Below, piece by piece: positions 1 through 64,000 of a stretch of DNA of 64,000 nt; within the stretch, counting starts at the first letter, position 1, and each line of letters begins with the position of its first letter. The notes under the pieces are model-generated. The model was not told the DNA's origin and searched no databases. It saw only the letters and a program-made list of their open reading frames with translations. Source of the stretch: Streptomyces vietnamensis (GTDB taxonomy: Bacteria; Actinomycetota; Actinomycetes; Streptomycetales; Streptomycetaceae); NCBI RefSeq assembly GCF_000830005.1, contig NZ_CP010407.1, forward strand, positions 2,585,001 to 2,649,000, in the 5' to 3' direction. The position numbers and the translations under genes are program-made.

Positions 1-18
1 CTCCACAAGCTCGGTCAT
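1..18 (-). CDS. 5' end of an unidentified chromosomal gene (partial)
   Basis: Six codons (MTELVE) of a gene that runs leftward out of the window. An ATG on the minus strand is preceded at good spacing by GGGAGG. It lies just outside the left boundary of the integrated element and would be the divergent neighbour of the MBL gene at 15177 in the empty site. A MarR-type regulator is a guess from the nearby palindrome and cannot be tested here. Confidence 0.5.
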
Positions 19-84
19 GACCGCTGCCTCCCGGGGAGATGGAATTGCCCGTTGAAGTTCCGACGATGTTCCTGACGGTTCTTC

Positions 85-102
85 AGAACTGATACCAGTT
101 CT
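85..102. promoter_or_regulatory. palindromic operator candidate at the left att site
   Basis: AGAACT-gatacc-AGTTCT, a 6-bp perfect inverted repeat 67 bp upstream of the leftward gene. Its right arm is part of the 13-bp att core. It is probably the operator/promoter of the leftward regulator-like gene; integration leaves the complete palindrome only on this side. Confidence 0.4.
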
Positions 103-108
103 AGTTAT
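96..108. repeat. attL: 13-bp core direct repeat of the first AICE
   Basis: CAGTTCTAGTTAT is found identically at 15122-15134. It is next to the integrase gene, and the second copy separates the last cargo gene from a chromosomal MBL gene. Position and identity support an attachment core, giving an element of about 15.0 kb. Confidence 0.75.
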
Positions 109-132
109 ACTTGGCCAGACTTGAGGCCAAAC

Positions 133-169
133 CGGCCCCCACCAGCAGCTTTGCCACTGGTGGGGGCCG
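133..169 (-). terminator. integrase terminator hairpin
   Basis: A 13-bp perfect stem (CGGCCCCCACCAG paired with CTGGTGGGGGCCG) with an 11-nt loop directly follows the integrase stop codon. There is no T-run, which is common for actinomycete terminators. Confidence 0.7.
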
Positions 170-172
170 TCG

Positions 173-1438
173 TCATGCCGCCTGGGCCGTCTGTGGGCCG
201 TCGGGTGCTTCGCCGCGCGCCTTGTAGACGTCGTCGACAGCCTTCCGGGTGCGGCTCTCGCTGCTCGGCATGAGGTGGGTGTACGTCCTCAGCGTGAAGC
301 CGGGGTCGGCGTGCCCCAGATAGCCGCTCAACGCCTTGATGTTCTCGCCCGCGTCGAGCAGCACGGAGGCGTAGAAGTGCCTCAGCGCGTGCATGCCGTC
401 CTCGCGCGACTCCTTGGGCCTCTCCCCCGGTTCAGGAGCCGGGATGACGTCCGCGGCCACGAGGGCGGGCTTCCAGGAGGCGGTGTTGAAGTAGTGCCGG
501 CCGACGGCCTTGCCCTCCTCCGTCGTGAACATCAGACGCTTGGTCACGAGCGGACCGTTCAGCGTCTCCCACGGCAGCGTGACCTCCTCGGGCGGGAACT
601 CCTTCATATGGGCGGCCAGCGCGCGGCTCACGTGCACGGGCAAGGGAACGTCACGCACCTTGCCGCGCTTCGGCGGGGCGAAGACGGCTCGTCCGCCGAT
701 GAGCTTCACCTGATAGCCGACGTGCAACCACCCCGTGAGGAAGCCGACTTCGTCGACCGGAAGCCCGAAGATCTCGCCCTGCCGAAGCCCACAGCCGCCG
801 CCCACGTCGACCATCGCCCGGTAGTGGGCTGGGAGCGCCTCTCGCACCGCGAACACCTGCTCAACGCTCCACGGGCGAACGCGCTTCGAAGCCTGTGCCG
901 GCGCCTTCACCGAAGCGGCACGGAAGGGATTCCGCGCGATGAGCCGGTCGTCCACGGCGGCCGTGAAGACCGCCGAGACGTTGGCGTAGATGGTCCGCCG
1001 GGTAGACGCGGCCAGGCCCGCGTCCTCCAGCTTCCGCAGCCACTCCCGGATGTGCTCGGGCTGGAACGAACCGAGGGGGCGGGACCCGATGTACGGGTAC
1101 GCGTGCAGCCGGATCCTGGACTCGGCTCCGGTGCGCGTGGAGACGTCCGTCGTCTGCGCGGCGACCCAACGTTCGGCGTACTGCTGGAAGGTGGTGCGTC
1201 CGACCTTCGGGTCGATGTACTCGCCCCTGGCCATGTCCGTCTCGATGCTCGTCAGCCACTGCTCGGCGAGGCGCTTCTGCCGGTCGGGGAAGCTCTTGGA
1301 CTTCTCTGTGCCGTCGGGGCCGACGTACCGGGCCCGGTAGCGCATGCCCGTGCCGTAGCGGTCCGTCTTAACGCGCCGGGTCTTGCCGTCGGCGCCCTGC
1401 TCGACCTTGAACCAACGGTCCTGGATGTGACCTGCCAT
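173..1438 (-). CDS. int: tyrosine recombinase (integrase) of the first AICE
   Basis: 421-aa site-specific recombinase that integrates and excises the element. An N-terminal arm-binding region (RYRARYVGPDGTEKSK) is followed by a SAM-like core-binding domain around residues 70-170. The catalytic domain shows Arg in GCGLRQGEIFGL, Lys in PPKRGKVRDV, the H-x-x-R box in HALRHFYAS, a second His in GYLGHADPGF and the nucleophile Tyr in RTYTHL. The ATG at 1438 was chosen because MAGHIQDRW begins the family similarity; the longer frame runs back through the xis gene. It is downstream of xis and lies 65 bp from attL, the usual AICE layout. Confidence 0.95.
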   Translation of the reverse strand: MAGHIQDRWFKVEQGADGKTRRVKTDRYGTGMRYRARYVGPDGTEKSKSFPDRQKRLAEQWLTSIETDMARGEYIDPKVGRTTFQQYAERWVAAQTTDVSTRTGAESRIRLHAYPYIGSRPLGSFQPEHIREWLRKLEDAGLAASTRRTIYANVSAVFTAAVDDRLIARNPFRAASVKAPAQASKRVRPWSVEQVFAVREALPAHYRAMVDVGGGCGLRQGEIFGLPVDEVGFLTGWLHVGYQVKLIGGRAVFAPPKRGKVRDVPLPVHVSRALAAHMKEFPPEEVTLPWETLNGPLVTKRLMFTTEEGKAVGRHYFNTASWKPALVAADVIPAPEPGERPKESREDGMHALRHFYASVLLDAGENIKALSGYLGHADPGFTLRTYTHLMPSSESRTRKAVDDVYKARGEAPDGPQTAQAA

Positions 1439-1469
1439 GTGGTGCTGTGCCTCTCTCAGGGAAAGCCGT

Positions 1470-1495
1470 GGGGCGCGACCGCATGGCCGCGCCCC
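1470..1495 (-). terminator. hairpin between xis and int
   Basis: GGGGCGCG and CGCGCCCC (8-bp stem, 10-nt loop) lie in the 82-bp gap between the xis stop and the int start. It could attenuate int relative to xis or be a weak terminator. Confidence 0.35.
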
Positions 1496-1520
1496 GGGGG
1501 TTGGATCGATCGGTTGTGTC

Positions 1521-1742
1521 TCAGGCGGCCAAGTCGGCGGCCATGCGCTCACGCGTCCACTGCTGGACGGCGACGGGGTCGTACCGGACGTGCTTCCCGA
1601 CCCGGAAGCCGGGCGGGCCGGTGCGCTTTCGGCGCCACTGGTAGACGGTCTCCAGAGGCACGCCGAACAGCTCGGCGATGTCATCGGGGGTGAGGTAGCG
1701 GTCGGGGAGTCCGGATCGCAGGGTGGTCAAGGCGGATGCCAT
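1521..1742 (-). CDS. xis: excisionase / MerR-like DNA-binding protein
   Basis: 73-aa helix-turn-helix protein of the excisionase (HTH_17) type that directs the integrase toward excision. The core YLTPDDIAELFGVPLETVYQWRR gives the recognition helix, followed by the wing KHVRYDPVAVQQW. The ATG at 1742 has GAGGAGAG upstream; an ATG at 1790 has no ribosome site and lies in the repeat field. It is next to int, and its promoter probably lies inside the TGACGC repeat field. Confidence 0.9.
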   Translation of the reverse strand: MASALTTLRSGLPDRYLTPDDIAELFGVPLETVYQWRRKRTGPPGFRVGKHVRYDPVAVQQWTRERMAADLAA

Positions 1743-1783
1743 CCGCAGCTCTCCTCTCGGATGTGTCCGAGGTCGGGATTTCT

Positions 1784-1987
1784 GCGTCATCGCGTCATTC
1801 GCGTCACTCGGTCGTCTGACCTGCGGGTTTCAGTGACGCAAGGGTGCGCGGTCTGCGTCATTGGTGACGCAGGCTCTCCGTCACGGGTGACGCGGGTGAC
1901 GCGGAGTGACGCAGACTTTGGCGTCTGCGTCACCGCCGTTACTGCTGGTCAGGTGCCGTTTCCGGCCGTCCGTGACACAGGTGACGC
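1784..1987. repeat. iteron-like field: eleven copies of TGACGC in both orientations
   Basis: TGACGC or its complement GCGTCA occurs at 1784, 1792, 1801, 1834, 1855, 1865, 1888, 1897, 1907, 1927 and 1982, many extended to GTGACGCAG. An AT-richer stretch follows (about 1998-2030). The field separates xis/int from the replication genes, so it is a candidate replication origin or Rep/Xis binding region. The assignment is inferred from position and repetition. Confidence 0.6.
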
Positions 1988-2104
1988 AGCGTTTCTCTCT
2001 TAGGAAAAAGAGAGGGTGGTGTCTGTTGTTGTGCGCGCCTCAATGCGTGAAGAGGGAGCCGCAGAGCGGCACGCCTTTGGAGCGGCGGCGCGGCCGCCGA
2101 AGAG

Positions 2105-2144
2105 CAAGAGGAGCACGTCCCCGCGTGGCGGCGTGCTCCTCTTG
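2105..2144 (-). terminator. terminator after the AAA+ replication gene
   Basis: A perfect 13-bp stem CAAGAGGAGCACG/CGTGCTCCTCTTG with a 14-nt loop begins 27 bp past the stop codon of the 2172-3647 gene and should end the long leftward operon. Confidence 0.75.
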
Positions 2145-2171
2145 CCTGTGCGGTGGCCCGTGCGGCGCGGT

Positions 2172-3647
2172 CTAGAACATCCCGGCCTGCGTGTCGGGCG
2201 ACGGCTGCGGCGGGCGGGACATCTCGATGTAGCGGGCGGTCTTGGTACGGCCCCAGTCGACGACGACACCGCGCGCGGCCAGGACGGGCTGCAGCCGCTT
2301 GAGCCGGTCGGAGAGGACCTTTCCGGTGGTCGGCCACCCCTTCGGCGCGGGCCGCAGGCCGTCGCGCGTGTAGAGCTGGGTGAGGCAGTGCAACCACTCG
2401 GACGACGTCATCCGAACGTCCGCGCCCGGATCGATGCCGGCGGCGTGGTCGAGGACGGTCTGCGCGAGCACGTCGCCCTCGATGACATCGTCGTTCAGGT
2501 CGTCCAGGCTGGTCCGGTAGGCGTCCAGCGCGCCGAAGCCGGTGGCCGCGTCAAGCTGCGCGCACAGGTGGGCGAAGTCGGCCATGCGCAGGTCGGTCGG
2601 GATCTGCGCCTGGGCGGCGCGGACCTTGACGGTGAGGTCGAGCAGCGAGCCGAGGATGACCGGGAGAATCTCCTCGAACTCCGCCCACAATTCCGCCTCG
2701 GTCCGCCGCACGAGCGGGCGCTCCAGACGCAGCGGGAGGAGGCGTTCGGCGAGGTCGGGGCGGATGACGCCGACGTCGATGCCAGTCAGCAGCAGGGGCT
2801 TGCGGTAGCGGGAGCGGACGACGTCGCCGTCGGTGAACAGGGCCCGCTTGATGGTCTCGGCGCCGGTGACGATGCAGCACATCAGGTCCGAGAGGTCCGG
2901 GCCGAGGTGGGAGAGGTTGTCGAGCGCGGTGACCCATCCGGCGGCGACGGCCGCGATGAGGTTCTCCTCGTCCTTCGGGGCGCGGCGCAGGTCGCTGCTC
3001 ATACCCTCGATGATCCGCAGGAGCATCCGCGCGCCGGTGGACTTGCCCGCGCCCTGGGGGCCGGTGAGGAACGGGGCGGGGACGGGCACGGACGGCCCCA
3101 GGCAGCCGATGAGCCAGGCGATCGCCAGGCTCTCGGTCTGGGCGTTGGCGAAGTTGCACAGCCGCATCAGCAGGTCGATGCCTTTGCCGTTGGTGTCCCT
3201 GGCCGGCAGCGGGAGCTCCCCGGTGAGCTGGGTACGCCGCCAGCACACCTCCTGCGGGTCGGGGGTGCGGATATCCCATCCGGTGGGGTGGATGCGGACG
3301 GACTTGCCGTCGTCGCGGCCCAGGTCGAGCCAGGTCGCCCCGTCGAAGCCGGGGGCGACGCGGATGTGGACGGGCTGTACCTGCTCGGTGATGGCCAGTG
3401 CCTCGATCAAGTCCAGAGCCTCCTTGAGTGCGGTTCCGTTGAAGACGCCGTAGCCGTCCTTGAACAGGCCGACGATGAGTTCCTGGCGGTGGCTGCCCGT
3501 CGTTCCCTGGGAGCGGATCGGGCGGGCGACGGGGTGGCCGTTGCGCTGGGCGTAGACGGTGCCGTCGGCGGTGCGGAAGTACCGGAAGTGGGCCTGCGCG
3601 TAGGTGGAGATGACCTCGCGGGCCGGATTCTTATCGTCCTCGGACAT
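2172..3647 (-). CDS. AAA+ helicase-like replication protein
   Basis: 491-aa ATPase. Walker A is GPQGAGKST (about residues 192-200); an acidic Walker B-like segment WVTALDN and a helicase-type domain follow, ending with a winged-helix-like tail (SEWLHCLTQLY to RYIEM). The family accompanies primase-polymerase proteins in AICEs and phages and probably unwinds DNA at the element origin. Its ATG lies one base after the TGA of the prim-pol gene, so the pair is co-translated. No HUH relaxase motif is present. Confidence 0.8.
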   Translation of the reverse strand: MSEDDKNPAREVISTYAQAHFRYFRTADGTVYAQRNGHPVARPIRSQGTTGSHRQELIVGLFKDGYGVFNGTALKEALDLIEALAITEQVQPVHIRVAPGFDGATWLDLGRDDGKSVRIHPTGWDIRTPDPQEVCWRRTQLTGELPLPARDTNGKGIDLLMRLCNFANAQTESLAIAWLIGCLGPSVPVPAPFLTGPQGAGKSTGARMLLRIIEGMSSDLRRAPKDEENLIAAVAAGWVTALDNLSHLGPDLSDLMCCIVTGAETIKRALFTDGDVVRSRYRKPLLLTGIDVGVIRPDLAERLLPLRLERPLVRRTEAELWAEFEEILPVILGSLLDLTVKVRAAQAQIPTDLRMADFAHLCAQLDAATGFGALDAYRTSLDDLNDDVIEGDVLAQTVLDHAAGIDPGADVRMTSSEWLHCLTQLYTRDGLRPAPKGWPTTGKVLSDRLKRLQPVLAARGVVVDWGRTKTARYIEMSRPPQPSPDTQAGMF

Positions 3648-3648
3648 G

Positions 3649-4488
3649 TCACATCCCCAGTGCGGTCTGGGCGTTGGACCACGCCTCGGTGCAGTGCCGG
3701 GGCAACTCCCCCTTGGCCTGCGCGGCGGTGAACAGGCGGCCGATGTGCGCCTCGGTGAGGCAGCCGCACCGGCCGTGGGCGGACAGCACCGCCAGGAACG
3801 TCCGGTACACCGTGGTGTGAATGGCGCTCGTAGCGTCGGTGATGCGCTGCTCGGCCATGGCGATACCGCGCTCCAGGTAGGCGGGCGAGCGGTGCCGGCA
3901 CTCCCCGCCCCCGGTCGGCGCGGAGACGGTCACGGCACGCGGCGCCGGCCGGACGGCGGCGGGCTCCTTCTCGGCGAGCGCGCGCACCGTGTCCGGCAGC
4001 TCCGCCAGGGTGCCGGTGCCGGGGCCGAGCCACCGGGCGTAGGACATCAGGGACTTCAGGTCGACGCCGTCCCGGACGCCGTTCACTGAGCGCATGGTGC
4101 CGGAGTAGATCCAGTGCTGTCCGCGTGTGGTGGGCACGGTCGTGGTGGGCGGAAGGTGGGTGCGGGCCCAGTCGACGGCGGCCGGGTTGTCGAGGTCGAC
4201 GACGGTCACGCCGGCGCCGCCGGGGTGGTAGCCGATGGCCCGCGTCCGGCGCCATGCGGCCGCCCACTGCGGGGAGGTGAGGACGGTCGGGTCGGTGGTG
4301 GCGGCGGCCCAGCCATGGCAGGGCCACGGGCAGGCGCAGGGGCCGGGGGTAGCCATGTTCGGGCGTCCACCGCACGCCAGGTCCTCGCAGGCGCGGCAGT
4401 TGCCGAGGGGGCGCTTGTCGGCCCGCAGGGGCAGGACCGGCAGCCCCATCTCGGCGAGGCCGAGGGCGGTGGCGGGGATGCTGTTCAC
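3649..4488 (-). CDS. bifunctional DNA primase/polymerase (prim-pol)
   Basis: 279-aa replication protein. The N-terminus ALGLAEMGLPVLPLRADKRP is typical of the prim-pol domain, followed by a cysteine-rich stretch (CRACEDLACGG, CACPWPCHGW) and the catalytic acidic motif VVDLDNP. Expected to prime, and possibly copy, the excised circle. The GTG at 4488 overlaps the TGA of the upstream methylase (GTGA), which decides the start; longer frames run into the methylase. With the AAA+ protein it forms a prim-pol type of AICE replication module, unlike the RepSA module at 62210. Confidence 0.88.
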   Translation of the reverse strand: MNSIPATALGLAEMGLPVLPLRADKRPLGNCRACEDLACGGRPNMATPGPCACPWPCHGWAAATTDPTVLTSPQWAAAWRRTRAIGYHPGGAGVTVVDLDNPAAVDWARTHLPPTTTVPTTRGQHWIYSGTMRSVNGVRDGVDLKSLMSYARWLGPGTGTLAELPDTVRALAEKEPAAVRPAPRAVTVSAPTGGGECRHRSPAYLERGIAMAEQRITDATSAIHTTVYRTFLAVLSAHGRCGCLTEAHIGRLFTAAQAKGELPRHCTEAWSNAQTALGM

Positions 4489-5213
4489 GCCGCCACCCCC
4501 GCCCGGACCTGAGCCAGGAACGCGGCGCCGATCCACTGGGTGTAGGCGGGCGGGATGGCCTCGGTGAGTTCCTCCCGGACGTCGGTCCAGTCGATGCCCA
4601 TGGCGGCCTGAAGCTCGGGGATGGTGGGCTTTCCGCCGCCGTTGCCGTACGCGGCGACGTACGGGCCGTCGAAGAACTCCCCGTGCCGCCACCCCCGCAC
4701 TCGACCTCGGTGGGGGACGTGCGCGGGCTGGGCGACGCTCCACCGGCCGAGTTCGAAGTTCCGGTGCCGCAGCACGCCGAGGCCGAACTGCTCGCCGCAC
4801 AAGGTCAGGTCCTTGCGGATCTCCGCCTTGCCGTTGGGCTGCTCGATCACGTACGGCAGGCCGGACGCCTCCAGCAGATCACGAGTGGGCGGGACCAGGT
4901 CGACGTGGGTGCCGCCCCAGCCCTTGGACCGGTTGGTACCGACGGTGAGCGCGCATCCGGCCTGGCAGGGCGGCGAGGTGTGGATGAACGCGTACCGCTC
5001 GATCTCCCCGGAGGCGATCAGGGCGGAGAGGTACTCCAAGGCATCGGCCTGGACGAAGGTGAAGGGGTAGTTCGGGCGAGGGCGGATGTCGACGCCGACG
5101 ACGTCGAACCCGGCCCAGTCGAACCCGCGTCCGGCGCCGCCGGCGCACGAGTACAGGTCCAACAGGAGCGGCCGGGCGGCGTGCTCTCGCCGAATGAGGG
5201 TGGGTTGGGTCAT
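4485..5213 (-). CDS. atypical C5 cytosine DNA methyltransferase
   Basis: 242-aa protein with a SAM-binding motif I LDLYSCAGGAGRGF and catalytic motif IV TSPPCQ. Motif VI, normally ENV, reads EQPNG, and the protein is far shorter than restriction-linked Dcm enzymes, leaving almost no target-recognition domain. No endonuclease is adjacent, so it is an orphan, phage-like methylase that may protect the element on entry to a new host. It shares a 4-bp GTGA overlap with the prim-pol gene. Confidence 0.8.
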   Translation of the reverse strand: MTQPTLIRREHAARPLLLDLYSCAGGAGRGFDWAGFDVVGVDIRPRPNYPFTFVQADALEYLSALIASGEIERYAFIHTSPPCQAGCALTVGTNRSKGWGGTHVDLVPPTRDLLEASGLPYVIEQPNGKAEIRKDLTLCGEQFGLGVLRHRNFELGRWSVAQPAHVPHRGRVRGWRHGEFFDGPYVAAYGNGGGKPTIPELQAAMGIDWTDVREELTEAIPPAYTQWIGAAFLAQVRAGVAA

Positions 5214-5252
5214 GCTGGGTGTCTCCAGTTCTCTTGCTTAGTGCTGGATGTG

Positions 5253-5290
5253 AGGGCGGCCCCGGACTTTGCCGAGACGGGGGCCGCCCT
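5253..5290 (-). terminator. hairpin upstream of the methylase gene
   Basis: AGGGCGGCCCC/GGGGCCGCCCT, an 11-bp perfect stem in the 85-bp gap between the 5299-5646 gene and the methylase. It could partly terminate or punctuate the long leftward transcript. Confidence 0.55.
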
Positions 5291-5298
5291 TGTTGCTG

Positions 5299-5646
5299 TC
5301 ACGCGGCGAACAGGCCACGCTGCCCTGGCTCGACGTCGACATCGACGACGGCGGGCTGCGGGGAGTCGGTGGTGACCGGAGTCAGGACGGGCGCACGAGT
5401 GTCGGTGGTGGGGCCGTCGTTGTGGAAGCGCCAGGTGCCGACGTCGTGCTGCGGCCGGTCCTTGGACGGCGGGGTGTAGCGACGGGCCTCGGCCGGGTGG
5501 GTCGCGTTCCAGTCCTCCGCGCACACCTTGTGGACGGCCTCTCCGGCGTGGGACCGCAGCGGGGTGGGCCTGCCGCACAGGCAGCACGGCCGGTCCCGGG
5601 TGGGGTCGAAGTGCCGGCCGTCGCCCCAGTCGAGGAGAGAGGTCAT
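5299..5646 (-). CDS. small zinc-finger-like protein
   Basis: 115-aa protein of unknown function. The only visible motif is a Cys/His cluster near the N-terminus (CCLCGRPTPLRSHAGEAV then HKVCAEDW), consistent with a small zinc ribbon; the rest is low complexity (VVDVDVEPGQRGLF). Eight bases separate it from the stop of the 51-aa gene upstream, so it is probably co-translated. Small zinc-binding proteins of this kind are common in AICE transfer operons. Confidence 0.6.
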   Translation of the reverse strand: MTSLLDWGDGRHFDPTRDRPCCLCGRPTPLRSHAGEAVHKVCAEDWNATHPAEARRYTPPSKDRPQHDVGTWRFHNDGPTTDTRAPVLTPVTTDSPQPAVVDVDVEPGQRGLFAA

Positions 5647-5654
5647 GGCAGGGG

Positions 5655-5810
5655 TCAGGAGGTCTTGGGGCGGGGGCGGCGGCGGGTGTCGGGGGTCTCG
5701 CTGCCGCGCGGGGAGGTGTTGGGGCGGGAGCCCATGTAGCCGAGGCCGCCGGGGGTGGTGGAGGCCAGGCCGGGGTGTCGCTTCGGGGGCTTGCTCGGGC
5801 CGTTCGGCAT
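5655..5810 (-). CDS. 51-aa basic, proline-rich protein
   Basis: A short frame (MPNGPSKPPKRHPG to RRRPRPKTS) with a near-perfect ribosome site AGGAGG six bases before its ATG. It fills the gap between the zinc-finger gene and the small membrane gene. Rich in Pro, Arg, Lys and Gly, so possibly nucleic-acid binding. No family recognised; support is the Shine-Dalgarno sequence and operon position. Confidence 0.55.
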   Translation of the reverse strand: MPNGPSKPPKRHPGLASTTPGGLGYMGSRPNTSPRGSETPDTRRRPRPKTS

Positions 5811-5829
5811 TGCTCCTCCTGGGTTCGGG

Positions 5830-6018
5830 TCAGAGGTTGGAGGCGGCCTCGACGAGCGAGGCCGCGAGCTGGTTGATGGGGCGGGCGGCGCCGGTGGAGG
5901 CGAGGAAGAACCCGAAGCCGGCGGCGATGAACGCGGCGCCGGGGCCGAGGGTGCGGGAGCGCAGGAGGAAGAACAGGACGAGTCCGAACAGGGCGACGAG
6001 CGAGACGGTGAGGGCCAC
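5830..6018 (-). CDS. small membrane protein (Spd-like)
   Basis: 62-aa protein starting at a GTG (VALTVSLVALFG). Two hydrophobic segments (about residues 2-18 and 25-40) leave a short polar C-terminus. GGAGA lies about 10 bases upstream. Tiny membrane proteins next to traB in Streptomyces elements often act in spreading within the mycelium; that role is inferred from context. Confidence 0.6.
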   Translation of the reverse strand: MALTVSLVALFGLVLFFLLRSRTLGPGAAFIAAGFGFFLASTGAARPINQLAASLVEAASNL

Positions 6019-6047
6019 GGGAAGGGGTCTCCGTTCGACGGTGGGGG

Positions 6048-6224
6048 TCAGCGGCGGGGGGTGCGGCGGCAGGTGGCGGCGTGGTCGTTGGCAACGCGGT
6101 CGGCGCCGTGCTTGCTGATGTGCCGGCCGGAGCCGCACCCGGCGCAGTAGAGGTAGGCCTTGAAGAGCGTGTCGCTGAGTTCGACCGTGTATCCGGCGGC
6201 CGTGGTGTAGGTGGTCCGAGCCAT
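6048..6224 (-). CDS. 58-aa zinc-finger-like protein
   Basis: Short frame starting MARTTYTTAAGY with AAGGAGA upstream. It carries CAGCGSGRH-x(9)-NDHAATC, a C-x2-C ... H ... C cluster resembling the 63-aa mobile element transfer protein at 61407. This spacing suggests one bound zinc. It lies immediately upstream, in the direction of transcription, of the other small genes and downstream of traB. Confidence 0.65.
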   Translation of the reverse strand: MARTTYTTAAGYTVELSDTLFKAYLYCAGCGSGRHISKHGADRVANDHAATCRRTPRR

Positions 6225-6257
6225 GATGGGGTTGTCTCCTTGGTCGGGTGGAGTGGT

Positions 6258-6427
6258 CAGGGAGGGAGGCAGAGATGGCCCGCAGAGGGCTCCTGGAGGG
6301 GGTTTCAGGGCCCTGAGCTGGGGTGCCTCCCTGCCTCCCTGGAAGGGTGTTTGCGCTGATCAGAGCCAGGGAGGCGGGTCAGGGAGGCGGTCAGGGAGTT
6401 CTCCCTGCCTCCCTGCCCGTCTCCCTG
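6258..6427. repeat. candidate transfer locus (clt): clustered CAGGGAGG octamers
   Basis: The octamer CAGGGAGG or its complement occurs exactly at 6258, 6326, 6334, 6367, 6380 and 6408, with one-base variants at 6392, 6400 and 6420. The cluster fills the spacer right after the traB stop codon. In the pSVH1 system TraB binds short 8-bp repeats at a cis-acting transfer locus near the traB 3' end; the same layout here suggests that function. Confidence 0.55.
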
Positions 6428-8551
6428 TCACCGGGAGGCCGTTTCGGGGGTCTGGTCGGCCCGTCGGGCGAGGGCGTCGGCGACCCTGAGGCCGTCGACG
6501 ACCATGCGTCCGTCGGACTTGCGCGGCGGGGCGCCGGCCGCTTCGAGGACCTGGCGGAGGTCGGAGAACGTCCACTCGCGGTACTCGCCGGGGTTGAGCG
6601 CGGCGAGGCGGCGCAGGACTTCCTGGGTGAGCAGCTTCGGCTCGTCGCCGAGGACGCGGTCGATGTCGGCGAGCGCGTCGACGGCCGTCTGCGAGGGCTC
6701 GACGGCGCTCAGGGTGGTGACGCCGTCCCGCAAGTTCCGGGCCCGCTGGGCCACGGCCTTGGCGTCGTCGTCGTCGATGAAATGGGTGCGGACGGTGATG
6801 GACGGCTGCCCGGCCGGGATCTTGATGCCGTCCGAGGCGATGACGACCGTGCCCTTGTCGAGACCCTGGCGGAGCAGGTGCGGGGCGGCGCCGCCGTCGA
6901 CGGCCTTGTCCCCGAGGGCCATGCGGGCCTGGGACTCGGTGCCCAGGACGAGGGAGACGCGGGTGTGGGCGCCCTCGCGGACCAGCTTGGGGAGGTTCTG
7001 GTCGGTCGGGTCCTGCGTACCCTCCCACATCAGCACGTCCACCGCGCGGCCCTGGTTGTGAATCTTGCGGACCGCCATGAAGTACCGGGACGTCGCCTTC
7101 GACCCGCCATAGGGGCGCTTGTCCTCGCCGACGGCCGGGCACATGAACGCGACCTGCGCCTCGTCCACGATGCCGATCAGCGGGTCGAACTTGGTGCCGG
7201 GCGGGGCCTGGAGACGGCGCTCCATCTCCTCGACCAGGCCTTCGACCATTTCGGTGGCGTCGATGACGTGCTCGTCGGTCGGGCCCTGGATCAGGACGGT
7301 GGCGATGCCGTCGAACATGCCCCAGTCGCCCACGCCCTTGAGGTCGGCGATCCGGAACTCCACCCGGCGGTCCAGGGCGAGCCACAAGGCGAGCGCGCGC
7401 AGGGACGCGGTCTTGCCCTGGTTGGACAGGCCCGTGATGAGCATGTGGCGCTGGTAGAGGCTGATCGTGGCGGCGTCGCCGCGCAGGTCCTGGCCCCAGG
7501 GGGCGCGGCCCTTGGCGTAGTCGGCGCTCATCGTCTCGTCGGTGACCAGCGGAGAGGGGCCGATCGGCTCGTCGAGCGCGCCGGAGTCCGCGATCCACAG
7601 CCGCACCGTGCGGGCCGCCTCCGGGATCGTGATGAACACTTCGTGCTCGTGGCGGGCCAGATTCTCCGCGAGCTTCTTACGCCGGTTCTGCACCTCCTCC
7701 GTGGAGACGCCGGAGGGCAGGGTGACGTCGACCTCCACACCGCATCCGGCGATCCGGATCGGGCCGAGCATCTGTGCGCCGGCGTCGCCCATCTCCTTGA
7801 TGGCGTTGCGCAGCGGGGCGATGCCCAGGTCGCGCAGGGCGGTGACCACGATGGACGGGGTGATCGGCGCCCCGGCGTCGTCGGAACGCTGCTTGGCGGG
7901 AAGAGCCCACTGGGGGGCGGTGGCGCGCTGGCGCCCGACCGCCCACAGTCCGGCGAGCGCGAGCCACGGCCCGATCGCGACGAGCGGCCCCCACACCATC
8001 TGCACGATGACGACGAGCAGCCGGATCAGCTCGATCAGCGCCATCAGCGGCGTGACCACGTCGGCCGGATCTTTGGTGGCGATCGCGAGGGCGACGCCGA
8101 CAGCGAGGAGGCCGCCGATGCCGGTGGCCGTGCCGATCGCCGCGCTCTTCGCGGCGTCCTGCGGGGCGGTGAGCAGGTCCATGCGCCGCTTGTGCCGCTG
8201 CTCGCGGAAGCGGTGCAGCCGCTCCTCCCACTCGCCGGCCGCCTCGTAGTTCCCCGCGGCTTCCGCCGCCCGCAACAGCCGCTCGTAGCGGGCGCCGGTG
8301 CGGCCGTCCCACGCACGACGGGTCACCACCCGGGTGCCGCCGATCAGGTAGGAACCGTGCCGGACGGTCAGCCGCGCGGCCTGCCGGGTCCGCTCGTGCT
8401 TGACCGCACCGGTCACGGCGCGGCGCGTACGCAGGAACACCCGCACCGGGCGGGACCGTTCGGGCTGCTCCGGAACGACCGTCAGGGTCGGAGCGCTGGG
8501 CTTTTCTTCGGTAGGCGGGTCCTTGAACAGGCTAACCACGTTGTCGGTCAT
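6428..8551 (-). CDS. traB: FtsK/SpoIIIE-type DNA translocase (TraB)
   Basis: 707-aa conjugative transfer ATPase expected to move double-stranded DNA between mycelial cells at the membrane. An N-terminal coiled/basic region (to about 110) is followed by two hydrophobic stretches (about 135-160 and 165-215) and the motor domain with Walker A GLSNQGKTAS and Walker B LIGIVDEAQ. The C-terminus (ALNPGEYREWTFSDLRQ) looks like the winged helix that reads transfer-locus repeats. The ATG at 8551 has CAGGAG eight bases upstream. The octamer repeats lie just beyond its stop. Confidence 0.92.
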   Translation of the reverse strand: MTDNVVSLFKDPPTEEKPSAPTLTVVPEQPERSRPVRVFLRTRRAVTGAVKHERTRQAARLTVRHGSYLIGGTRVVTRRAWDGRTGARYERLLRAAEAAGNYEAAGEWEERLHRFREQRHKRRMDLLTAPQDAAKSAAIGTATGIGGLLAVGVALAIATKDPADVVTPLMALIELIRLLVVIVQMVWGPLVAIGPWLALAGLWAVGRQRATAPQWALPAKQRSDDAGAPITPSIVVTALRDLGIAPLRNAIKEMGDAGAQMLGPIRIAGCGVEVDVTLPSGVSTEEVQNRRKKLAENLARHEHEVFITIPEAARTVRLWIADSGALDEPIGPSPLVTDETMSADYAKGRAPWGQDLRGDAATISLYQRHMLITGLSNQGKTASLRALALWLALDRRVEFRIADLKGVGDWGMFDGIATVLIQGPTDEHVIDATEMVEGLVEEMERRLQAPPGTKFDPLIGIVDEAQVAFMCPAVGEDKRPYGGSKATSRYFMAVRKIHNQGRAVDVLMWEGTQDPTDQNLPKLVREGAHTRVSLVLGTESQARMALGDKAVDGGAAPHLLRQGLDKGTVVIASDGIKIPAGQPSITVRTHFIDDDDAKAVAQRARNLRDGVTTLSAVEPSQTAVDALADIDRVLGDEPKLLTQEVLRRLAALNPGEYREWTFSDLRQVLEAAGAPPRKSDGRMVVDGLRVADALARRADQTPETASR

Positions 8552-8640
8552 GCTGGGTATCTCCTGCCGCTCGAAAGGGTGGAGGGAAAAGCCCGGGGCG
8601 GTCGGGATGCTTGGCGGCTGTCGGCCGCCCCGGGGCACAG

Positions 8641-8847
8641 CTACTTGCGCTTGGCGTTCTTCTCGGCGCGCTCGCGCGCCTTGTCGATGACGCGGTCGAC
8701 CTTGGCCTCCAGGTCGCCCTGGTAGACGGTCTCGCCGGCGATGCCGCGCTTGCACATGCGGGCGACGTACCAGGCGACCTGCGTCTTCTCCCCGGCGGTC
8801 AGCTTGGGGGTCTTCGTGGTGTCCTCGGTGTTCTTCCTGCTGGTCAC
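8641..8847 (-). CDS. small basic protein of the transfer operon
   Basis: 68-aa protein starting at GTG (VTSRKNTEDTTK) with AAGGGA upstream. It is strongly charged, with a basic helical tail (KVDRVIDKARERAEKNAKRK). No known domain; a small DNA-associated or accessory role beside traB is likely. The longer frame back to 8898 lacks a ribosome site. Confidence 0.6.
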   Translation of the reverse strand: MTSRKNTEDTTKTPKLTAGEKTQVAWYVARMCKRGIAGETVYQGDLEAKVDRVIDKARERAEKNAKRK

Positions 8848-8888
8848 GGTGCGGTCCCTTCCGGGGCCGGGGCTGTCCCGACTCCCCA

Positions 8889-8914
8889 CGGCCCCCACAA
8901 CCGGGCGGGGGCCG
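8889..8914 (-). terminator. hairpin between small transfer genes
   Basis: CGGCCCCC/GGGGGCCG, 8-bp perfect stem with a 10-nt loop, in the 112-bp gap upstream of the 8641-8847 gene. Possibly a partial terminator or processing site. Confidence 0.4.
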
Positions 8915-8959
8915 CAGGCAGGCGTCAGTCCTGCGAGGTGTGACCGGCGGCGGGTCGGG

Positions 8960-9154
8960 TCAGGACCCGACCTTGCGGATCTCGTGGGCGTGGACCAGGA
9001 CCGGGGCGATGAACAGGCCGATCCGGTCGACGGTCCAGCGGCCGTCGGTGAGCGGGCCCGGCGGGACCTCGTCCAGGACCCGGCCGGTCTTGCCGATGGC
9101 GCGGGGGTCGTCCTCGCAGGCGACGATCAACACCTTGTCTCCGGCACGGAACAT
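8960..9154 (-). CDS. small SH3/KOW-like protein
   Basis: 64 aa. The sequence FRAGDKVLIVACED, GKTGRVL and a closing beta-rich stretch resemble small SH3-type barrels of the KOW kind that bind nucleic acids. Its ATG follows the upstream stop by one base. Function unknown; member of the transfer operon. Confidence 0.6.
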   Translation of the reverse strand: MFRAGDKVLIVACEDDPRAIGKTGRVLDEVPPGPLTDGRWTVDRIGLFIAPVLVHAHEIRKVGS

Positions 9155-9155
9155 G

Positions 9156-9545
9156 TCACTTCCCCTTCCGCGAGCGACGGGCCTTGGCGAGGGTCTTGGC
9201 GGCGGCCTTGCCGTCCGGACCGCCGACCGACCGCACGACGGTCACGACGCCCCAGGACAGGACGGCGGCGAGGAAGGCGAGCAGGGCCAGGTTCGCCGCG
9301 ATCGCGGTCAGCGCGCCGACGAGCAGCGGGCCGAAGTAGACCCCGGCGGCGACCGCGCCGGCCCCGACGCCGGAGCCGAGCGCGATCCGCTGAACCGTCT
9401 TGTCGGGCGGCGCCTGGTGGATGTGCTGATGGACCACCTGCGGCGCGGCGGGCTGGATGGCGGGGAGGTGGTCGGCGTAGGTGTAGGTGCCGTCCGGGAG
9501 CTGCACGACCCGGACCGGTTCGGGGAGGTGGTTCACGGAGGTCAC
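9156..9545 (-). CDS. membrane protein, spread-type
   Basis: 129 aa. A soluble N-terminus with VRVVQLPDGTYTYADH is followed by a hydrophobic region with two probable membrane helices (about residues 58-80 and 84-106) and a basic tail KTLAKARRSRKGK. Proteins with this VVQLPDG...Y start and double helix recur in AICEs (I recall DUF6251). Likely part of the membrane spreading apparatus with TraB. One base separates it from the next gene. Confidence 0.65.
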   Translation of the reverse strand: MTSVNHLPEPVRVVQLPDGTYTYADHLPAIQPAAPQVVHQHIHQAPPDKTVQRIALGSGVGAGAVAAGVYFGPLLVGALTAIAANLALLAFLAAVLSWGVVTVVRSVGGPDGKAAAKTLAKARRSRKGK

Positions 9546-9561
9546 GTCCTCTCGTGGCCGC

Positions 9562-9897
9562 TCAGGCGGCGGTGGTGTCGGGGTAGGCGCAGGGGGTGCA
9601 CATGCCGAGCGAGGGCGGGATCCGGTACCCGGCGTCCCGCCCGCACTCCGGGCAGAGCCGCCGGGCCGCGTTCGCCCGTTCCAGGGCTGCCCGCTTGGCG
9701 GGGGTCATCGGCCGGACCGGGAGGGCCCGGTCGATGCGGTAGAGGAAGGCGATGAGCGGTTCGCGCCGGCGGCGGGGGCGTTCGAGCTGGGCCACGACCG
9801 GCTGACCGCCGGGCCGCAGCCCGAGCGCCCGCAGCTGCCGGACCGTGGCGAGCCCTTCGGGGGCCAGGCGCCAGCGGTAGACGGGGAGCGTGCTCAT
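9562..9897 (-). CDS. RRQRL-type zinc-binding protein
   Basis: 111 aa. It has a conserved block (ATVRQLRALGLRPGGQP), a basic stretch RPRRRRE and a C-terminal zinc ribbon C-x2-C (CPECGRDAGY) ... C-x2-C (CTPCA). It belongs to the small zinc-binding proteins found in nearly all Streptomyces AICE operons; role undefined, probably nucleic-acid binding. The ATG at 9897 shares an ATGA overlap with the upstream membrane gene, which fixes the start. Confidence 0.75.
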   Translation of the reverse strand: MSTLPVYRWRLAPEGLATVRQLRALGLRPGGQPVVAQLERPRRRREPLIAFLYRIDRALPVRPMTPAKRAALERANAARRLCPECGRDAGYRIPPSLGMCTPCAYPDTTAA

Positions 9898-10772
9898 GAA
9901 GCGGTGGTGGTGACACGTCGCCAGGCGGCCCGCAGCCGCGTCTCCGAGGCGGAGTGACCAGCCTCCCGGAAGAGCGTCGCCACCTCCCGGTAGGAGACCG
10001 ACCGGCCCTTCTGGGCCTCGGTGCCGATGATGTCGGTGACGATCCACTCGATGTCGGTGTCGGAGAGAGCCGGCGCCGACTCCAGGAGCGCGCGGGCCTC
10101 GGCCGCGCTCCAGACGGGCAGCTCCCACGACGGCTGTGCCCCGGGTGTGACGCGCTCAGTCACGCAGGTCAGGGCCCGTGCGGTGCCCTCGCCCTGCCGG
10201 GCCGCCTCCAGCGTCGCCCACGCCCCGGAGAGCCGTTCGGCGGTCTTGGCCTGGACCCGTGCGACGCGTGACCCGGCCTCCGTCACGGCCGTCAGCCGGG
10301 TCTCCTCCGTGCCCGCCTGCGCCCGCAGCCGGGCCCGGGCCACGGCCGCCTCGTCCCGAGCCTCCTGCTGGATGCCCCGGATCGCATCCAGCGCGACCGG
10401 GGTGAGCGCGGTCCGCTCCCACATCCCGTGCACCAGCCACAGCAACTTGGCCCCGAGCGGCAGCCAGGACACCGCCAGCCACGCCCCGGTGGACTCCTCG
10501 CCGAGTGCGTGGGCGACCAGGACGCCGGTGGCGGCGAGACCGAACACCCACCCCACGACGGTGACCGGGGTGGAGTGGTCGCCCTGCGCGGCGAGGCGCC
10601 GTTCGTAGGCGAGGGTGGCCAGCCAGCCGCCGTCGAGCCCGAGCCCGACCACCAGAGTGATCGGCCACGGCATCGAGCCGCCGAGCCACATCACCACCAC
10701 GGCCAGCGTGAGGACCATCGACACGACCGTCACCGCGACGGCCGGGGCGGCGGTCGCCAGCTGCTTCTTCAT
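9894..10772 (-). CDS. SpdB-like membrane protein with coiled-coil tail
   Basis: 292 aa. Four hydrophobic segments lie in the first 120 residues (starting AVAVTVVSMVLTLAVVVMWL), then a long charged, alanine-rich helix (about 125-200) and a C-terminal part resembling a helix-turn-helix (SVSYREVATLFREAGHSAS). This matches the DUF2637/SpdB-style spread proteins that help plasmid dispersal within the mycelium. ATGA overlaps join it to genes on both sides. Confidence 0.75.
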   Translation of the reverse strand: MKKQLATAAPAVAVTVVSMVLTLAVVVMWLGGSMPWPITLVVGLGLDGGWLATLAYERRLAAQGDHSTPVTVVGWVFGLAATGVLVAHALGEESTGAWLAVSWLPLGAKLLWLVHGMWERTALTPVALDAIRGIQQEARDEAAVARARLRAQAGTEETRLTAVTEAGSRVARVQAKTAERLSGAWATLEAARQGEGTARALTCVTERVTPGAQPSWELPVWSAAEARALLESAPALSDTDIEWIVTDIIGTEAQKGRSVSYREVATLFREAGHSASETRLRAAWRRVTTTAS

Positions 10773-11368
10773 CGCGCCACCGCCTCGGGCAGGGGCGGGT
10801 TGGTCAGGCCGGTCATGGCGGCGATCTGCTCGCCGGTGAGCCTGGTCGCCTCGTTCATGGCGTGGGCCACGGTGCGGATCTCCCGCCACAGGTGGTCCAT
10901 CCGACGGCGGGCCATGCCCCGTACCTGCCCCCAGGACTTCCCGCCCGACGGGACGTGGTCGCAGGCGAGCCGGATGCCGTGCACGGCGAGCACGTCGACG
11001 GCATGAGCCCGGTCGTGCTCGGCGGCGCAAATGGCGGCCCGCTCCGGCGTCCACAGGCCGTGGACCATCAGGTACTGCACCTCGGAGAGCGCGCCGACCG
11101 CGCACACCGCGGAGTAGTGCCACGCGTTGACGCTGCCGACGTTCGTATTGGTGTCGCCGGTGAGGCCCCATCCGTCCTTCTCGACGGTCCAGGTGATGAC
11201 CTCGCTGCTGGCCACGTGAATGCCGTAGGACATGGCCAGCACAGCGTGACCGGCCTCGTGGAAGGCCATGCCGAGCCGAGCCTGCTCGTAGGTGAGCGGC
11301 GACTCCTTGACGGGCCTGGGGTTGCCCCGGTGATCCAGGAACACCGGATGCTGGGCTGCGGTGGTCAT
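10769..11368 (-). CDS. putative stand-alone zinc metalloprotease (HEAGH)
   Basis: 199 aa. FHEAGHAVLAMSYG is the H-E-x-x-H helix of M41/FtsH-type peptidases, and a downstream helix with AAEHDRAHA could supply the third metal ligand. No AAA domain and no membrane segment are present, so the protease domain stands alone. GAGGAG precedes the ATG, which overlaps the upstream TGA (ATGA). Its target is unknown; cutting the element repressor or a host protein would be logical but is speculative. Confidence 0.65.
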   Translation of the reverse strand: MTTAAQHPVFLDHRGNPRPVKESPLTYEQARLGMAFHEAGHAVLAMSYGIHVASSEVITWTVEKDGWGLTGDTNTNVGSVNAWHYSAVCAVGALSEVQYLMVHGLWTPERAAICAAEHDRAHAVDVLAVHGIRLACDHVPSGGKSWGQVRGMARRRMDHLWREIRTVAHAMNEATRLTGEQIAAMTGLTNPPLPEAVAR

Positions 11369-11553
11369 CGCTCCTCACCCGCCTCGGCGAACTCCTCGCA
11401 GCGGTCGGCGCGGAGCAGGAGCCGGTCGACGCCGATCACGCCGAACCCGGCGATGGCGGCGACGGACACCCCGTCCTTGATGCCGGTGACGGCGCACCAG
11501 ATCTCTACGGCGATGCACAGGAGCCCGAGGACCCAGAAGACGAGGGGGTTCAC
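11365..11553 (-). CDS. small two-helix membrane protein
   Basis: 62 aa starting at a GTG that overlaps the upstream stop (GTGA). Two hydrophobic segments (PLVFWVLGLLCIAVEIWCAV and VSVAAIAGFGVIGV) end in a charged tail. No family recognised; co-translated with the metalloprotease-like gene, so it could anchor or assist it. Confidence 0.65.
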   Translation of the reverse strand: MNPLVFWVLGLLCIAVEIWCAVTGIKDGVSVAAIAGFGVIGVDRLLLRADRCEEFAEAGEER

Positions 11554-11816
11554 GCGGCACCGCCCGCCTGCGCCAGGCCGGCGCGGTTCGTCAGGTCCCG
11601 GCGCTCCGCCATCACCCGGTTGCGGGCCCGGCGGATCCGCCGCTCGTCCAGCTCCGTGGCCGGACGGTCGAGGGTCATGATCTGCGCGTCGAGCAGGTCG
11701 ACCTCCGCCAGGATCAGCGGCATCTCCAGCTCGACCGCGCCCAGCTCCGCGTCCGACGGCTCACCGTCGAACCCGGCGGCCGTAACAGCGGCCTGAAGTG
11801 CAGCGATGGACTTCAT
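11550..11816 (-). CDS. first gene of the leftward transfer operon, helical protein
   Basis: 88 aa, mostly alpha-helical and charged (AEVDLLDAQIMTLDRPATELDERRIRRARNR in outline), without a recognised domain. GGAAGG lies upstream of the ATG. It heads the leftward operon after a 580-bp leader and is joined to the next gene by a GTGA overlap. Confidence 0.65.
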   Translation of the reverse strand: MKSIAALQAAVTAAGFDGEPSDAELGAVELEMPLILAEVDLLDAQIMTLDRPATELDERRIRRARNRVMAERRDLTNRAGLAQAGGAA

Positions 11817-11852
11817 TGGGTGTGTTCCTTCCAGTCAGGAACGGCCCGAACC

Positions 11853-11882
11853 GAGGCCCCGGTGGTAGGACACCGGGGCCTC
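11853..11882. promoter_or_regulatory. perfect 12-bp hairpin in the operon leader
   Basis: GAGGCCCCGGTG-gtagga-CACCGGGGCCTC. It lies 36 bp upstream of the first operon gene and has no T-run. It could be an attenuator controlling entry of transcripts from the promoter near 12400 into the transfer operon, or a protein-binding site. Confidence 0.5.
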
Positions 11883-12370
11883 TCGCCGTTAGAACCAGGG
11901 GGACTTCCTCCGGCTCCCCTCGACCCCGCCCGTACGGAACCCGCGAGCGGGGCCGGACGGGCGAGGGAGGCAACCGGCCGCAACCGCCGAGCGGCTGCGG
12001 AGGTCAGGTGACGCGGTGGGCGCGGCCGCTCCGCCGGTCCAGCGGAGGCGGCGCCCAGGGTCTTCGTCGCTTCACGTCGGCCTCCATCGGGGCGGACATG
12101 AGTGCGTGGTGTGGATGCGATCTCTGCCCTTGTCTCACCGCACGTAGAGGACTCCTCGGCCGACCCGAAGGGCGACCCGGAGTGTTCGTGCGGCAGGGCC
12201 TACGGCTTGTCGCAGATGCCTGTCGTTCTGTGTCCACTGTTCAGTTCTCAAGCCACGAACGCTTCCTTCGCGGCCGTTTCACGGGCCTCTCCGGGCGCTA
12301 GATCGGTTGTGCGTGCGCACCCCTGACCTGCGCCTTAAGGCGCAACTCACCCGTTCAGCCTGACTCACTT
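11883..12370. other. long non-coding leader
   Basis: Nearly 490 bp between the operon hairpin and the operator region with no convincing gene on either strand. Open frames here lack ribosome sites and codon bias. It contains GGCGCC-type palindromes and GCCTTAAGGC at about 12332. It is transcribed leftward if the promoter at 12395-12423 is active, so a long 5' leader or small RNA is possible. Confidence 0.4.
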
Positions 12371-12441
12371 GGCTAGCCCGGTGGGCACAGGAAGAACATA
12401 GCCAGCCTGGCTAGCCACGTCAACATGTGACTAGCCAGGCT
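12371..12441. promoter_or_regulatory. GntR operator cluster
   Basis: GGCTAGCC at 12371-12378, and an 11-bp perfect inverted repeat AGCCTGGCTAG (12404-12414) / CTAGCCAGGCT (12431-12441) separated by 16 bp. The sites lie between the leftward transfer operon and the rightward gntR gene and cover the leftward promoter, so they are probably bound by the GntR protein at 12476. Confidence 0.7.
12395..12423 (-). promoter_or_regulatory. sigma70-like promoter of the transfer operon
   Basis: On the minus strand TTGACG (12423-12418), a 17-bp spacer and TATGTT (12400-12395). The spacer consists of operator sequence TGGCTAGCCAGGCTGGC, so a bound repressor would block polymerase directly. Confidence 0.65.
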
Positions 12442-12475
12442 GCCCAAATAGTCAGGTTCGCCGTAGCATCGAGGC

Positions 12476-13342
12476 ATGACCTTTGAGCTTGAGCCGCTGG
12501 ATCCCGACGACGACCGACCGCCGTATGAGCAGGTGGCCCGCAGCTTGGGCGCGGCTATTCGCACCAGGCGGCTCGGACCTGGGGAGAAGCTGCCGTCGCA
12601 CGCGAAGCTGACGGAGCACTACGGCTTCGCGCGCGCCACCATTCAGCGGGCGCTCCGCGACCTGGAAGACGAAGGGCTCGTCGTCTCGCGCAAGGGCAGT
12701 GGCGTGTTCGTCCGCCACCGGACCGAACGGCCAGCGGGGCTTCGTCCGTACGTGGAGCAGGCTTTCGCCAGCCGGAACGTGACGATCGACTTCGCCGGGT
12801 TCTCCAGCGAAACGCTCCACGGCGCCCTACAGGAACCGCTCGACAAGATCCGCACCGGACGGCTCACGCCCACAAGCATTCGGGTGCGCATCCTCGTTCC
12901 CGACATGAGCGTCCCGCAGGCTGCGCCCGTACGCCGCGAGGACTGCGCCGACGATCCCCGGCTCCGGGCACGCATGCACGACATCATGGTCGGCTACACC
13001 CGCAGCATCACGGACTCGATCAGCGAGTTGGAGCACCTGGGGCTCGTCCAGGAAGGCCAGGTCAGCGTGCGCACCCACCGAAGCACGCAGTTCTTCAAGC
13101 TCTACATCGTCAACAAGGAAGACGCCTTCTTCGGCTACTACCCGATCCGCCCCAACAAGGTGGTCGCGCAGGGGGAAGCCATCGAGATTTACGACCTGGT
13201 GGGCAAGGACACCATCCTGTTTCACCACTCCCTCAACGACGGCGCCTCGTCCAGCGGGGCCCAGCAGGTGGAGCAGGCGCAGATGTGGTTCGACAGTGTG
13301 TGGGAAACGATCGGACGGGAGACCACCGCAGATGCACTCTGA
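12476..13342 (+). CDS. GntR-family repressor of the AICE
   Basis: 288 aa. The N-terminal winged helix (about residues 17-85; PYEQVARSLGAAIRTRRLGPGEKLPSHAKLTEHYGFAR in outline, wing GSGVFVR) is typical of GntR. The C-terminal half is not a UTRA domain; it has HDIMVGYTRSITDSISELEHLGL and a beta-rich end. A TAGCAT hexamer ends six bases before the ATG, so the transcript may be nearly leaderless. It probably represses the divergent transfer operon through the CTAGCC palindromes. Its 3' end overlaps the HAD gene by 11 bp. Confidence 0.88.
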   Translation: MTFELEPLDPDDDRPPYEQVARSLGAAIRTRRLGPGEKLPSHAKLTEHYGFARATIQRALRDLEDEGLVVSRKGSGVFVRHRTERPAGLRPYVEQAFASRNVTIDFAGFSSETLHGALQEPLDKIRTGRLTPTSIRVRILVPDMSVPQAAPVRREDCADDPRLRARMHDIMVGYTRSITDSISELEHLGLVQEGQVSVRTHRSTQFFKLYIVNKEDAFFGYYPIRPNKVVAQGEAIEIYDLVGKDTILFHHSLNDGASSSGAQQVEQAQMWFDSVWETIGRETTADAL

Positions 13343-14021
13343 TGCACTGACTGACGTGCTCGCGGACTACGACGCGATCCTCTTCGACTTCGACGGCCCG
13401 ATCTGCCACGTCTTCCAGGGGCTCCCCGCCCCCGGCGTCGCAAAGGATCTCTCGGCATTGCTCGCCACGCTCGCCCCAGAACTCGCCGACGCGGCCCACG
13501 CGACGGACGATCCGATGATGGTTCACCAGCTCGCACGCGAGGCCGGGCAGAATGTCCTGGCTGCCGTTGAGGCGGCGCTCACGGACGCGGAGATTCGGGC
13601 CGTCGGGGTCGCTGGGGCCCCGACTGACGGGGCCGTCGAGGCCATGGCGGCCGCGCGCGATTCAGGGCGACGCGTAGCCGTCGTCAGCAACAACTCTGCC
13701 GACTGCGTGCACGCCTACCTCGCGGCGCAAGGGCTGTCCGGAGCCGTCGAGGTCGTGGTCGGCCGACCGGCCCTGCGTCCGGACCTCATGAAGCCGTCGC
13801 CGCACCCGTTGCTGGAAGCCGCAGCAATCCTCGGTGTATCGCCCGAGCGGTCGACATTGGTGGGTGACTCCGTCACCGATATCGAGGCCGCACGAGCAGC
13901 GGGCGCGGGCAGTGTCGGATTCGCCAACAAGCCGGGCAAGGAAGACGCGCTCGCCGCCGCCGGCGCTGGTCTGGTGGTCGCCGACATGCAAGTCATCGCT
14001 CGCGCCCTCACTCGGGCGTGA
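13332..14021 (+). CDS. HAD-superfamily phosphatase
   Basis: 229 aa. Motif I FDFDGPI, motif II VVSNNS, motif III with Lys in LMKPSPHP and motif IV GDSVTDIEAA are all present, with a helical cap between I and II, as in phosphoglycolate-phosphatase-like HADs. The start at 13332 overlaps the end of gntR, so the two are co-translated. GntR-HAD pairs recur in Streptomyces AICEs; the HAD may make or remove the repressor ligand, which is inference. Confidence 0.88.
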   Translation: MHSDALTDVLADYDAILFDFDGPICHVFQGLPAPGVAKDLSALLATLAPELADAAHATDDPMMVHQLAREAGQNVLAAVEAALTDAEIRAVGVAGAPTDGAVEAMAAARDSGRRVAVVSNNSADCVHAYLAAQGLSGAVEVVVGRPALRPDLMKPSPHPLLEAAAILGVSPERSTLVGDSVTDIEAARAAGAGSVGFANKPGKEDALAAAGAGLVVADMQVIARALTRA

Positions 14022-14160
14022 CGGGCGTTAGTGGAGCGCGTCTACTGAGCAGCCCGCTCGACACCCCCGCCCGCATCGGAAGGACTTCTGGGCGACTGCT
14101 CAGACTGCTCCACGCCAACCCACGAACCGACCTCCCTTGAGAACTAATTCCGGATCTCCA

Positions 14161-14892
14161 TCAATTTCGCCCGCCCTGCTGCGGAATCACACTGCCGGGT
14201 CGAGGCTTACCATCAGAGTCTTTACCAATTTTTCCCCGGGCATCGATCTGATGAAGAGCGCCAGCATCGAGGGCCTTCTCAATCTCGACAGGCAGAGGAC
14301 CGATCCTCCTGGCCTTTTTCCAAGCCCACACAGCCAGCTTGCCCACTTGGCGATGGAACTGCCACCAGCGCGGGGTGTACCAGAGGTCCTTGCGACACAC
14401 AGCAATGTACGCCCGGCAAGCCTCCGTAAAGGCGTCGCTGGCGAGCTGGTGCTCCGGGCTCTTTCTACGAGCCGATTTAATGATGCCCGTCATCGCTTCA
14501 ACCATCACGCAGTTGAGCAACACATCACGGACCACATCGGCAGCAATTAGGACTGGCTCGGTAGCGACCATCGTCATTTCAGCAATCGCGCACTCGGCAG
14601 CGAAGGCGGGCTGCTTGGACATCTCAACCAAGCGCTTCAGGTCCGCCTTCACCGTCGTCGAGTCCACCTCAGTCCCCACTTTATCGGCGATATGCACCTC
14701 GAGGATGTGGTTGAGGGCGAGGCAAGCCATCAGGAAGTTGGCGTACGCCTCGCGGCGCTCGTCACGGCTCCCCAGCTTGATCAACGTGATCTTCGGGCGC
14801 TGCATAGCACCGCTGATGGAAGAGCCGGCGATACCAGCCCCTGCGCGAAGGAGGCCGTCTGCGGTGAGGCCGGCGGTCAACGGGTCGATCAT
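14161..14892 (-). CDS. unknown cargo protein at the right end of the AICE
   Basis: 243 aa, no recognised family. Mostly alpha-helical; an N-terminal glycine/alanine stretch (ADGLLRAGAGIAGSSIS) and a long hydrophobic helix (VATEPVLIAADVVRDVLLNCVMVEAM) stand out, with conserved-looking LWYTPRWWQFHRQVG. Less GC-biased than its neighbours and transcribed toward the HAD gene. AGGGGGA precedes the ATG. It lies last before attR, a typical cargo slot, so a host-interaction or defence role is possible. Confidence 0.6.
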   Translation of the reverse strand: MIDPLTAGLTADGLLRAGAGIAGSSISGAMQRPKITLIKLGSRDERREAYANFLMACLALNHILEVHIADKVGTEVDSTTVKADLKRLVEMSKQPAFAAECAIAEMTMVATEPVLIAADVVRDVLLNCVMVEAMTGIIKSARRKSPEHQLASDAFTEACRAYIAVCRKDLWYTPRWWQFHRQVGKLAVWAWKKARRIGPLPVEIEKALDAGALHQIDARGKIGKDSDGKPRPGSVIPQQGGRN

Positions 14893-15121
14893 GTGCTGTC
14901 CCCCTGAGGTCCGGAGCGTAGATGTTACGGGCCTGGACCCTCCAAAGGGCGCAAACGTCTGCTGCTCGATCCGGAAGGCAACTCGGACGCGGTGCCCCTG
15001 GGCCGTCCAGGGGCCGTGCGAGGGGGGCCAGTGTCGGCCAACAATGACCAACCACGACGACTGAAACGCAGGTCACGAGCGGATAGAAGTCTCCTCACCG
15101 CAGGCCCTTCTGACGTGCAGT

Positions 15122-15134
15122 CAGTTCTAGTTAT
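15122..15134. repeat. attR: 13-bp core direct repeat of the first AICE
   Basis: CAGTTCTAGTTAT identical to 96-108. It lies 42 bp upstream of the MBL gene, where its TAGTTAT could serve as a -10 region, so integration at this core can keep a promoter on both sides. A different small palindrome (CTGAC-gtgca-GTCAG, 15110-15124) overlaps its left side. Confidence 0.75.
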
Positions 15135-15176
15135 GGTGGGCAATGGTCGTACCGGTACGCAGAGACGAGGACGCTC

Positions 15177-16223
15177 ATGACACAGGTGCCCCAGGTGACC
15201 GAGCACGGCGGAGGCGTCTGGTCCCTGCGGGTGCCCATCCCGGACAATCCGCTGGGCCACACCCTGGTCCACGTCCTCGACACCGACCGCGGCCCGGTCC
15301 TCGTCGACACGGGCTGGGACGACCCGGCCTCCTGGAGCGAACTCACCGGCGGCCTGGGCGCCCTGGGCCTCTCCGTCACGGAGATCCACGGGGTCGTCAT
15401 CACCCACCACCACCCCGACCACCACGGCCTCTCCGGCCGGGTCCGCGAGGAGTCCGGGGCCTGGATCGCCATGCACGCCGCCGACACGGCCGTCGTCCGC
15501 CGCACCCGCGCGTCCGAACCCGGCACCTGGTTCGACTACCTCGCCCGCAAACTCGCCACCGTCGGCGCCCCCGAGGACCACATCGCCCCGCTGCGGGCCG
15601 CCCGCGACGCGGGCAGGATGCGGACCCTGCCCGGTCTCCGCTCGGCCCTCCCCGACCGCGAGATCGTCCCCGGCGAACTCCTCGACCTGGCCGGGCGGCG
15701 CCTCCGCGCGATCTGGACCCCCGGCCACACCCCCGGACACGTCTGCCTCCACCTGGAGGAGGAGCACCCCTCCCGGCTGCCCGGCCACGGCCGGCTCTTC
15801 TCCGGCGACCACCTGCTGCCCGGGATCTCCCCGCACATCGGCCTGTACGAGGACCCCGACGACGCGACCGCGACCGACCCCCTCGGCGACTACCTCGACT
15901 CCCTCGAACGGATCGGCCGCCTCGGGGTCGCCGAGGTCCTCCCCGCCCACCAGTACGCCTTCACCGACGCCGCCGGCCGGGTCCGCGAACTCCTCGACCA
16001 CCACGAGGAACGCCTCACCGGCCTCCTCGGCCTCCTCGCCACCCCGCTCACACCGTGGCAGCTCGCCGAGCGCATGGAGTGGAACCGCCCCTGGGACCAG
16101 ATCCCGTACGGCTCCCGCAACATCGCCGTCAGCGAGGCCGAGGCCCACCTCCGCCGCCTGGTGAAGCTCGGCCGCGCGGAGCCGGTGGCGGGCACGGAGC
16201 CGGTCACGTACGTCGCGGTGTGA
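15177..16223 (+). CDS. MBL-fold metallo-hydrolase with C-terminal winged helix
   Basis: 348 aa. The zinc motif THHHPDHHG, the second His in TPGHTPGHV and the Asp-containing FSGDHLLPG are intact. The C-terminus (LTPWQLAERMEWNR to RLVKLGRAEPV) forms the winged-helix extension of LACTB2/glyoxalase-II-like hydrolases. GACGAGGACG precedes the ATG. It is a chromosomal gene immediately beyond the AICE, and its stop is 9 bp from that of the convergent kinase gene. Substrate unknown. Confidence 0.88.
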   Translation: MTQVPQVTEHGGGVWSLRVPIPDNPLGHTLVHVLDTDRGPVLVDTGWDDPASWSELTGGLGALGLSVTEIHGVVITHHHPDHHGLSGRVREESGAWIAMHAADTAVVRRTRASEPGTWFDYLARKLATVGAPEDHIAPLRAARDAGRMRTLPGLRSALPDREIVPGELLDLAGRRLRAIWTPGHTPGHVCLHLEEEHPSRLPGHGRLFSGDHLLPGISPHIGLYEDPDDATATDPLGDYLDSLERIGRLGVAEVLPAHQYAFTDAAGRVRELLDHHEERLTGLLGLLATPLTPWQLAERMEWNRPWDQIPYGSRNIAVSEAEAHLRRLVKLGRAEPVAGTEPVTYVAV

Positions 16224-16232
16224 GTCCCCGCC

Positions 16233-18077
16233 TCAGGCCTTGAACAGGCGGATGAGGGACATGACCAGGACCAGCGGGGAGATGCCGCCGCCGAGCAGCA
16301 TCACCGGGCCCGCCACCCACCACAGCCAGTGCTCTCCGCCGTGCTTGTAGGAGGCGTAGCCGTTCTCGACGAACAGGAACCAGAGGAGGTGCAGGGTCAG
16401 TACGGCGATCAGCGCGATCCAGTACAGGGCGATCCCGACCGACCACAGCCGGACCCGGCCGGGCGGCACCGTGAGCAGCCGCCCCCGGTAGCCCTGGAGT
16501 CCGACCATCGCGGCGATCAGGAGGAGGGTCGCGGGGACGCGCCACCAGTCGTCCATCGCCCACTGGTAGGGGCCCTGCGCCTGGTCGGAGACCGAGGGGT
16601 ACGCCACCGCCTTGTCCATGAGGTCGACCCCGCCCACGAGGAAGACCACCATCGGCACCAGGTAGAACAGCCCGAGGACCGGCCTCCCCAGCCCCGTGGT
16701 CAGCGTCCGCAGGGCACGCTCCCGCGCGGACGGCACCCCCGCCCCCGTCGAGGAGGCGCGGGCCCGCGCCCCGACGGCCGGCCCGCGAGCGGCGGCGCGG
16801 GCACGCGGTACCGCGGAGGACCGGGCGGGTGCCGGCGCGGAGGACCGGGCGGGCGGGGGCGCGGACGGCCGAGTGGGCGTCGGTGCGGACGGTCGGGTGG
16901 GCGCGGGCGCGGAGGACCGGGCGGGCGCGGGCGCGGACGACCTCGTGGCGCGCGCCCGGACGGGCTTCGGTGCGGGCTTCGGGGCGGGCTCCGGCGCGGG
17001 CTCCGGCGCGGGCAGGACGGCCGTCCGGGGCGGCCCGGTGCGCGGCTGGGCGACGGTGACGGCAGTCGGCCCCGGGTCGACGGCGGTCTCCGCCGCACCC
17101 GGCCGGGGCTCCGGATCGGGCTCGGGCTCCGTTCCCCACTCCTGGCCCGCTGAAGGCACTGGCGCAGGCTCTCGCTCGGGCTCCGGCTCGAACTCCGCCT
17201 CCGCGTTGAGCAGTTCCTCCGCCTTCTGCGCGATGGCCGCGACCACCGGCGCCGGCAGCCAGCTCCCCGACTCCTCCCGGTGGGCGTCCGCGGTCGCGGC
17301 GAGCTCGGTCACCGGCGGGCGGTCCTCCGGCCGCTTGGCCAGGCAGCGCCGTACGAGCTCCGCGAACGGCCCCTCGACCCCGGCGAGGTCGGGCTCGTGG
17401 TGGACGAGCCGGTAGAGCAGCTCCGCCACCGAGCCGCCGCCGAAGGGCCCGCGCCCGGTCGCCGCGAACGCGAGGACCGCGCCGAGCGAGAAGAGGTCCG
17501 CGGCGGGCCCGACCGTCCGCCCCTCCGCCTGCTCCGGCGACATGAAACCGGGCGAGCCGACGACCAGGCCCGTCCCCGTCAGGGCCGTCTCGTCGGCGGA
17601 GCGCGCGATGCCGAAGTCGATGAGCAGGGGGCCGGACGACGAGAGCAGCACGTTGGACGGTTTGACGTCCCGGTGCACGAGCCCCGCCCGGTGTACGCCG
17701 TCGAGGGCGTGCGCGAGGCCGGAGAGCAGCCGCCAGAGGGCCGGTTCGGGGAGCGGTCCGTGCGCCAGGACCGCCTCGGAGAGCGCGGGACCGGGTACGT
17801 ACGCGGTGGCCAGCCAGGGCACCTCCGCGTCGGGGTCGGCGTCGAGGACCGGGACCGTGCCGGCGCCGCGTAAGGACTGGGCGGCCCGCACCTCGCGGGC
17901 GAAGCGCGTACGGAAGCCCGGGTCGCCGGCGAGCGCGCCGTGCACCACCTTGAGCGCGACCGTGCGACCGCCCCGCGAACGGCCCAGGTAGACGCGGCCC
18001 ATGCCGCCCTCGCCCAGCCGGTAGAGGAGCCGGTAGGGACCGATCCCCCGCGGGTCGCTCCCGGTCAACGCCCGCAT
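16233..18077 (-). CDS. membrane Ser/Thr protein kinase
   Basis: 614 aa. The kinase domain (about 12-265) has glycine loop LGEGGMGRVY, Lys in VALKVV, catalytic HRDVKPSN and DFG (IDFGIAR). A long Ala/Pro-rich linker (about 300-460) contains acidic EPEPE runs and repeated SSAPAPA/RPSAPTPT units. Four hydrophobic segments follow (LGLFYLVPMVVFLVGGVDLM onward). There is no PASTA sensor, so the C-terminal membrane part may do the sensing. The ATG at 18077 has GGGGG upstream; a longer frame lacks family similarity. Confidence 0.9.
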   Translation of the reverse strand: MRALTGSDPRGIGPYRLLYRLGEGGMGRVYLGRSRGGRTVALKVVHGALAGDPGFRTRFAREVRAAQSLRGAGTVPVLDADPDAEVPWLATAYVPGPALSEAVLAHGPLPEPALWRLLSGLAHALDGVHRAGLVHRDVKPSNVLLSSSGPLLIDFGIARSADETALTGTGLVVGSPGFMSPEQAEGRTVGPAADLFSLGAVLAFAATGRGPFGGGSVAELLYRLVHHEPDLAGVEGPFAELVRRCLAKRPEDRPPVTELAATADAHREESGSWLPAPVVAAIAQKAEELLNAEAEFEPEPEREPAPVPSAGQEWGTEPEPDPEPRPGAAETAVDPGPTAVTVAQPRTGPPRTAVLPAPEPAPEPAPKPAPKPVRARATRSSAPAPARSSAPAPTRPSAPTPTRPSAPPPARSSAPAPARSSAVPRARAAARGPAVGARARASSTGAGVPSARERALRTLTTGLGRPVLGLFYLVPMVVFLVGGVDLMDKAVAYPSVSDQAQGPYQWAMDDWWRVPATLLLIAAMVGLQGYRGRLLTVPPGRVRLWSVGIALYWIALIAVLTLHLLWFLFVENGYASYKHGGEHWLWWVAGPVMLLGGGISPLVLVMSLIRLFKA

Positions 18078-18254
18078 TCCGCACCCCCGTGAAGACGCCG
18101 TCGGCATGTTGTCGTGGCGGCGCCAGCATGGCACAGCGATCACTGCCCCGGCAGACGATCGGCGGACCCGCTTCCGGCCAGGTGTGAGGCGCCTCCCACC
18201 CCCGGAGCGGCGGGCGTACGGGCCGGTAGAGTGGGCGGGTCGTCATCATGCCCG

Positions 18255-18378
18255 TACGGGGGGAAGCCGGTGAAAATCCGGCACTGACCCTTCCCCGAGC
18301 TCTCGGCTCCGCTCGAGCAGGGGACACCCCATTCCGTATGCCGCTCCGAAAACCAGCGGTGAGTCGGAATGCCCCGCC
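18255..18378 (+). ncRNA. cobalamin riboswitch (class II / AdoCbl-variant-like)
   Basis: The conserved core GGGGAAGCCGGTGAAAATCC and GGCACTGACCC is followed by a variable arm and then AGCGGTGAGTCGGAATGCC, matching the closing part of short cobalamin riboswitches. The large P6 region of class I is missing. It ends about 90 bp upstream of a five-gene operon with an ECF transporter, so B12 should switch that operon off. Confidence 0.8.
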
Positions 18379-18469
18379 CGGGACATGACCGCCGGCACCG
18401 TCGAGGAATACGGAGCCGGAGCCTGGTGCCCCCGAGGCGTGCCGGTGCCCGGCCGCAGGAGAGGGCCCC

Positions 18470-19726
18470 ATGAACACCGTCCGCCGCGGCGCCGCCGCGC
18501 TCGCCGCCGCCGCAGTCGTGCTCGGCACCGCCGCAGCCGGGGCGGCCTCCGCCGCGCCCTCGCCGTCGCCGTCGCCCTCCGTCGGCACCTCCGCGTCCGG
18601 CCTGTACGGCACGAAGGACCCCACGTACGACGGTGTCTGGCGGCAGTCGCTCGCCTTCCTCGCCCAGCGCGGCACCGGCTACCAGCCCGCCGACCGGGCC
18701 GTGGACTGGCTCCTGGGCCAGCAGTGCGCCGACGGCTCGTTCGCCTCGTACCGCGCGGACGTGACGAAGGCCTGCGACGCGAAGACGATGCGGGACACCA
18801 ACGCCACCGCCGTCGCCGTCCAGGCGCTCCGCGCCGTGCGCCGTCAGTCCGCCGCCCCGGAGAAGATCGACAAGGCCGTCAAGGCCGGCTCCGACTGGCT
18901 GCGGACCGTGCAGAACAAGGACGGCGGCTGGGGCTACGGCGTCGGCGGCGCGAGCGACGCCAACTCCACGTCGGTCGTCGTCGGCGCGCTCGCCGCGATC
19001 GGTGTGCGGCCCGGCCAGTTCACCTCCGCCGAGGGCCGCAGCCCCTACGACGCGCTCCTCTCCTTCGCCCTGCCCTGCTCCGCTACAGAGGGCGCAGGGG
19101 CGTTCGCGTACCAGCCGGACAAGACCGGCAAGCTCCTCGCCAACGCCGACGCCACCGCGGCGGCCACCCTCGCCGGGCTCGGCAAGAGCGTCGTCGCCAC
19201 CAAGGCCTCCCCCGAGCAGCCGCCGACCTGCACCGACCTGTCGAAGCCGACCGTCGAGCGGGCCGCGCTGAACGGCGCCTCGTACCTCTCGAAGGCCCTC
19301 GCGAAGACCGGCCACCTCACCCTGCCGCCGATGCCCGGCGCCACCGACACCACCGAGCAGCCCGACATCGGCAACACCGCCGACGCCGTCGTCGCGCTCG
19401 CCGCCGCCGGCGCCGCGAAGGAGGCCGAACCGGCGCTCGCGTGGCTGGAGAAGAACTCCGCCGCCTGGGCGAAGGAGGGCGGCCCCGCCGCGTACGCGCA
19501 GCTGATCCTGGCGGCCCGCGCGACGGACACCGACCCGCGCGAGTTCGGCACGGTGGACCTGGTCGAGCAGCTCAACGCCACCGGCCCCGCGCCCAAGGCC
19601 CCGGACACCTCCGCCTCCTCCACCAGCGACGAGGGGGAGTCCGGCTTCGACGTCTGGTGGATCATCGGCATCGGCATGGTCGTCGGCGTCGGCATCGGCT
19701 TCCTCGTGAGCGGCCGCAAGAAGTGA
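18470..19726 (+). CDS. secreted, membrane-anchored alpha-barrel protein (prenyltransferase/squalene-oxidase repeats)
   Basis: 418 aa. Sec signal (RRGAAALAAAAVVLGTAAAGAASA), then repeats typical of the alpha6-alpha6 barrel superfamily: DRAVDWLLGQQCADGSFA, ASDWLRTVQNKDGGWGYG-like and GDTADAVVALAAAG-like units, and a C-terminal membrane helix (VWWIIGIGMVVGVGIGFLV) with positive stop. The catalytic DxDD of squalene cyclases is absent, so a binding role is more likely. Same fold class as the alpha domain of transcobalamin and intrinsic factor. First gene after the B12 riboswitch; GTGA overlap with the next gene. Confidence 0.85.
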   Translation: MNTVRRGAAALAAAAVVLGTAAAGAASAAPSPSPSPSVGTSASGLYGTKDPTYDGVWRQSLAFLAQRGTGYQPADRAVDWLLGQQCADGSFASYRADVTKACDAKTMRDTNATAVAVQALRAVRRQSAAPEKIDKAVKAGSDWLRTVQNKDGGWGYGVGGASDANSTSVVVGALAAIGVRPGQFTSAEGRSPYDALLSFALPCSATEGAGAFAYQPDKTGKLLANADATAAATLAGLGKSVVATKASPEQPPTCTDLSKPTVERAALNGASYLSKALAKTGHLTLPPMPGATDTTEQPDIGNTADAVVALAAAGAAKEAEPALAWLEKNSAAWAKEGGPAAYAQLILAARATDTDPREFGTVDLVEQLNATGPAPKAPDTSASSTSDEGESGFDVWWIIGIGMVVGVGIGFLVSGRKK

Positions 19727-20379
19727 GCCGTACGGGGATACGGGCCGCGGGCGCCGCGGCGGGGGCGCTCCTGGCCCTGGCCGCGGCGGCTCCGGCGCAG
19801 GCGGCCGGTTACCGCTACTGGTCGTTCTGGGAGAGCGACGGCGGGAAGCCCTGGGCGTACGCCACGCAGGGCCCGGCGACCGCCCGGCCGGCGGACGGCG
19901 ACGTCCTCGGCTTCCGCTTCGCGATCAGCAACGGCACGGACGACACCTCCCGGCCCTCCGTGGCCCCCGACTTCCCGGGGATCTGCGGGGGCGTGGAGAA
20001 GAAGGACGGTACGAAGCGGATCGCGGTCGTCGTCGACTTCGGCGGCCCGGTGGACGCGCCGCCCGGGGAGACCCCGCCGAAGAAGCCGATCGAGGTCGGC
20101 TGCGCGGAGGTCCGCGAGGACGCGACGGGCGCGGAGGCGCTGGCGGCGGTGGCGAAGCCGCTGCGGTACGACAGCGCGGCCATGCTGTGCGGGATCGCGG
20201 GGTACCCGGCGAAGGGCTGCGGCGAACAGGTCGAGGAGACCGGGAAGAAGACCCCGGCGCCGACGACTCCGGCCTCTCCGGACGGGAAGGGCGGCCCGTC
20301 CTTCGGCGTACTCGCGGGCGGGGCGGCGGTCCTGGCCCTGGGCGGGGCGGCGATCTGGAAGGCCCGCCGACGCGGATGA
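19723..20379 (+). CDS. secreted, membrane-anchored SCO2322-family protein
   Basis: 218 aa from a GTG overlapping the previous stop. Signal peptide ending in APAQAA, then a compact domain beginning YRYWSFWESDGGKPWAYATQ and containing ADGDVLGFRF, four cysteines, a Pro/Thr linker and a C-terminal helix (FGVLAGGAAVLALGGAAIW). The W-rich start plus DGDVLGFRF recalls the small beta domain of transcobalamin-type proteins (DUF4430), but this is only a visual likeness. Always seen here with the barrel protein and the ECF genes, suggesting a joint capture role. Confidence 0.8.
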   Translation: MSRTGIRAAGAAAGALLALAAAAPAQAAGYRYWSFWESDGGKPWAYATQGPATARPADGDVLGFRFAISNGTDDTSRPSVAPDFPGICGGVEKKDGTKRIAVVVDFGGPVDAPPGETPPKKPIEVGCAEVREDATGAEALAAVAKPLRYDSAAMLCGIAGYPAKGCGEQVEETGKKTPAPTTPASPDGKGGPSFGVLAGGAAVLALGGAAIWKARRRG

Positions 20380-21542
20380 CGCGGATGAGTACGGCCCGGA
20401 GCGTGTACACGGCGTCGGCCCGGAGCATGTTCACGGCGTCGGCCCGGAGCGTGTACACGGCCCCCGAGGCGAGCCGGGCCAACGCCCTGCACGCGGGCGC
20501 GTGGTGGCTGTGGGCGCTCGGCCTGGCCGTCGCCGCGTCCAGGACCACGAACCCGCTGCTGCTCGGACTGCTCGTCGGGGTGGCGGGTTACGTGGTGGCG
20601 GCGCGGCGTACGGACGCGCCCTGGGCCCGCTCGTACGGCGCGTTCGTGAAGCTGGGCCTGTTCGTCGTGGTGCTACGAGTGGTCTTCTCCCTCCTCCTCG
20701 GCTCCCCGATCCCCGGTGAGCACGAACTGTTCACCCTCCCCGAGGTGCCGCTGCCGGACTGGGCGCAGGGGGTACGGATCGGGGGCCGGGTGACGGCCGA
20801 GCAGCTGGTGTTCGCGCTGTACGACGGCGCGAAGCTGGCGGCCCTGCTGATCTGCGTGGGCGCCGCGAACGCGCTCGCCAACCCGGCGCGGCTCCTCAAG
20901 TCGCTGCCGGGGGCGCTGTACGAGGCCGGGGTCGCCGTCGTCGTGGCGATGACCTTCGCGCCGAACATGGTCGCCGACGTGGTCCGGCTGCGGACCGCCC
21001 GCCGACTGCGCGGCCGGCCCACGGGCGGGGTGCGGGCGGTGCTCCAGATCGGGCTGCCGGTCCTGGAGGGAGCGCTGGAACGGTCGATCGCGGTGGCGGC
21101 GTCGATGGACGCGCGGGGCTACGGGCGGACGGCCCGGGTCCCGGCGGCGGTACGCCGCACCACGAACGTCCTGACCCTGGGGGGCCTCCTCGGCATCTGC
21201 GCGGGCTCGTACGGCCTGTTGGCGGCGGAGGGCGCGGAATACGGACTCCCGCTCCTCCTCGCCGGGCTCGTCGCGGCGATGGCGGGGCTCCGGCTCGGCG
21301 GCCGCAGGACGGTCCGTACGCGCTACCGCCCCGACCGCTGGGGCGCGCGGGCGTGGCTGGTCGCGGGCTCCGGGGCGGCGGTCGCGGTCCTGATGATCCG
21401 GGCGAACGCGTACGCGCCGGAGGCACTGCACCCCGGGGTCGTCCCGCTGGAGGCGCCGGAGCTGCCGCTGTGGCCGGCGGCGTCGGTCCTGGTGGGCCTG
21501 CTCCCGGCGTGGGTGGCGCCGAAACCCAAGGAGAACGTGTGA
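20376..21542 (+). CDS. ecfT: ECF transporter transmembrane component (EcfT)
   Basis: 388 aa. Five or more hydrophobic helices and the coupling motif region SLPGALYEAGVAVVVAMTFAPNM with the ARG signature (MDARGYGRTARVP), which contacts the ATPases. The start is an ATG overlapping the previous TGA (ATGA). Three tandem 8-residue repeats (ARSVYTAS, ARSMFTAS, ARSVYTAP) extend the N-terminus; an ATG at 20385 is an alternative start but keeps them. Extra C-terminal helices continue beyond the usual EcfT length. Confidence 0.88.
   Translation: MTRMSTARSVYTASARSMFTASARSVYTAPEASRANALHAGAWWLWALGLAVAASRTTNPLLLGLLVGVAGYVVAARRTDAPWARSYGAFVKLGLFVVVLRVVFSLLLGSPIPGEHELFTLPEVPLPDWAQGVRIGGRVTAEQLVFALYDGAKLAALLICVGAANALANPARLLKSLPGALYEAGVAVVVAMTFAPNMVADVVRLRTARRLRGRPTGGVRAVLQIGLPVLEGALERSIAVAASMDARGYGRTARVPAAVRRTTNVLTLGGLLGICAGSYGLLAAEGAEYGLPLLLAGLVAAMAGLRLGGRRTVRTRYRPDRWGARAWLVAGSGAAVAVLMIRANAYAPEALHPGVVPLEAPELPLWPAASVLVGLLPAWVAPKPKENV
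20394..20463 (+). repeat. three 24-bp tandem repeats at the ecfT 5' end
   Basis: Units starting at 20394, 20418 and 20442, differing by two bases, encode the eight-residue repeats ARSVYTAS/ARSMFTAS/ARSVYTAP in frame. Copy number could vary without breaking the reading frame. Confidence 0.8.
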
Positions 21543-23347
21543 TCCGCTTCGAAAACGTCTCGGTGCGCTACGAGGAGGACGCCGAGCCCACGCTCCGGAA
21601 CGTGAACCTCACCGTCCCCGAGGGCGAACTGGTCCTCCTGGTCGGCCCGTCGGGCGTGGGCAAGTCGACCCTCCTGGGCGCGGTGTCGGGCCTCGTCCCC
21701 CACTTCACGGGCGGCACCCTGACCGGACGGGTGACGGTCGACGGCCGCGACACCCGCACGCATCCGCCGCGCGAGCTCGCGGACCTGGTGGGGACGGTGG
21801 GACAGGACCCGTCCGCGCACTTCGTCACGGACACGGTGGAGGACGAGCTCGCGTACGGCATGGAGTCCCTGGGCCTGGCGCCGGGAGTGATGCGCCGCCG
21901 GGTCGAGGAGACCCTCGACCTCCTGGGCCTCGCGGAACTCCGCGACCGCCCGATCGCGACGCTCTCCGGCGGCCAGCGCCAGCGGGTCGCGATCGGCTCC
22001 GTCCTGACCCCGCACCCGAAGGTCCTCGTCCTCGACGAACCGACGTCCGCGCTCGACCCGTCGGCGGCGGAGGACGTCCTCGCGGTCCTCCAGCGCCTGG
22101 TCCACGACCTCGGCACGACGGTCCTCCTGGCGGAACACCGCCTGGAGCGCGTCGTACAGTACGCGGACCAGGTCATCCTCCTGCCGGACGCGGTGATGGG
22201 CCCCCCGGCGGAGATCATGTCGATCTCGCCGGTGCACCCACCGGTGGTGGCACTGGGCCGACTCGCGGGCTGGGCCCCGCTGCCGCTGACGGTGCGGGAT
22301 GCGCGGCGAAGGGCGGCGCCACTGAAGGCCAGCCTGGAGGGCCGGGCACCGACGAGCCCTGCGGGACTTCTCCCCCACCCCACCCGAAATACAGCCCCGC
22401 CGGCGCTTGAGGCGCGGGGGGCCAATCCCGCCCCGCCGGCGTTTGAGGCGCGGGGGGCCGGGGGCAGCGCCCCCGGTTCTGGGCCCGGGGCCAGTCCGGC
22501 CCCCCGGGGTCCGGGGCGGAGCCCCGGTCTGGGGAAGGGGCGGGGTGGGGGCTTCTCCCTGTTCCGACGGCGCCGCACCGAACCCGGCACCCCCACCGAC
22601 ACCCTCGTAACCGTCACCGCCCTCGGCGTCCGCCGCGCCCGCGTAGAGGCCCTCCGCCGCGTCGACCTCCAGGTCGCCCCCGGCGAGACCGTCGCGCTCA
22701 TGGGCCGGAACGGTGCCGGGAAGTCCACCCTGCTCTCCACGCTCGTGGGCATGATCGAGCCGACGACCGGCACGGTCCGGGTCGCGGGGCGGGCCCCGCA
22801 CAGCACCCCGCCCCGTGAGCTGATCCGCCAGGTCGGCCTGGTTCCGCAGGAGCCGCGGGACCTGCTGTACGCGGACACCGTCGCCGCCGAGTGCACGGCG
22901 GCCGACGCGGACGCGGGCGCGACGCCCGGGACCTGCCGGGCGCTGGTGGACGACCTGCTGCCGGAGATCGCGGACGACACGCACCCCCGCGACCTCTCCG
23001 AGGGCCAGCGCCTCGCACTCGCGCTGGCCGTGGTCCTGACCGGCCGCCCCCCGCTGCTCCTGCTCGACGAGCCGACCCGCGGCCTGGACTACGCGGCGAA
23101 GGCCCGCCTGGTCGCCCACCTCCGTACCCTCGCGGCGGACGGGCACGCGATCGTGCTGGCGACGCACGACGTGGAGCTGGCGGCGGAGCTGGCGCACCGG
23201 GTGGTGATCATCGCGGACGGCGAGGTCGTCGCGGACGGCCCGACGGCCGAGGTGGTCGTCTCCTCACCGGCCTTCTCGCCGCAGGTGGCGAAGATCCTCG
23301 CCCCGCAGCCGTGGCTCACGGTCGAGCAGGTGGAGGCTGCCCTGTGA
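21539..23347 (+). CDS. ecfA: fused double ECF ATPase (EcfA-EcfA')
   Basis: 602 aa, two ABC domains in one chain. Domain 1: Walker A GPSGVGKST, signature LSGGQRQR, Walker B VLVLDEPTS. Domain 2: Walker A GRNGAGKST, degenerate signature LSEGQRLA, Walker B LLLLDEPTR. They are joined by a linker of about 110 residues encoded by a Streptomyces repeat (22395-22545). GTG start overlaps the ecfT stop, with AAGGAG upstream. It energises the transporter together with EcfT and EcfS. Confidence 0.9.
   Translation: MIRFENVSVRYEEDAEPTLRNVNLTVPEGELVLLVGPSGVGKSTLLGAVSGLVPHFTGGTLTGRVTVDGRDTRTHPPRELADLVGTVGQDPSAHFVTDTVEDELAYGMESLGLAPGVMRRRVEETLDLLGLAELRDRPIATLSGGQRQRVAIGSVLTPHPKVLVLDEPTSALDPSAAEDVLAVLQRLVHDLGTTVLLAEHRLERVVQYADQVILLPDAVMGPPAEIMSISPVHPPVVALGRLAGWAPLPLTVRDARRRAAPLKASLEGRAPTSPAGLLPHPTRNTAPPALEARGANPAPPAFEARGAGGSAPGSGPGASPAPRGPGRSPGLGKGRGGGFSLFRRRRTEPGTPTDTLVTVTALGVRRARVEALRRVDLQVAPGETVALMGRNGAGKSTLLSTLVGMIEPTTGTVRVAGRAPHSTPPRELIRQVGLVPQEPRDLLYADTVAAECTAADADAGATPGTCRALVDDLLPEIADDTHPRDLSEGQRLALALAVVLTGRPPLLLLDEPTRGLDYAAKARLVAHLRTLAADGHAIVLATHDVELAAELAHRVVIIADGEVVADGPTAEVVVSSPAFSPQVAKILAPQPWLTVEQVEAAL
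22395..22545. repeat. intergenic-type Streptomyces repeat embedded in a coding sequence
   Basis: Two 29-bp copies (22395-22423 and 22431-22459, one mismatch) with the core CCGCCGGCGTTTGAGGCGCG are followed by GGGGCGGAGCCCCGGTCTG. This sequence family is normally seen between genes in Streptomyces. Here it is read through in frame and makes the Gly/Pro/Ala linker of the fused ATPase. Confidence 0.75.
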
Positions 23348-24222
23348 GCACCACCAGGACGTCCCGCCCGCTCCGCCTCGGCCCCCGCTCGGTCGCGGCA
23401 CTCGCCCTCGTCTCTCTCGTCGGGGTGCTCGCCTTCTGCTGGCCCCTCTTCGCGGACGCCGGTTCCGCCGTGACCTCGCACGCCGGGGACGCGCCGTGGC
23501 TGTTCGCGGCGCTGCTCCCGCTCCTGGTCGCGGTGGTGGTGGCGACGATCGCGGACTGCGGGATGGACGCGAAGGCGGTGGCGATGCTGGGTGTGCTCGC
23601 CGCGGTGGGCGCGGCGCTCCGCCCGTTGGGGGCGGGGACGGCCGGCCTGGAGCCGATGTTCTTCCTGATGGTGCTGAGCGGCCGGGTCCTGGGGCCGGGC
23701 TTCGGCTTCGTCCTGGGCTCGGTGACGATGTTCGCGTCGGCTCTGCTGACGGGCGGGGTGGGCCCGTGGATGCCGTTCCAGATGCTGTCGATGGGCTGGT
23801 TCACGATGGGCGCGGGGCTGCTGCCGGGCTCGGACCGCCCTCGTGGTCGGGCCGAGCTGCTGATGCTGTCCGCGTACGGATTCGTGGCGGCGTTCGCGTA
23901 CGGCACGGTCATGAACCTGCAGGGCTGGGTCCTGCTCCAGAGTCCGGGCAGCAGCGGGATCTCCTTCGTGCCGGGCGCCCCGCTCCACGAGAACCTGGTC
24001 CGTTTCCTCGCGTACGTCCTCGCCACTTCCCTCGGCTGGGACCTGGGTCGCGCCGCCCTGACCGTCGTCCTGACCCTCACCGTCGGCGGCACGCTCCTGC
24101 GGGCGCTGCGGCGGGCCACACGGCGGGCGAACTTCGAGGCCCAGGTCACATTCGAGGCCCCGGAAGAGCCCTCTCCGAGTGAGGCGCCCCATAGGACCTA
24201 CATCACGTACGACCCGAAATAG
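23344..24222 (+). CDS. ECF transporter substrate-binding (S) component
   Basis: 292 aa, six or more hydrophobic segments, starting at a GTG that overlaps the ATPase stop (GTGA). The motif AALRPLGAGTAGLEPMFFLMVLSGRVLGPGFGFVLGSVTM (given in outline) is characteristic of ECF S components of the wider cobalamin/queuosine group. It ends the riboswitch operon. Cobalamin or a corrinoid is the likely substrate because of the riboswitch; this is not proven by sequence. Confidence 0.85.
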   Translation: MSTTRTSRPLRLGPRSVAALALVSLVGVLAFCWPLFADAGSAVTSHAGDAPWLFAALLPLLVAVVVATIADCGMDAKAVAMLGVLAAVGAALRPLGAGTAGLEPMFFLMVLSGRVLGPGFGFVLGSVTMFASALLTGGVGPWMPFQMLSMGWFTMGAGLLPGSDRPRGRAELLMLSAYGFVAAFAYGTVMNLQGWVLLQSPGSSGISFVPGAPLHENLVRFLAYVLATSLGWDLGRAALTVVLTLTVGGTLLRALRRATRRANFEAQVTFEAPEEPSPSEAPHRTYITYDPK

Positions 24223-24508
24223 TAGACCGGCAGACCACCTCAAACCACCCCACACCCCCGCATGACCTGCGGAAACACCGCACAGCAACCACCTCCCCCG
24301 CACCCCCCGGGTCCGAACCTTCCTCGTACAGGGGGTCGTTGCATCGGCGTTCCGGCCCTGCTTCTCTGGTGGACGTCGCCAGGCAGCCGGTGCTCATCGC
24401 AGCGCCACGGACGGCCGGTTCCCCCCAGTTCCCGGGTCTCCCGGGCCCTGGTTCCGGCATGCCGAAAACGCCTGGCGCGCCCCTTGTCCCCGAAGTTAGG
24501 TCGATACC
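24223..24508. other. leader of the transglycosylase gene
   Basis: 286 bp without a gene. It has several GC-rich inverted repeats, for example CCCGGG-tct-CCCGGG at about 24436-24450. I looked for a c-di-AMP (ydaO) riboswitch, common before such genes in Streptomyces, and did not find its conserved blocks. Confidence 0.4.
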
Positions 24509-24910
24509 TTGATCCGCTCGCTCACCACTCGTGTCTCTGCCCGCAACAAGAAGATCGCCGTCTCCGCAGCCGTGCTGCTGGGCGCGTCCGGTGCGGTGCT
24601 GGGCACGACGGGCTCGGCTTCGGCCTCCAGCCCGCAGGAGCTCGCTCGTCAGATCGTCCCCGCCTCGCAGTACGCGTCGTTCAGCAAGATCGTCGAGCAC
24701 GAGTCCGGCTGGAACCCCAGCGCGACCAACTCGTCCAGCGGCGCCTACGGTCTCGTCCAGGCCCTGCCGGGCTCGAAGATGTCCTCGGCCGGTGCCGACT
24801 GGAAGACCAACGCGGCCACCCAGATCAAGTGGGGCCTCAACTACATGAACGAGCGCTACGGCTCCCCGAACGCCGCCTGGGCGTTCTGGCAGGCCAACGG
24901 CTGGTACTAA
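24509..24910 (+). CDS. small secreted lytic transglycosylase (SLT-like)
   Basis: 133 aa from a TTG start (MIRSLTTRVSARNKK). Signal peptide to about residue 40 (ALA-like ASASS), then a compact goose-lysozyme/SLT fold: ASFSKIVEHESGWNP with catalytic Glu, SGAYGLVQALPGSKM and AAWAFWQANGWY. It cleaves peptidoglycan in the wall. It lacks the LysM or G5 modules of longer relatives. A strong terminator follows. Confidence 0.82.
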   Translation: MIRSLTTRVSARNKKIAVSAAVLLGASGAVLGTTGSASASSPQELARQIVPASQYASFSKIVEHESGWNPSATNSSSGAYGLVQALPGSKMSSAGADWKTNAATQIKWGLNYMNERYGSPNAAWAFWQANGWY

Positions 24911-24947
24911 GAAACACCCAGCGCCCCTGCCGCACCGCGCATCCGCA

Positions 24948-24990
24948 AGGCCCCGCCCTCCTCACGGAGGGGCGGGGCCTGCGGCGTTTT
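24948..24990 (+). terminator. terminator of the transglycosylase gene
   Basis: AGGCCCCGCCCTCC paired with GGAGGGGCGGGGCCT (one bulge) and a 4-nt loop, followed by GCGGCGTTTT. Confidence 0.85.
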
Positions 24991-25049
24991 CCGGATCGAT
25001 CGGCGCCAGATCGACGTCAATCGCTATCGATCGCTGTCGATCGATTTAG

Positions 25050-25064
25050 TAGACCGGTCGTCTA
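25050..25064. promoter_or_regulatory. TetR-type operator candidate
   Basis: TAGAC-cggtc-GTCTA, 59 bp upstream of the nitronate monooxygenase ATG, resembling TetR-family operators of Streptomyces. Several ATCGAT repeats lie just before it (25000-25046). Confidence 0.45.
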
Positions 25065-25122
25065 GCTTCGTCTAGGGTTCCTCTCGGCGGCGGACGGCCC
25101 GTCGCGACCCCGGAGGCTGCCC

Positions 25123-27436
<2,314 letters not shown>

Positions 27437-27437
27437 C

Positions 27438-27451
27438 TAGTACGCGTTCTA
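27438..27451. promoter_or_regulatory. KstR-like operator, thiolase side
   Basis: TAGTACGCGTTCTA fits the 14-bp KstR palindrome TnnAACnnGTTnnA with one mismatch (TAC for AAC). It lies 68 bp upstream of the thiolase ATG. Confidence 0.6.
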
Positions 27452-27535
27452 GTTCTGAGTGCAGTCTTATGACTGCTACCGCCGGTACGCAAGGGTCCGG
27501 GAAGCAACAGTTCCCGCTCCGCCCCTTGCTACTTG

Positions 27536-27549
27536 TAGAACTCGTTACT
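27536..27549. promoter_or_regulatory. KstR-like operator, P450 side
   Basis: TAGAACTCGTTACT matches TnnAACnnGTTnnA except the last base, 51 bp upstream of the P450 ATG. With the site at 27438 this gives one operator for each divergent gene. Confidence 0.6.
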
Positions 27550-27599
27550 AACTTTCCCGGCAACTTCTGATGGTCCATCAGATTTGGAGAGTGTTGCCG

Positions 27600-28937
27600 A
27601 TGGCCGCCTGCCCCCATCTCCCCGGCGGGACCCCCGAAGGGATCCCCGAAGGACGGCTCCCCGAGGGACTCCCCGACGGCCTCCCCCAGGGGCTCCCCGA
27701 GGGGCTCCCCGAGGGGTTCGACGCCACCGACCCCGACCTGCTCCGCGACCGCGTCCCCTTCCCGGAGTTCGCCCGGCTGCGGCAGACCGCGCCCGTGTGG
27801 TGGTGCCCCCAGCCGGCCGGCGTCACCGGCTTCGCGGACGGCGGGTACTGGGCGGTCACGCGCCACGCGGACGTCAAGTACGTCTCCACCCACCCCGAGC
27901 TGTTCTCCTCCAACGAGAACACCGCCGTCATCCGCTTCAACGAGCACATCACCCGGGACCAGATCGAGGTCCAGAAACTGATCATGCTCAACATGGACCC
28001 GCCCGAGCACACCCGGGTCCGCCAGATCGTCCAGCGCGGCTTCACCCCGCGCGCGATCCGGAACCTGGAGACCGCCCTGCGCGAGCGCGCGCACGCCATC
28101 GTCGAGGAGGCGAAGCGCGGCACGGACGCCGACGGCACCTTCGACTTCGTCACCCGGGTCGCCGTCGAACTCCCCCTCCAGGCCATCGCCGAACTCATCG
28201 GCGTCCCCCAGGAGGACCGCTCCCGGATCTTCGACTGGTCGAACAAGATGGTCGCGTACGACGACCCCGAGTACGCCATCACCGAGGAGATCGGCGCCGA
28301 GGCCGCCATGGAACTCATCGGCTACTCGATGAACATGGCCGCCGCCCGCAAGGAGTGCCCCGCCAAGGACATCGTGTCGCAGCTCGTCGCCGCCGAGGGC
28401 CAGGGCAACCTCTCCTCCGACGAGTTCGGCTTCTTCGTGCTGCTGCTCGCCGTCGCAGGCAACGAGACCACCCGCAACGCCATCAGCCACGGCATGCACG
28501 CCTTCCTCACCCACCCCGACCAGTGGGAACTCTTCAAACGGGAACGGCCCGCGACCACCGCCGAGGAGATCGTGCGCTGGGCGACCCCCGTCGTCTCCTT
28601 CCAGCGGACCGCGACCCAGGACACCGAACTCGGCGGACAGAAGATCCGCAAGGGCGACCGGGTCGGCCTCTTCTACTCCTCCGCCAACAACGACCCCGAG
28701 GTCTTCACCGACCCCGAACGCTTCGACATCACCCGCGACCCCAACCCGCACCTCGGCTTCGGCGGCGGCGGACCCCACTTCTGCCTCGGCAAGTCCCTCG
28801 CGATCAAGGAGATCGAGCTGATCTTCAACGCGATCGCCGACGCCCTGCCCGACCTCACCCTCGCCGGCGAACCACGCCGACTGCGGGCGGCCTGGCTGAA
28901 CGGCGTGAAGGAACTCCGCGTACGCGCCTCGGCGTGA
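27600..28937 (+). CDS. CYP125-like cytochrome P450 (steroid C26-monooxygenase)
   Basis: 445 aa. I-helix AVAGNETTRNAISHGM, the ExxR helix EEIVRW and the haem loop FGGGGPHFCLGKSLA (Cys thiolate) are intact and resemble CYP125. It probably oxidises the terminal carbon of a sterol side chain before beta-oxidation by the neighbouring thiolase. An unusual N-terminal run of PEG-L/I units (GIPEGRLPEGLPDGLPQG onward) precedes the P450 fold. GGAGAG lies upstream of the ATG at 27600. Confidence 0.83.
   Translation: MAACPHLPGGTPEGIPEGRLPEGLPDGLPQGLPEGLPEGFDATDPDLLRDRVPFPEFARLRQTAPVWWCPQPAGVTGFADGGYWAVTRHADVKYVSTHPELFSSNENTAVIRFNEHITRDQIEVQKLIMLNMDPPEHTRVRQIVQRGFTPRAIRNLETALRERAHAIVEEAKRGTDADGTFDFVTRVAVELPLQAIAELIGVPQEDRSRIFDWSNKMVAYDDPEYAITEEIGAEAAMELIGYSMNMAAARKECPAKDIVSQLVAAEGQGNLSSDEFGFFVLLLAVAGNETTRNAISHGMHAFLTHPDQWELFKRERPATTAEEIVRWATPVVSFQRTATQDTELGGQKIRKGDRVGLFYSSANNDPEVFTDPERFDITRDPNPHLGFGGGGPHFCLGKSLAIKEIELIFNAIADALPDLTLAGEPRRLRAAWLNGVKELRVRASA
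27625..27718 (+). repeat. short tandem repeats coding an N-terminal PEGLP tract
   Basis: Roughly 12-15-bp units related to GGGCTCCCCGAG encode about seven PEG(L/I)P-like units at the start of the P450, between the first residues and the conserved fold. Confidence 0.65.
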
Positions 28938-29050
28938 CCCGCCCGCACGGCATGACCCGCCCGTACGACGGCGCGACCCGTCCGTACGACGGCGTGCCCC
29001 GCCCGCACGGAACCGGACCGCACAACCCGTACGACCCGTACGACCCGTGC
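28938..29050 (+). repeat. imperfect tandem repeats between P450 and DUF2330 genes
   Basis: CCGCCCGCACGG and CCGTACGAC units alternate several times across this spacer. No gene or clear hairpin terminator is visible. Confidence 0.55.
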
Positions 29051-29089
29051 ATGCGGAACCGGAACGCGATCTGCCACGTCTGACCCCGC

Positions 29090-30184
29090 ATGCGGGGGAC
29101 ACAGAGACACATCCTGACCATCGTCATCGCGCTGCTCGCGCTCCAGCTCGGCTCGCTCGTCGCACCGGCGTACGCCTGCGGCTGCGGCGCCATGATCCCG
29201 GACAAGGCCCAGCGCATCGGCGTCGACCGGGAGGAGTCCGCCGTCCGCTGGGACGGGCACGACGAGACCGTCGTCATGCGCTTCAACGTCCACGGGAACG
29301 CCGAGCGGGCGGCCTGGATCATGCCGGTGCCGGGCCGCGCCGACGTCCGGCTCGGCGACCCGGCGCTCTTCGACGAGCTCGACCGGCTCGCCGAGCCCGA
29401 GCAGCGCGACCGCTACTACTTCTGGCCCCGCGGCGGCGACTGGCCCTTCGACGTCACGAACGGCGACGGAGCCGCCGCCGCCCCGCCCGGCGCGGGTTCC
29501 GGCGTCGGCGTCGTCGGGCGCGAACGGCTCGGCCCCTTCGACGTGGCCCGGCTCACCGCCACCGACCCGGAGGCCCTCGGCGACTGGCTGCACACCAACG
29601 GCTTCGAGCTGCCCGAGCGGCTCACCGGCGCGCTCCGGCCGTACGTCGAGCGGAAGTGGGAGTACGTCGCCGTCCGCCTGGCCCCGCAGGAGCAGGGGGC
29701 GATCCTCTACGGCGAGCTGACCCCGCTGCGGATCGCCTTCGCCTCCCCCGAACTCGTCTATCCCATGCGGCTCTCCCGCCTGGCCCGGACGCCCCAGACC
29801 CTCGGCCTGTACGTCCTCGCCGAGCACCGGATGGAGCCCCGCTCCCCCATCGGCGGCGACCGCCCCGAGGTGACGTTCGCCGACCGCATCGAGCGCCCGG
29901 AGGGAGCCGTCGCGGGTCTCACGGGCGACGCGCCTGTCCGCCTGACGATCCTGGAACAGCACTTCCCCCACCCCGAACGCATCGACGACGACCACCACCT
30001 GAGGACCGTCGCCGACACGTCGTACCGCGAGATCGAGTACACCGACCGGCTCCTCACCATCGGCGGCGGCATCCCGGTCTGGCTCCTGGCGGTCGGCGCC
30101 GGTCTGCTGTCGGCGGCACTGTTCGCCGTACGGGTGAAAAGGCGCCGCTCCGGCAGGGACACCGGTGTACGTTCGCCCGCATGA
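29090..30184 (+). CDS. DUF2330 secreted membrane-anchored protein
   Basis: 364 aa. Signal peptide (LTIVIALLALQLGSLVAPAYA), then the DUF2330 start ACGCGAMIPDKAQ, with AAWIMPVPG in the body, and a C-terminal membrane helix (IPVWLLAVGAGLLSAALFAV) with a basic tail. The CGC cysteine pair right after cleavage could bind metal or form a disulphide. Role unknown. Its TGA overlaps the ATG of the methyltransferase gene (ATGA). Confidence 0.8.
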   Translation: MRGTQRHILTIVIALLALQLGSLVAPAYACGCGAMIPDKAQRIGVDREESAVRWDGHDETVVMRFNVHGNAERAAWIMPVPGRADVRLGDPALFDELDRLAEPEQRDRYYFWPRGGDWPFDVTNGDGAAAAPPGAGSGVGVVGRERLGPFDVARLTATDPEALGDWLHTNGFELPERLTGALRPYVERKWEYVAVRLAPQEQGAILYGELTPLRIAFASPELVYPMRLSRLARTPQTLGLYVLAEHRMEPRSPIGGDRPEVTFADRIERPEGAVAGLTGDAPVRLTILEQHFPHPERIDDDHHLRTVADTSYREIEYTDRLLTIGGGIPVWLLAVGAGLLSAALFAVRVKRRRSGRDTGVRSPA

Positions 30185-30849
30185 CGAACCCTCAGTGGAC
30201 GGCAGTGGACCAGTACTTCACCGAGACGATCGCCCCCGCCGACGAGGCGCTCACGGCAGCGCTCGCCGACTCCACGGCGGCGGGCCTGCCCGAGATCGCC
30301 GTCGCTCCCAACCAGGGCAAGCTGCTCCACCTGCTCGCCCGGATGCAGGGCGCGCGGAACGTCCTGGAGATCGGCACCCTCGGCGGCTACAGCACGATCT
30401 GGCTGGCCCGCGCGCTGCCCGCCGACGGCCGGCTGATCACCCTGGAGTACTCCCCCGTCCACGCGGACGTGGCCCGCGCCAACATCGCCCGTGCTGGCCT
30501 CGACAAGATCGTCGAGGTCCGGACGGGCGCGGCCCTGGACACCCTGCCGCAGCTGGAGGCGGAGGGCGCGGGCCCCTTCGACCTCGTCTTCATCGACGCG
30601 GACAAGGTCAACAACGCGCACTACGTGGAGTGGGCCCTGAAGCTCTCACGGCCCGGCACGGTCATCATCGTCGACAACGTGGTGAGAAACGGCAGGGTCG
30701 CCACCGAACACTCCGACGACCCGGCGATCACCGGCACCCGTGAGATGTTCGACCTGATCGCCCGCGAACCCCGCCTGGACGCGACGGCGATCCAGACGGT
30801 CGGCACGAAGGGCTACGACGGCCTGCTGCTCGCCCGGGTCACCGCATAG
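30181..30849 (+). CDS. O-methyltransferase (class I, caffeoyl-CoA type)
   Basis: 222 aa. Motifs VLEIGTLGGYSTIWLA (SAM), FDLVFIDADK (metal and SAM region) and IIVDNVVRNG place it in the cation-dependent OMT family that methylates catechol-like hydroxyls. Start overlaps the DUF2330 stop, so they are co-translated, though the functional link is unclear. Typical length for the family. Confidence 0.9.
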   Translation: MTNPQWTAVDQYFTETIAPADEALTAALADSTAAGLPEIAVAPNQGKLLHLLARMQGARNVLEIGTLGGYSTIWLARALPADGRLITLEYSPVHADVARANIARAGLDKIVEVRTGAALDTLPQLEAEGAGPFDLVFIDADKVNNAHYVEWALKLSRPGTVIIVDNVVRNGRVATEHSDDPAITGTREMFDLIAREPRLDATAIQTVGTKGYDGLLLARVTA

Positions 30850-30851
30850 GC

Positions 30852-31256
30852 CTACTTCCACTCGTAAAGCGAACCGCTGACCTTCCCGCTCTCTTCGGTG
30901 TTGAACTCGAAGACGGTGCAGATGCCGTTGAGCCGGGCGAACGCGGCGGCGGCGGTCTCGTAGAAGAGGGCGCCTCGCCAGTTCACCCCGCCGGACTCGT
31001 TGAAGCTGCCGACACCGACGCCGTGCCAGGTGATCGTCTCTCCGGCCCGGGTCATGCTGATGCCCTGGCCCTCGGCGAAGAGCGTGCCGTCGGACTGCGA
31101 GACCGCCTCGTACGTCCCCATGTCCTTGACGGTCGTACCAAGGAGCGTGCCCGTCCCCGAGAACGAGACCTCCGTCACGGCATGGCCGCCGTCCGTGGAC
31201 AGCACCCGCATTCCCGTCATCTCTCCGGAAACCGTTCCCAGCTCGTCGCCCAGCAT
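30852..31256 (-). CDS. conserved hypothetical beta-barrel-like protein
   Basis: 134 aa, rich in beta strands and Gly/Thr (EVSFSGTGTLLG, GETITWHGVGVG), ending VSGSLYEWK. It resembles small lipocalin or allene-oxide-cyclase-like barrels but no ligand residues can be named. GAGAGGAG precedes the ATG at 31256. Convergent with the methyltransferase gene, 2 bp apart. Confidence 0.65.
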   Translation of the reverse strand: MLGDELGTVSGEMTGMRVLSTDGGHAVTEVSFSGTGTLLGTTVKDMGTYEAVSQSDGTLFAEGQGISMTRAGETITWHGVGVGSFNESGGVNWRGALFYETAAAAFARLNGICTVFEFNTEESGKVSGSLYEWK

Positions 31257-31335
31257 GGTGGGACTCCTCTCCGAATCCCTCCCGGGAACCCGGACGGATC
31301 CCCTCATTCCGGACTACGCTCACCGCCAGGAATCG

Positions 31336-32490
31336 TCAAACGGAGATGCCGGCCCGCCATCCGGTGAAGAGCGGCAGCTCACCGGCCCCGTCGAGCACGA
31401 CGACCCCGAAGGGCCGGTCGAAGGCGATCCGCTCGACCACCCGGTGGCGGGGCGGGACGGCGCCGCGGCCCATCTCCACCTGGGTGACGGCGGCCGCCTC
31501 GACGCCCTCCTCCGCGACCTCGACCACCGCCGACTGCCCGACCTTGCCGATGAAGAGATCGGCCGCGGAGATCCCGGAGAAGTCGGCGCCGGGACGCAGG
31601 GCCCGGTCGACGCCGAGGGCCGCCAGGTCCTCCACCACCGCGTCGAGCGTCGTACGGAGAGTGAACCGCGGCAGGTGGAGATCGGCCGATTCGGCCACGA
31701 GCGGCCGCCGCGCCCCGGGCTCCGCCCAGGCGGCGGGCAGCACCTCGGCGGGCCCGGCACCCTCGGGCCCGAGCACGAACCGCACGCGAACGGCCCGGTC
31801 ACCGAGGCAGGGCAGCTCGACGACGCACGCCCCCGCCACGTACCAGACCCACCCGGCCGGAATCCGCTGCCGCATGGTCGGTACGGGCCGGGTGTCGCCG
31901 TACCCGTCGGTGAAGGGCTCGTCGCGGGTGAGGTGCCCCGGAAAGGCGCTCAGCCAAGAGGCCTTGAGGGCGAGAGCGTTGAGCAGCACCAGATCCTCGG
32001 AACCGTCGAGATCGAGCGGCAGCCGCTCGATGCGCCCACCGGTGGCCTCCCGCACCCACCCGTCGAGCTCCCCCTGAAAATCGGGAAGCTCACCGAACGA
32101 CATGTCGTCCGTCGCCGGGAACACCTCGTCGGGCAACGCGAACAGAACCGCCCCGGGCAACACCCCGAACCGCACCCCGGGCACCCCCCGCCGAAACGTC
32201 TCCAGGATCGGCAAGGTGCTCCACACCCCGGTGGCCACGGAGACCCCGTCGACACCCGCGACCCGCCGCCCGACAAGGCCCACGCCCTCGGCAGCCGCCT
32301 CCCCCTGAACCCCGAGCAGCCCCCGCAACTCCTCCCCGGTCCGCCCCCGAGCCCCGGACGCCACCACCCCGAGCGCCAGCCACAACCCGACGGGCGACAC
32401 GACGAAATCACCGTCCCCGAGCCGGGGCAGCCAGCGCACGGCCAGATCCCGTATCGCGTCCGCTTCCGTGATGCCGGAGCCGTGGGTCAT
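31336..32490 (-). CDS. serpin-family protease inhibitor
   Basis: 384 aa, full serpin length, no signal peptide. The N-terminal VVSPVGLWLALGVVASGARGRTG and LVLLNALALKASW blocks are serpin hallmarks. The hinge VAEEGVEAAAVTQVEMGRG follows the inhibitory consensus EEGTEAAAAT closely, with small residues at P12-P9, so it should insert and inhibit. By count Arg-Gly or Gly-Ala lies at P1-P1'. C-terminal FDRPFGVVVLDG completes the fold. Start codons of this gene and the next are 12 bp apart, divergent. Confidence 0.88.
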   Translation of the reverse strand: MTHGSGITEADAIRDLAVRWLPRLGDGDFVVSPVGLWLALGVVASGARGRTGEELRGLLGVQGEAAAEGVGLVGRRVAGVDGVSVATGVWSTLPILETFRRGVPGVRFGVLPGAVLFALPDEVFPATDDMSFGELPDFQGELDGWVREATGGRIERLPLDLDGSEDLVLLNALALKASWLSAFPGHLTRDEPFTDGYGDTRPVPTMRQRIPAGWVWYVAGACVVELPCLGDRAVRVRFVLGPEGAGPAEVLPAAWAEPGARRPLVAESADLHLPRFTLRTTLDAVVEDLAALGVDRALRPGADFSGISAADLFIGKVGQSAVVEVAEEGVEAAAVTQVEMGRGAVPPRHRVVERIAFDRPFGVVVLDGAGELPLFTGWRAGISV

Positions 32491-32502
32491 ATCCTGCCCT
32501 CC

Positions 32503-32823
32503 ATGAGCATCGTGAAGATCAACGTCCTGACCGTGCCGGCCGAGCAGCGTGAGGTGCTTGAGCAGCGGTTCGCCTCTCGGGCCGGGGCCGTGGAGGGGGC
32601 CGACGGGTTCGAGTGGTTCGAGCTGCTGCGCCCGGTCGAGGGCACCGACCAGTACCTGGTGTACACGCGGTGGCGCAGCGAGGAGGACTTCCAGAACTGG
32701 ATGAACGGTTCCATGAAGGCCGCCCACCAAGGCGGTGGCGAGGGTGGGGAGCGGCCGAAGCCGGCCGCGTCCGGTTCCACCCTGTGGTCGTTCGAGGTCG
32801 TCCAGCAGGCCTCGCCCAAGTAA
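32503..32823 (+). CDS. MhuD/IsdG-like haem-degrading monooxygenase
   Basis: 106-aa dimeric alpha/beta barrel of the antibiotic biosynthesis monooxygenase family. Asn7 (MSIVKIN), Trp66 (FQNWMN) and His75 (KAAH) fall at exactly the numbers of the catalytic Asn7, Trp66 and His75 of mycobacterial MhuD. It probably opens haem to release iron. There is no good ribosome site; the ATG is 12 bp from the divergent serpin start, so the message may be leaderless. Confidence 0.85.
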   Translation: MSIVKINVLTVPAEQREVLEQRFASRAGAVEGADGFEWFELLRPVEGTDQYLVYTRWRSEEDFQNWMNGSMKAAHQGGGEGGERPKPAASGSTLWSFEVVQQASPK

Positions 32824-32856
32824 TTCGGCGGCGAGGGTGGTCGTGCGGGTCGCAGA

Positions 32857-33342
32857 ATGGCCCGCATGACCTGGACTTTCTCTCCCGAGCGCGTCGACAC
32901 CCCGGACGCGACAGCCCTGCGGCGTGACTACTACGGCGATGTGGCCGGACGTTACTGGAAGCGGCCCGCGACCGAGGCGGAGATAGACGAGGGGCTGGCG
33001 GACGACGGGGTGGAGAAGCTGACTCCGCCGACCGGGCAGTTCCTGGTGGCCCGGTTCGAGGGGAAGCCGGCCGGCTGCGGCGGGGTCCTGATGCTGGACG
33101 ACGAACGCGCCGAGCTGACCCGGGTCTTCCTGCGGCACGCGTTCCGCGGTGCGGGCGGCGCGGGCGCCCTGCTGCGGAGGCTCGAGGAGGAGGCGCGGGA
33201 GCTCGGGGCGCGCCGGATGGTCCTCAACACGCGGCTCGACCTGGTCGAGGCACGTGCCCTGTACACGCGGCACGGGTACGTGGAGATCCCCGCGTACTGC
33301 ACCGGTCCTTATATGGACGTCTGGTACGGCAAGGAGCTCTGA
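32857..33342 (+). CDS. GNAT acetyltransferase
   Basis: 161 aa. Acetyl-CoA site in the RVFLRHAFRGAGGAGALLRRLEEEAREL segment (R/Q-x-x-G-x-G/A pattern) and the C-terminal strand YTRHGYVEI are typical. Start at 32857 (MARMTW) or 32866 (MTW). Substrate unknown. Confidence 0.85.
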   Translation: MARMTWTFSPERVDTPDATALRRDYYGDVAGRYWKRPATEAEIDEGLADDGVEKLTPPTGQFLVARFEGKPAGCGGVLMLDDERAELTRVFLRHAFRGAGGAGALLRRLEEEARELGARRMVLNTRLDLVEARALYTRHGYVEIPAYCTGPYMDVWYGKEL

Positions 33343-33360
33343 GCCCGCGCGAGGACGGGT

Positions 33361-35403
33361 TCAGGCGTGGTGGTCGCCGGGCGGCTCGGGTGTGGGGGGC
33401 CGCTCCCCGTCCGGGCCGCGCAGTTCGGCCGTCAGCTCCTCCAGCAGTTGTACGAGGTCGGTGGGCCGTTCGGGTCCCCACCAGTCGCCGAGGAGTTCGG
33501 CGAGCGACTCCTCCCGGGCCTCGGCCAGTACCGTCGCCGCCCGTACGCCGTCCTCGGTGAGGGTCAGCCGGCCGCCCTCCCGGGTCGCCAGGCGCCGCTC
33601 CTCCACCTGCCGGGACGCCTCCGTGATCACTCGCAGCGGTACGGGGGTGGTCTCGGCGAGCCGGGAGGGTTCGACGGTCCCGTGGCGGCGGATGCGCAGC
33701 AGCAGCCAGCTCGCGGCGGGCGGCAGGTCGAGCCCGGCGCGCGCGGTGATCTTCGCGTAGATCTCCTTGCGGCCCTCCCTGGAGTCGAGGAGGGACAGGG
33801 CGCGGGCGTGTTCGTCTGAGGCGGGGGTCTGGTGGGTGTCGGGGGCGGTGACGAAGGCGCGCAGTTTGTCCTCCTTCAGGAGGCAGGCGAAGACGAACGC
33901 GACGAGGACGACGGGTGCCGCGTACAGGAAGACGTCCGTGATGGACGTGGCGTAGGCGTGGAGGACCTGCGGGCGCAGTTCGGGCGGGAGCTCGGCGATG
34001 GCGCGCGGGTCGGCTGCGACCCGGCCGGGGCCGGTGCCGGGCGGGAGTTCCCTTCCCGCGTTCGCGAACACCTCGCCGAGCGTGCCGGCGAGCCGGCTGG
34101 TGAAGATCGTGCCGAAGACGGCGACGCCGAAGGAGGCGCCGATGGAGCGGAAGAACGTGACTCCTGAGGTGGCGACGCCGAGGTCCTCGTACGGGACGGC
34201 GTTCTGCACGACCAGGACGAGGACCTGGATGACGAGGCCGAGTCCGGCGCCGAAGACGAAGAAGCAGACGCTCATCGACCAGGTCGAGCTGGTCTCCGTC
34301 AGCTGGTGCAGGAGGAGCAGGCCGACGCAGGTGAGGGCGGTGCCGACGATGGGGAAGACCTTCCAGCGGCCGGTGCGCGAGACGATCTGGCCGGAGGCGG
34401 TCGAGGTGATCAGGACGCCGAGGACCATGGGCAGCATGTGAACGCCCGACATGGTCGGCGTGACGCCCTGGACCACCTGGAGGAAGGTCGGCAGGAAGGT
34501 CATCGCGCCGAACATGGCGAAGCCGACGACGAAGCTGATGACCGAGACGAGGCTGAAGGTCCGGATCCGGAACAGCGCGGGCGGCAGCACGGGTTCGGCG
34601 GCCCGCCGCTCCACGTACAGGAACCAGACGAGGAGTACGGCTCCGAGGACCGCGAGTCCGATGATCTGCGCCGAGCCCCACGCCCAGGTCGTGCCGCCGA
34701 GGGAGGCCACCAGGACCAGGCAGGTGGCGACCGAGGCGATGAGGAAGGTGCCGAGGTAGTCGATGGTGTGGCGGGTGGAGCGGACCGGGATGTGCAGGAC
34801 GGTCGCGATCACGAAGAGGGCGACGATGCCGATGGGGAGGTTGATGTAGAACACCCAGCGCCAGGACAGGTGCTGGGTGAAGAGCCCGCCGAGCAGCGGG
34901 CCGAGGACGCTGGTGCCGCCGAAGACGGCGCCGAAGAGGCCTTGGTACCTGCCGCGTTCCCGGGGCGGGACGAGGTCGCCGACGATCGCCATCGACAGGA
35001 CCATGAGACCGCCGCCGCCGAGGCCCTGGATCGCGCGGAAGGCGATGAGCTGCGGCATGTTCTGGGCGATGCCGCAGAGGGCGGAGCCGACGAGGAAGAG
35101 GACGATGGCGCCCTGGATGAGTCTCTTGCGTCCGTACTGGTCGCCGAGCTTGCCCCAGAGGGGGGTCCCGGCCGTGGACGCGAGCATGTACGCGGTGACC
35201 ACCCAGGAGAGGTGTTCCATGCCGCCGAGCTCGCTGACGATGGTCGGCAGGGCGGTGGAGACGATGGTCTGGTCGAGTGCGGCGAGCAGCATGCCGAGCA
35301 GCAGCGCGCCGATCGCGACGAGGACGGTGCGACGGCTCTGCCCCTCCCCGGGCACGGGGGCGGCGGCGTCACCGAGCTGGGACGGGTGCGTGTCCTGGGC
35401 CAT
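33361..35403 (-). CDS. MFS drug exporter (DHA2) fused to a MarR-like winged helix
   Basis: 680 aa. Residues about 25-520 form a 14-helix DHA2 transporter: motif A-like GKLGDQYGRKR and antiporter motif C-like AVFGGTSVLGPLLGG. The remaining 150 residues are soluble and carry a MarR-type winged helix (EIYAKITARAGLDLPPAASWLLLRI; LAETTPVPLRVITEASRQVEERRLATREGGRLTLTEDG in outline). A DNA-binding fold fused to an exporter is unusual. It probably exports hydrophobic drugs. Confidence 0.85.
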   Translation of the reverse strand: MAQDTHPSQLGDAAAPVPGEGQSRRTVLVAIGALLLGMLLAALDQTIVSTALPTIVSELGGMEHLSWVVTAYMLASTAGTPLWGKLGDQYGRKRLIQGAIVLFLVGSALCGIAQNMPQLIAFRAIQGLGGGGLMVLSMAIVGDLVPPRERGRYQGLFGAVFGGTSVLGPLLGGLFTQHLSWRWVFYINLPIGIVALFVIATVLHIPVRSTRHTIDYLGTFLIASVATCLVLVASLGGTTWAWGSAQIIGLAVLGAVLLVWFLYVERRAAEPVLPPALFRIRTFSLVSVISFVVGFAMFGAMTFLPTFLQVVQGVTPTMSGVHMLPMVLGVLITSTASGQIVSRTGRWKVFPIVGTALTCVGLLLLHQLTETSSTWSMSVCFFVFGAGLGLVIQVLVLVVQNAVPYEDLGVATSGVTFFRSIGASFGVAVFGTIFTSRLAGTLGEVFANAGRELPPGTGPGRVAADPRAIAELPPELRPQVLHAYATSITDVFLYAAPVVLVAFVFACLLKEDKLRAFVTAPDTHQTPASDEHARALSLLDSREGRKEIYAKITARAGLDLPPAASWLLLRIRRHGTVEPSRLAETTPVPLRVITEASRQVEERRLATREGGRLTLTEDGVRAATVLAEAREESLAELLGDWWGPERPTDLVQLLEELTAELRGPDGERPPTPEPPGDHHA

Positions 35404-35549
35404 GGGGTCTCTGTCTCCGTCTCCGTGGGCGGCCCCTCCATCCTGATTGGAATGTCCCGTTATGGCCTGCCGAGGGGCACAGTCGTTCGCCCGCCGTACA
35501 CGGTCGGCCTGCATAATCGCTCGCAGTGGTATCGGGGAGGGGACCCATC

Positions 35550-36770
35550 ATGACCGGACACGTCTGTCCTGAATGCGGTGTACACAGACCTGGCTGCGCC
35601 TGCGCCCGGGCGGCGGAGATGGCGGCGGCCGAGGACTTCGACCCGCTGCGGATCAGGCCGTACGTGAGCCTGGACGCGCCCGAGGGGCCGGACGGGCAGC
35701 CGACCGCGCACCTGCAGGCGTACGCGCCGGAGGACCCGCCGACCACCCAGCTGACGGCGATCCGCCCGGAGACCGACCTCACCGCGCCGATACCGGCGGT
35801 GCACCCGACGGGGGGACAGCCGGGCACGCACCCGGACGGCTCGGGATCGGAGGCGTACCCGACGGCGACCGGCCCCGGCATGCACCCGGGCGTCGCGGGG
35901 CCGGAGGCGTATCCGGGCGCCGCGGGGCCGGAGGCGCACCCGGACGGCTCGGGCCCGGAGGCGTACCCGGACGACTCGGGATCGGAGGCGCACCCGAACG
36001 GCTCGGGCCCGGAGGCGTACCCGAACGGCTCGGGCCCGGAGGCGTACTCCGAGTACGGGCGCCCCGGGGCCGTGGGTGACGCCTCCGAGACGATGCCCTT
36101 GCTGCTGCGCGGCATCGGCGACGTACCGCCCCCGCCCGGCCACGAGGAGCCGCGGGGGCGGGGCCGCCGGCGCGGCGCGGTGGTCGCGGCGGTGGCCGCC
36201 GTCGCCGTGGCGGGCACCGCGGCCCTGGCGGCGGCCGTCCTCGGCGGCGCAGGCGACACCGACGACCGGGCGGCCGTGCCCGAGGTGACCACGAGCGCGT
36301 CCCTGAACGTCGCCGTGTCGGAGGCGCCGTCCCCCTCCTCCGAGACCCCGGAACCGACCACCTCCTCCCCGACCCCGGAGCGGACCTCCGCATCGCCGCC
36401 CCCGACCTCCTCCCCGAGCAGCGCCACGGCGAGCCCGAGCGCGTCGACGAGCCGGGCCGCCCCTCCGGCCGCCGCCCCCTCGGAGGCTCCGACGACCGCG
36501 ACGCCGACGACGACCCCGCCGTCCTCGCCGCCGACCGAGGAGACGACGGTCACGCTGGGCATCGGCTCGGAGGGCGACGAGGTGGTCGAGCTCCAGATGC
36601 GGCTGACGCTGGCGGGGGCGTACCACGACGAGATCGACGGGAAGTACGACCAGGACGTCTGGCGCGCGGTGAAGAACTACCAGTCCTGGATGTACATCAA
36701 GGACGACCCGAAGGGCGTGTACGGCCCGCACACGCGTGAGGCCCTGGAGCGGAGCACCTCGCTGTCCTGA
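35550..36770 (+). CDS. membrane protein with peptidoglycan-binding domain
   Basis: 406 aa. An N-terminal cysteine cluster (CPECGVHRPGCAC), a cytoplasmic repeat region with GSGPEAYP units (about 95-170), one membrane helix (RRGAVVAAVAAVAVAGTAALAAAVL), a Ser/Thr/Pro-rich outer linker and a C-terminal peptidoglycan-binding domain (LGIGSEGDEVVELQMRLTLAG to GVYGPHTREALE). The domain binds cell-wall glycan. GGGGAGG lies before the ATG. Confidence 0.85.
   Translation: MTGHVCPECGVHRPGCACARAAEMAAAEDFDPLRIRPYVSLDAPEGPDGQPTAHLQAYAPEDPPTTQLTAIRPETDLTAPIPAVHPTGGQPGTHPDGSGSEAYPTATGPGMHPGVAGPEAYPGAAGPEAHPDGSGPEAYPDDSGSEAHPNGSGPEAYPNGSGPEAYSEYGRPGAVGDASETMPLLLRGIGDVPPPPGHEEPRGRGRRRGAVVAAVAAVAVAGTAALAAAVLGGAGDTDDRAAVPEVTTSASLNVAVSEAPSPSSETPEPTTSSPTPERTSASPPPTSSPSSATASPSASTSRAAPPAAAPSEAPTTATPTTTPPSSPPTEETTVTLGIGSEGDEVVELQMRLTLAGAYHDEIDGKYDQDVWRAVKNYQSWMYIKDDPKGVYGPHTREALERSTSLS
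35835..36050 (+). repeat. 27-bp-class tandem repeats encoding GSGPEAYP units
   Basis: About eight imperfect in-frame units of the form GGCTCGGGCCCGGAGGCGTA encode (D/N)GSG(P/S)EA(Y/H)P. This part of the protein lies before the membrane helix. Confidence 0.75.
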
Positions 36771-36898
36771 GGGCGGCGGACCGGTTGGCCAAGACGGCCC
36801 ACGGTTTTGTATCGTGAAAGAACAAAGTGGCCCCGCCCGCTTCCCTGACCGGTGGGCGGGACCGCTTCGTTCTCCGCGCCATCCCCTCTGGAGACCCG

Positions 36899-37567
36899 AT
36901 GCCTGCCACCACCCCGGCAACGCTCACCGCCCGCGCCCTCCTCCTCGACATGGACGGCACCCTCGTCAACTCGGACGCCGTCGTCGAACGCTGCTGGCGT
37001 CGCTGGGCGGACCGGCAGGGTCTCGACGCGGGCGAGGTGCTCAAGGTGGTTCACGGCCGCCAGGGGTTCGCGACGATGGCCGTCCTCCTCCCGGACCGCC
37101 CGATGGCGGAGAACCACGCCGACAACCGGGTGATGCTGGCCGAGGAGACCGCCGATCTGGACGGGGTCGTACCCGTCCCCGGCGCCCCCGCCTTCATGGC
37201 CGCGATCGCGGACCTCCCGCACGCCCTGGTGACCTCGGCGGACGAGGCGCTGGCGCAGGCCCGGATGGGCGCGGCGGCGCTCCGGATGCCGGAGGTCCGG
37301 GTCACGGCCGAGAGCGTCGGGGCGAGCAAGCCGGACCCCGAGGGCTTTCTCAAGGGCGCCGCGGCGCTGGGCTTCGCCCCGGCGGACTGCGTGGTCTTCG
37401 AGGACTCCGAGGCCGGCATCCAGGCGGGCCGCGCGGCCGGCATGCGCGTCGTGGGCGTGGGCCCGCGCGCGGCGGCCTTCGCGCCGGACGTGCACATCGC
37501 CGACCTCACCCGGCTGCGGGTGGAGCCCGCGGCGGACGGCTCGATCACGCTGACCGCACTGGCGTAG
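36899..37567 (+). CDS. HAD-superfamily sugar-phosphate-like phosphatase
   Basis: 222 aa. Motif I LLDMDGTLVNSD, motif II VTSADE, Lys in GASKPDPEGF and motif IV FEDSEAGIQA. The small helical cap and GMRVVGVG end resemble glycerol-phosphate/2-deoxyglucose-6-phosphatases. The ATG at 36899 has GGAG upstream; an in-frame ATG at 36827 has none. Confidence 0.9.
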   Translation: MPATTPATLTARALLLDMDGTLVNSDAVVERCWRRWADRQGLDAGEVLKVVHGRQGFATMAVLLPDRPMAENHADNRVMLAEETADLDGVVPVPGAPAFMAAIADLPHALVTSADEALAQARMGAAALRMPEVRVTAESVGASKPDPEGFLKGAAALGFAPADCVVFEDSEAGIQAGRAAGMRVVGVGPRAAAFAPDVHIADLTRLRVEPAADGSITLTALA

Positions 37568-37593
37568 GCACAGCACCCCCCTCCTCCCCTCCC

Positions 37594-37628
37594 CTCGCGC
37601 GCGGCCGGAACCTCCGGCCGCGCGCGAG
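37594..37628 (+). terminator. strong hairpin after the HAD gene
   Basis: A perfect 16-bp stem CTCGCGCGCGGCCGGA with a 3-nt loop, 27 bp past the stop codon. The rest of the 279-bp spacer up to the HNH gene holds no gene. Confidence 0.8.
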
Positions 37629-37846
37629 GCGTTTCCGGACAAACCCCTGAAACCTTGGGCGCCGGGCGGAATCTGGCACTCCATCAGGACGCGTCACACC
37701 CCTTGATGTGACGTGTCCATGTCGCCACCCTGTTACCTGGCGCACCCCCCAACGAAACCTGGCGCCGCCACGATGGCCGGGCCCACCGCCCGGCAGCCCG
37801 CGGGGACGACAGTCAGCCAAGGTCCCCCCACCTCAAGGGAGTTCCC

Positions 37847-38497
37847 ATGCCCGTCGGCATGATCTACGCGCGTCGACTCGCCGTACTCGCCGCCTCCGCC
37901 ACCCTCACCGTCACCGGCCTCCTCGCCACCGCCCCGGCCGCGCAGGCCGCGATGCCCACCCCGGTCAGCGCCGCGACCGCCCGCACCTACCTGGCCGCCC
38001 TCACGGTCAAGGCGGAAGGTTCCACCACGGGTTACAGCCGGGACCTCTTCCCGCACTGGATCACCCAGTCCGGCACCTGCAACACGCGCGAGACCGTCCT
38101 CAAGCGCGACGGCGTGAACGTCGTCACCGACTCCAGCTGCGCCGCGATCAGCGGCAGCTGGTACTCCGAGTACGACGGTGCCACCTGGACCGCCGCCTCC
38201 GACCTCGACATCGACCACATGGTCCCGCTCGCCGAGGCCTGGCGCTCGGGCGCGAACTCCTGGACCACCGCCCAGCGCCAGGCGTTCGCGAACGACCTCA
38301 CCCGGCCGCAGCTCATAGCCGTCACCGACAACGTCAACCAGGCGAAGGGCGACCAGGACCCGGCGACGTGGCTGCCCTCGGTGACGGCCTACCGCTGCAC
38401 GTACGTCCGGGCATGGGTGCACGTGAAGTACTACTACAACCTCAGCGTCGACTCCGCCGAGAAGAGCGCCCTCCAGTCCGTCCTCAACGGCTGCTGA
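37847..38497 (+). CDS. secreted HNH-family nuclease (DUF1524)
   Basis: 216 aa. Signal peptide ending APAAQAA, then an HNH/DUF1524 core: SDLDIDHMVPLAEAWRSGA (catalytic DHxVPL), NDLTRPQLIAVTDNVNQAKGDQDP (Asn and Lys of the motif) and four cysteines that probably form disulphides. It should degrade nucleic acid outside the cell. AAGGGAG precedes the ATG. Confidence 0.88.
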   Translation: MPVGMIYARRLAVLAASATLTVTGLLATAPAAQAAMPTPVSAATARTYLAALTVKAEGSTTGYSRDLFPHWITQSGTCNTRETVLKRDGVNVVTDSSCAAISGSWYSEYDGATWTAASDLDIDHMVPLAEAWRSGANSWTTAQRQAFANDLTRPQLIAVTDNVNQAKGDQDPATWLPSVTAYRCTYVRAWVHVKYYYNLSVDSAEKSALQSVLNGC

Positions 38498-38532
38498 CCG
38501 GGCACCCGCTGAGCGCGCGTCAGCGACGGACG

Positions 38533-38565
38533 TCGGGGAGTGAGCCTCGCCACACACTCCCCGAT
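38533..38565 (+). terminator. terminator of the secreted nuclease gene
   Basis: GTCGGGGAGTG and CACTCCCCGATG-side arms form a stem of about 10 bp with a loop of roughly 12 nt, 36 bp after the stop. Confidence 0.6.
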
Positions 38566-38593
38566 GTCCGAATGTTGAACTTGCAAGTACTAG

Positions 38594-38612
38594 TGAGGGG
38601 TGCCTAACCTTA
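38594..38612. promoter_or_regulatory. iron-box-like site (DmdR/IdeR)
   Basis: Read on the minus strand, TAAGGTTAGGCACCCCTCA matches 15 of 19 positions of the IdeR/DtxR consensus TTAGGTTAGGCTCACCTAA. It covers the probable -10 (TAACCT, with TTGCAA 18 bp upstream) of the DoxX gene, so iron should repress that gene. Confidence 0.55.
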
Positions 38613-38685
38613 CGGCCTCATCGGTTTACGTCCCCCCGCGCCCCGTTCCCCACGGACGGGGCCAGGCCGAAGGAGTCCCACCCCA

Positions 38686-39180
38686 ATGACCGCCCAGAGC
38701 ACCACCCCGGGTACCACCCCGAACACCACTCCCACGAGCCTCACGGCCCGCCTGAACCACGCCCAGCCCTACGCGCTCGGCCTGTTCCGCATCGTCGTCG
38801 GCCTGCTCTTCGCCTGCCACGGCGCCTCCTCGCTCTTCGGCCTCCTCGGCGGCACCTCGATACCGGCCGGCACCTGGCCGGGCTGGTACGCGGCCGTCAT
38901 CCAGCTCGGCGCCGGCGTCCTGGTCCTGGCCGGACTCGGCACCCGGAGCGCCGCCTTCCTCGCCTCGGGCTCGATGGCGTACGCGTACTTCAAGGTCCAC
39001 CAGCCGGAGTCGCTCTTCCCGATCCAGAACGGCGGCGAGAGCTCGGCCATGTTCTGCTGGGCCTTCCTGCTGCTCGTGTTCACGGGCCCGGGCGCGCTGG
39101 CCCTCGACCGGCTCTTCGGCGCCGGGGAGACGACGGACGCGAAGGCCCGCGAGGAGCGGGGCACGCCGGTCGCGGCCTGA
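38686..39180 (+). CDS. DoxX-family membrane protein
   Basis: 164 aa, four hydrophobic helices. FRIVVGLLFACHGASSLFG and the ASGSMAYAYFKVH helix are typical of DoxX. Members are linked to oxidative stress and thiol homeostasis. AAGGAG precedes the ATG. The iron-box-like promoter site would tie expression to iron status. Confidence 0.85.
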   Translation: MTAQSTTPGTTPNTTPTSLTARLNHAQPYALGLFRIVVGLLFACHGASSLFGLLGGTSIPAGTWPGWYAAVIQLGAGVLVLAGLGTRSAAFLASGSMAYAYFKVHQPESLFPIQNGGESSAMFCWAFLLLVFTGPGALALDRLFGAGETTDAKAREERGTPVAA

Positions 39181-39198
39181 CGTACGAGCACGCCTACG

Positions 39199-39239
39199 GG
39201 GAAGGGCCGGAAACCACACGACGGTTTCCGGCCCTTCCC
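39199..39239 (+). terminator. terminator of the DoxX gene
   Basis: A perfect 17-bp stem GGGAAGGGCCGGAAACC with a 7-nt loop, 18 bp after the stop. Confidence 0.85.
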
Positions 39240-39368
39240 GGTGCGAGAGCGGGCACCGCCCTCGCACCGGGGCTCGGCACCGGCCCGCACACCGATCCCG
39301 GCACCAGCCCGAACCGGCCTCGCCCTGACCGGCCTCGCTCGAACCGCCCTCGCCCGAAGCGGCCCTCG

Positions 39369-39467
39369 CACCGGGGCCGGGGCTCACACCGGGGCCGGGG
39401 CTCGGCACCGGGGCCGGGGCTCGGCACCGGGGCCGGGGCTCGGCACCGGGGCCGGGGCTCGGCACCG
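39369..39467. repeat. 19-bp tandem repeat array
   Basis: CACCGGGGCCGGGGCTCGG repeats four times exactly (39387, 39406, 39425, 39444), preceded by an 18-bp variant at 39369. Degenerate related units reach back to about 39250. Non-coding spacer between DoxX and DedA genes; a strain-typing marker at least. Confidence 0.85.
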
Positions 39468-39556
39468 TTCTCCCTCCCCCCTCGATCTCCACCCCGGGAC
39501 GCACCTCCCGCACCCACCGGCAGCCGACCCCCCGCCCCCGCGTAGGCTCTGGCCCT

Positions 39557-40186
39557 GTGAATCTGCTCGACAGCCTGGGCTCGCTGCGGTCGCTCACCGC
39601 CGGTCCATGGATCTATCCGGTGGTGGCGACGTCGATCCTGCTCGACGTCTTCCTGCCCGTGCTGCCGAGCGGTTTCCTGGTGATCACCGCCGCCACGGCG
39701 GCGACGACGGCGGCCGGGGCTTCTTCCGGCGTACCGTCCCTCCTCCCCCTGTTCCTCTGCGCGGCGACCGCCTCGACCCTCGGCGACTTCCTGGCGTACC
39801 GCCTGGCGCTGCGCGGCGGGGCCAGGCTGGACCGGGCGATCGCACGGTCACGCCGCCTCTCACTGGCGCAGGAACGTCTCGGCACCGCGCTCGCCCGGGG
39901 CGGCGGGCTGCTCGTCGTACTCGCGCGCTTCGCCCCGGCCGGCCGCTCCGTGGTCTCGCTGGGCGCGGGCGCGGCGAAGCGCCGGGTCGAGGAGTTCCTG
40001 CCGTGGTCGGCGCTGGCGGGGGTGACCTGGGCCTCGTACAGCGTCGGGCTCGGCTGGCTGGGCGGTCAGTGGCTGGGCGCGACCTGGTTCAGCGCGGGGG
40101 TGTCGACCCTGGCGCTGTTCCTGGCGGGCGGCCTCGCCGCGTACCTCATACGGCGTCCGGCTGCGGCTCCCGCGCCTGCGTCCTGA
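39557..40186 (+). CDS. DedA/VTT-family membrane protein
   Basis: 209 aa from a GTG. Several hydrophobic helices and the VTT features (FLPVLPSGFLVI, GDFLAYRLALRGGARLD, LARFAPAGRSVVSLGAGAA) match DedA lipid-scramblase-like proteins. Its 3' end overlaps the convergent DUF2277 gene by 41 bp. Confidence 0.8.
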   Translation: MNLLDSLGSLRSLTAGPWIYPVVATSILLDVFLPVLPSGFLVITAATAATTAAGASSGVPSLLPLFLCAATASTLGDFLAYRLALRGGARLDRAIARSRRLSLAQERLGTALARGGGLLVVLARFAPAGRSVVSLGAGAAKRRVEEFLPWSALAGVTWASYSVGLGWLGGQWLGATWFSAGVSTLALFLAGGLAAYLIRRPAAAPAPAS

Positions 40187-40415
40187 CGGCGACGGGGTGG
40201 TGGTGCGCGCCGCGCACCTCAAGGCCGTCGAGGAGTCTCGCGGTCGCGTCGGCGATCTCGTCCACGGCCCGCTCGAAGACCTCGCGGTTGTGGGCGGCGG
40301 GGGCGCGGAAGCCGGAGACCTTGCGGACGTACTGCAGGGCGGCGGCGCGGATGTCGTCCTCGGTCGCCTCCTCGGGCAGTACGGGCGGGCGGAGCGTCTT
40401 GATGCTGCGGCACAT
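40146..40415 (-). CDS. DUF2277 protein
   Basis: 89 aa. MCRSIKTLRPP and EEATEDDIRAAALQYVRKVSGF with AAHNREVFERAV are the DUF2277 hallmark blocks. Function unknown; the conserved N-terminal Met-Cys-Arg could bind metal. Start at 40415. Confidence 0.85.
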   Translation of the reverse strand: MCRSIKTLRPPVLPEEATEDDIRAAALQYVRKVSGFRAPAAHNREVFERAVDEIADATARLLDGLEVRGAHHHPVAVRTQAREPQPDAV

Positions 40416-40460
40416 GCCTCCAGTGTGGCGCGCCCCACTGACAACGCCCCGAAGCCCGAG

Positions 40461-40520
40461 GCCCGACGCCAGACCGCCCGACACCAGACCGCTCGACACC
40501 AGATCGCCCGACACCAGACC
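40461..40520. repeat. 15-bp tandem repeats
   Basis: Four consecutive units of GCCCGACACCAGACC with one or two changes, in the spacer upstream of the DUF2277 gene. Confidence 0.8.
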
Positions 40521-40585
40521 GCCCGAAGCCGGGCACCCGCCCCCGACACCAGACACCCGCCCCCGAAGTCGGACGGCGCCCGCCC

Positions 40586-40810
40586 TCACCCACCCAGCCC
40601 GCGTCTGCTCCGTGCGTTGATCTCGGCGGTGCGGGCGCGCAGCTCGTGCAGGGGCGTGGCGGGCTGGACGTCGACGGGCTCGGCCTCCCACTCGGCGCCG
40701 CCGTGGACGGCGCGGATCAGAAAGCGCCCGGAGACGCTCCGCACATAGAAACCGACCCGCCCCGTGGCGGTGTCGCGGACGAGGTCACCGACCTCGGGCA
40801 GTGGCTGCAC
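40586..40810 (-). CDS. conserved small hypothetical protein
   Basis: 74 aa from a GTG at 40810 with GGAGGGG upstream. VGDLVRDTATGRVGFYVRSVSGRFLIRAV looks like a small SH3-type barrel. Divergent from the GntR gene, which may regulate it through the palindrome between them. Confidence 0.65.
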   Translation of the reverse strand: MQPLPEVGDLVRDTATGRVGFYVRSVSGRFLIRAVHGGAEWEAEPVDVQPATPLHELRARTAEINARSRRGLGG

Positions 40811-40882
40811 GCATCCCCTCCGTCCCGAATCCTGAAGCCTGGGGACACTCAGGGAAGCGCGGCGACCCCGCCCTGTCAACGT

Positions 40883-40894
40883 ATCTCTAGAGAT
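40883..40894. promoter_or_regulatory. palindromic operator ATCTCTAGAGAT
   Basis: A 12-bp perfect palindrome in the 188-bp spacer between the divergent 74-aa gene and the GntR/UTRA gene; a good candidate operator for that regulator. Confidence 0.55.
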
Positions 40895-40998
40895 GTCCCC
40901 CGATGGATGGATCGACCGGGCGGGACGGCGTACGCGTGTGCCCCCGGGCCGAGGAGTGCGCCGTAGGGTGTCCCGCAATGGAAGGGAGTGGTCCACCC

Positions 40999-41757
40999 GT
41001 GACTGACCAGGACAGCGCTCGTCGGCCCAAGTACCAGCGCATCGCCGACGAGTTGAGAACCGCGATCCAGTCGGGCGCCTTCGCGCCGGGCGATCGTCTC
41101 CCCGGCGAGAACGACCTCATGTCGACCTACGACGTGGCCCGCATGACCGCTCGCCAGGCCCTCTCCGTGCTGCGTACGGAAGGGCTCGCGGAGGCGCGCA
41201 GGGGCGCCGGCGTCTTCGTCCGGGTCTTCCGCCCGCTGCGCCGCCGGGGCATCCCGCGCCTGGCCGGGGAGCAGTGGGGCAGCGGCCGTTCGGTCTGGTC
41301 GGCGGACGTCGAGGACCGGGAGCTGGTCGTCGATCAGATCGAGGTGGGCGAGACGGAGGCCGGGGACCGGGTGGCGGAGGTGCTGAACCTGGCACCGGGG
41401 GCGCCGGTCTGCGTCCGCAGCCGCCGCTTCGTGCTCGACTCGAAGCCGGTGCTGCTCTCGGTCTCGTACCTCTCGGCCGAGCTGGTACGGGGTACGCCGA
41501 TCACCGAGCCGGACACGGGTCCCGGCGGCACCTACGCGCGGCTCACGGAGCTGGGGCACCGGCCGGTGCGGTTCCGGGAGGAGATCCGCTGCCGGATGCC
41601 GACGGCGGAGGAGTCGGACCGGCTGTCCCTGGAGTTCGGGACGCCGGTGGTCCTCATCGGCCGTACGGCGTTCACGGGGCCGGGGATGGCGGTGGAGCTC
41701 AACGAGATGACGTTGGACTCGTCGTCGTACGTCCTGGAGTACGACTTCGACGCATAG
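40999..41757 (+). CDS. GntR/HutC-family regulator with UTRA domain
   Basis: 252 aa from a GTG with GGGAG upstream (an ATG at 40978 is possible). Winged helix PKYQRIADELRTAIQSGAF to GAGVFVRVF, then a UTRA ligand domain (ADRVAEVLNLAPGAPVCVRSRRFVLDSKPV in outline; GTYARLTELGHRP; SYVLEYDFDA). The ligand is unknown. Its 3' end overlaps the convergent MBL gene by 59 bp. Confidence 0.88.
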   Translation: MTDQDSARRPKYQRIADELRTAIQSGAFAPGDRLPGENDLMSTYDVARMTARQALSVLRTEGLAEARRGAGVFVRVFRPLRRRGIPRLAGEQWGSGRSVWSADVEDRELVVDQIEVGETEAGDRVAEVLNLAPGAPVCVRSRRFVLDSKPVLLSVSYLSAELVRGTPITEPDTGPGGTYARLTELGHRPVRFREEIRCRMPTAEESDRLSLEFGTPVVLIGRTAFTGPGMAVELNEMTLDSSSYVLEYDFDA

Positions 41758-42514
41758 CGACGGCCTCGAACCGCATGCCGGGGTCGGCGTGGACGACGTC
41801 ACCGGGGAACTCGGCGGCGGCCCGGGCGACGGCGTCCGCCGGGTCGGTCCCCGGGCCGACGTGGGTCACGACGAGGCGGCCGGCGCGGGCTTCGGCGGCA
41901 CTGCGTCCGGCCTGGGCGGCCGAATGGTGACCGGGCACGCACCCGTCGGCCTCGCAGAGGAACAGATCGCACCCGAGGGCGAGTTCGACGAGAGGGGAAC
42001 ACGGCTCGCAGTCCCCGGAGTACACGAGAGAGGCCCCTCCCTCGTCCTCCACGCGCAGGGCGAAGGCGGGCAGACCGCCGTGGTCGACGGCGCGGGACCG
42101 AAGGGTGAGCCCCCCGACGCGTACGACGTGCCCGTCGTACAACTCCTCCACGCCGAAGGCCTTTTCGATGGGACTGCGGTCGGGTCCGTTCGTCAGGAAG
42201 GCGGCGAGGCGATCGGCGATGCCGGGCGGGCCGAAGAGGGGCACGGGCAGCGGAACGTCGAGCCCGGCGTACAACAGCCCGTAATAGTAGGTGAGGAGAT
42301 CGGCGCTGTGGTCGGCGTGGAGGTGGGAGATCCACACGGCGTCGACCTCGCCGAGCGTCACGTACCGCTGGAGCTCGGCGAGGGTGCCGGTCCCGGCGTC
42401 CACCCAGAGGCGGACGCCGCCGCCCTCGACGAGGTAGCCGGAGCAGGCGTTGCCCGGCCGGGGAAAGGGGGTGGCGGACCCGAGAACGGTGATCCGCAAC
42501 GAGTCGCTGCCCAT
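41699..42514 (-). CDS. RNase Z-like MBL-fold hydrolase
   Basis: 271 aa. ITVLGSATPFPRPGNACSGYL, zinc motif SHLHADHSADL, VYSGDCEPC and THVGPGTDP match the RNase Z/ElaC-like and related MBL group. It lacks the flexible exosite arm needed for tRNA binding, so it is more likely a small-molecule or nucleotide hydrolase. Confidence 0.85.
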   Translation of the reverse strand: MGSDSLRITVLGSATPFPRPGNACSGYLVEGGGVRLWVDAGTGTLAELQRYVTLGEVDAVWISHLHADHSADLLTYYYGLLYAGLDVPLPVPLFGPPGIADRLAAFLTNGPDRSPIEKAFGVEELYDGHVVRVGGLTLRSRAVDHGGLPAFALRVEDEGGASLVYSGDCEPCSPLVELALGCDLFLCEADGCVPGHHSAAQAGRSAAEARAGRLVVTHVGPGTDPADAVARAAAEFPGDVVHADPGMRFEAVAMRRSRTPGRTTTSPTSSR

Positions 42515-42641
42515 GCACCGAGTCTAGGCCGAGCTTCCGGCAACTGGCCTGAACTTGTGCGGGACAGGTGAAGGACGTGCGTATTCTGTGTGCTCGCCGG
42601 GGCCCATCGGCGGGCGCCCGGCAGAGAACTGAGGGACATTC

Positions 42642-43091
42642 ATGCTTCGCGTACGCACGCTCGCGGCCGTGACCGCGGCCGCCGCCTCCGGCATCCTGCT
42701 GCTTCCTTCACAGGCGCAGGCCGCCGGTTCGGTCCACCTCTACAAGATCTACTACGACAGCCCGGGCACGGACAACCGGTCCAACAGCAGCCTGAACGCC
42801 GAGTACGTCCAGATACGCAACACGACCGGTTCGGCGGTCAACCTGCGGGGCTGGACGCTGACGGACGCGGCGAGCCACAAGTACACCTTCGGCAGCTTCA
42901 CGCTCGGTGCGGGCAAGATCGTGACGGTCCGCACGGGCCGCGGCACGAACACCTCCGCGAACGTGTACCAGAACCGTGCCGCGTACGTCTGGAACAACGA
43001 CAAGGACACGGCGACGCTGCGCCGGTCGAACGGCACGAGCGTCGACACGTGCGCGTACAACTCGACGCGGGTCGACTACAAGTGGTGCTGA
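42642..43091 (+). CDS. secreted lamin-tail-domain protein
   Basis: 149 aa. Signal peptide (AAVTAAAASGILLLPSQAQAA), then an LTD fold: NAEYVQIRNTTGSAVNLRGWTLTD, FTLGAGKIVTVRTG and NRAAYVWNNDKDTATLRRSNG. Such domains often sit at cell surfaces or in secreted nucleases; here it stands alone with a C-terminal cysteine pair (TCAYN...WC). Confidence 0.85.
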   Translation: MLRVRTLAAVTAAAASGILLLPSQAQAAGSVHLYKIYYDSPGTDNRSNSSLNAEYVQIRNTTGSAVNLRGWTLTDAASHKYTFGSFTLGAGKIVTVRTGRGTNTSANVYQNRAAYVWNNDKDTATLRRSNGTSVDTCAYNSTRVDYKWC

Positions 43092-43136
43092 CGGGTCACC
43101 ACGCCTGAAGGCCCCCGGGCCCCACGGGTCTGCTGC

Positions 43137-43718
43137 TCAGGAGGCCTCACTCTCCTCCCGAGCAGCAGGAACCCCACCCCCGCCCTCGCCGCCCTCGCCG
43201 CCGCCCCCGCCGCCGCGCTGCTGCTGCTGCTGCACATCGGAGTTGACCTGCCCGCCGAGGGTCATGACGTTCAGAGTCGCAGAGTTCTCATTGGCGATGG
43301 CCTTCTCGACGCGGGCGACGAGAACGGAGAACGCCTCGCGCTTGCCCAGGCCGTGGTACGGCCCGACCTTGGTCTCGAAGTAGACGCGCTCGTGCCCGAG
43401 GAGCTGCTCGGTGGACCGATAGTTCTTCCACTGCTCCCGATAGCGGTAGACGCTCTCCAACGACACGGCGGCGAGGACCACGACGCTCAGCACCGTGGCG
43501 GTGACCCGGGCGAACCCCAGGTCCAGATTCACGAACACCGGGACCAGCGCCCCGCCGACGACGGACACGGTCCGCATCCGCAGATGCATCGCCTTCATCC
43601 GGGTCGCCTTGGCGTCGTACCAGCCCTGGTACTGCGCGAGCCTGGTCTCGATGTACCGCTGCGGCGTCATCTCGCCGCCCTGCGCCCCTGGTTCGGGCGC
43701 GTCCCCCACCTCAGCCAT
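43137..43718 (-). CDS. DUF4231 (SLATT-like) membrane protein
   Basis: 193 aa. YIETRLAQYQGWYDAKATRMK, two membrane helices (VVGGALVPVFVNL and VTATVLSVVVLAAVSLE) and YRYREQWKNYRSTEQLL match DUF4231. The C-terminal tail is Gln- and Gly/Glu-rich. SLATT-type proteins are often effectors in nucleotide-signalled defence, but no partner enzyme lies nearby, so the role is open. Confidence 0.8.
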   Translation of the reverse strand: MAEVGDAPEPGAQGGEMTPQRYIETRLAQYQGWYDAKATRMKAMHLRMRTVSVVGGALVPVFVNLDLGFARVTATVLSVVVLAAVSLESVYRYREQWKNYRSTEQLLGHERVYFETKVGPYHGLGKREAFSVLVARVEKAIANENSATLNVMTLGGQVNSDVQQQQQRGGGGGGEGGEGGGGVPAAREESEAS

Positions 43719-43757
43719 GCCGGGAGTACACCGGCAAGGACGAGTCCACGTCAACTC

Positions 43758-44282
43758 TCAGCCGACCACGACCCGCTCGCGCACGGCATCGAGAGCGGAC
43801 CGCCACGGAAAACGCGCCGCGTCCCACCACACCGGCTCGTCCTCTCCGTACAGCACCGAGACCCCGACCCCGCGCAGCGTCTCCACGGACCGCTCGAACT
43901 GCGGGTGCTGGGCGTAGGCGGCACTCAGACAGGGCACGGCCACCATAGGAATCCCCTTACCGATCCCTTCCGCAGCCACCCCGACAACAAACTTGTCCAC
44001 GATCCCGAGCGCCCACTGGTTGACCGTGTTGAAGGTGGCCGGCGCGACAAGAACCGCCGAGGCCTCCGGCCACGCGCCCGGCTCACCGGGCAGCTCGTAG
44101 TCCCAGCGCACGGCATGCCCGGTGAGCACGGCGAGCCCATCGAGCGACCCGGCGAGCCAACGAGCCGCCGTAGGGGTCAGCCCAAGACAGACGTCCCATC
44201 CGTCGGCCTGTGCGTCCTCGATGACACGGGCGATATCGAAGACGGGCTCGGCGGCGCCGGCAAACAAGTACAGAGTGCTCAT
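43758..44282 (-). CDS. flavoprotein of the HFCD (PPC decarboxylase-like) family
   Basis: 174 aa. AAEPVFDIARVIEDAQADGWDVCLGLTPTAARWL (outline), VLVAPATFNTVNQWALGIVDKF and MVAVPCLSAAYAQHPQF are the family FMN-binding blocks. Probably a decarboxylase on a cysteine-derived substrate. Start at 44282, 40 bp downstream of the DUF4231 gene in transcription terms reversed; transcribed in the same direction. Confidence 0.82.
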   Translation of the reverse strand: MSTLYLFAGAAEPVFDIARVIEDAQADGWDVCLGLTPTAARWLAGSLDGLAVLTGHAVRWDYELPGEPGAWPEASAVLVAPATFNTVNQWALGIVDKFVVGVAAEGIGKGIPMVAVPCLSAAYAQHPQFERSVETLRGVGVSVLYGEDEPVWWDAARFPWRSALDAVRERVVVG

Positions 44283-44498
44283 CCCCTCATCCGACCACAC
44301 CCGCCCCACCCGTCCACACACTCACCCACACCACCCAAAAGACAACCCTTCACACCCGGCAGCGGCAACGCGGCACCCGAGCCGCAACATCACCCGCCAG
44401 AGGGGCATCTACTCACTCGACGAACTCAACCGATTACTTACAGCTAGGCTCGCGGGCGTTGCCGCAGCCACGCGGCGGACCGAGATAGGGGCATCCAC

Positions 44499-44792
44499 AT
44501 GGCCATCATCGTCACCTTCGAGTTCCCCGACGCCGGACAGGAGCTCTACGACGCGGTCATCGACCGCGTGACCGATGGACAAGGCTTCACACAGTTCGCG
44601 GACCTGCCGAACCCAGGCCTCATCTCCCACGCGGCGGGCCCGGTCGACGGAGGATTCCGCGTCACCGAGGTCTGGGAGAGCATGGAGGCCCTCGAAACCC
44701 ACGCGAAGACCTTCGGCCCGATCCTGACCGACCTCGGCCACGCCGACGTACAGCCCACGATCATCCCGGCCCACAACGTCGTCGTCCGATAG
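44499..44792 (+). CDS. small dimeric alpha/beta-barrel protein
   Basis: 97 aa. AIIVTFEFPDAGQELYDAVIDRV, GGFRVTEVWESMEALETH and a final VQPTIIPAHNVV fit the monooxygenase-like ferredoxin fold. No catalytic residues can be named. Last gene before the tRNA-flanked island. Confidence 0.72.
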   Translation: MAIIVTFEFPDAGQELYDAVIDRVTDGQGFTQFADLPNPGLISHAAGPVDGGFRVTEVWESMEALETHAKTFGPILTDLGHADVQPTIIPAHNVVVR

Positions 44793-44891
44793 ATCCGACC
44801 CCACCAGCCCCGGGGCGACACCCTGCGAACCGAGAACGAGACGCACCGCCGAAGCCCCAGGTGAGACCACCGTCAGCCACTACCGCCAAAA

Positions 44892-44916
44892 GCCCCGCAG
44901 CGATGAGCTGCGGGGC
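44892..44916 (-). terminator. tRNA-Val terminator (left copy)
   Basis: GCCCCGCAG-cgatgag-CTGCGGGGC. Read leftward it ends in TTTT, as expected for the tRNA it follows. An 11-bp version (GGCCCCCGCAG) lies beside the right tRNA fragment. Confidence 0.75.
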
Positions 44917-44934
44917 CTTTGTACTGGTGGGCGC

Positions 44935-44969
44935 GGACGGTTTCGAACCGCCGACATCTGCTTTGTAAG
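44935..44969 (-). other. 3' half of tRNA-Val(TAC), att-like copy 1
   Basis: The minus strand reads from the anticodon loop CTTACAA through variable loop ATGTC, T-arm GGCGG-TTCGAAA-CCGTC, acceptor CGCGCCC and ACCA. The 5' half is missing; identity with the second copy stops exactly at the loop. This is the usual attachment core of a tRNA-targeting element. Confidence 0.82.
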
Positions 44970-45118
44970 CCTGGCGCCCGCAGCTGATCCGTCATGGCAG
45001 CTCAGCCCCTCTGTGCGCTGCGCTGGCTGCCACAAGCTGTGGACGCCGCAGAGATCCTCCAGTGACCGTGGTTGACCGCTCGATCTGGCACGCATCTGGC
45101 ACGCGTCCGCCGGCTCCC

Positions 45119-45538
45119 TCATTGACCGCGCGCAGCCGCGCCTTCCGGCAGATCGGTGACTCGCCGGGCCGTCACCAGGTAGCCCGCGAAGCTCACGCCG
45201 GGCCTGGCCTTCGCCCACCCGTCCGCCTTCTCAACCGGTACCAGTACGGTCGTGCCCGGAACCGGGTAGTTCACCTTGTCCGTGGCGCCCGGGGGTACCC
45301 CGTAACGGCAGTGCACCTCGACGATCGACACCACCTCCACCGAGGTGGGTGCGTGCCCTTCGTCCTGGCCGTGATGCTCCTCGCGGAAGTCGATCTCATC
45401 CGCACGTTCGCTGCCGACGACGTCGGCGTAGTCCTCCGGATCGACCTCCAGCAGGGTCCACGAGACAACATCACCTGGCGCGAAGTTCTCTCCGCAGCAC
45501 TGCATCTGCCAGTCATCGACCCAAATCGTCAGCGTCAT
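45119..45538 (-). CDS. DUF6578-like hypothetical protein
   Basis: 139 aa. MTLTIWVDDWQMQCCGE and FAPGDVVSWTLLE form the recognisable start (I recall DUF6578). A CRYGVPPG segment and a C-terminal domain TVLVPVEKADGWAK follow. Function unknown. No clear ribosome site at the ATG; the longer frame adds only low-complexity residues. Confidence 0.65.
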   Translation of the reverse strand: MTLTIWVDDWQMQCCGENFAPGDVVSWTLLEVDPEDYADVVGSERADEIDFREEHHGQDEGHAPTSVEVVSIVEVHCRYGVPPGATDKVNYPVPGTTVLVPVEKADGWAKARPGVSFAGYLVTARRVTDLPEGAAARGQ

Positions 45539-45609
45539 GCCGGCATTGTCCGCCGAGCGACCGGCGCTCAAGAGGGCCTCGGGCAGGAATGTCGGCGGTG
45601 GCACTGTTG

Positions 45610-45795
45610 TCAGGGAGAGATGTCAGGCCGGCCCGGGGCTTGCCGCCCTTCGGCGGCCAACTCTTCGCTTTCCAGAGCCGCGATGGCGCGCCGACGCCAC
45701 CTGACGGTCAGCACCGTAGCAACCAGACCTGCGAGTAGGGCCATGACAACGCTGCCCCACACCACGGCGGCAATCGCGTACCCGAGCGTCTCCAA
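45610..45795 (-). CDS. small membrane protein
   Basis: 61 aa with one or two hydrophobic stretches (YAIAAVVWGSVVMALLAGLVATVLTV) and a charged tail RWRRRAIAALESEELAAEG. It overlaps nothing and lies between two other leftward genes. No family recognised. Confidence 0.5.
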   Translation of the reverse strand: METLGYAIAAVVWGSVVMALLAGLVATVLTVRWRRRAIAALESEELAAEGRQAPGRPDISP

Positions 45796-45801
45796 AGTCC
45801 T

Positions 45802-46071
45802 TCACGCTCCCGCTTCGTCATCTTCATCGCTGCCTGCGGCCTCCAACAAACGCCGCCTCGCCTGCTCCAGGCGGCCGGCGTAGTCGGGCATGAACACCTC
45901 GGGCAAAGTCGTCTCCAACGTTCCGGAAATCGCGTAGATGCCCGACCAGACCGCTCGGTCCGGCACGATGGCGTCCAGCTTGTCGGACTGCATCATGACT
46001 TCATAAAGCCAGTCAGACAGGACGAATGCCTGGTCACGCGTCAGTTTGATGATCACTGGTTCATCGTCCAC
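45802..46071 (-). CDS. hypothetical helical protein
   Basis: 89 aa from a GTG at 46071 (VDDEPVIIKLTRDQAFVLSDWLYEV). No known domain; the acidic C-terminus ends SDEDDEAGA. The longer frame upstream would cross the integrase remnant, so it is not used. Confidence 0.5.
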   Translation of the reverse strand: MDDEPVIIKLTRDQAFVLSDWLYEVMMQSDKLDAIVPDRAVWSGIYAISGTLETTLPEVFMPDYAGRLEQARRRLLEAAGSDEDDEAGA

Positions 46072-46080
46072 ATGGTGACC

Positions 46081-46330
46081 GTACAGCCGAGCCTCAGCCG
46101 CTCGTTCTCTCGCATCTCGGAGGGGGCGGGGCTCCCCCGCATCCGCCCGCACGACGCTCGGCACGGGTGCGCCGCGCTCCTGTTCGCTCTGCGTTCCGGC
46201 GCGGGTCGTGATGGAGATCCTGGGGCACTCGCAGATCGCCGTCACGATGAACGTCTACATCCACGTCTCCGACGAGCGTCGGAGGGAGGCAATGGGCCAC
46301 ATGGACCGACTGCTGAAGCGCCGTCATTGA
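46081..46330 (+). pseudogene. remnant of a tyrosine integrase, truncated and frameshifted
   Basis: One frame gives FSRISEGAGLPRIRPHDARHGCAALLFAL (the R-H-D-x-R-H box, with Ala for Leu), then after a frame change RVVMEILGHSQIAVTMNVYIHVSDE with the second His and the Tyr nucleophile region, ending MDRLLKRRH. The N-terminal two thirds are gone. This probably once mobilised the island, and it explains the tRNA-Val repeats. Confidence 0.8.
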
Positions 46331-46338
46331 GTGAGCTC

Positions 46339-46404
46339 GCCGACGTGCCTTCCTGGTGCCTCTAGACGTGCCTTCCTGGTGCCTCTATAGGAAGGCACGT
46401 CGGC
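46339..46404. repeat. 23-bp tandem repeat with alternative hairpins
   Basis: GACGTGCCTTCCTGGTGCCTCTA occurs twice in tandem (46342 and 46365), followed by AGGAAGGCACGTCGGC (46389-46404). Copy 1 can form a 16-bp stem with the inverted copy, copy 2 a 13-bp stem with an 11-nt loop. The two foldings exclude each other. It lies 48 bp upstream of the DUF4209 gene. Confidence 0.75.
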
Positions 46405-46451
46405 AGTCCCGGCCACTATGGACTTGGACAAACGGGTAGCCCGACGTACCG

Positions 46452-48236
46452 ATGCCCTCCACACTGAGGCGCATGCAGAGCAACGACGCCCTATTGGACC
46501 TCGCCGCAGGGTGGATCGACCAAGCCGCCCTCAACGACTCCAGTTTTCAGGCAATCCGCACTTTCAACGAAATAATCCCGATTAGTGAGCATCAGGGGAA
46601 CCTCGATTCCGAACTAACCGAAGCCACGATCCGTAAGGCAACAGCATGGGCTTTTGCTTACCGGCTACAGATAGCCCAAAGCGACGGCAAGTGGCGGGTC
46701 CAGCTTATCCCGTACTTCGCGGACTCAAGCGGACACTCCACGCCTCCTAGAGTCCAGGATGTTTCAGAAACCGGTGTCGAAGTTTGGAGAAGGCTGCACG
46801 AGAAAGTCACCTCGAACTTCGGAAAGGCGCGCCTTAACCATCTCCTGTTCGACAGGAAGGTTGGAAATCCGCGTGACTACGCTATAGCGGCAGCGCGCAG
46901 CCATCTCGACCTCTCCCACCACTGGAGAACTGGTCTCGACAAGTCCGAGAGTTTGCATACAGCCCTTCGACTAGCGCGCGCAGTTGGAGCCGCGGAGCTC
47001 GCGAGCGAGGTAAGCGAAAGAATCCTGGAGGTGAACCGGCAGACAATTTCAGCCGGCTACGACAAGCCTGGGGTGACACTACGCCTACTCAGGCCACTCG
47101 CCTACGAGCGAAACCCCCCAGAAGGGCTTGCTGCCGCACTTGACTCGGCGATCGACGTATACGAATCCCCGTTCACGAGGGATGAACTCCTAACTATCAA
47201 GTTTAACCTCCACAGGAGCGACGACCAAAGGAAGGAAATCCGGGCCCATCAAGTACAGGTCTGGCTGGATGCGGCAGAGAGCACGACAGGCCTCGTCAAA
47301 TCCGGACACCTCAAAAAGGCCCTGGAGCGGGCACAGGAATCCAACGACCCTGACCTAATCGGGCGCGCCGCCTCAGCACTGCAGAAAATCCGCGAGGAGG
47401 ATCTCGGCCTTTCAAGGTTTTCGACGTCCAGCGCCGTCCCGCAAGAACAGTTCGAAAAAATCCTCAGCCCGATCACCGATTGCAATGACTGGCGAGAGGC
47501 CTTGCTAAATTTCACTCTCACCTACGGCCCAGCCGTCGGTACGGTGGACAATACGCGCACGAGGGTTCAAGAATTCGTCGAGAATGCAACTTTCGCAAGC
47601 ATACTCACCACTGAGCTCATTGGGTCCGATGGCCTGCCACGTTTCACACCCAAGAGCGACTCCGACGTAGAAGAAATGAGGATGGCCCAACAGGAATCTT
47701 TCATGCTTCAACACACTGCACCAATCCTGGCTGCAGCACTGCATAAAATCCCAGAAGCCCACGGAATTCCGACCGAACGAGAACTTACGGAGTTTCTCGC
47801 TCTCGGGAAATTGACGGACGAGGATCTTGCGAACTCCATTTCTCGCTGCCTCATTCGCTATTGGACGGGAGATCCAGAGGCGGCAGCTTTCACCATCGCG
47901 CCAAAGATTGAGACTCTAGTCAGGAATCTAGTAATTGCGCTCGACGCTGGAGTCTACCGACTTCAGCGAAACGAGAAGCCAGGACAATATCCTGGATTGG
48001 GCTCCCTCCTCGGCGTCCTCCGCGAAAAAGGACTGGAGGAGTCCTGGTATCGCAACATTCTCACAATCTGCGGAAACCCTGCCGGAGGATGGAACCTAAG
48101 GAATGAAATCGCTCACGGATTCTTGGCCACCGTAGGGTCGCCTGCGGCTGCGATTTTGTTCCAGTGCGTGCTATACCTCTGGACCCTCGGCCCCCAGTCG
48201 AGCGACGGGGCGGTGAACGAGCCCTCGGAGTCCTGA
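46452..48236 (+). CDS. DUF4209 (HEPN-like RNxxxHG) protein
   Basis: 594 aa, AT-richer than all neighbours. The C-terminus NLRNEIAHGFLATVG carries the RNxxxHG signature of DUF4209 (Arg550, His555), which has the R-x4-H form of HEPN ribonucleases. The long N-terminal part is alpha-helical, TPR-like, without enzymatic motifs, and may sense a trigger. Start 46452; an ATG at 46473 with GAGG upstream is possible. Sole large cargo of the tRNA-Val island, so a single-gene defence or abortive-infection function is a good hypothesis. Confidence 0.75.
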   Translation: MPSTLRRMQSNDALLDLAAGWIDQAALNDSSFQAIRTFNEIIPISEHQGNLDSELTEATIRKATAWAFAYRLQIAQSDGKWRVQLIPYFADSSGHSTPPRVQDVSETGVEVWRRLHEKVTSNFGKARLNHLLFDRKVGNPRDYAIAAARSHLDLSHHWRTGLDKSESLHTALRLARAVGAAELASEVSERILEVNRQTISAGYDKPGVTLRLLRPLAYERNPPEGLAAALDSAIDVYESPFTRDELLTIKFNLHRSDDQRKEIRAHQVQVWLDAAESTTGLVKSGHLKKALERAQESNDPDLIGRAASALQKIREEDLGLSRFSTSSAVPQEQFEKILSPITDCNDWREALLNFTLTYGPAVGTVDNTRTRVQEFVENATFASILTTELIGSDGLPRFTPKSDSDVEEMRMAQQESFMLQHTAPILAAALHKIPEAHGIPTERELTEFLALGKLTDEDLANSISRCLIRYWTGDPEAAAFTIAPKIETLVRNLVIALDAGVYRLQRNEKPGQYPGLGSLLGVLREKGLEESWYRNILTICGNPAGGWNLRNEIAHGFLATVGSPAAAILFQCVLYLWTLGPQSSDGAVNEPSES

Positions 48237-48315
48237 CGTACGTGCTCCGACCGGACTGCCGTCAGTCTCTACCGTCAAAGGCCCCCGCAGCGATGAGCTG
48301 CGGGGGCCTTTGCAC

Positions 48316-48360
48316 TGGTGGGCGCGGACGGTTTCGAACCGCCGACATCTGCTTTGTAAG
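48316..48360 (-). other. 3' half of tRNA-Val(TAC), att-like copy 2
   Basis: Identical over its full length to the core at 44935 (the bases from ACCA to the anticodon loop CTTACAA). Sequence to the right is unrelated to a tRNA 5' half, so the intact gene is not next to it. It marks the right end of the first small island. Confidence 0.82.
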
Positions 48361-48432
48361 TTCGCCCGGACAGGGTCAACCAGGCCTCCGAGCTGGCGCT
48401 GACCCACCGCCGCTGACCACCTGACACCGCCC

Positions 48433-48468
48433 ACGTCCGGCGCCGTTGATGTCACCTTTGGATGTCAG
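48433..48468. repeat. 36-bp direct repeat, left copy
   Basis: Starts ACGTCCGGCGCCGTTGATGT and ends GGATGTCAG. It matches 54165-54200 at 33 of 36 positions in the same orientation. The pair flanks a 5.7-kb block with GntR modules and a type IV nuclease. Confidence 0.75.
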
Positions 48469-48562
48469 ACTTCCTCTCAGCAGGAAGCCTGGTGCCGTAC
48501 AGCTCGCTGCTGAACAGACCAATCAGCTGCGCTCGCTGCACCGAGTTTGGTGGGATCTGACC

Positions 48563-49120
48563 GTGAGCGAAGCACTGATAACTGCTGCCTTAACTGCTGC
48601 TGCTGCCTTCGCCGCAGCAGGGCTCGCCTCCTGGCTCGCGTTGCGGGGCGTGCGCCACCAGACCACGACTCAACGTGAGCTGGCTGCAGCCGACCGCGTG
48701 GACCGCCGGGAGACCGAAGCTCGCGCGGTCAGACGGGATGCCTATACACAGTTCATAGCTGCCGCCATCCGATGTGCTGGCTTGATCCGTGAGGCGAAGG
48801 AGGCCCACATCGACGATGCCGAGTATCTCGACCGTCACTCGGCCGTTCAGCATGCCCTGTCCGACCTGATCTCTGCTCAGGCCATTGTGAGTGTGGAAGG
48901 TCCCCAGGAAGTCTCCGCCGCAGCCGTTCAGGCACGTCGAAGCCTTGAACGAGAGCTAGAAGCCACGCATGCACACCGCTCAGGAAGCGGGCCTGCCCAG
49001 AGCGTGGTTGATGCTGGACGCGCGAGGCTCCAGGCGGTGGGACGCATGTCGGATGCTGCCCGACGAGCCTTGAACGGCGAAACCGAGCCACCTGTAGCAG
49101 CACCCTGCATCGGCTATTAA
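48563..49120 (+). CDS. membrane-anchored coiled-coil protein
   Basis: 185 aa from GTG 48563. One N-terminal membrane helix (ALTAAAAFAAAGLASWLAL) followed by a long charged helical region (QRELAAADRVDRRETEARAVRRD). Probably anchored with a cytoplasmic coiled coil. No known family or neighbours of clear function. Confidence 0.6.
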   Translation: MSEALITAALTAAAAFAAAGLASWLALRGVRHQTTTQRELAAADRVDRRETEARAVRRDAYTQFIAAAIRCAGLIREAKEAHIDDAEYLDRHSAVQHALSDLISAQAIVSVEGPQEVSAAAVQARRSLERELEATHAHRSGSGPAQSVVDAGRARLQAVGRMSDAARRALNGETEPPVAAPCIGY

Positions 49121-49177
49121 GACGCCCACCGTCGGTCGTTCACTCGGGCCCGGGTCTCACCGTTCAGAGGGACCCCC

Positions 49178-49933
49178 CTACCGACTGATCGGGACCTCGT
49201 AGACGATCTCACAGAGGGCAGCGGGGACGACGATGTCCGCCGTCTCCACAGGCTGCCCCTGGTCGCTGTAGTACGTCCGCCGGATGTGCGTAACGAGCGC
49301 GGCCTTCTGGACCCCGAGCAGCGACGCCTCCTCGGCCGTCGCTTGCCGGGGTTCCGGCTGCTCGACGGCATGGCTAACCGTGATGCCGATCTCGGCCATC
49401 CGGTTCACGACGCCGGCCCCGGCGTGCGGCCCTCCCTCGGGAAGGACGACGAGCGTCCCGCCGGTGAGGTCGTACGGTTCCCAACTCGTCGACAACTGCA
49501 CGGGCCGGCCGTCGGCAAGGAACTCGTACACGGTCCGGACACACAGGTCCCCCTCGGCGATGCCGAGCCGCGCCGCGATCTCAGTCGGCGCCGGGACCTT
49601 GGCCTCCGTCCGGCTCTCCCAGTCTCCCTGCTTCCCCACAGCCTTCATGTCAGCCCGGAATGGAGAACCGCCGCGCTGCTCGCGCGCCGAGGACCGAACC
49701 ATCCGAACGCGCTGACGAGGTTCGGCGACGTACGTGCCTGACCCCGCGCGGCCTTCAAGGACCCCCTGAGAGATAAGTAGTTCCTGGGCCCGGCGAACCA
49801 CGTTCTCACCGACGCCGCACTCTTGGGCGATCTGAGCGCGGGAGGGAAGCCGGTCGCCAGCCGTCCACTCATGCTCCGCGATCCGCTGTCGAAGGACATC
49901 CGCGATGCGGAGATAAGGCGGCTGCTCAGGCAT
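49178..49933 (-). CDS. GntR-family regulator with UTRA domain
   Basis: 251 aa. Winged helix PYLRIADVLRQRIAEHEW to GSGTYVAEP and a UTRA domain (IAEGDLCVRTVYEFLADGRPV; AALCEIVYEV). Two CTAG palindromes lie just upstream. It resembles repressors of AICE/plasmid modules and should control itself and the rightward small-gene operon at 50012. Confidence 0.85.
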   Translation of the reverse strand: MPEQPPYLRIADVLRQRIAEHEWTAGDRLPSRAQIAQECGVGENVVRRAQELLISQGVLEGRAGSGTYVAEPRQRVRMVRSSAREQRGGSPFRADMKAVGKQGDWESRTEAKVPAPTEIAARLGIAEGDLCVRTVYEFLADGRPVQLSTSWEPYDLTGGTLVVLPEGGPHAGAGVVNRMAEIGITVSHAVEQPEPRQATAEEASLLGVQKAALVTHIRRTYYSDQGQPVETADIVVPAALCEIVYEVPISR

Positions 49934-49942
49934 ATGGAAAAT

Positions 49943-49973
49943 CTAGTCCACTAGCTCTAATCTAGTTAACTAG
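49943..49973. promoter_or_regulatory. double CTAG operator
   Basis: CTAG-tcca-CTAG (49943-49954) and the perfect palindrome CTAGTTAACTAG (49962-49973), 10-40 bp upstream of the GntR start and about 40 bp before the divergent operon. The spacing suggests two dimers. Confidence 0.7.
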
Positions 49974-50011
49974 CTTCACGTAAAGTGATCACATGGTGAC
50001 GGAGGCTCCCT

Positions 50012-50290
50012 GTGCCTGCTCCGGAAGTAAGCGCGGAGGCCATCGCCGCCAGGTTGTCCGCCCTCGGACTCACCACACGCGTGGAGCCGCACGCCCGACA
50101 CACGTCGATCGAAGCGGAGGTGCCGGAATCTCTCCCGGCCGAGACATGGCGGGAGGCCCTGGAAGTGGTGGCGGAGGCCGATCAGTTCGGGCTTCTCGCC
50201 AGCAGTGTGAGCGGCCGCACGTTATGGGCCGCCGTACACAAAGCGGTCCCCGCGACGGGCGACGTCCGGGGACCTGGCCGTCAGCGATAG
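50012..50290 (+). CDS. hypothetical small protein
   Basis: 92 aa from a GTG with GGAGG upstream. SAEAIAARLSALGLTTRVEPHARHTSIEAEVPE suggests a small alpha/beta fold. First gene of a rightward operon divergent from the GntR gene. Function unknown. Confidence 0.65.
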   Translation: MPAPEVSAEAIAARLSALGLTTRVEPHARHTSIEAEVPESLPAETWREALEVVAEADQFGLLASSVSGRTLWAAVHKAVPATGDVRGPGRQR

Positions 50291-50302
50291 GAGCTGATCA
50301 GC

Positions 50303-50599
50303 GTGTTCAACCGTATCCGCCGCGCAGTCTCGTGCACCAGAGAGCGGCACCTCCCGAAGGGCAGGCATCGCCGTCCCTTAACGCCCAACCGACCGACGAT
50401 CGTTCACCACGGCCTCTCCAACTATCCGACGCTGCTCACGGCGCCGCACCGCAACCGCACGGACATCTTCGCGGGCGAGGACAGCGCGCTCGTCCGCCCA
50501 TACGTACTGGCCAGCGAGGAGCGTGCATTGCGGCGCTCGACGCCCCTGCCTCACGACTTCCTCACGCACACCTGGTTCGCGCCGGCGGAGGCCCTCTGA
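50303..50599 (+). CDS. hypothetical protein
   Basis: 98 aa from a GTG with GGAG upstream. Basic N-terminus (NRIRRAVSCTRERHLPKGRHRRPL) and no recognised domain. Its TGA overlaps the next ATG (TGATG). Confidence 0.6.
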   Translation: MFNRIRRAVSCTRERHLPKGRHRRPLTPNRPTIVHHGLSNYPTLLTAPHRNRTDIFAGEDSALVRPYVLASEERALRRSTPLPHDFLTHTWFAPAEAL

Positions 50600-50799
50600 T
50601 GCCTCGTCGCCACCAACCGCGAGTGACGGACTCCGCAGCTGCCTACCAGTCGAGCGCGTGCCGGATCGGCACGCATCACGAGTGCGCCCACTCCGCCCCC
50701 ACCGCGGCGCCGGTCGACATCCCCGTGGTCTACGAAGCGTGTGGCTGCTCCTGCCATCCGGCCGGCGACCAGAACGCGCCGAAGGAGGTGCCCCAGTGA
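50599..50799 (+). CDS. small cysteine/histidine-rich protein
   Basis: 66 aa. CRIGTHHECAHS and YEACGCSCHPAG give a possible zinc site. Co-translated with both neighbours (TGATG and GTGA overlaps). Confidence 0.6.
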   Translation: MPRRHQPRVTDSAAAYQSSACRIGTHHECAHSAPTAAPVDIPVVYEACGCSCHPAGDQNAPKEVPQ

Positions 50800-51059
50800 G
50801 GGGACGGGCACCCAGCGGTGCCTTTGCCTCCAACGTCGAGATCACCTCGGCCACCGTGCAACCAGGAGACGTCATCCAGATCGGCGGTCAGCCGTGCCGG
50901 GTCGTCAACCTCTTCCAACTCCCCGGCGGCGCCAAACGCCTCCTCTTCGAATCCGGCGAGCTGCTAACGATGCACTCCCGGACCCGGCTCATCGCCCTAC
51001 GAATGCTGAGAGGCGGTGACTCACGCCGTGCCTTCCCTCCGTCACACCATCGCCGATGA
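50796..51059 (+). CDS. hypothetical small beta-barrel protein
   Basis: 87 aa from an overlapping GTG. TSATVQPGDVIQIGGQPCRVVNLFQLPGGAKRLLFESGE (outline) resembles a small SH3/KOW-type barrel. Its end overlaps the next GntR gene by 44 bp. Confidence 0.6.
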   Translation: MRGRAPSGAFASNVEITSATVQPGDVIQIGGQPCRVVNLFQLPGGAKRLLFESGELLTMHSRTRLIALRMLRGGDSRRAFPPSHHRR

Positions 51060-51723
51060 CCTGCGAACCCAAATCACGACGGGCCACCTCAAGGCCGGCG
51101 ACCGCCTCCCCTCGGAGCCCCAGCTCGCCGCCCACTACAAGGTCAGCACGACGACACTGCGGCTCGCCCTCGCGCTCCTCCAGGCTGAGGGACTCATCGA
51201 AAAGGTCCACGGCAAGGGGAACTTCGTCCGTCCCCCACTCCGCCGCATCACGTACGCCGGAGGTGGCCGCACGCCCTTCGATCCCGCACTCCAAGTCAGC
51301 ATCCGCACGACCAGCCTCCGAGCGCGCGGTCACCTCAGAGCCCTACTGAGGGTCTCGCCTAACAGCCCTTTGACCGAGTTCCTCTGCATCACCCACGAGG
51401 GAAAGTCGCCCCACAGCCTGGCCCGCATCTACGTCCCCCGCGACCTGGCGCCGGCCATCCAACTCAGCTCGTCGCCGTGGCCCCAGAGAGCGGAGCCGAT
51501 ATCAACGGAGATCCGAGAGACGGTCACCGCCCGCCTCCCCACCCCAGAGGAGGCAACAACTCTCCGGATCAACTCCACCCTGGCCGTCCTCGCGATCACG
51601 AGCGTGGCAACCGATACCACCGGCCGCGTAGTGGAAGCCGCGCTCCTGGTGCTCCCCGGCGACCGCGCGGACGCAATCTTCACCACACACCCCACGACCG
51701 AAGAGAGGAAGACGGAAGGATGA
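51016..51723 (+). CDS. GntR-family regulator (second of the module)
   Basis: 235 aa from a GTG. Winged helix SLRHTIADDLRTQITTGHL to GKGNFVRPP, and a UTRA-like C-terminus (TEFLCITHEGKSPHSLARIYVP). It is embedded in the rightward operon, so the module contains both a divergent and an internal GntR protein. Confidence 0.82.
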   Translation: MTHAVPSLRHTIADDLRTQITTGHLKAGDRLPSEPQLAAHYKVSTTTLRLALALLQAEGLIEKVHGKGNFVRPPLRRITYAGGGRTPFDPALQVSIRTTSLRARGHLRALLRVSPNSPLTEFLCITHEGKSPHSLARIYVPRDLAPAIQLSSSPWPQRAEPISTEIRETVTARLPTPEEATTLRINSTLAVLAITSVATDTTGRVVEAALLVLPGDRADAIFTTHPTTEERKTEG

Positions 51724-52067
51724 CGCGCGACAACGAACTACGGCTCCTCCCCTGGTCGGGCACCGACGGCAAGCCCTGCTTCCTGAGCACCGACGACACC
51801 AACGGCCACCTGTCCCGCTTGGCGGACGACACCGAAGCGATCCAACTCGGCCTGGCGGCCGAACTCCTGGACCACGCCTCTGAGGTACTCGGCGACACCG
51901 AGACCGCCCCGGAAGAGCTCCGCACCCTGGCCCACGACCTCGCGGAATCTTTGCGGGACACACTGCGCGTCGCGGAAAGCCGCGGCCGCCGCCTGCCGCT
52001 CCCAAGCCCGGGAACCCACAGCAACGGAGCCGAGAGCACTACGCTGCCGGCAGCGGCCTTCGGCTAG
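51720..52067 (+). CDS. hypothetical small helical protein
   Basis: 115 aa. ATGA overlap with the GntR gene. ELLDHASEVLGDTETAPEELRTLAHDLAESLRD is a long acidic helix. Last gene of the operon, followed by a strong terminator. Confidence 0.65.
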   Translation: MTRDNELRLLPWSGTDGKPCFLSTDDTNGHLSRLADDTEAIQLGLAAELLDHASEVLGDTETAPEELRTLAHDLAESLRDTLRVAESRGRRLPLPSPGTHSNGAESTTLPAAAFG

Positions 52068-52093
52068 CGAGCAACGCCTACCCAAGAATGACG

Positions 52094-52122
52094 AGAAGCC
52101 CCGGACTGAGTCCGGGGCTTCT
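52094..52122 (+). terminator. terminator of the GntR module operon
   Basis: AGAAGCCCCGGAC-tga-GTCCGGGGCTTCT, a 13-bp perfect stem with a 3-nt loop, followed by CTACAAAC. Confidence 0.85.
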
Positions 52123-52292
52123 CTACAAACGGCTCCGGAGGCCCCATGCGGCTCGCCTGCCTCCGCTGGTCACACAGTCGCCGGGCCCCCGCCCGGCAAC
52201 CGCCGTCCACAAATAGTCCACGCCTGAAAGGAGTGGAGGCTCCCCCGCCTGGCAAGATCAGGAAAGCAGGATGGTGCAGCAGGGGAGGCCCG

Positions 52293-54077
52293 GTGGGAAG
52301 CTTGCGTGTCGGTGACGTGTTTCGGTCGGCCCAGAACAGAGACCCGTCGGTAAGGCGCATCGATGGCTACCCGAATATCCATCACGTCACAGCTTCCACG
52401 GTCCTCGCCCAGATCCAGCTCAGCAAGGGAATCAACCCGATCGCCAAGGCCAAGGCTGTCGGCGGGCGGCGCCGCCCGGCCATCCTGATCCGTTCCAGCC
52501 CGTGGAAGGCTGGTACCGCTGAGACACCTTGGCACGACGTGTTCGACCTGGACAACGGCCACGTGCGCTACTTCGGCGACCACAGGGTGGATCACGCAGT
52601 GCCGGTGGGAACGACCCAAGGCAACGCGGTGCTGCTGGAGGCACTGGGGGAGCATCAGGCAACTACCCCGGAAGAGCGTGCACTGGCCGCGCCTATGCTG
52701 CTCTTCGCGGCGGTATCCCGGAACGGAACGCCGAAGGGATACGTCGAGTTCTGCGGCGTGGCGGTCATCGAAGATGCCGAGCAGATCGAGCAGGAGGCGG
52801 AGGGAAGGTCCTTCCCCAACTACCGCTATGACCTCTCCTTCTTGGACTTGACCGCAGAAGACGATCAGGTCGATTGGGCTTGGATCGAGGACCGCGGAAG
52901 CCCCGAGCTGTCGGCTGCAGACGCGCTCACGCGCGCTCCCCGCTCCTGGCGTCAGTGGGTCGAGCAGGGGCATGCCGCCTTGCCGAAGTTGCGACGGCGG
53001 ACCACGCGCGGGGCCAGTAGCTCAGACTGGCGCTCGGAGGACGACGACCGCGGCTCCATGACCCTATTTCCCGTCCCTCGCCGACCGGACGACTCAGCTT
53101 CAGCCCCTTCTGCACCAACCGGGTCGCTGGAGAATATGACGGTCAGCGAGCTCATGGACAGGTTGAGAAGCCTCAAAGTCCACCAGAGGAACGGTCGGCA
53201 GAGCAGGCACAAGCCACTTGCCTTGCTGTGGGGCATCTCCCGCGTGGCTACGGGAAAGCCTTCCTTTGCACCATGGCGCCAGTTCCGCGACGAGGTGGGA
53301 GGGCTGTTGGCGGAGTTCGGCCTTCCGGACTCTTCTGTGACCCCTGAGTATCCGTTCTGGCACCTGCGGACGAGCCAACTGTGGGATGTGCATGGTGTGC
53401 CGGCCGAGCAGGCCACCAAGGTGCATGCGGCAACGTTCGACAGGTTGAACCCCGAGGGAGGGATAGTCGGGCGGGCCGAGCGGCTGCTGAGCGATCTGTG
53501 CGTGCGGTCGGAAGCGATCGCCGTGCTGCGGGAGACATACCTTGCCGACATAGACCAGCATGCCCTGATGCAACGGCTGGGATTGGCCGGCTACGAGAGG
53601 GCCAGCGGCGTCGGCGACTTCACAGAAGAACAGGGGACGGAAGCCAGCCCCGCCGCACGGCGTACGGTCGCCGCATCTCGTATCGTCCGCGACACCGATT
53701 TGGCGGCCAAGGCGAAGAAGCTGCACGCCGACCGATGTCAGGTCTGCGGCCTACAGTTGCCCACGCGGTTCGGCACCTACAGCGAAGCCGCCCACATCCG
53801 CGGCCTGGGCCGTCCCCATAACGGTCCCGACGAGCTGCCGAACCTACTGGTGCTGTGCCCGAACCATCACGTCCAGTTCGACACATTGGCGATTTACGTC
53901 GACCCGGACGGCATCGTTCGCATGACTGCCGACGGCAGCCGCATAGGCGAGCTCCGGCCGCACCCCGCTCACCAGATCAACGCGGCACACCTTCGCTACC
54001 ATCGCGCGCTGTGCGGCAGGGACACGACTGGCCAACACCTCGCTCCGCTCGATCGAGAACCGTCACCAAAGGTGTGA
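52293..54077 (+). CDS. type IV restriction endonuclease: SRA-like, sulfur-binding-like and HNH domains
   Basis: 594 aa from GTG 52293 with GGGGAGG upstream. The N-terminal third (HDVFDLDNGHVRYFGDHR) resembles SRA-like modified-base readers. The middle segment HKPLALLWGISR, SVTPEYPFWHLRTSQLWDV and LPDSSV matches the sulfur-binding domain that recognises phosphorothioate DNA. The C-terminus is an HNH nuclease: CQVCGL, EAAHIRGLGRPHNGPDELPNLLVLCPNHHVQFD (outline). Domain order differs from ScoMcrA. It probably cleaves incoming modified DNA, phosphorothioated or base-methylated. Confidence 0.82.
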   Translation: MGSLRVGDVFRSAQNRDPSVRRIDGYPNIHHVTASTVLAQIQLSKGINPIAKAKAVGGRRRPAILIRSSPWKAGTAETPWHDVFDLDNGHVRYFGDHRVDHAVPVGTTQGNAVLLEALGEHQATTPEERALAAPMLLFAAVSRNGTPKGYVEFCGVAVIEDAEQIEQEAEGRSFPNYRYDLSFLDLTAEDDQVDWAWIEDRGSPELSAADALTRAPRSWRQWVEQGHAALPKLRRRTTRGASSSDWRSEDDDRGSMTLFPVPRRPDDSASAPSAPTGSLENMTVSELMDRLRSLKVHQRNGRQSRHKPLALLWGISRVATGKPSFAPWRQFRDEVGGLLAEFGLPDSSVTPEYPFWHLRTSQLWDVHGVPAEQATKVHAATFDRLNPEGGIVGRAERLLSDLCVRSEAIAVLRETYLADIDQHALMQRLGLAGYERASGVGDFTEEQGTEASPAARRTVAASRIVRDTDLAAKAKKLHADRCQVCGLQLPTRFGTYSEAAHIRGLGRPHNGPDELPNLLVLCPNHHVQFDTLAIYVDPDGIVRMTADGSRIGELRPHPAHQINAAHLRYHRALCGRDTTGQHLAPLDREPSPKV

Positions 54078-54164
54078 CCACCGCTTTAGGAGTTCGATCT
54101 CCACAGGGCTGGACCGCGGACCCGTACGGGCACCTCGTCCGTGTCAGGCAGCCCAAGCGTGCTG

Positions 54165-54200
54165 ACGTCCGGCGCTGTTGATGTCACTTATGGATGTCAG
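54165..54200. repeat. 36-bp direct repeat, right copy
   Basis: 33/36 match to 48433-48468, same orientation (mismatches at positions 12, 24 and 26). It lies 88 bp after the endonuclease stop. The rest of the spacer to 54342 holds no gene. Confidence 0.75.
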
Positions 54201-54342
54201 CCACCGTGCAGCACTACCGGAGGGAAACCCGATTCGCCCTGCGGAACGGCCCCCTTTAGCCGGAGTGGCGGAATTCCAACCCAGAAGACAGGAATGCTGC
54301 TCTCTGAACTGCCCCTGAATCGGGTGCCTCTGGAATCCACGC

Positions 54343-55446
54343 CTACCGGCGCGGCAGGCCCACCGCCCCATCGATCTTTGCGCCATCGAGGGCGGCACCG
54401 TTCAGGTTAGTTCCTTTTAGGACAGCACCACGTAGATCCGCGTTCGTTAGATCTGCTCCGTTTAGATTTACTCTCGTGAGTTTGGCATGCGTCATATCCG
54501 CACCTGAAAGGCTAGCTTTACTGAGATCGACATCAGCGAGGGAGGCGTGATCGAATTTTGCTGACCAGAGAAGGGCGCCGCTCAGGTCATCACCCGTGAG
54601 CGTGGCGCTGCTGAATTGCGCCCCGGTGAGCCAGCCGTGGCTAATGTTTGTGTCGGCTATGAATGCCCCCTTTAGCTGCACCCTAACAAGAATTGCTCCT
54701 TGCATGTCGCTGCGATTTATCAGGGTATCGTTAAGGCGAGCGTCCCCCAAAATCGCGTAAGACAGGTCTACTCTCTCCATATTCGATCCACTGAGTAGCG
54801 CCCCTCTAAGCGTCGCCCCTGAAAGCTGCGCCAACTTAACGCCGTGCCCTTGGAATCGCATGCCGTGCAGATCGGCCTGATCCAGGTCCACTACTGCTCC
54901 CGCATCGCTGCCATTAGGGCGACGAGTTAGCACGTTAATGGCGGCTTGTATATCCGTGGGGGCGCGATTTTCATACGGCTCGTCAAGTAGCTTGTATCGC
55001 TTCGCGACCTCTTGTGCTGTAACCTGGCCGTGCTCTCGAATGAAGGCCGAGAGCACGGATATTACTGTGGGTTGATCGCGAGGTGAATCGCGCATGATTT
55101 GCTGTAGTCCGTAAACTCCACCAAGTCGTAGATCCATCGTCTTGGAGTCAAGATTCACAATCGCCGCATTAAATCTGTCGGTTATCTGACCCTGCTCTGA
55201 GACCCTGAGTTGTTCTTTAGCTTGCCCCACGGATACCCAAGTAAATATCAAGGCAATCACAGCGGCAATGCCCGGCAAAGATGCAACTAGCAAGCTCAGT
55301 CTTTGGGGGTGACGGGAGTCATTATTGCCGCGTTGGTCAGAGAAATTTCGTCGGATTGCGCGCTGTTGGATAATCCGGCGGGTGCGATTCTGGGCACGCC
55401 GCCGCGAGGCGCGGGTGGTAAGCGAGCGGATTTGGCTTGTGCGCAT
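54343..55446 (-). CDS. membrane-anchored pentapeptide-repeat protein
   Basis: 367 aa, AT-richer than average. A basic N-terminus (RRRAQNRTRRIIQQRAIRR), one membrane helix (LLVASLPGIAAVIALIFTWVSV), a short globular part, then about 30 A(D/N)LxG-type pentapeptides (ADLHGMRFQG, ATLRGALLSG, ADLTNADLRGAVLKG) forming a beta helix. Role unknown; similar proteins can mimic DNA or act in stress. No terminator or neighbour suggests a pathway. Confidence 0.8.
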   Translation of the reverse strand: MRTSQIRSLTTRASRRRAQNRTRRIIQQRAIRRNFSDQRGNNDSRHPQRLSLLVASLPGIAAVIALIFTWVSVGQAKEQLRVSEQGQITDRFNAAIVNLDSKTMDLRLGGVYGLQQIMRDSPRDQPTVISVLSAFIREHGQVTAQEVAKRYKLLDEPYENRAPTDIQAAINVLTRRPNGSDAGAVVDLDQADLHGMRFQGHGVKLAQLSGATLRGALLSGSNMERVDLSYAILGDARLNDTLINRSDMQGAILVRVQLKGAFIADTNISHGWLTGAQFSSATLTGDDLSGALLWSAKFDHASLADVDLSKASLSGADMTHAKLTRVNLNGADLTNADLRGAVLKGTNLNGAALDGAKIDGAVGLPRR

Positions 55447-55935
55447 GATCAAGACCCGAGGCTCTCGCCGCTTTACCTGCTGAACACAGAGAGGCGCAGT
55501 GGGCAGGCACCCAATAGAAGGCACCCACAAGAAACAGGATGCCTGAGGGTGGACAGGCCAGCATCTTGAGCGGCGGCTGACCCTCGATCCCGACCGGGAG
55601 GCATAACCTGCTGAACCCACGACCTCTTCGTCCCGAAGCAACTCGGGCAGGGACTGTCCCTTGGGCTGCTGCGCTCCTCACCTGCATTGATGGTCCGCAG
55701 GTGTCCGTGCTCGTCCGCCGCTGTTCGTCGGCGTTGTCACTCAGTTAGACACTCACGACTCAACAGTTCGTCGCGGGGCAGGGCCGTTGTTAGTGCCGGC
55801 CTCTACGGTCTCAAGCGTGCGGTCGGCTTCCGTGGGCCCGGCTCTGAAGGGGATGGCTGCATCCCTGGCTACTACTTGCTGTAGTTGCAGTACTCCGCTG
55901 CTGTACGAGCTGAGCCCGATGGCAGACTGAGCAGT
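55447..55935. other. non-coding spacer
   Basis: About 490 bp upstream of the pentapeptide gene and before the next small gene. No frame shows coding bias or a ribosome site. It contains short direct repeats of AGGCACCCA near 55495-55540. Promoters for both flanking genes presumably lie here; I could not place them. Confidence 0.4.
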
Positions 55936-56175
55936 ATGACAACACCACCCCGGATTGGCTCCGTCTGGGCTCGGCGCTACCCGGGTTACCCGCAGCACAA
56001 CTTCGACTTCCGGGTGACGGGAGTGTTCACCAGAGACGGTGTCACCTACGTCGAGGTCGAGGAGCTTGAGAGCGGCGCACCCCGCAGGGGGCTGCTTGAG
56101 TACATGCTCGATTACGCGGAGCCTGTCAGCAGCGAGGACCTTCATAGTGCGGCGAAGGGCGAGCAATCCCCCTGA
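55936..56175 (+). CDS. hypothetical small protein
   Basis: 79 aa. RIGSVWARRYPGYPQHNFDFRVTGVF and VTYVEVEELESG suggest a small beta-barrel. Ends five bases before the tRNA-Ser fragment. No family recognised. Confidence 0.6.
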   Translation: MTTPPRIGSVWARRYPGYPQHNFDFRVTGVFTRDGVTYVEVEELESGAPRRGLLEYMLDYAEPVSSEDLHSAAKGEQSP

Positions 56176-56180
56176 TCAGT

Positions 56181-56235
56181 CTTGAAAACCGTCGTGGCAG
56201 CGATGTCACCGTGGGTTCAAATCCCACACCCACCG
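56181..56235 (+). other. 3' half of tRNA-Ser(TGA), att-like
   Basis: Starts at the anticodon loop CTTGAAA (anticodon TGA), continues through a long variable arm, T-arm GTGGG-TTCAAAT-CCCAC, acceptor ACCCACC and G. The 5' half is absent from the sequence to the left. Typical leftover of integration into a tRNA-Ser gene. Confidence 0.8.
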
Positions 56236-56245
56236 CTAGTGAACG

Positions 56246-56274
56246 GCCCCTGACCAGGATCGATGGTCAGGGGC
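56246..56274 (+). terminator. tRNA-Ser terminator
   Basis: GCCCCTGACCA-ggatcga-TGGTCAGGGGC, an 11-bp perfect stem directly after the tRNA fragment, so the fragment keeps its original downstream flank. Confidence 0.75.
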
Positions 56275-56395
56275 TGTCGGCGTTTCCGGCCCCGCGATTG
56301 CCTGGTGTTCCCGTGACTTACCGCTCGTTCGGGCACGGGAGGGGCACGCTTCCCCGGTCTGGCCCGGGAGTGCTCTTGCCTGCGAAACTCCCTGG

Positions 56396-56761
56396 GTGAG
56401 CTACCCCGCAACAGACGAGCTGTCCTCCGAAGAACGCGCCTTCATGATCAATGCGACCGAGATCGACATCCTTCCGGGCGTCTGGGGTGACCTGGATGAG
56501 CCGCTGAGGTCCGGGCCTGCCTCGGATCTCACTCCGATCCTCATGCCGCTTGTCGGCCGAGGATGGATCGAGGTGTGCCGGGTGATTCCCTGGACTGCAC
56601 CCGATGGGGGAGCGGGATTCCAGCCCGGGCCTCCCATCCCGAAGCAGGACCTTCCAGCCCTTCTGGCAGACGCCGAAAACTGGGACTACCCGCAGTCTGG
56701 CGAGTGGTTGGGATGCCTGACATTGGTACTCACCGAGGCGGGACGGGAGATCCCCCGGTGA
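56396..56761 (+). CDS. hypothetical protein
   Basis: 121 aa from a GTG. SSEERAFMINATEIDILPGVWGDLDEPL and GREIPR at the end; no known domain. Moderately acidic. It follows the tRNA terminator, in the chromosomal or element spacer before the second AICE. Confidence 0.62.
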   Translation: MSYPATDELSSEERAFMINATEIDILPGVWGDLDEPLRSGPASDLTPILMPLVGRGWIEVCRVIPWTAPDGGAGFQPGPPIPKQDLPALLADAENWDYPQSGEWLGCLTLVLTEAGREIPR

Positions 56762-57266
56762 TGTGGCCTTGAGTCGACACGCGTCAGCGACTTCGCCCAC
56801 CCAGACGACGCGCTCATCAGCCACCGCGATACCGGCACCGACGCGGAGCGACCACACCGGCCTCCGCCACATCGCGGCAGCAGCTGCTCCCCGCCCGCCC
56901 CTTCCCGGTAGTGCGGTCGCCTCACGCTCTCGTCATCCGTGACGGCGGGGGTACGGCGCCCGACCCTCCTCCGGCCCAGCAGTCGGCCGGCCATGCGCAA
57001 GAGGCCACCCCTCCCTCGCTGCTAGCCGTCTTTGGTCGCCCCTCTTGGCCGCAGTCGGCGGCGCTCGTGGCTACGCATGCCATGTGACGGTTGCCGTGCT
57101 TGAGTCCTGCATCGCCTGCCCATCAACCCGAGCCGTAGGCGTGCGGTCGGCGGCCGGGCTGGAGCGGGGCGGAGACAGGAGCGCAGGCCCGGGCGACGGG
57201 CCGCGCGCGCCGCGCCGTGCGCGGCGGGTGCCTTGATGAAGTAGAGAAAGTCTTACCGCGCTGCCC
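56762..57266. other. non-coding spacer before the second AICE
   Basis: 505 bp with no supportable gene. It includes the GC-rich palindromic stretch GCCGCGCGCGCCGCGCCGTG near 57200. The left att core of the second AICE probably lies somewhere here but cannot be identified without the right one. Confidence 0.35.
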
Positions 57267-57497
57267 TCAGAGGGTGATCGGCTTGTAGGTCATGGCCCTG
57301 TCGACGACCTTCTCAGGCGTCAGATCGGGGGCGAGCTCCCAGAAGATGTAGTCGCTGATGTGCGGGCAGGACAGGCCCCGTTCAAGGGTGGCCAGGATCT
57401 GGGAGGACTCATCCTCTGGCGTCTCTGGGTTCATGAGGCGTTCGACGAGGGGGATCGCTTCCTCGCGGGTCATCCGCGGTGCCGGGTGCGTGGTCAC
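57267..57497 (-). CDS. colicin/pyocin immunity-like small protein
   Basis: 76 aa from a GTG that overlaps the Nudix stop (GTGA); an ATG at 57473 gives 68 aa. EEAIPLVERLMNPETPEDES, SCPHISDYIF and KVVDRAMTYKPITL follow the E-type immunity pattern (acidic helix, then CP-x-x-SDxIF). In an AICE with no bacteriocin gene it might bind a nuclease of another cell or the host; function here is unknown. Confidence 0.6.
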   Translation of the reverse strand: MTTHPAPRMTREEAIPLVERLMNPETPEDESSQILATLERGLSCPHISDYIFWELAPDLTPEKVVDRAMTYKPITL

Positions 57498-57949
57498 TGG
57501 TGCGTGATCAGGTGGCGGCCGTCGTGGCTTCGGACGTGGGGGCCGTTTCCGTCCAGGGCATCCAGGAGGCGGATCGCGTAGACCTCGGCCATGCGTTCCT
57601 CGACCTCGGTCGGCGTCAGCCAGTCGACCGCAGTGGACTCCGCTGAGGTTCGCTCGGTGCCGCCTGAGGGCTTGCAACGGAAGACCAGGGCCACGATGCC
57701 ACGGGTGGTGTTCTTGTAGACGCCCGTCAGCTCGTCCACCTCGACGTGGATGCCCGTCTCCTCCAGGACCTCGCGGGCTACGCCCGCTTCGGGTGCCTCG
57801 GTGAGTTCGAGGACTCCGCCCGGGAGTTCCCACGTGCCGTTGTCCGCTCGGCGGATGGCCAGGAGGCGGCCGTCTTCGCGTACTACCGCTCCGGCCACGG
57901 ACACGGAATGCAGCGGCGTTGACTTTGTTCCCGCGCTCCCATTACTCAT
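57494..57949 (-). CDS. Nudix hydrolase
   Basis: 151 aa. Nudix box GGVLELTEAPEAGVAREVLEETG (outline) and conserved ELPGG. Hydrolyses a nucleoside diphosphate derivative. In pSAM2-type elements a Nudix gene (pra-like neighbourhood) lies beside the GntR repressor and may remove nucleotide damage or a signal. Its ATG overlaps the operator CTCATGTACAGGAG, so the divergent repressor should control it. Confidence 0.87.
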   Translation of the reverse strand: MSNGSAGTKSTPLHSVSVAGAVVREDGRLLAIRRADNGTWELPGGVLELTEAPEAGVAREVLEETGIHVEVDELTGVYKNTTRGIVALVFRCKPSGGTERTSAESTAVDWLTPTEVEERMAEVYAIRLLDALDGNGPHVRSHDGRHLITHQ

Positions 57950-57958
57950 GTACAGGAG
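57945..57958. promoter_or_regulatory. KorSA-type operator 1
   Basis: CTCATGTACAGGAG between the Nudix and repressor genes. It contains the Nudix ATG on the minus strand and the AGGAG ribosome site of the repressor on the plus strand. TTGACT at 57919 could be the repressor's -35. Confidence 0.7.
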
Positions 57959-57961
57959 CAT

Positions 57962-58759
57962 ATGAGAGTGGGTAGGACTGTGGGAACTCCAGCAGGAGCT
58001 GGCAGGGCCGTACCTCGGTACGTGCAGATCGCGGACGAGATCGTCCAGCAGATCCGCTCCGGCATCCTCAAGGCCGGCGACATGGTTCCGAGTGAGTCGG
58101 AGCTCGTCGAGCGGTACGGGGTTGCTGGAGGGACCATTCGGAAGGCCATGGTCGAGGTGCGGGCCAGCGGGCTCGTCGAGACCCGGCACGGCAAGGGCTC
58201 CATCGTGAAGGATCGGCCTCCCGTACGGCTTCGGTCTTCGGATCGCTTCCGCGCTTCTCATCGGCGGGGCGGTAAGGCTGCTTACCTTGCCGAGTCCGAG
58301 CAGTCCGGTGCCACGGCCAAGGTGAGCGTCCTCTACATCGGGCCCATGGAAGCGCCCTCGGACATCGCCGAGCGGCTTGGTGTCGAGGTGGGGACGCAGG
58401 TGCTCGCGCGGCGGCGGCTGTACTTCCGGAACGGGACGCCCGTCGAGACCGCCTCGTCCTACCTGCCCTGGGACGTGGTGAAGGACATCCCCGAGTTGTT
58501 CGCCGAGAACCCTGGCCCCGGTGGCATCTACGCCCGGCTCGAAGACCACGGCCACACCTTCGCCGAGTTCGTCGAGACCCTTCAGGCTCGGCCGGCCGCG
58601 AAGGCGGAGGCGTCCGAGTTGGCTCTGAGTCCTGGCGCCCCGGTGATCCAGCTGGTGCGGGACGCGGTGACCACGAAGGGACGGGTCGTGGAGGTCTGCG
58701 ACACCCTCATGGCCGCTGACCAGTTCGTCTTCCAGTACCGGATCCCCGCGACCGACTGA
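57962..58759 (+). CDS. korSA: KorSA-like GntR repressor
   Basis: 265 aa. Winged helix PRYVQIADEIVQQIRSGILKAGDMVPSESELVERYG (outline) to GKGSIVKDR, then a UTRA domain (GTQVLARRRLYFRNGTPVETASSYL; GGIYARLEDHGHTFAEF). Matches the repressor that silences transfer genes of pSAM2-type elements. Operators lie before it and before the transfer operon. The ribosome site AGGAG is only 3 nt from the ATG; GTG 57980 is an alternative start. Confidence 0.85.
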   Translation: MRVGRTVGTPAGAGRAVPRYVQIADEIVQQIRSGILKAGDMVPSESELVERYGVAGGTIRKAMVEVRASGLVETRHGKGSIVKDRPPVRLRSSDRFRASHRRGGKAAYLAESEQSGATAKVSVLYIGPMEAPSDIAERLGVEVGTQVLARRRLYFRNGTPVETASSYLPWDVVKDIPELFAENPGPGGIYARLEDHGHTFAEFVETLQARPAAKAEASELALSPGAPVIQLVRDAVTTKGRVVEVCDTLMAADQFVFQYRIPATD

Positions 58760-58811
58760 CGCTCGCTCAACTCCCCTCAGCCCGCTGCGGTTTCTTTCCG
58801 TGGCGGGTTGA

Positions 58812-58890
58812 CTCATGTACAGGAGTGGTGCACTCTTCTTCATGTCACTCCTATACAGGAGTGGATGAGTCCAGCCTCTATAGAGGAGTG
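58812..58890 (+). promoter_or_regulatory. KorSA-type operators 2-4 before the transfer operon
   Basis: CTCATGTACAGGAG (58812), CTCCTATACAGGAG (58848, perfect except the centre) and CCTCTATAGAGG (58875). All share CTC-n6-GAG symmetry with the site at 57945. TTGACT at 58808 could be a -35. Three tandem sites suggest cooperative repression. Confidence 0.72.
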
Positions 58891-58897
58891 ATCCACT

Positions 58898-59242
58898 GTG
58901 CGTCAGATCCCCGTCGACACCTCCGCCGCGATGGTGATGGTGGCCCAGCCCCCGGCCCCGAAGATCGCCAACCGCCAGACCGGCGAGATCGCCACCGACC
59001 GGGACACCGGTGCCCCTCTCATGACCGTCGACGTCATGTTCGTCATGGACGGCAACGCCGAGATCCTCAACCTGACCGTGCCCAAGACCGGCATCTCCGA
59101 GGAGCTGTCCATGGGCACCCCGGTCGCCCTGACCGGCGTCGTCGCCCGGCCCTGGGAAAACGAGTTCAACGGCCAGAAGCGCCACGGCATCAGCTTCCGC
59201 GCCGTCGCCGTCACCTCGCTCGCCGCCGCGAAGGTCGGCTGA
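58898..59242 (+). CDS. OB-fold-like conserved AICE protein
   Basis: 114 aa from a GTG. KIANRQTGEIATDRDTGAPLMTVDVMFVMDGNAEILNLTVPKTGISEEL and TPVALTGVVARPWENEFNGQKRHGISFRA (outline) suggest a single beta barrel of the OB type. Found before the translocase in pSAM2-like elements; perhaps binds single-stranded DNA. First gene of the transfer operon. Confidence 0.68.
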   Translation: MRQIPVDTSAAMVMVAQPPAPKIANRQTGEIATDRDTGAPLMTVDVMFVMDGNAEILNLTVPKTGISEELSMGTPVALTGVVARPWENEFNGQKRHGISFRAVAVTSLAAAKVG

Positions 59243-59245
59243 CCC

Positions 59246-60604
59246 ATGACCGCCTTAACGGTCACCCTCGCGCTGGTCGCCACGGCCGCGCTGCTGCTGC
59301 GGTGGCAGCGTCCGGCCTGGTACTGGATGAGCTTCGGCGTCGTCTTCGCCATGGTGCGGATCCTCGCCCGGTACGCGTCGGTCATGGACGCGTGCGGGCT
59401 GACCGTCCCGCCCTCGCGCTGGCGCCTGACGCTGGCTCGGATGACCGGCCGACCCATCCCCGACTCGCGGGCGCCCCGGATCCTGCGGCTGCGGCCGACA
59501 CGTACCGGGCTCGTACTGCGGGTGAAGCTCCGCCCCGGGCAGGACGCCTTCGACTTCTCCGCCGCCTCCGACCGGCTCCGGCACTCGTTCGTCATGCAGA
59601 ACGTCACCGCCCGGGAGGTCCGCTCGGGTGTCGTCGAGCTGCGGATGACCGGCTACGACGTCCTCAAGCGGGTCCAGATGCCCGCCGCCGCTGCCCGTGC
59701 TGGGGTGATGCGCGTCCCGGTCGCCATGCGGGAGGACGGAGAGGTCTACTACCGCGACTACCGCCAGACCCCGCACGCACTGAATGTCGGTGCCACACAG
59801 TCCGGCAAGTCCGTCTATCAGCGCAACCTCGTTGCCGCGCTCGCCCCGCTGGACGTCGCCTTGGTCGGGATCGACTGCAAGCAGGGCGTTGAACTCGCTC
59901 CGCTTGCCCGGCGGTTCACTGCCCTGGGCTACAACCCTGACGCCGCCGCCGATCTCCTCGACGCGCTCGTCGAGCACATGGAGGACGTCTACCAACTGAT
60001 TCGCCGCGAGCAGAGGTTGAGTGCAGACCTGCCGGATGCGGAGATCACCGCCGACATCTGGGACCTGCCCGATCACCTGCGACCGACGCCGATCGTGCTC
60101 CTGGTCGATGAGGTCGCCGAACTCGCCCTCTTCGCCACGAAGGAGGAGGAGAAGCGGCGGGACCGGATCATCACCTCCCTCGTACGGCTCGCCCAGCTCG
60201 GCCGCGCCGCCGGCATCTACCTGGAGATCTGCGGGCAGCGCTTCGGCTCCGAGCTAGGTAAGGGCATCACGATGCTTCGCGCCCAGCTCACCGGCCGCAC
60301 CGCTCACCGCGTCAACGACGAGACCTCCGCCAACATGGCCTTCGGCGACATCGCCCCGGACGCCGTCCTCGCCACGGTCCAGATCCGCACCGACCGGCCC
60401 GGCACCGCCGTCGCCAGCGACTCCTCCGGTGGGTGGGTCCGCATCCGCACTCCCCATCTCACGCTCCGGCGGGCCGTGAACATCGCGAACTCCCACGCCC
60501 ACCGCACACCCGAAATCCCCGCGCTGGACGCCTTCCGGCCCGTCCTGCCGCCTCTGGGCAAAGCCGCGGCGCCCTCGGCCGTCACGGCTCCCGCGATCGT
60601 CTGA
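59246..60604 (+). CDS. traSA: TraSA-like FtsK/SpoIIIE DNA translocase
   Basis: 452 aa, shorter than the first element's TraB. N-terminal membrane helices (TVTLALVATAALLL; WYWMSFGVVFAMVRIL), then the motor with Walker A GATQSGKSVYQRN and Walker B IVLLVDEVAELALF, and the QRFGSELGKGITMLRAQLTGRTAHRVND segment of FtsK-type transfer proteins. Moves double-stranded DNA between cells. Follows the previous gene by 3 bp. Confidence 0.92.
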   Translation: MTALTVTLALVATAALLLRWQRPAWYWMSFGVVFAMVRILARYASVMDACGLTVPPSRWRLTLARMTGRPIPDSRAPRILRLRPTRTGLVLRVKLRPGQDAFDFSAASDRLRHSFVMQNVTAREVRSGVVELRMTGYDVLKRVQMPAAAARAGVMRVPVAMREDGEVYYRDYRQTPHALNVGATQSGKSVYQRNLVAALAPLDVALVGIDCKQGVELAPLARRFTALGYNPDAAADLLDALVEHMEDVYQLIRREQRLSADLPDAEITADIWDLPDHLRPTPIVLLVDEVAELALFATKEEEKRRDRIITSLVRLAQLGRAAGIYLEICGQRFGSELGKGITMLRAQLTGRTAHRVNDETSANMAFGDIAPDAVLATVQIRTDRPGTAVASDSSGGWVRIRTPHLTLRRAVNIANSHAHRTPEIPALDAFRPVLPPLGKAAAPSAVTAPAIV

Positions 60605-60622
60605 ATCCCCCCGTTCCACGGC

Positions 60623-60641
60623 GGCGTGACCGCGTCACGCC
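60623..60641. repeat. palindrome after traSA
   Basis: GGCGTGAC-cgc-GTCACGCC, 8-bp arms, 18 bp after the traSA stop. Could be an operator, terminator or part of a transfer locus. Confidence 0.45.
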
Positions 60642-60686
60642 AGGTCCCTACCCCGCCCATGCCCGAAACCGGAAGGAGGACCCCCG

Positions 60687-61394
60687 ATGCGTCCCATCCG
60701 CCGACCGGACGCCGTCCTCGTACAAGCCGTGATTGCCGGCGCCCTGTCCTTCGCTCACCTCCACGACCTGGCTGCGGCTGCGGGACAGTCCGGTTGGAAG
60801 GCTTGGGCCTACCCAGTCTCCGTGGATCTCCTGCTCGTCGCCGCTTGGCATCGGCTGCGGACCTCGCGGGCCGCCGGTGTGCCTGCCCGCTCGGCCTGGA
60901 CGTGGTTCATGGTCGCCCTGGCCGCCTCGCTCGGCGCGAACGTCGCCACCGCCGGTCTCCTCGACCTCGGCCACGTTCCCGCCTGGCTGCGCATCCTCGT
61001 CGCGGGCTGGCCCGCCCTCGCGTTCCTCGGCGGGACCCTTCTTGTCCACGCCCCCGGGCATCCGGCGGTCGCCCAGCCTGCCGAACCTGACACGGACACC
61101 GAGCAGCCCTCGGCCGTGGAAGCGGTCATCGAGCGGGACGACGTGGTCGAGCCGGAGCCGGGGATCGCCGCCGTACCGGCCCTTCCTTCCCTGGAACCGG
61201 AGCCGGTCCCGGAACCCGCGCCGGAGCCCGAACCCGCCCCCGTGGCCGTACCGCCGGCGCTCGTCGCTCACGCCCGGAAGGTCGCCGACGACTACCGCGC
61301 CCGCACTGGCTACCCGATCGACACCGACACCCTCCGCGCCCGCCTCGGCGTCCCGCCCCTGATGGCCAACGCCATCGCCGCCCAGCTCGCCTGA
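60687..61394 (+). CDS. spdB: DUF2637/SpdB-like spread protein
   Basis: 235 aa. Four membrane helices in the first 125 residues (LVQAVIAGALSFAHLHDLA; AYPVSVDLLLVAAW; TWFMVALAASLGANVATAG; ILVAGWPALAFLGGTLLVH), a Glu/Pro linker and a C-terminal helical domain (DDYRARTGYPIDTDTLRARLG). Expected to form part of the septal route for plasmid spread. Ribosome site GGAGGAC. Confidence 0.82.
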   Translation: MRPIRRPDAVLVQAVIAGALSFAHLHDLAAAAGQSGWKAWAYPVSVDLLLVAAWHRLRTSRAAGVPARSAWTWFMVALAASLGANVATAGLLDLGHVPAWLRILVAGWPALAFLGGTLLVHAPGHPAVAQPAEPDTDTEQPSAVEAVIERDDVVEPEPGIAAVPALPSLEPEPVPEPAPEPEPAPVAVPPALVAHARKVADDYRARTGYPIDTDTLRARLGVPPLMANAIAAQLA

Positions 61395-61406
61395 GGGGAG
61401 ACCCCC

Positions 61407-61598
61407 ATGGCCCCTCGCGATCACTTCCACTCCGTGATGCGGATCGGCCCGGTGCAGATCGGCACCCACCGCGACCGTCACGGCCGCACCAAGTACGCCG
61501 CCGTGTGCACGGCCGACGGCTGCGGCTGGTCCGCCGAGTACTCCAGTTCCTCTGCCGCCCAGCTCGCCGCCCGCACCCATCGCTGCAAGCCCCGCTGA
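61407..61598 (+). CDS. mobile element transfer protein (zinc-finger)
   Basis: 63 aa. VMRIGPVQIGTHRDRHGRTKYAAVCTADGC, then CGWSAEYSSSSAAQLAARTHRC: a C-x4-C ... H-x-x-C zinc site. Family annotated as mobile element transfer protein in AICEs. GGGGAG precedes the ATG. Confidence 0.82.
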   Translation: MAPRDHFHSVMRIGPVQIGTHRDRHGRTKYAAVCTADGCGWSAEYSSSSAAQLAARTHRCKPR

Positions 61599-61618
61599 CC
61601 TCGAAGGAGTCCCGCGTC

Positions 61619-61777
61619 ATGGACGTCCCGCTCTGGCTCGCCCTGATCGTCGTCGGCAGCCTCGGCATCAAACTCATCCGCCCGCCCTGGTGGCTCGTCG
61701 CCGTGATCCTCCTCGGCGGCTACCTCCTCGCCGACAGCGTCCTCGCCCCGCTCATCGACACGACGATCAACAAGTAG
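61619..61777 (+). CDS. 52-aa membrane protein
   Basis: Two hydrophobic helices (LWLALIVVGSLGIKLI and WWLVAVILLGGYLLADSVL). AAGGAG lies upstream. Small Spd-type membrane component of the transfer operon. Confidence 0.7.
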   Translation: MDVPLWLALIVVGSLGIKLIRPPWWLVAVILLGGYLLADSVLAPLIDTTINK

Positions 61778-61789
61778 GGAGAACCGTCA

Positions 61790-62121
61790 TGTTCCAGCCG
61801 CGCATCCCGGTCAACCCGCTCCCAACCGGCATCGTCACCCCGCTCGTCCAGCCGACCTTCACCGCCGACATCGCGCCCCACCACACCGCCGACGCGGCGG
61901 CCTGCAACCACCACCACGCCCCGGCCCCTGCGCCGTCCTCCGCCGTGCGCCTCACCCCGGCCGGCCTGGCTGTCGTCGTCGCCGGCGGCGCCGGAGCCGT
62001 CCTGGTCGTCGGCGCGGTCCTGGTCTCCATGCTCCTCGCCGTCGCCGTCAGCGCTGCCTCGGTCGCCGTGTGCGCCGTGGTCCTGCGCTCGCTCCTCAAC
62101 GGCCAGCAGCGGCGCCGCTAG
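61790..62121 (+). CDS. SpdD-like membrane protein
   Basis: About 110 aa (ATG at 61789-61790 region, MFQPRIPVNPLPTG). A His/Pro-rich N-terminus (HHTADAAACNHHHAPAPAPS) and one or two helices (GLAVVVAGGAGAVLVVGAVLV; LAVAVSAASVAVCAVVL). Similar to SpdD-type spread proteins. GGGAG precedes the ATG. Confidence 0.75.
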
Positions 62122-62209
62122 TCGGGCCTCCGGGCAGCTCAACCGCCAAGTCTCCGCCGCCCGGAAGCCCCGCTCCCACCCAGCTCGCAGAACCAGAAGG
62201 AAGCACTCC

Positions 62210-63607
62210 ATGATGACCGTCCCAGCCGCCTCGTCGGTGGGATTTGACACCGCCACCCTGGGCGACATGCTCCGGGTGGCCGGATCCCCCGGCTTCGACC
62301 GCTGGAAGGAGCAGATCCACCGCACCGGCGGCTGCTCCCACCCCATCCACCTCCAGGGCTGGACCCTCACCCGGGACAAGACCACCGGCGAGACCCTCCA
62401 CCGGTACTCCACCGACACCGAACCGGGGACACGCCTCCGGATCGCCTGCGGCAACCGCCGGGCCTCCCGCTGCCCCGCCTGCGCCTGGACGTACGCGGGC
62501 GACACGTACCATCTCATCCGCGCTGGCCTCGCCGGAGACGACCGCCGGGACATCCCCGCCACCGTCCGCGATCACCCCCGCGTCTTCCTCACCCTCACCG
62601 CCCCGTCCTTCGGACCGGTCCACAACCGTCCCGACATCCGGCCCTGTCGCTGCGGCGTCCGCCACGCCAAGGACGACACCGCCCTCGGCATTCCGCTCGA
62701 CCCCGAGTCGTACGACTACGCCGCCGCCGTCCTCTTCAACAACCACGCCGGGCAGCTCTGGCAGCGATTCACGAACCGCCTCCGCCGGGAGATCGCCGCC
62801 GCGGCCGGCCTCTCGCAGCGTGAGCTGAAGAAGGTCGCCCGGGTCTCGTACGGGAAGGTCGCCGAGTTCCAGAAGCGGGGCGCCGTCCACTTCCACGCCG
62901 TCGTCCGCCTCGACGGCCCGGACGGTCCCGACTCCCCGCCGCCGTCGTGGGCAACCACCGAGAGCCTCACCGACGCCATCCGCGCCGCCGCCACCCACGC
63001 GTACACGACTGTCACCGTCACCGCCGCTGGCAACCAACCCGCCCGCCGTCTCCGCTGGGGCACCCAGCTCGACATCCGCCCCGTCAAAGCCTTCGGCGAC
63101 GGCTCCGACATCACCGAACAGGCCGTCGCCTCCTACATCGCCAAGTACGCCACCAAAGCCGCCGAGACCACCGGCAGCCTCAACCGCCGCGTCGGCAACC
63201 GTGAAGCCCTGGTCCTCCTCGACGTCCCCGACCACACCCGCCGCCTCGCCGAAGCCTGCTTCGACCTAGACCCGCTCTACCCCGACCGCCGTCTCCTCGC
63301 CTGGGCCCACATGCTCGGCTTCCGCGGCCACTTCTCCACCAAGTCCCGCCAGTACTCCACCACCCTGGGCGAGCTCCGCCAGACCCGCGCCGACTACCGC
63401 GCCGCCCAGGAACGCACCGCCCGCGGCCTCGACGACATCGAGCCGGACACCGTCCTCGTCCTCACCTCCTGGACCTACGCCGGCCAAGGCCACTCCCCCG
63501 GTGAGGCCGCCCTCGCCGCCACCATCGCCCGGGACATCCAGCTCAACCGTGAGACCGCCCGCGAAGCCCTACGCGACCAACTCGCCCTGGAGGGAGCACC
63601 CGCATGA
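62210..63607 (+). CDS. repSA: rolling-circle replication initiator (RepSA-like)
   Basis: 465 aa. Two zinc-type clusters (CGNRRASRCPACAW; CRCGVRH) precede the HUH motif GAVHFHAVVRLDG, and the catalytic Tyr lies in EQAVASYIAKYATKAAE. It nicks the excised circle and starts rolling-circle replication, as in pSAM2, a different strategy from the prim-pol module of the first element. Its TGA overlaps the Xis ATG (ATGA). Confidence 0.92.
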   Translation: MMTVPAASSVGFDTATLGDMLRVAGSPGFDRWKEQIHRTGGCSHPIHLQGWTLTRDKTTGETLHRYSTDTEPGTRLRIACGNRRASRCPACAWTYAGDTYHLIRAGLAGDDRRDIPATVRDHPRVFLTLTAPSFGPVHNRPDIRPCRCGVRHAKDDTALGIPLDPESYDYAAAVLFNNHAGQLWQRFTNRLRREIAAAAGLSQRELKKVARVSYGKVAEFQKRGAVHFHAVVRLDGPDGPDSPPPSWATTESLTDAIRAAATHAYTTVTVTAAGNQPARRLRWGTQLDIRPVKAFGDGSDITEQAVASYIAKYATKAAETTGSLNRRVGNREALVLLDVPDHTRRLAEACFDLDPLYPDRRLLAWAHMLGFRGHFSTKSRQYSTTLGELRQTRADYRAAQERTARGLDDIEPDTVLVLTSWTYAGQGHSPGEAALAATIARDIQLNRETAREALRDQLALEGAPA

Positions 63608-63813
63608 CCGACCGACTGCTGACCGTGGGCCAGGCCGCCGAACTCCTCGGCACCACCGAGAGGTTTCCGCGTCGGCTCATCGCCGAGCGCCGGATCACCT
63701 TCGTCAAGGTGGGACGGCATGTCCGCATTCCTGAGCGGGCCTTGGAGGAGTTCGTCGTCGCCCACACCGTCCAGCCGATCACCACTCATCGCCGATTCGC
63801 GGCGGTGGCCTGA
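63604..63813 (+). CDS. xis: excisionase (MerR-like HTH)
   Basis: 69 aa. LLTVGQAAELLGTTERFPRRLIAERRITFVKVGRHVRIPERALEEFV (outline) is the usual excisionase helix-turn-helix with wing. ATGA and TGATG overlaps with repSA and int show one translational unit repSA-xis-int. Confidence 0.92.
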   Translation: MTDRLLTVGQAAELLGTTERFPRRLIAERRITFVKVGRHVRIPERALEEFVVAHTVQPITTHRRFAAVA

Positions 63814-64000
63814 TGGCGAACAGCAAAGGCAAGCGGCGACGCTTCGGTGCGGTGCGCAAGCTGCCCTCCGGGCGGTTCCAGGCCCGCTATCAGGGGCCGG
63901 ACGGGCTGACGCGATCAGCTCCCGAGACGTTCGCATCGCAGACCGATGCTGATCGGTGGCTCGTCCGCAAGGAAGCAGAAATCATCGACGGCCGTTGGAG
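63813..64000 (+). CDS. int: tyrosine integrase of the second AICE (5' part only)
   Basis: Partial, 62 codons before the window ends (MANSKGKRRRFGAVRK). GRFQARYQGPDGLTRSAPETFASQTDADRWL is the arm-binding N-terminal domain of phage-type integrases. The catalytic part and the att site lie beyond the window. Starts at the last base of the xis stop (TGATG). Confidence 0.9.
   Translation, partial: MANSKGKRRRFGAVRKLPSGRFQARYQGPDGLTRSAPETFASQTDADRWLVRKEAEIIDGRW

Follow-up and report, generated by a model that had tools for sequence, protein, structure and literature searches.

Genomic context and gene families

The window analysed here is a stretch of 64,000 nucleotides from Streptomyces vietnamensis (contig NZ_CP010407.1), in which the following features were delimited:

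18215-18390, + strand: 5' leader, cobalamin-riboswitch-type aptamer, with conserved core at 18258-18290 and 18358-18379
18290-18333, strand not given: palindromic dispersed repeat in the aptamer core, replacing GCAAC; 23 genomic copies
18470-19726, + strand: P1, 418 aa; SCO2321 family, alpha/alpha-toroid
19723-20379, + strand: P2, 218 aa; SCO2322 family
20376-21542, + strand: EcfT, transmembrane coupling subunit, 388 aa; sub-threshold CbiQ match
21539-23347, + strand: EcfAA', fused EcfA-EcfA' ATPase, 602 aa; two ABC_tran stretches, 197.5 bits for the whole protein
23344-24222, + strand: S component, substrate-binding membrane subunit, 292 aa; PF12822 ECF_trnsprt

All five open reading frames were verified and the four junctions each overlap by 4 bp, in agreement with the gene chain described in the initial annotation. 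The order P1-P2-T-A-S is identical in 20 of 20 same-family loci, which were picked from genomes already known to carry P2. P1 belongs to NCBIfam SCO2321_fam (554.4 bits, cut-off 300) and also exceeds the cut-off of Pfam SQHop_cyclase_C (31.7 versus 26.1 bits). The placement of the small protein in the SCO2322 family likewise stands, as P2 scores 214 bits against SCO2322_fam (cut-off 85); the Pfam profile search returned no match for P2, and a GPS-CTERM match is sub-threshold. As read from their sequences, both proteins appear to have a signal-like N-terminus and a hydrophobic C-terminal anchor. SCO2322_fam is found over its cut-off in 117/150 genomes of the family, 103/296 of the class and 13/396 of the phylum.

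With respect to the transporter genes, the two ABC_tran stretches in a single protein bear out the proposed EcfA-EcfA' fusion, and the S component is confirmed by ECF_trnsprt (34.6 bits, cut-off 30.7). By sequence, the latter matches no solved S component, and its FolT-family match is weak and below threshold (16.5 bits, cut-off 60). The assignment of EcfT is sustained by its position, which is the same in 20/20 loci, but not by its profile score (18.4 bits for PF02361 CbiQ, cut-off 25); searches against solved EcfT chains give E values of 0.02-0.083, a range in which the same search also places an unrelated ribosomal protein (0.042). With EcfT itself sub-threshold for PF02361, the locus encodes together the EcfT, two ATPases and S component that make up an ECF transporter.

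The linker between the ATPase halves (22397-22455) carries two tandem in-frame copies of a GC-rich repeat, CCGCCGGCGNTTGAGGCGCGGGG, of which the genome holds four copies at up to one mismatch. Elsewhere, in locus L116 (genome G346), the P1-P2 pair is present twice in tandem (P1-P2-P1-P2-T-A-S), and 13 kb there hold four RF00174 matches above the cut-off.

Circular permutation of P2 and P1

Compared with relatives in the phylum, both P1 and P2 are circularly permuted. In P2 relatives from other classes, the two halves of the SCO2322 model are matched in swapped order. In profile-profile comparison (hhalign), the permuted P2 family in its native order aligns with the unpermuted relatives over 62 columns (E 8e-17), and over 124 columns (E 5.3e-32) when its halves are swapped in silico. 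An AlphaFold2 model of the window P2 (40 sequences; pLDDT 93.2, pTM 0.88) places strands at 4-13 and 36-44, a helix at 59-63, strands at 72-80 and 98-106, a helix at 111-118 and strands at 122-124 and 130-133. We read this model as a beta-grasp in the strand order 4-5-1-2-helix-3, in which residues 26-96 would supply strands 4-5, and residues 97-168 strands 1-2, the helix and strand 3. Taking the SLBB domain as defined in PMC1796856, its elements lie in an unpermuted relative at strands 293-299 and 312-318, helix 324-330, and strands 335-340, 343-349, 364-371 and 394-401; the window P2 has the same elements rotated, with only a 3-residue strand where the insert stands. Cysteines 63, 102, 131 and 141 (model numbering) are kept in 40, 40, 39 and 39 of 40 permuted rows, respectively, and in unpermuted P2 three columns are cysteine in 19/19 rows and a fourth in 8/19.

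A small domain of transcobalamin C-terminal type had been anticipated for P2, and the predicted fold supports it, in the form of a rotated beta-grasp. The profile check against DUF4430 that had been suggested alongside gave no match: Pfam DUF4430 is matched neither by P2, rotated P2 or seven unpermuted relatives, nor anywhere in the host genome. When compared with the DUF4430 rows, unpermuted P2 gives an E value of 1.3e-6 (probability 90.6; reverse run 8.9e-6, 83.1) and rotated window-type P2 one of 1.3e-4 (probability 54.3). We describe P2 as related to the transcobalamin C-terminal-like SLBB domain and do not file it in PF14478.

For P1, the profile in native order shares 202 alignable columns with that of the unpermuted relatives (E 2.3e-45, hhalign), and rotation in silico raises this to 304 (E 4.4e-63); residues of about 43-257 and 258-372 are in reversed order with respect to the relatives. 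In two loci (L114, L102) the equivalent of the end of the window P1 runs, as judged by eye, directly into the equivalent of its start. By sequence, the barrel comes closest to squalene-hopene and drimenyl cyclases, and P1 had been described as devoid of the cyclase active site; the window P1 has no D.DD string, which is present anywhere in the protein in 2/21 P1 rows of the window's order and 1/7 of the other order. There is no match to transcobalamin at the sequence level.

Concordance and descent of the two permutations

Order-specific HMMs were applied to 76 sources, namely the window and 75 loci. These models were built partly from loci that were later classified with them, 13 unpermuted loci (L188-L200) being outside the building set. 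Both genes were found in 46 sources, 26 with both permuted, 20 with both unpermuted and none mixed; these concordant loci are related by descent and do not amount to 46 independent events. The remaining sources comprise 15 with permuted P2 and no P1 (L202 among them), two with unpermuted P2 and no P1, four with unpermuted P1 and no P2, one with permuted P1 alone (L201) and eight with neither gene. L201 and L202, the latter carrying a permuted P2, are two contigs of one genome. That both proteins are circularly permuted, and concordantly so, is the truly unexpected feature of the locus.

An earlier count covered 83 P2 places, hand-chosen as P2 rows with a P1 in the same genome and leaving out weaker P1 rows and P1-less P2 rows, and gave 64 of the same order, three clearly of the opposite order, 13 undecidable, one without P1 nearby and two apparent mismatches. 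The latter (G561, G560) arose from partial matches, and the order-specific HMMs assign both genes in each as unpermuted (L161, L188).

Mapped onto the EcfT tree, the permuted rows take two changes to explain, and two are also enforced by starred branches, since the long-branched small genomes (f97, lacking P1) are placed away from the others. The EcfS tree likewise calls for two changes; there starred branches force one, and no bootstrap tree manages with one. Since a tree that keeps all permuted rows together is not rejected by the AU test for EcfT (p-AU 0.39), a single origin of the permuted order is possible. In this regard, the lack of any single-partner permutation among the 46 two-gene loci leads us to consider, tentatively and as a rather less than even prospect, that a single coordinated change on one branch of the phylum permuted the two halves of a split transcobalamin. 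Such a change would have relocated the termini and membrane anchors of P1 and P2 while leaving a shared B12 site in place. In any case, an operon in which both putative partners are permuted is an unusual case from nature for studying how chain topology, anchoring and ligand hand-over depend on one another.

Riboswitch association and B12 need in related genomes

A cobalamin-clan riboswitch over cut-off lies directly before related operons, on the same strand, in 31 of the 73 loci scanned (6/20, 9/20, 9/20 and 7/13, the last being the scanned part of the 20 loci L148-L167); one match on the opposite strand (L103) and one 2.7 kb upstream (L110) are left out of the 31. The families represented are RF00174, RF01689 and RF01482. 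Among 31 genomes with P2, CbiC was found in 14, the host included, and no cbiC was seen in 17, while the B12 domain of methionine synthase (MetH) is present in 30; two of the 31 (G758, G694) have no T or S within the stretch compared. Five small genomes (1.3-2.2 Mb) possess MetH, with CbiC not seen, and an AdoCbl riboswitch precedes P2-T-A-S in all three of the five that were scanned. Taken together, the riboswitches and the pattern of CbiC and MetH make corrinoid uptake the best reading, which in the host would amount to salvage.

A probable corrinoid capture and import system

Animal transcobalamin and intrinsic factor are single soluble chains. They likewise combine an alpha/alpha toroid with a small beta-grasp domain (PDB 2bb6, 2pmv, 3kq4), whereas the locus described here encodes two anchored proteins from separate genes, each circularly permuted. 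Toroid and beta-grasp domain, divided between two genes in the window, occur in one chain in two natural fusions, L113 and L195, and for a one-chain unpermuted relative composed of the barrel and a P2-type domain the best eight Foldseek matches in the PDB are intrinsic factor or transcobalamin. The earlier proposal of a split transcobalamin is thereby partly supported, by the predicted P2 fold and by the architecture of the one-chain relative; it had not foreseen that each protein is permuted, and P2 does not match Pfam DUF4430.

The L113 chain (1397-4279) consists of the barrel and two P2-type domains and presumably runs on into cell-wall-binding repeats. In loci L097-L099, a small DUF4430 gene, an ATPase and an S component are preceded by reading frames of 1538-1886 aa that match DUF4430 two or three times.

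These findings allow us to propose that the operon probably serves to capture and import cobalamin (corrinoids), with P1 and P2 most likely being two faces of one B12 site. Of the parts of this model, B12 uptake by the operon is very likely, and the putative joint P1-P2 site has a somewhat better than even chance of being correct. P1 and P2 would be made as separately anchored surface proteins, would each contribute one face of a site for B12, as the two domains of transcobalamin do, and would pass the corrinoid to the S component, after which EcfT and EcfAA' would drive uptake. In many relatives, the upstream cobalamin riboswitch would lower expression of the operon when B12 is plentiful.

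An alternative that keeps corrinoid import is capture by P2 alone with the S component, P1 being an accessory such as a wall-spanning scaffold or a receptor for other corrinoids. The 14 loci with permuted P2 in which P1 was not found, including the five small genomes, speak in its favor, together with the AdoCbl riboswitch directly before P2 in the three of these genomes that were scanned. We nevertheless regard it as unlikely in view of the natural fusions L113 and L195, in which the barrel shares a chain with P2-type sequence, the transcobalamin precedent and the agreement between the P1 and P2 permutations.

Considerably less probable is a ligand other than cobalamin (another tetrapyrrole, cobalt, a terpenoid or another vitamin), the barrel then being a degenerate terpene cyclase: the closeness of its sequence to squalene-hopene and drimenyl cyclases would fit, as would an S component whose FolT-family match is no more than weak and sub-threshold, but the three riboswitch families ahead of related operons, the missing D.DD string in the window P1 and the Foldseek result for the two-domain relative, in which intrinsic factor and transcobalamin rank above cyclases, all speak against it. 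The same holds, to a still greater extent, for the notion that the order difference is an alignment artefact of internal repeats with no circular permutation at all. P1 is a toroid of similar helical hairpins, for which shifted alignments are possible in principle; against this, rotation brings aligned columns from 62 to 124 in P2 and from 202 to 304 in P1, junction sequences continue across the cut, all 46 two-gene loci are concordant, and P2 has cysteine columns in both orders (four kept in 39-40 of 40 permuted rows; three in 19/19 unpermuted rows and a fourth in 8/19). We consider an artefact very improbable.

Bacterial transcobalamin-like proteins with Cbi-type transporters are already known as a proposal: the SLBB superfamily was defined by Burroughs et al. 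(2007; PMC1796856), who described secreted bacterial SLBB-toroid fusions as well as a second type of SLBB paralogue accompanied by CbiO/CbiQ genes, and suggested a role in scavenging B12. As in those proteins, an SLBB-type domain and a toroid, there fused or in separate paralogues, stand here beside Cbi-type genes; unlike them, P2 has a permuted order and is not recognised by the Pfam DUF4430 model. In the text of PMC1796856, neither Streptomyces nor words beginning with "permut" occur. ECF-CbrT of Lactobacillus delbrueckii is an ECF transporter with an S component for cobalamin, its ECF module being common to several S components, and the available part of its report mentions no surface capture protein (PMC5997447); the S component described here, in contrast, matches no solved S component by sequence. 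In acI actinobacteria, cobalamin ECF modules were predicted behind cobalamin/AdoCbl riboswitches by the same inference, from riboswitches in genomes without B12 synthesis, P2 not being described in the accessible part of that work (Kang et al., 2017; PMC5301498). The accessible part of PMC1949818 names a single beta-grasp as permuted, the UFD domain of E1. The open-licence literature yielded no mention of SCO2325 or SCO2322, and no permuted SLBB domain in the titles and abstracts searched; DUF4430 is mentioned in six papers, and together with transcobalamin in one. As far as this literature shows, the split arrangement of the SCO2321/SCO2322 pair is new, and so is its double permutation. The model offers a likely function for two conserved families named only after Streptomyces loci, whose link to transcobalamin may have escaped standard models because the domains are permuted.

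An interrupted aptamer core in the leader

The window leader matches RF00174 at 18215-18347 with 21.2 bits (E 0.0016 in a 351-base stretch), short of the 31.5-bit gathering score, and within the window no Rfam family attains its own threshold of this kind. The leader had been annotated as resembling a cobalamin riboswitch; this copy falls short of the cut-off, but leaders of same-family relatives reach it by RF00174 or RF01689, in 6/20 loci (four RF00174, two RF01689) and 9/20 in a second set, that is 15/40 in total, two by RF01689. Where relatives read GACCC-GCAAC-CGTGA, the window leader carries the palindromic repeat. The relatives thus back the identity of the leader as a riboswitch; judging from the sequence, whether this strain's copy works is doubtful, and with its aptamer core interrupted, control may be lost or altered.

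Among 41 leaders including that of the window, the core motif is intact in 26 (L170, L174 and L185 counted on a second motif, the first being stray), reduced to its 5' half in nine (of which L067 is a chance match, and L058 and L061 are variants rather than clearly inserted) and missing in six. A C-rich/G-rich palindrome replaces GCAAC after GACCC in six of the 41 (the window, L057, L069, L172, L177 and L180), as if mobile palindromes inserted repeatedly at one point of the riboswitch core. The six palindromes at this point differ in loop sequence. Apart from the palindrome, L176 and L177 are, by eye, near-identical around the core.

The 23 genomic copies of the window palindrome were counted at up to two mismatches, a reversed control pattern giving none. 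One of them (L138, G000 C1:4064882-4064907) overlaps another cobalamin riboswitch match (C1:4064897-4065032, - strand) at its 3' end, with CbiC about 1.5 kb off at C1:4066560 on the other strand. Twelve of the 23 copies (L127-L130, L132, L136, L137, L139, L140, L142, L143 and L145) have, by eye and with small variations, longer flanks in common, GTGCCCACC ... GCGGAACG ... TGCCCACA, and therefore seem to be part of a larger dispersed unit.
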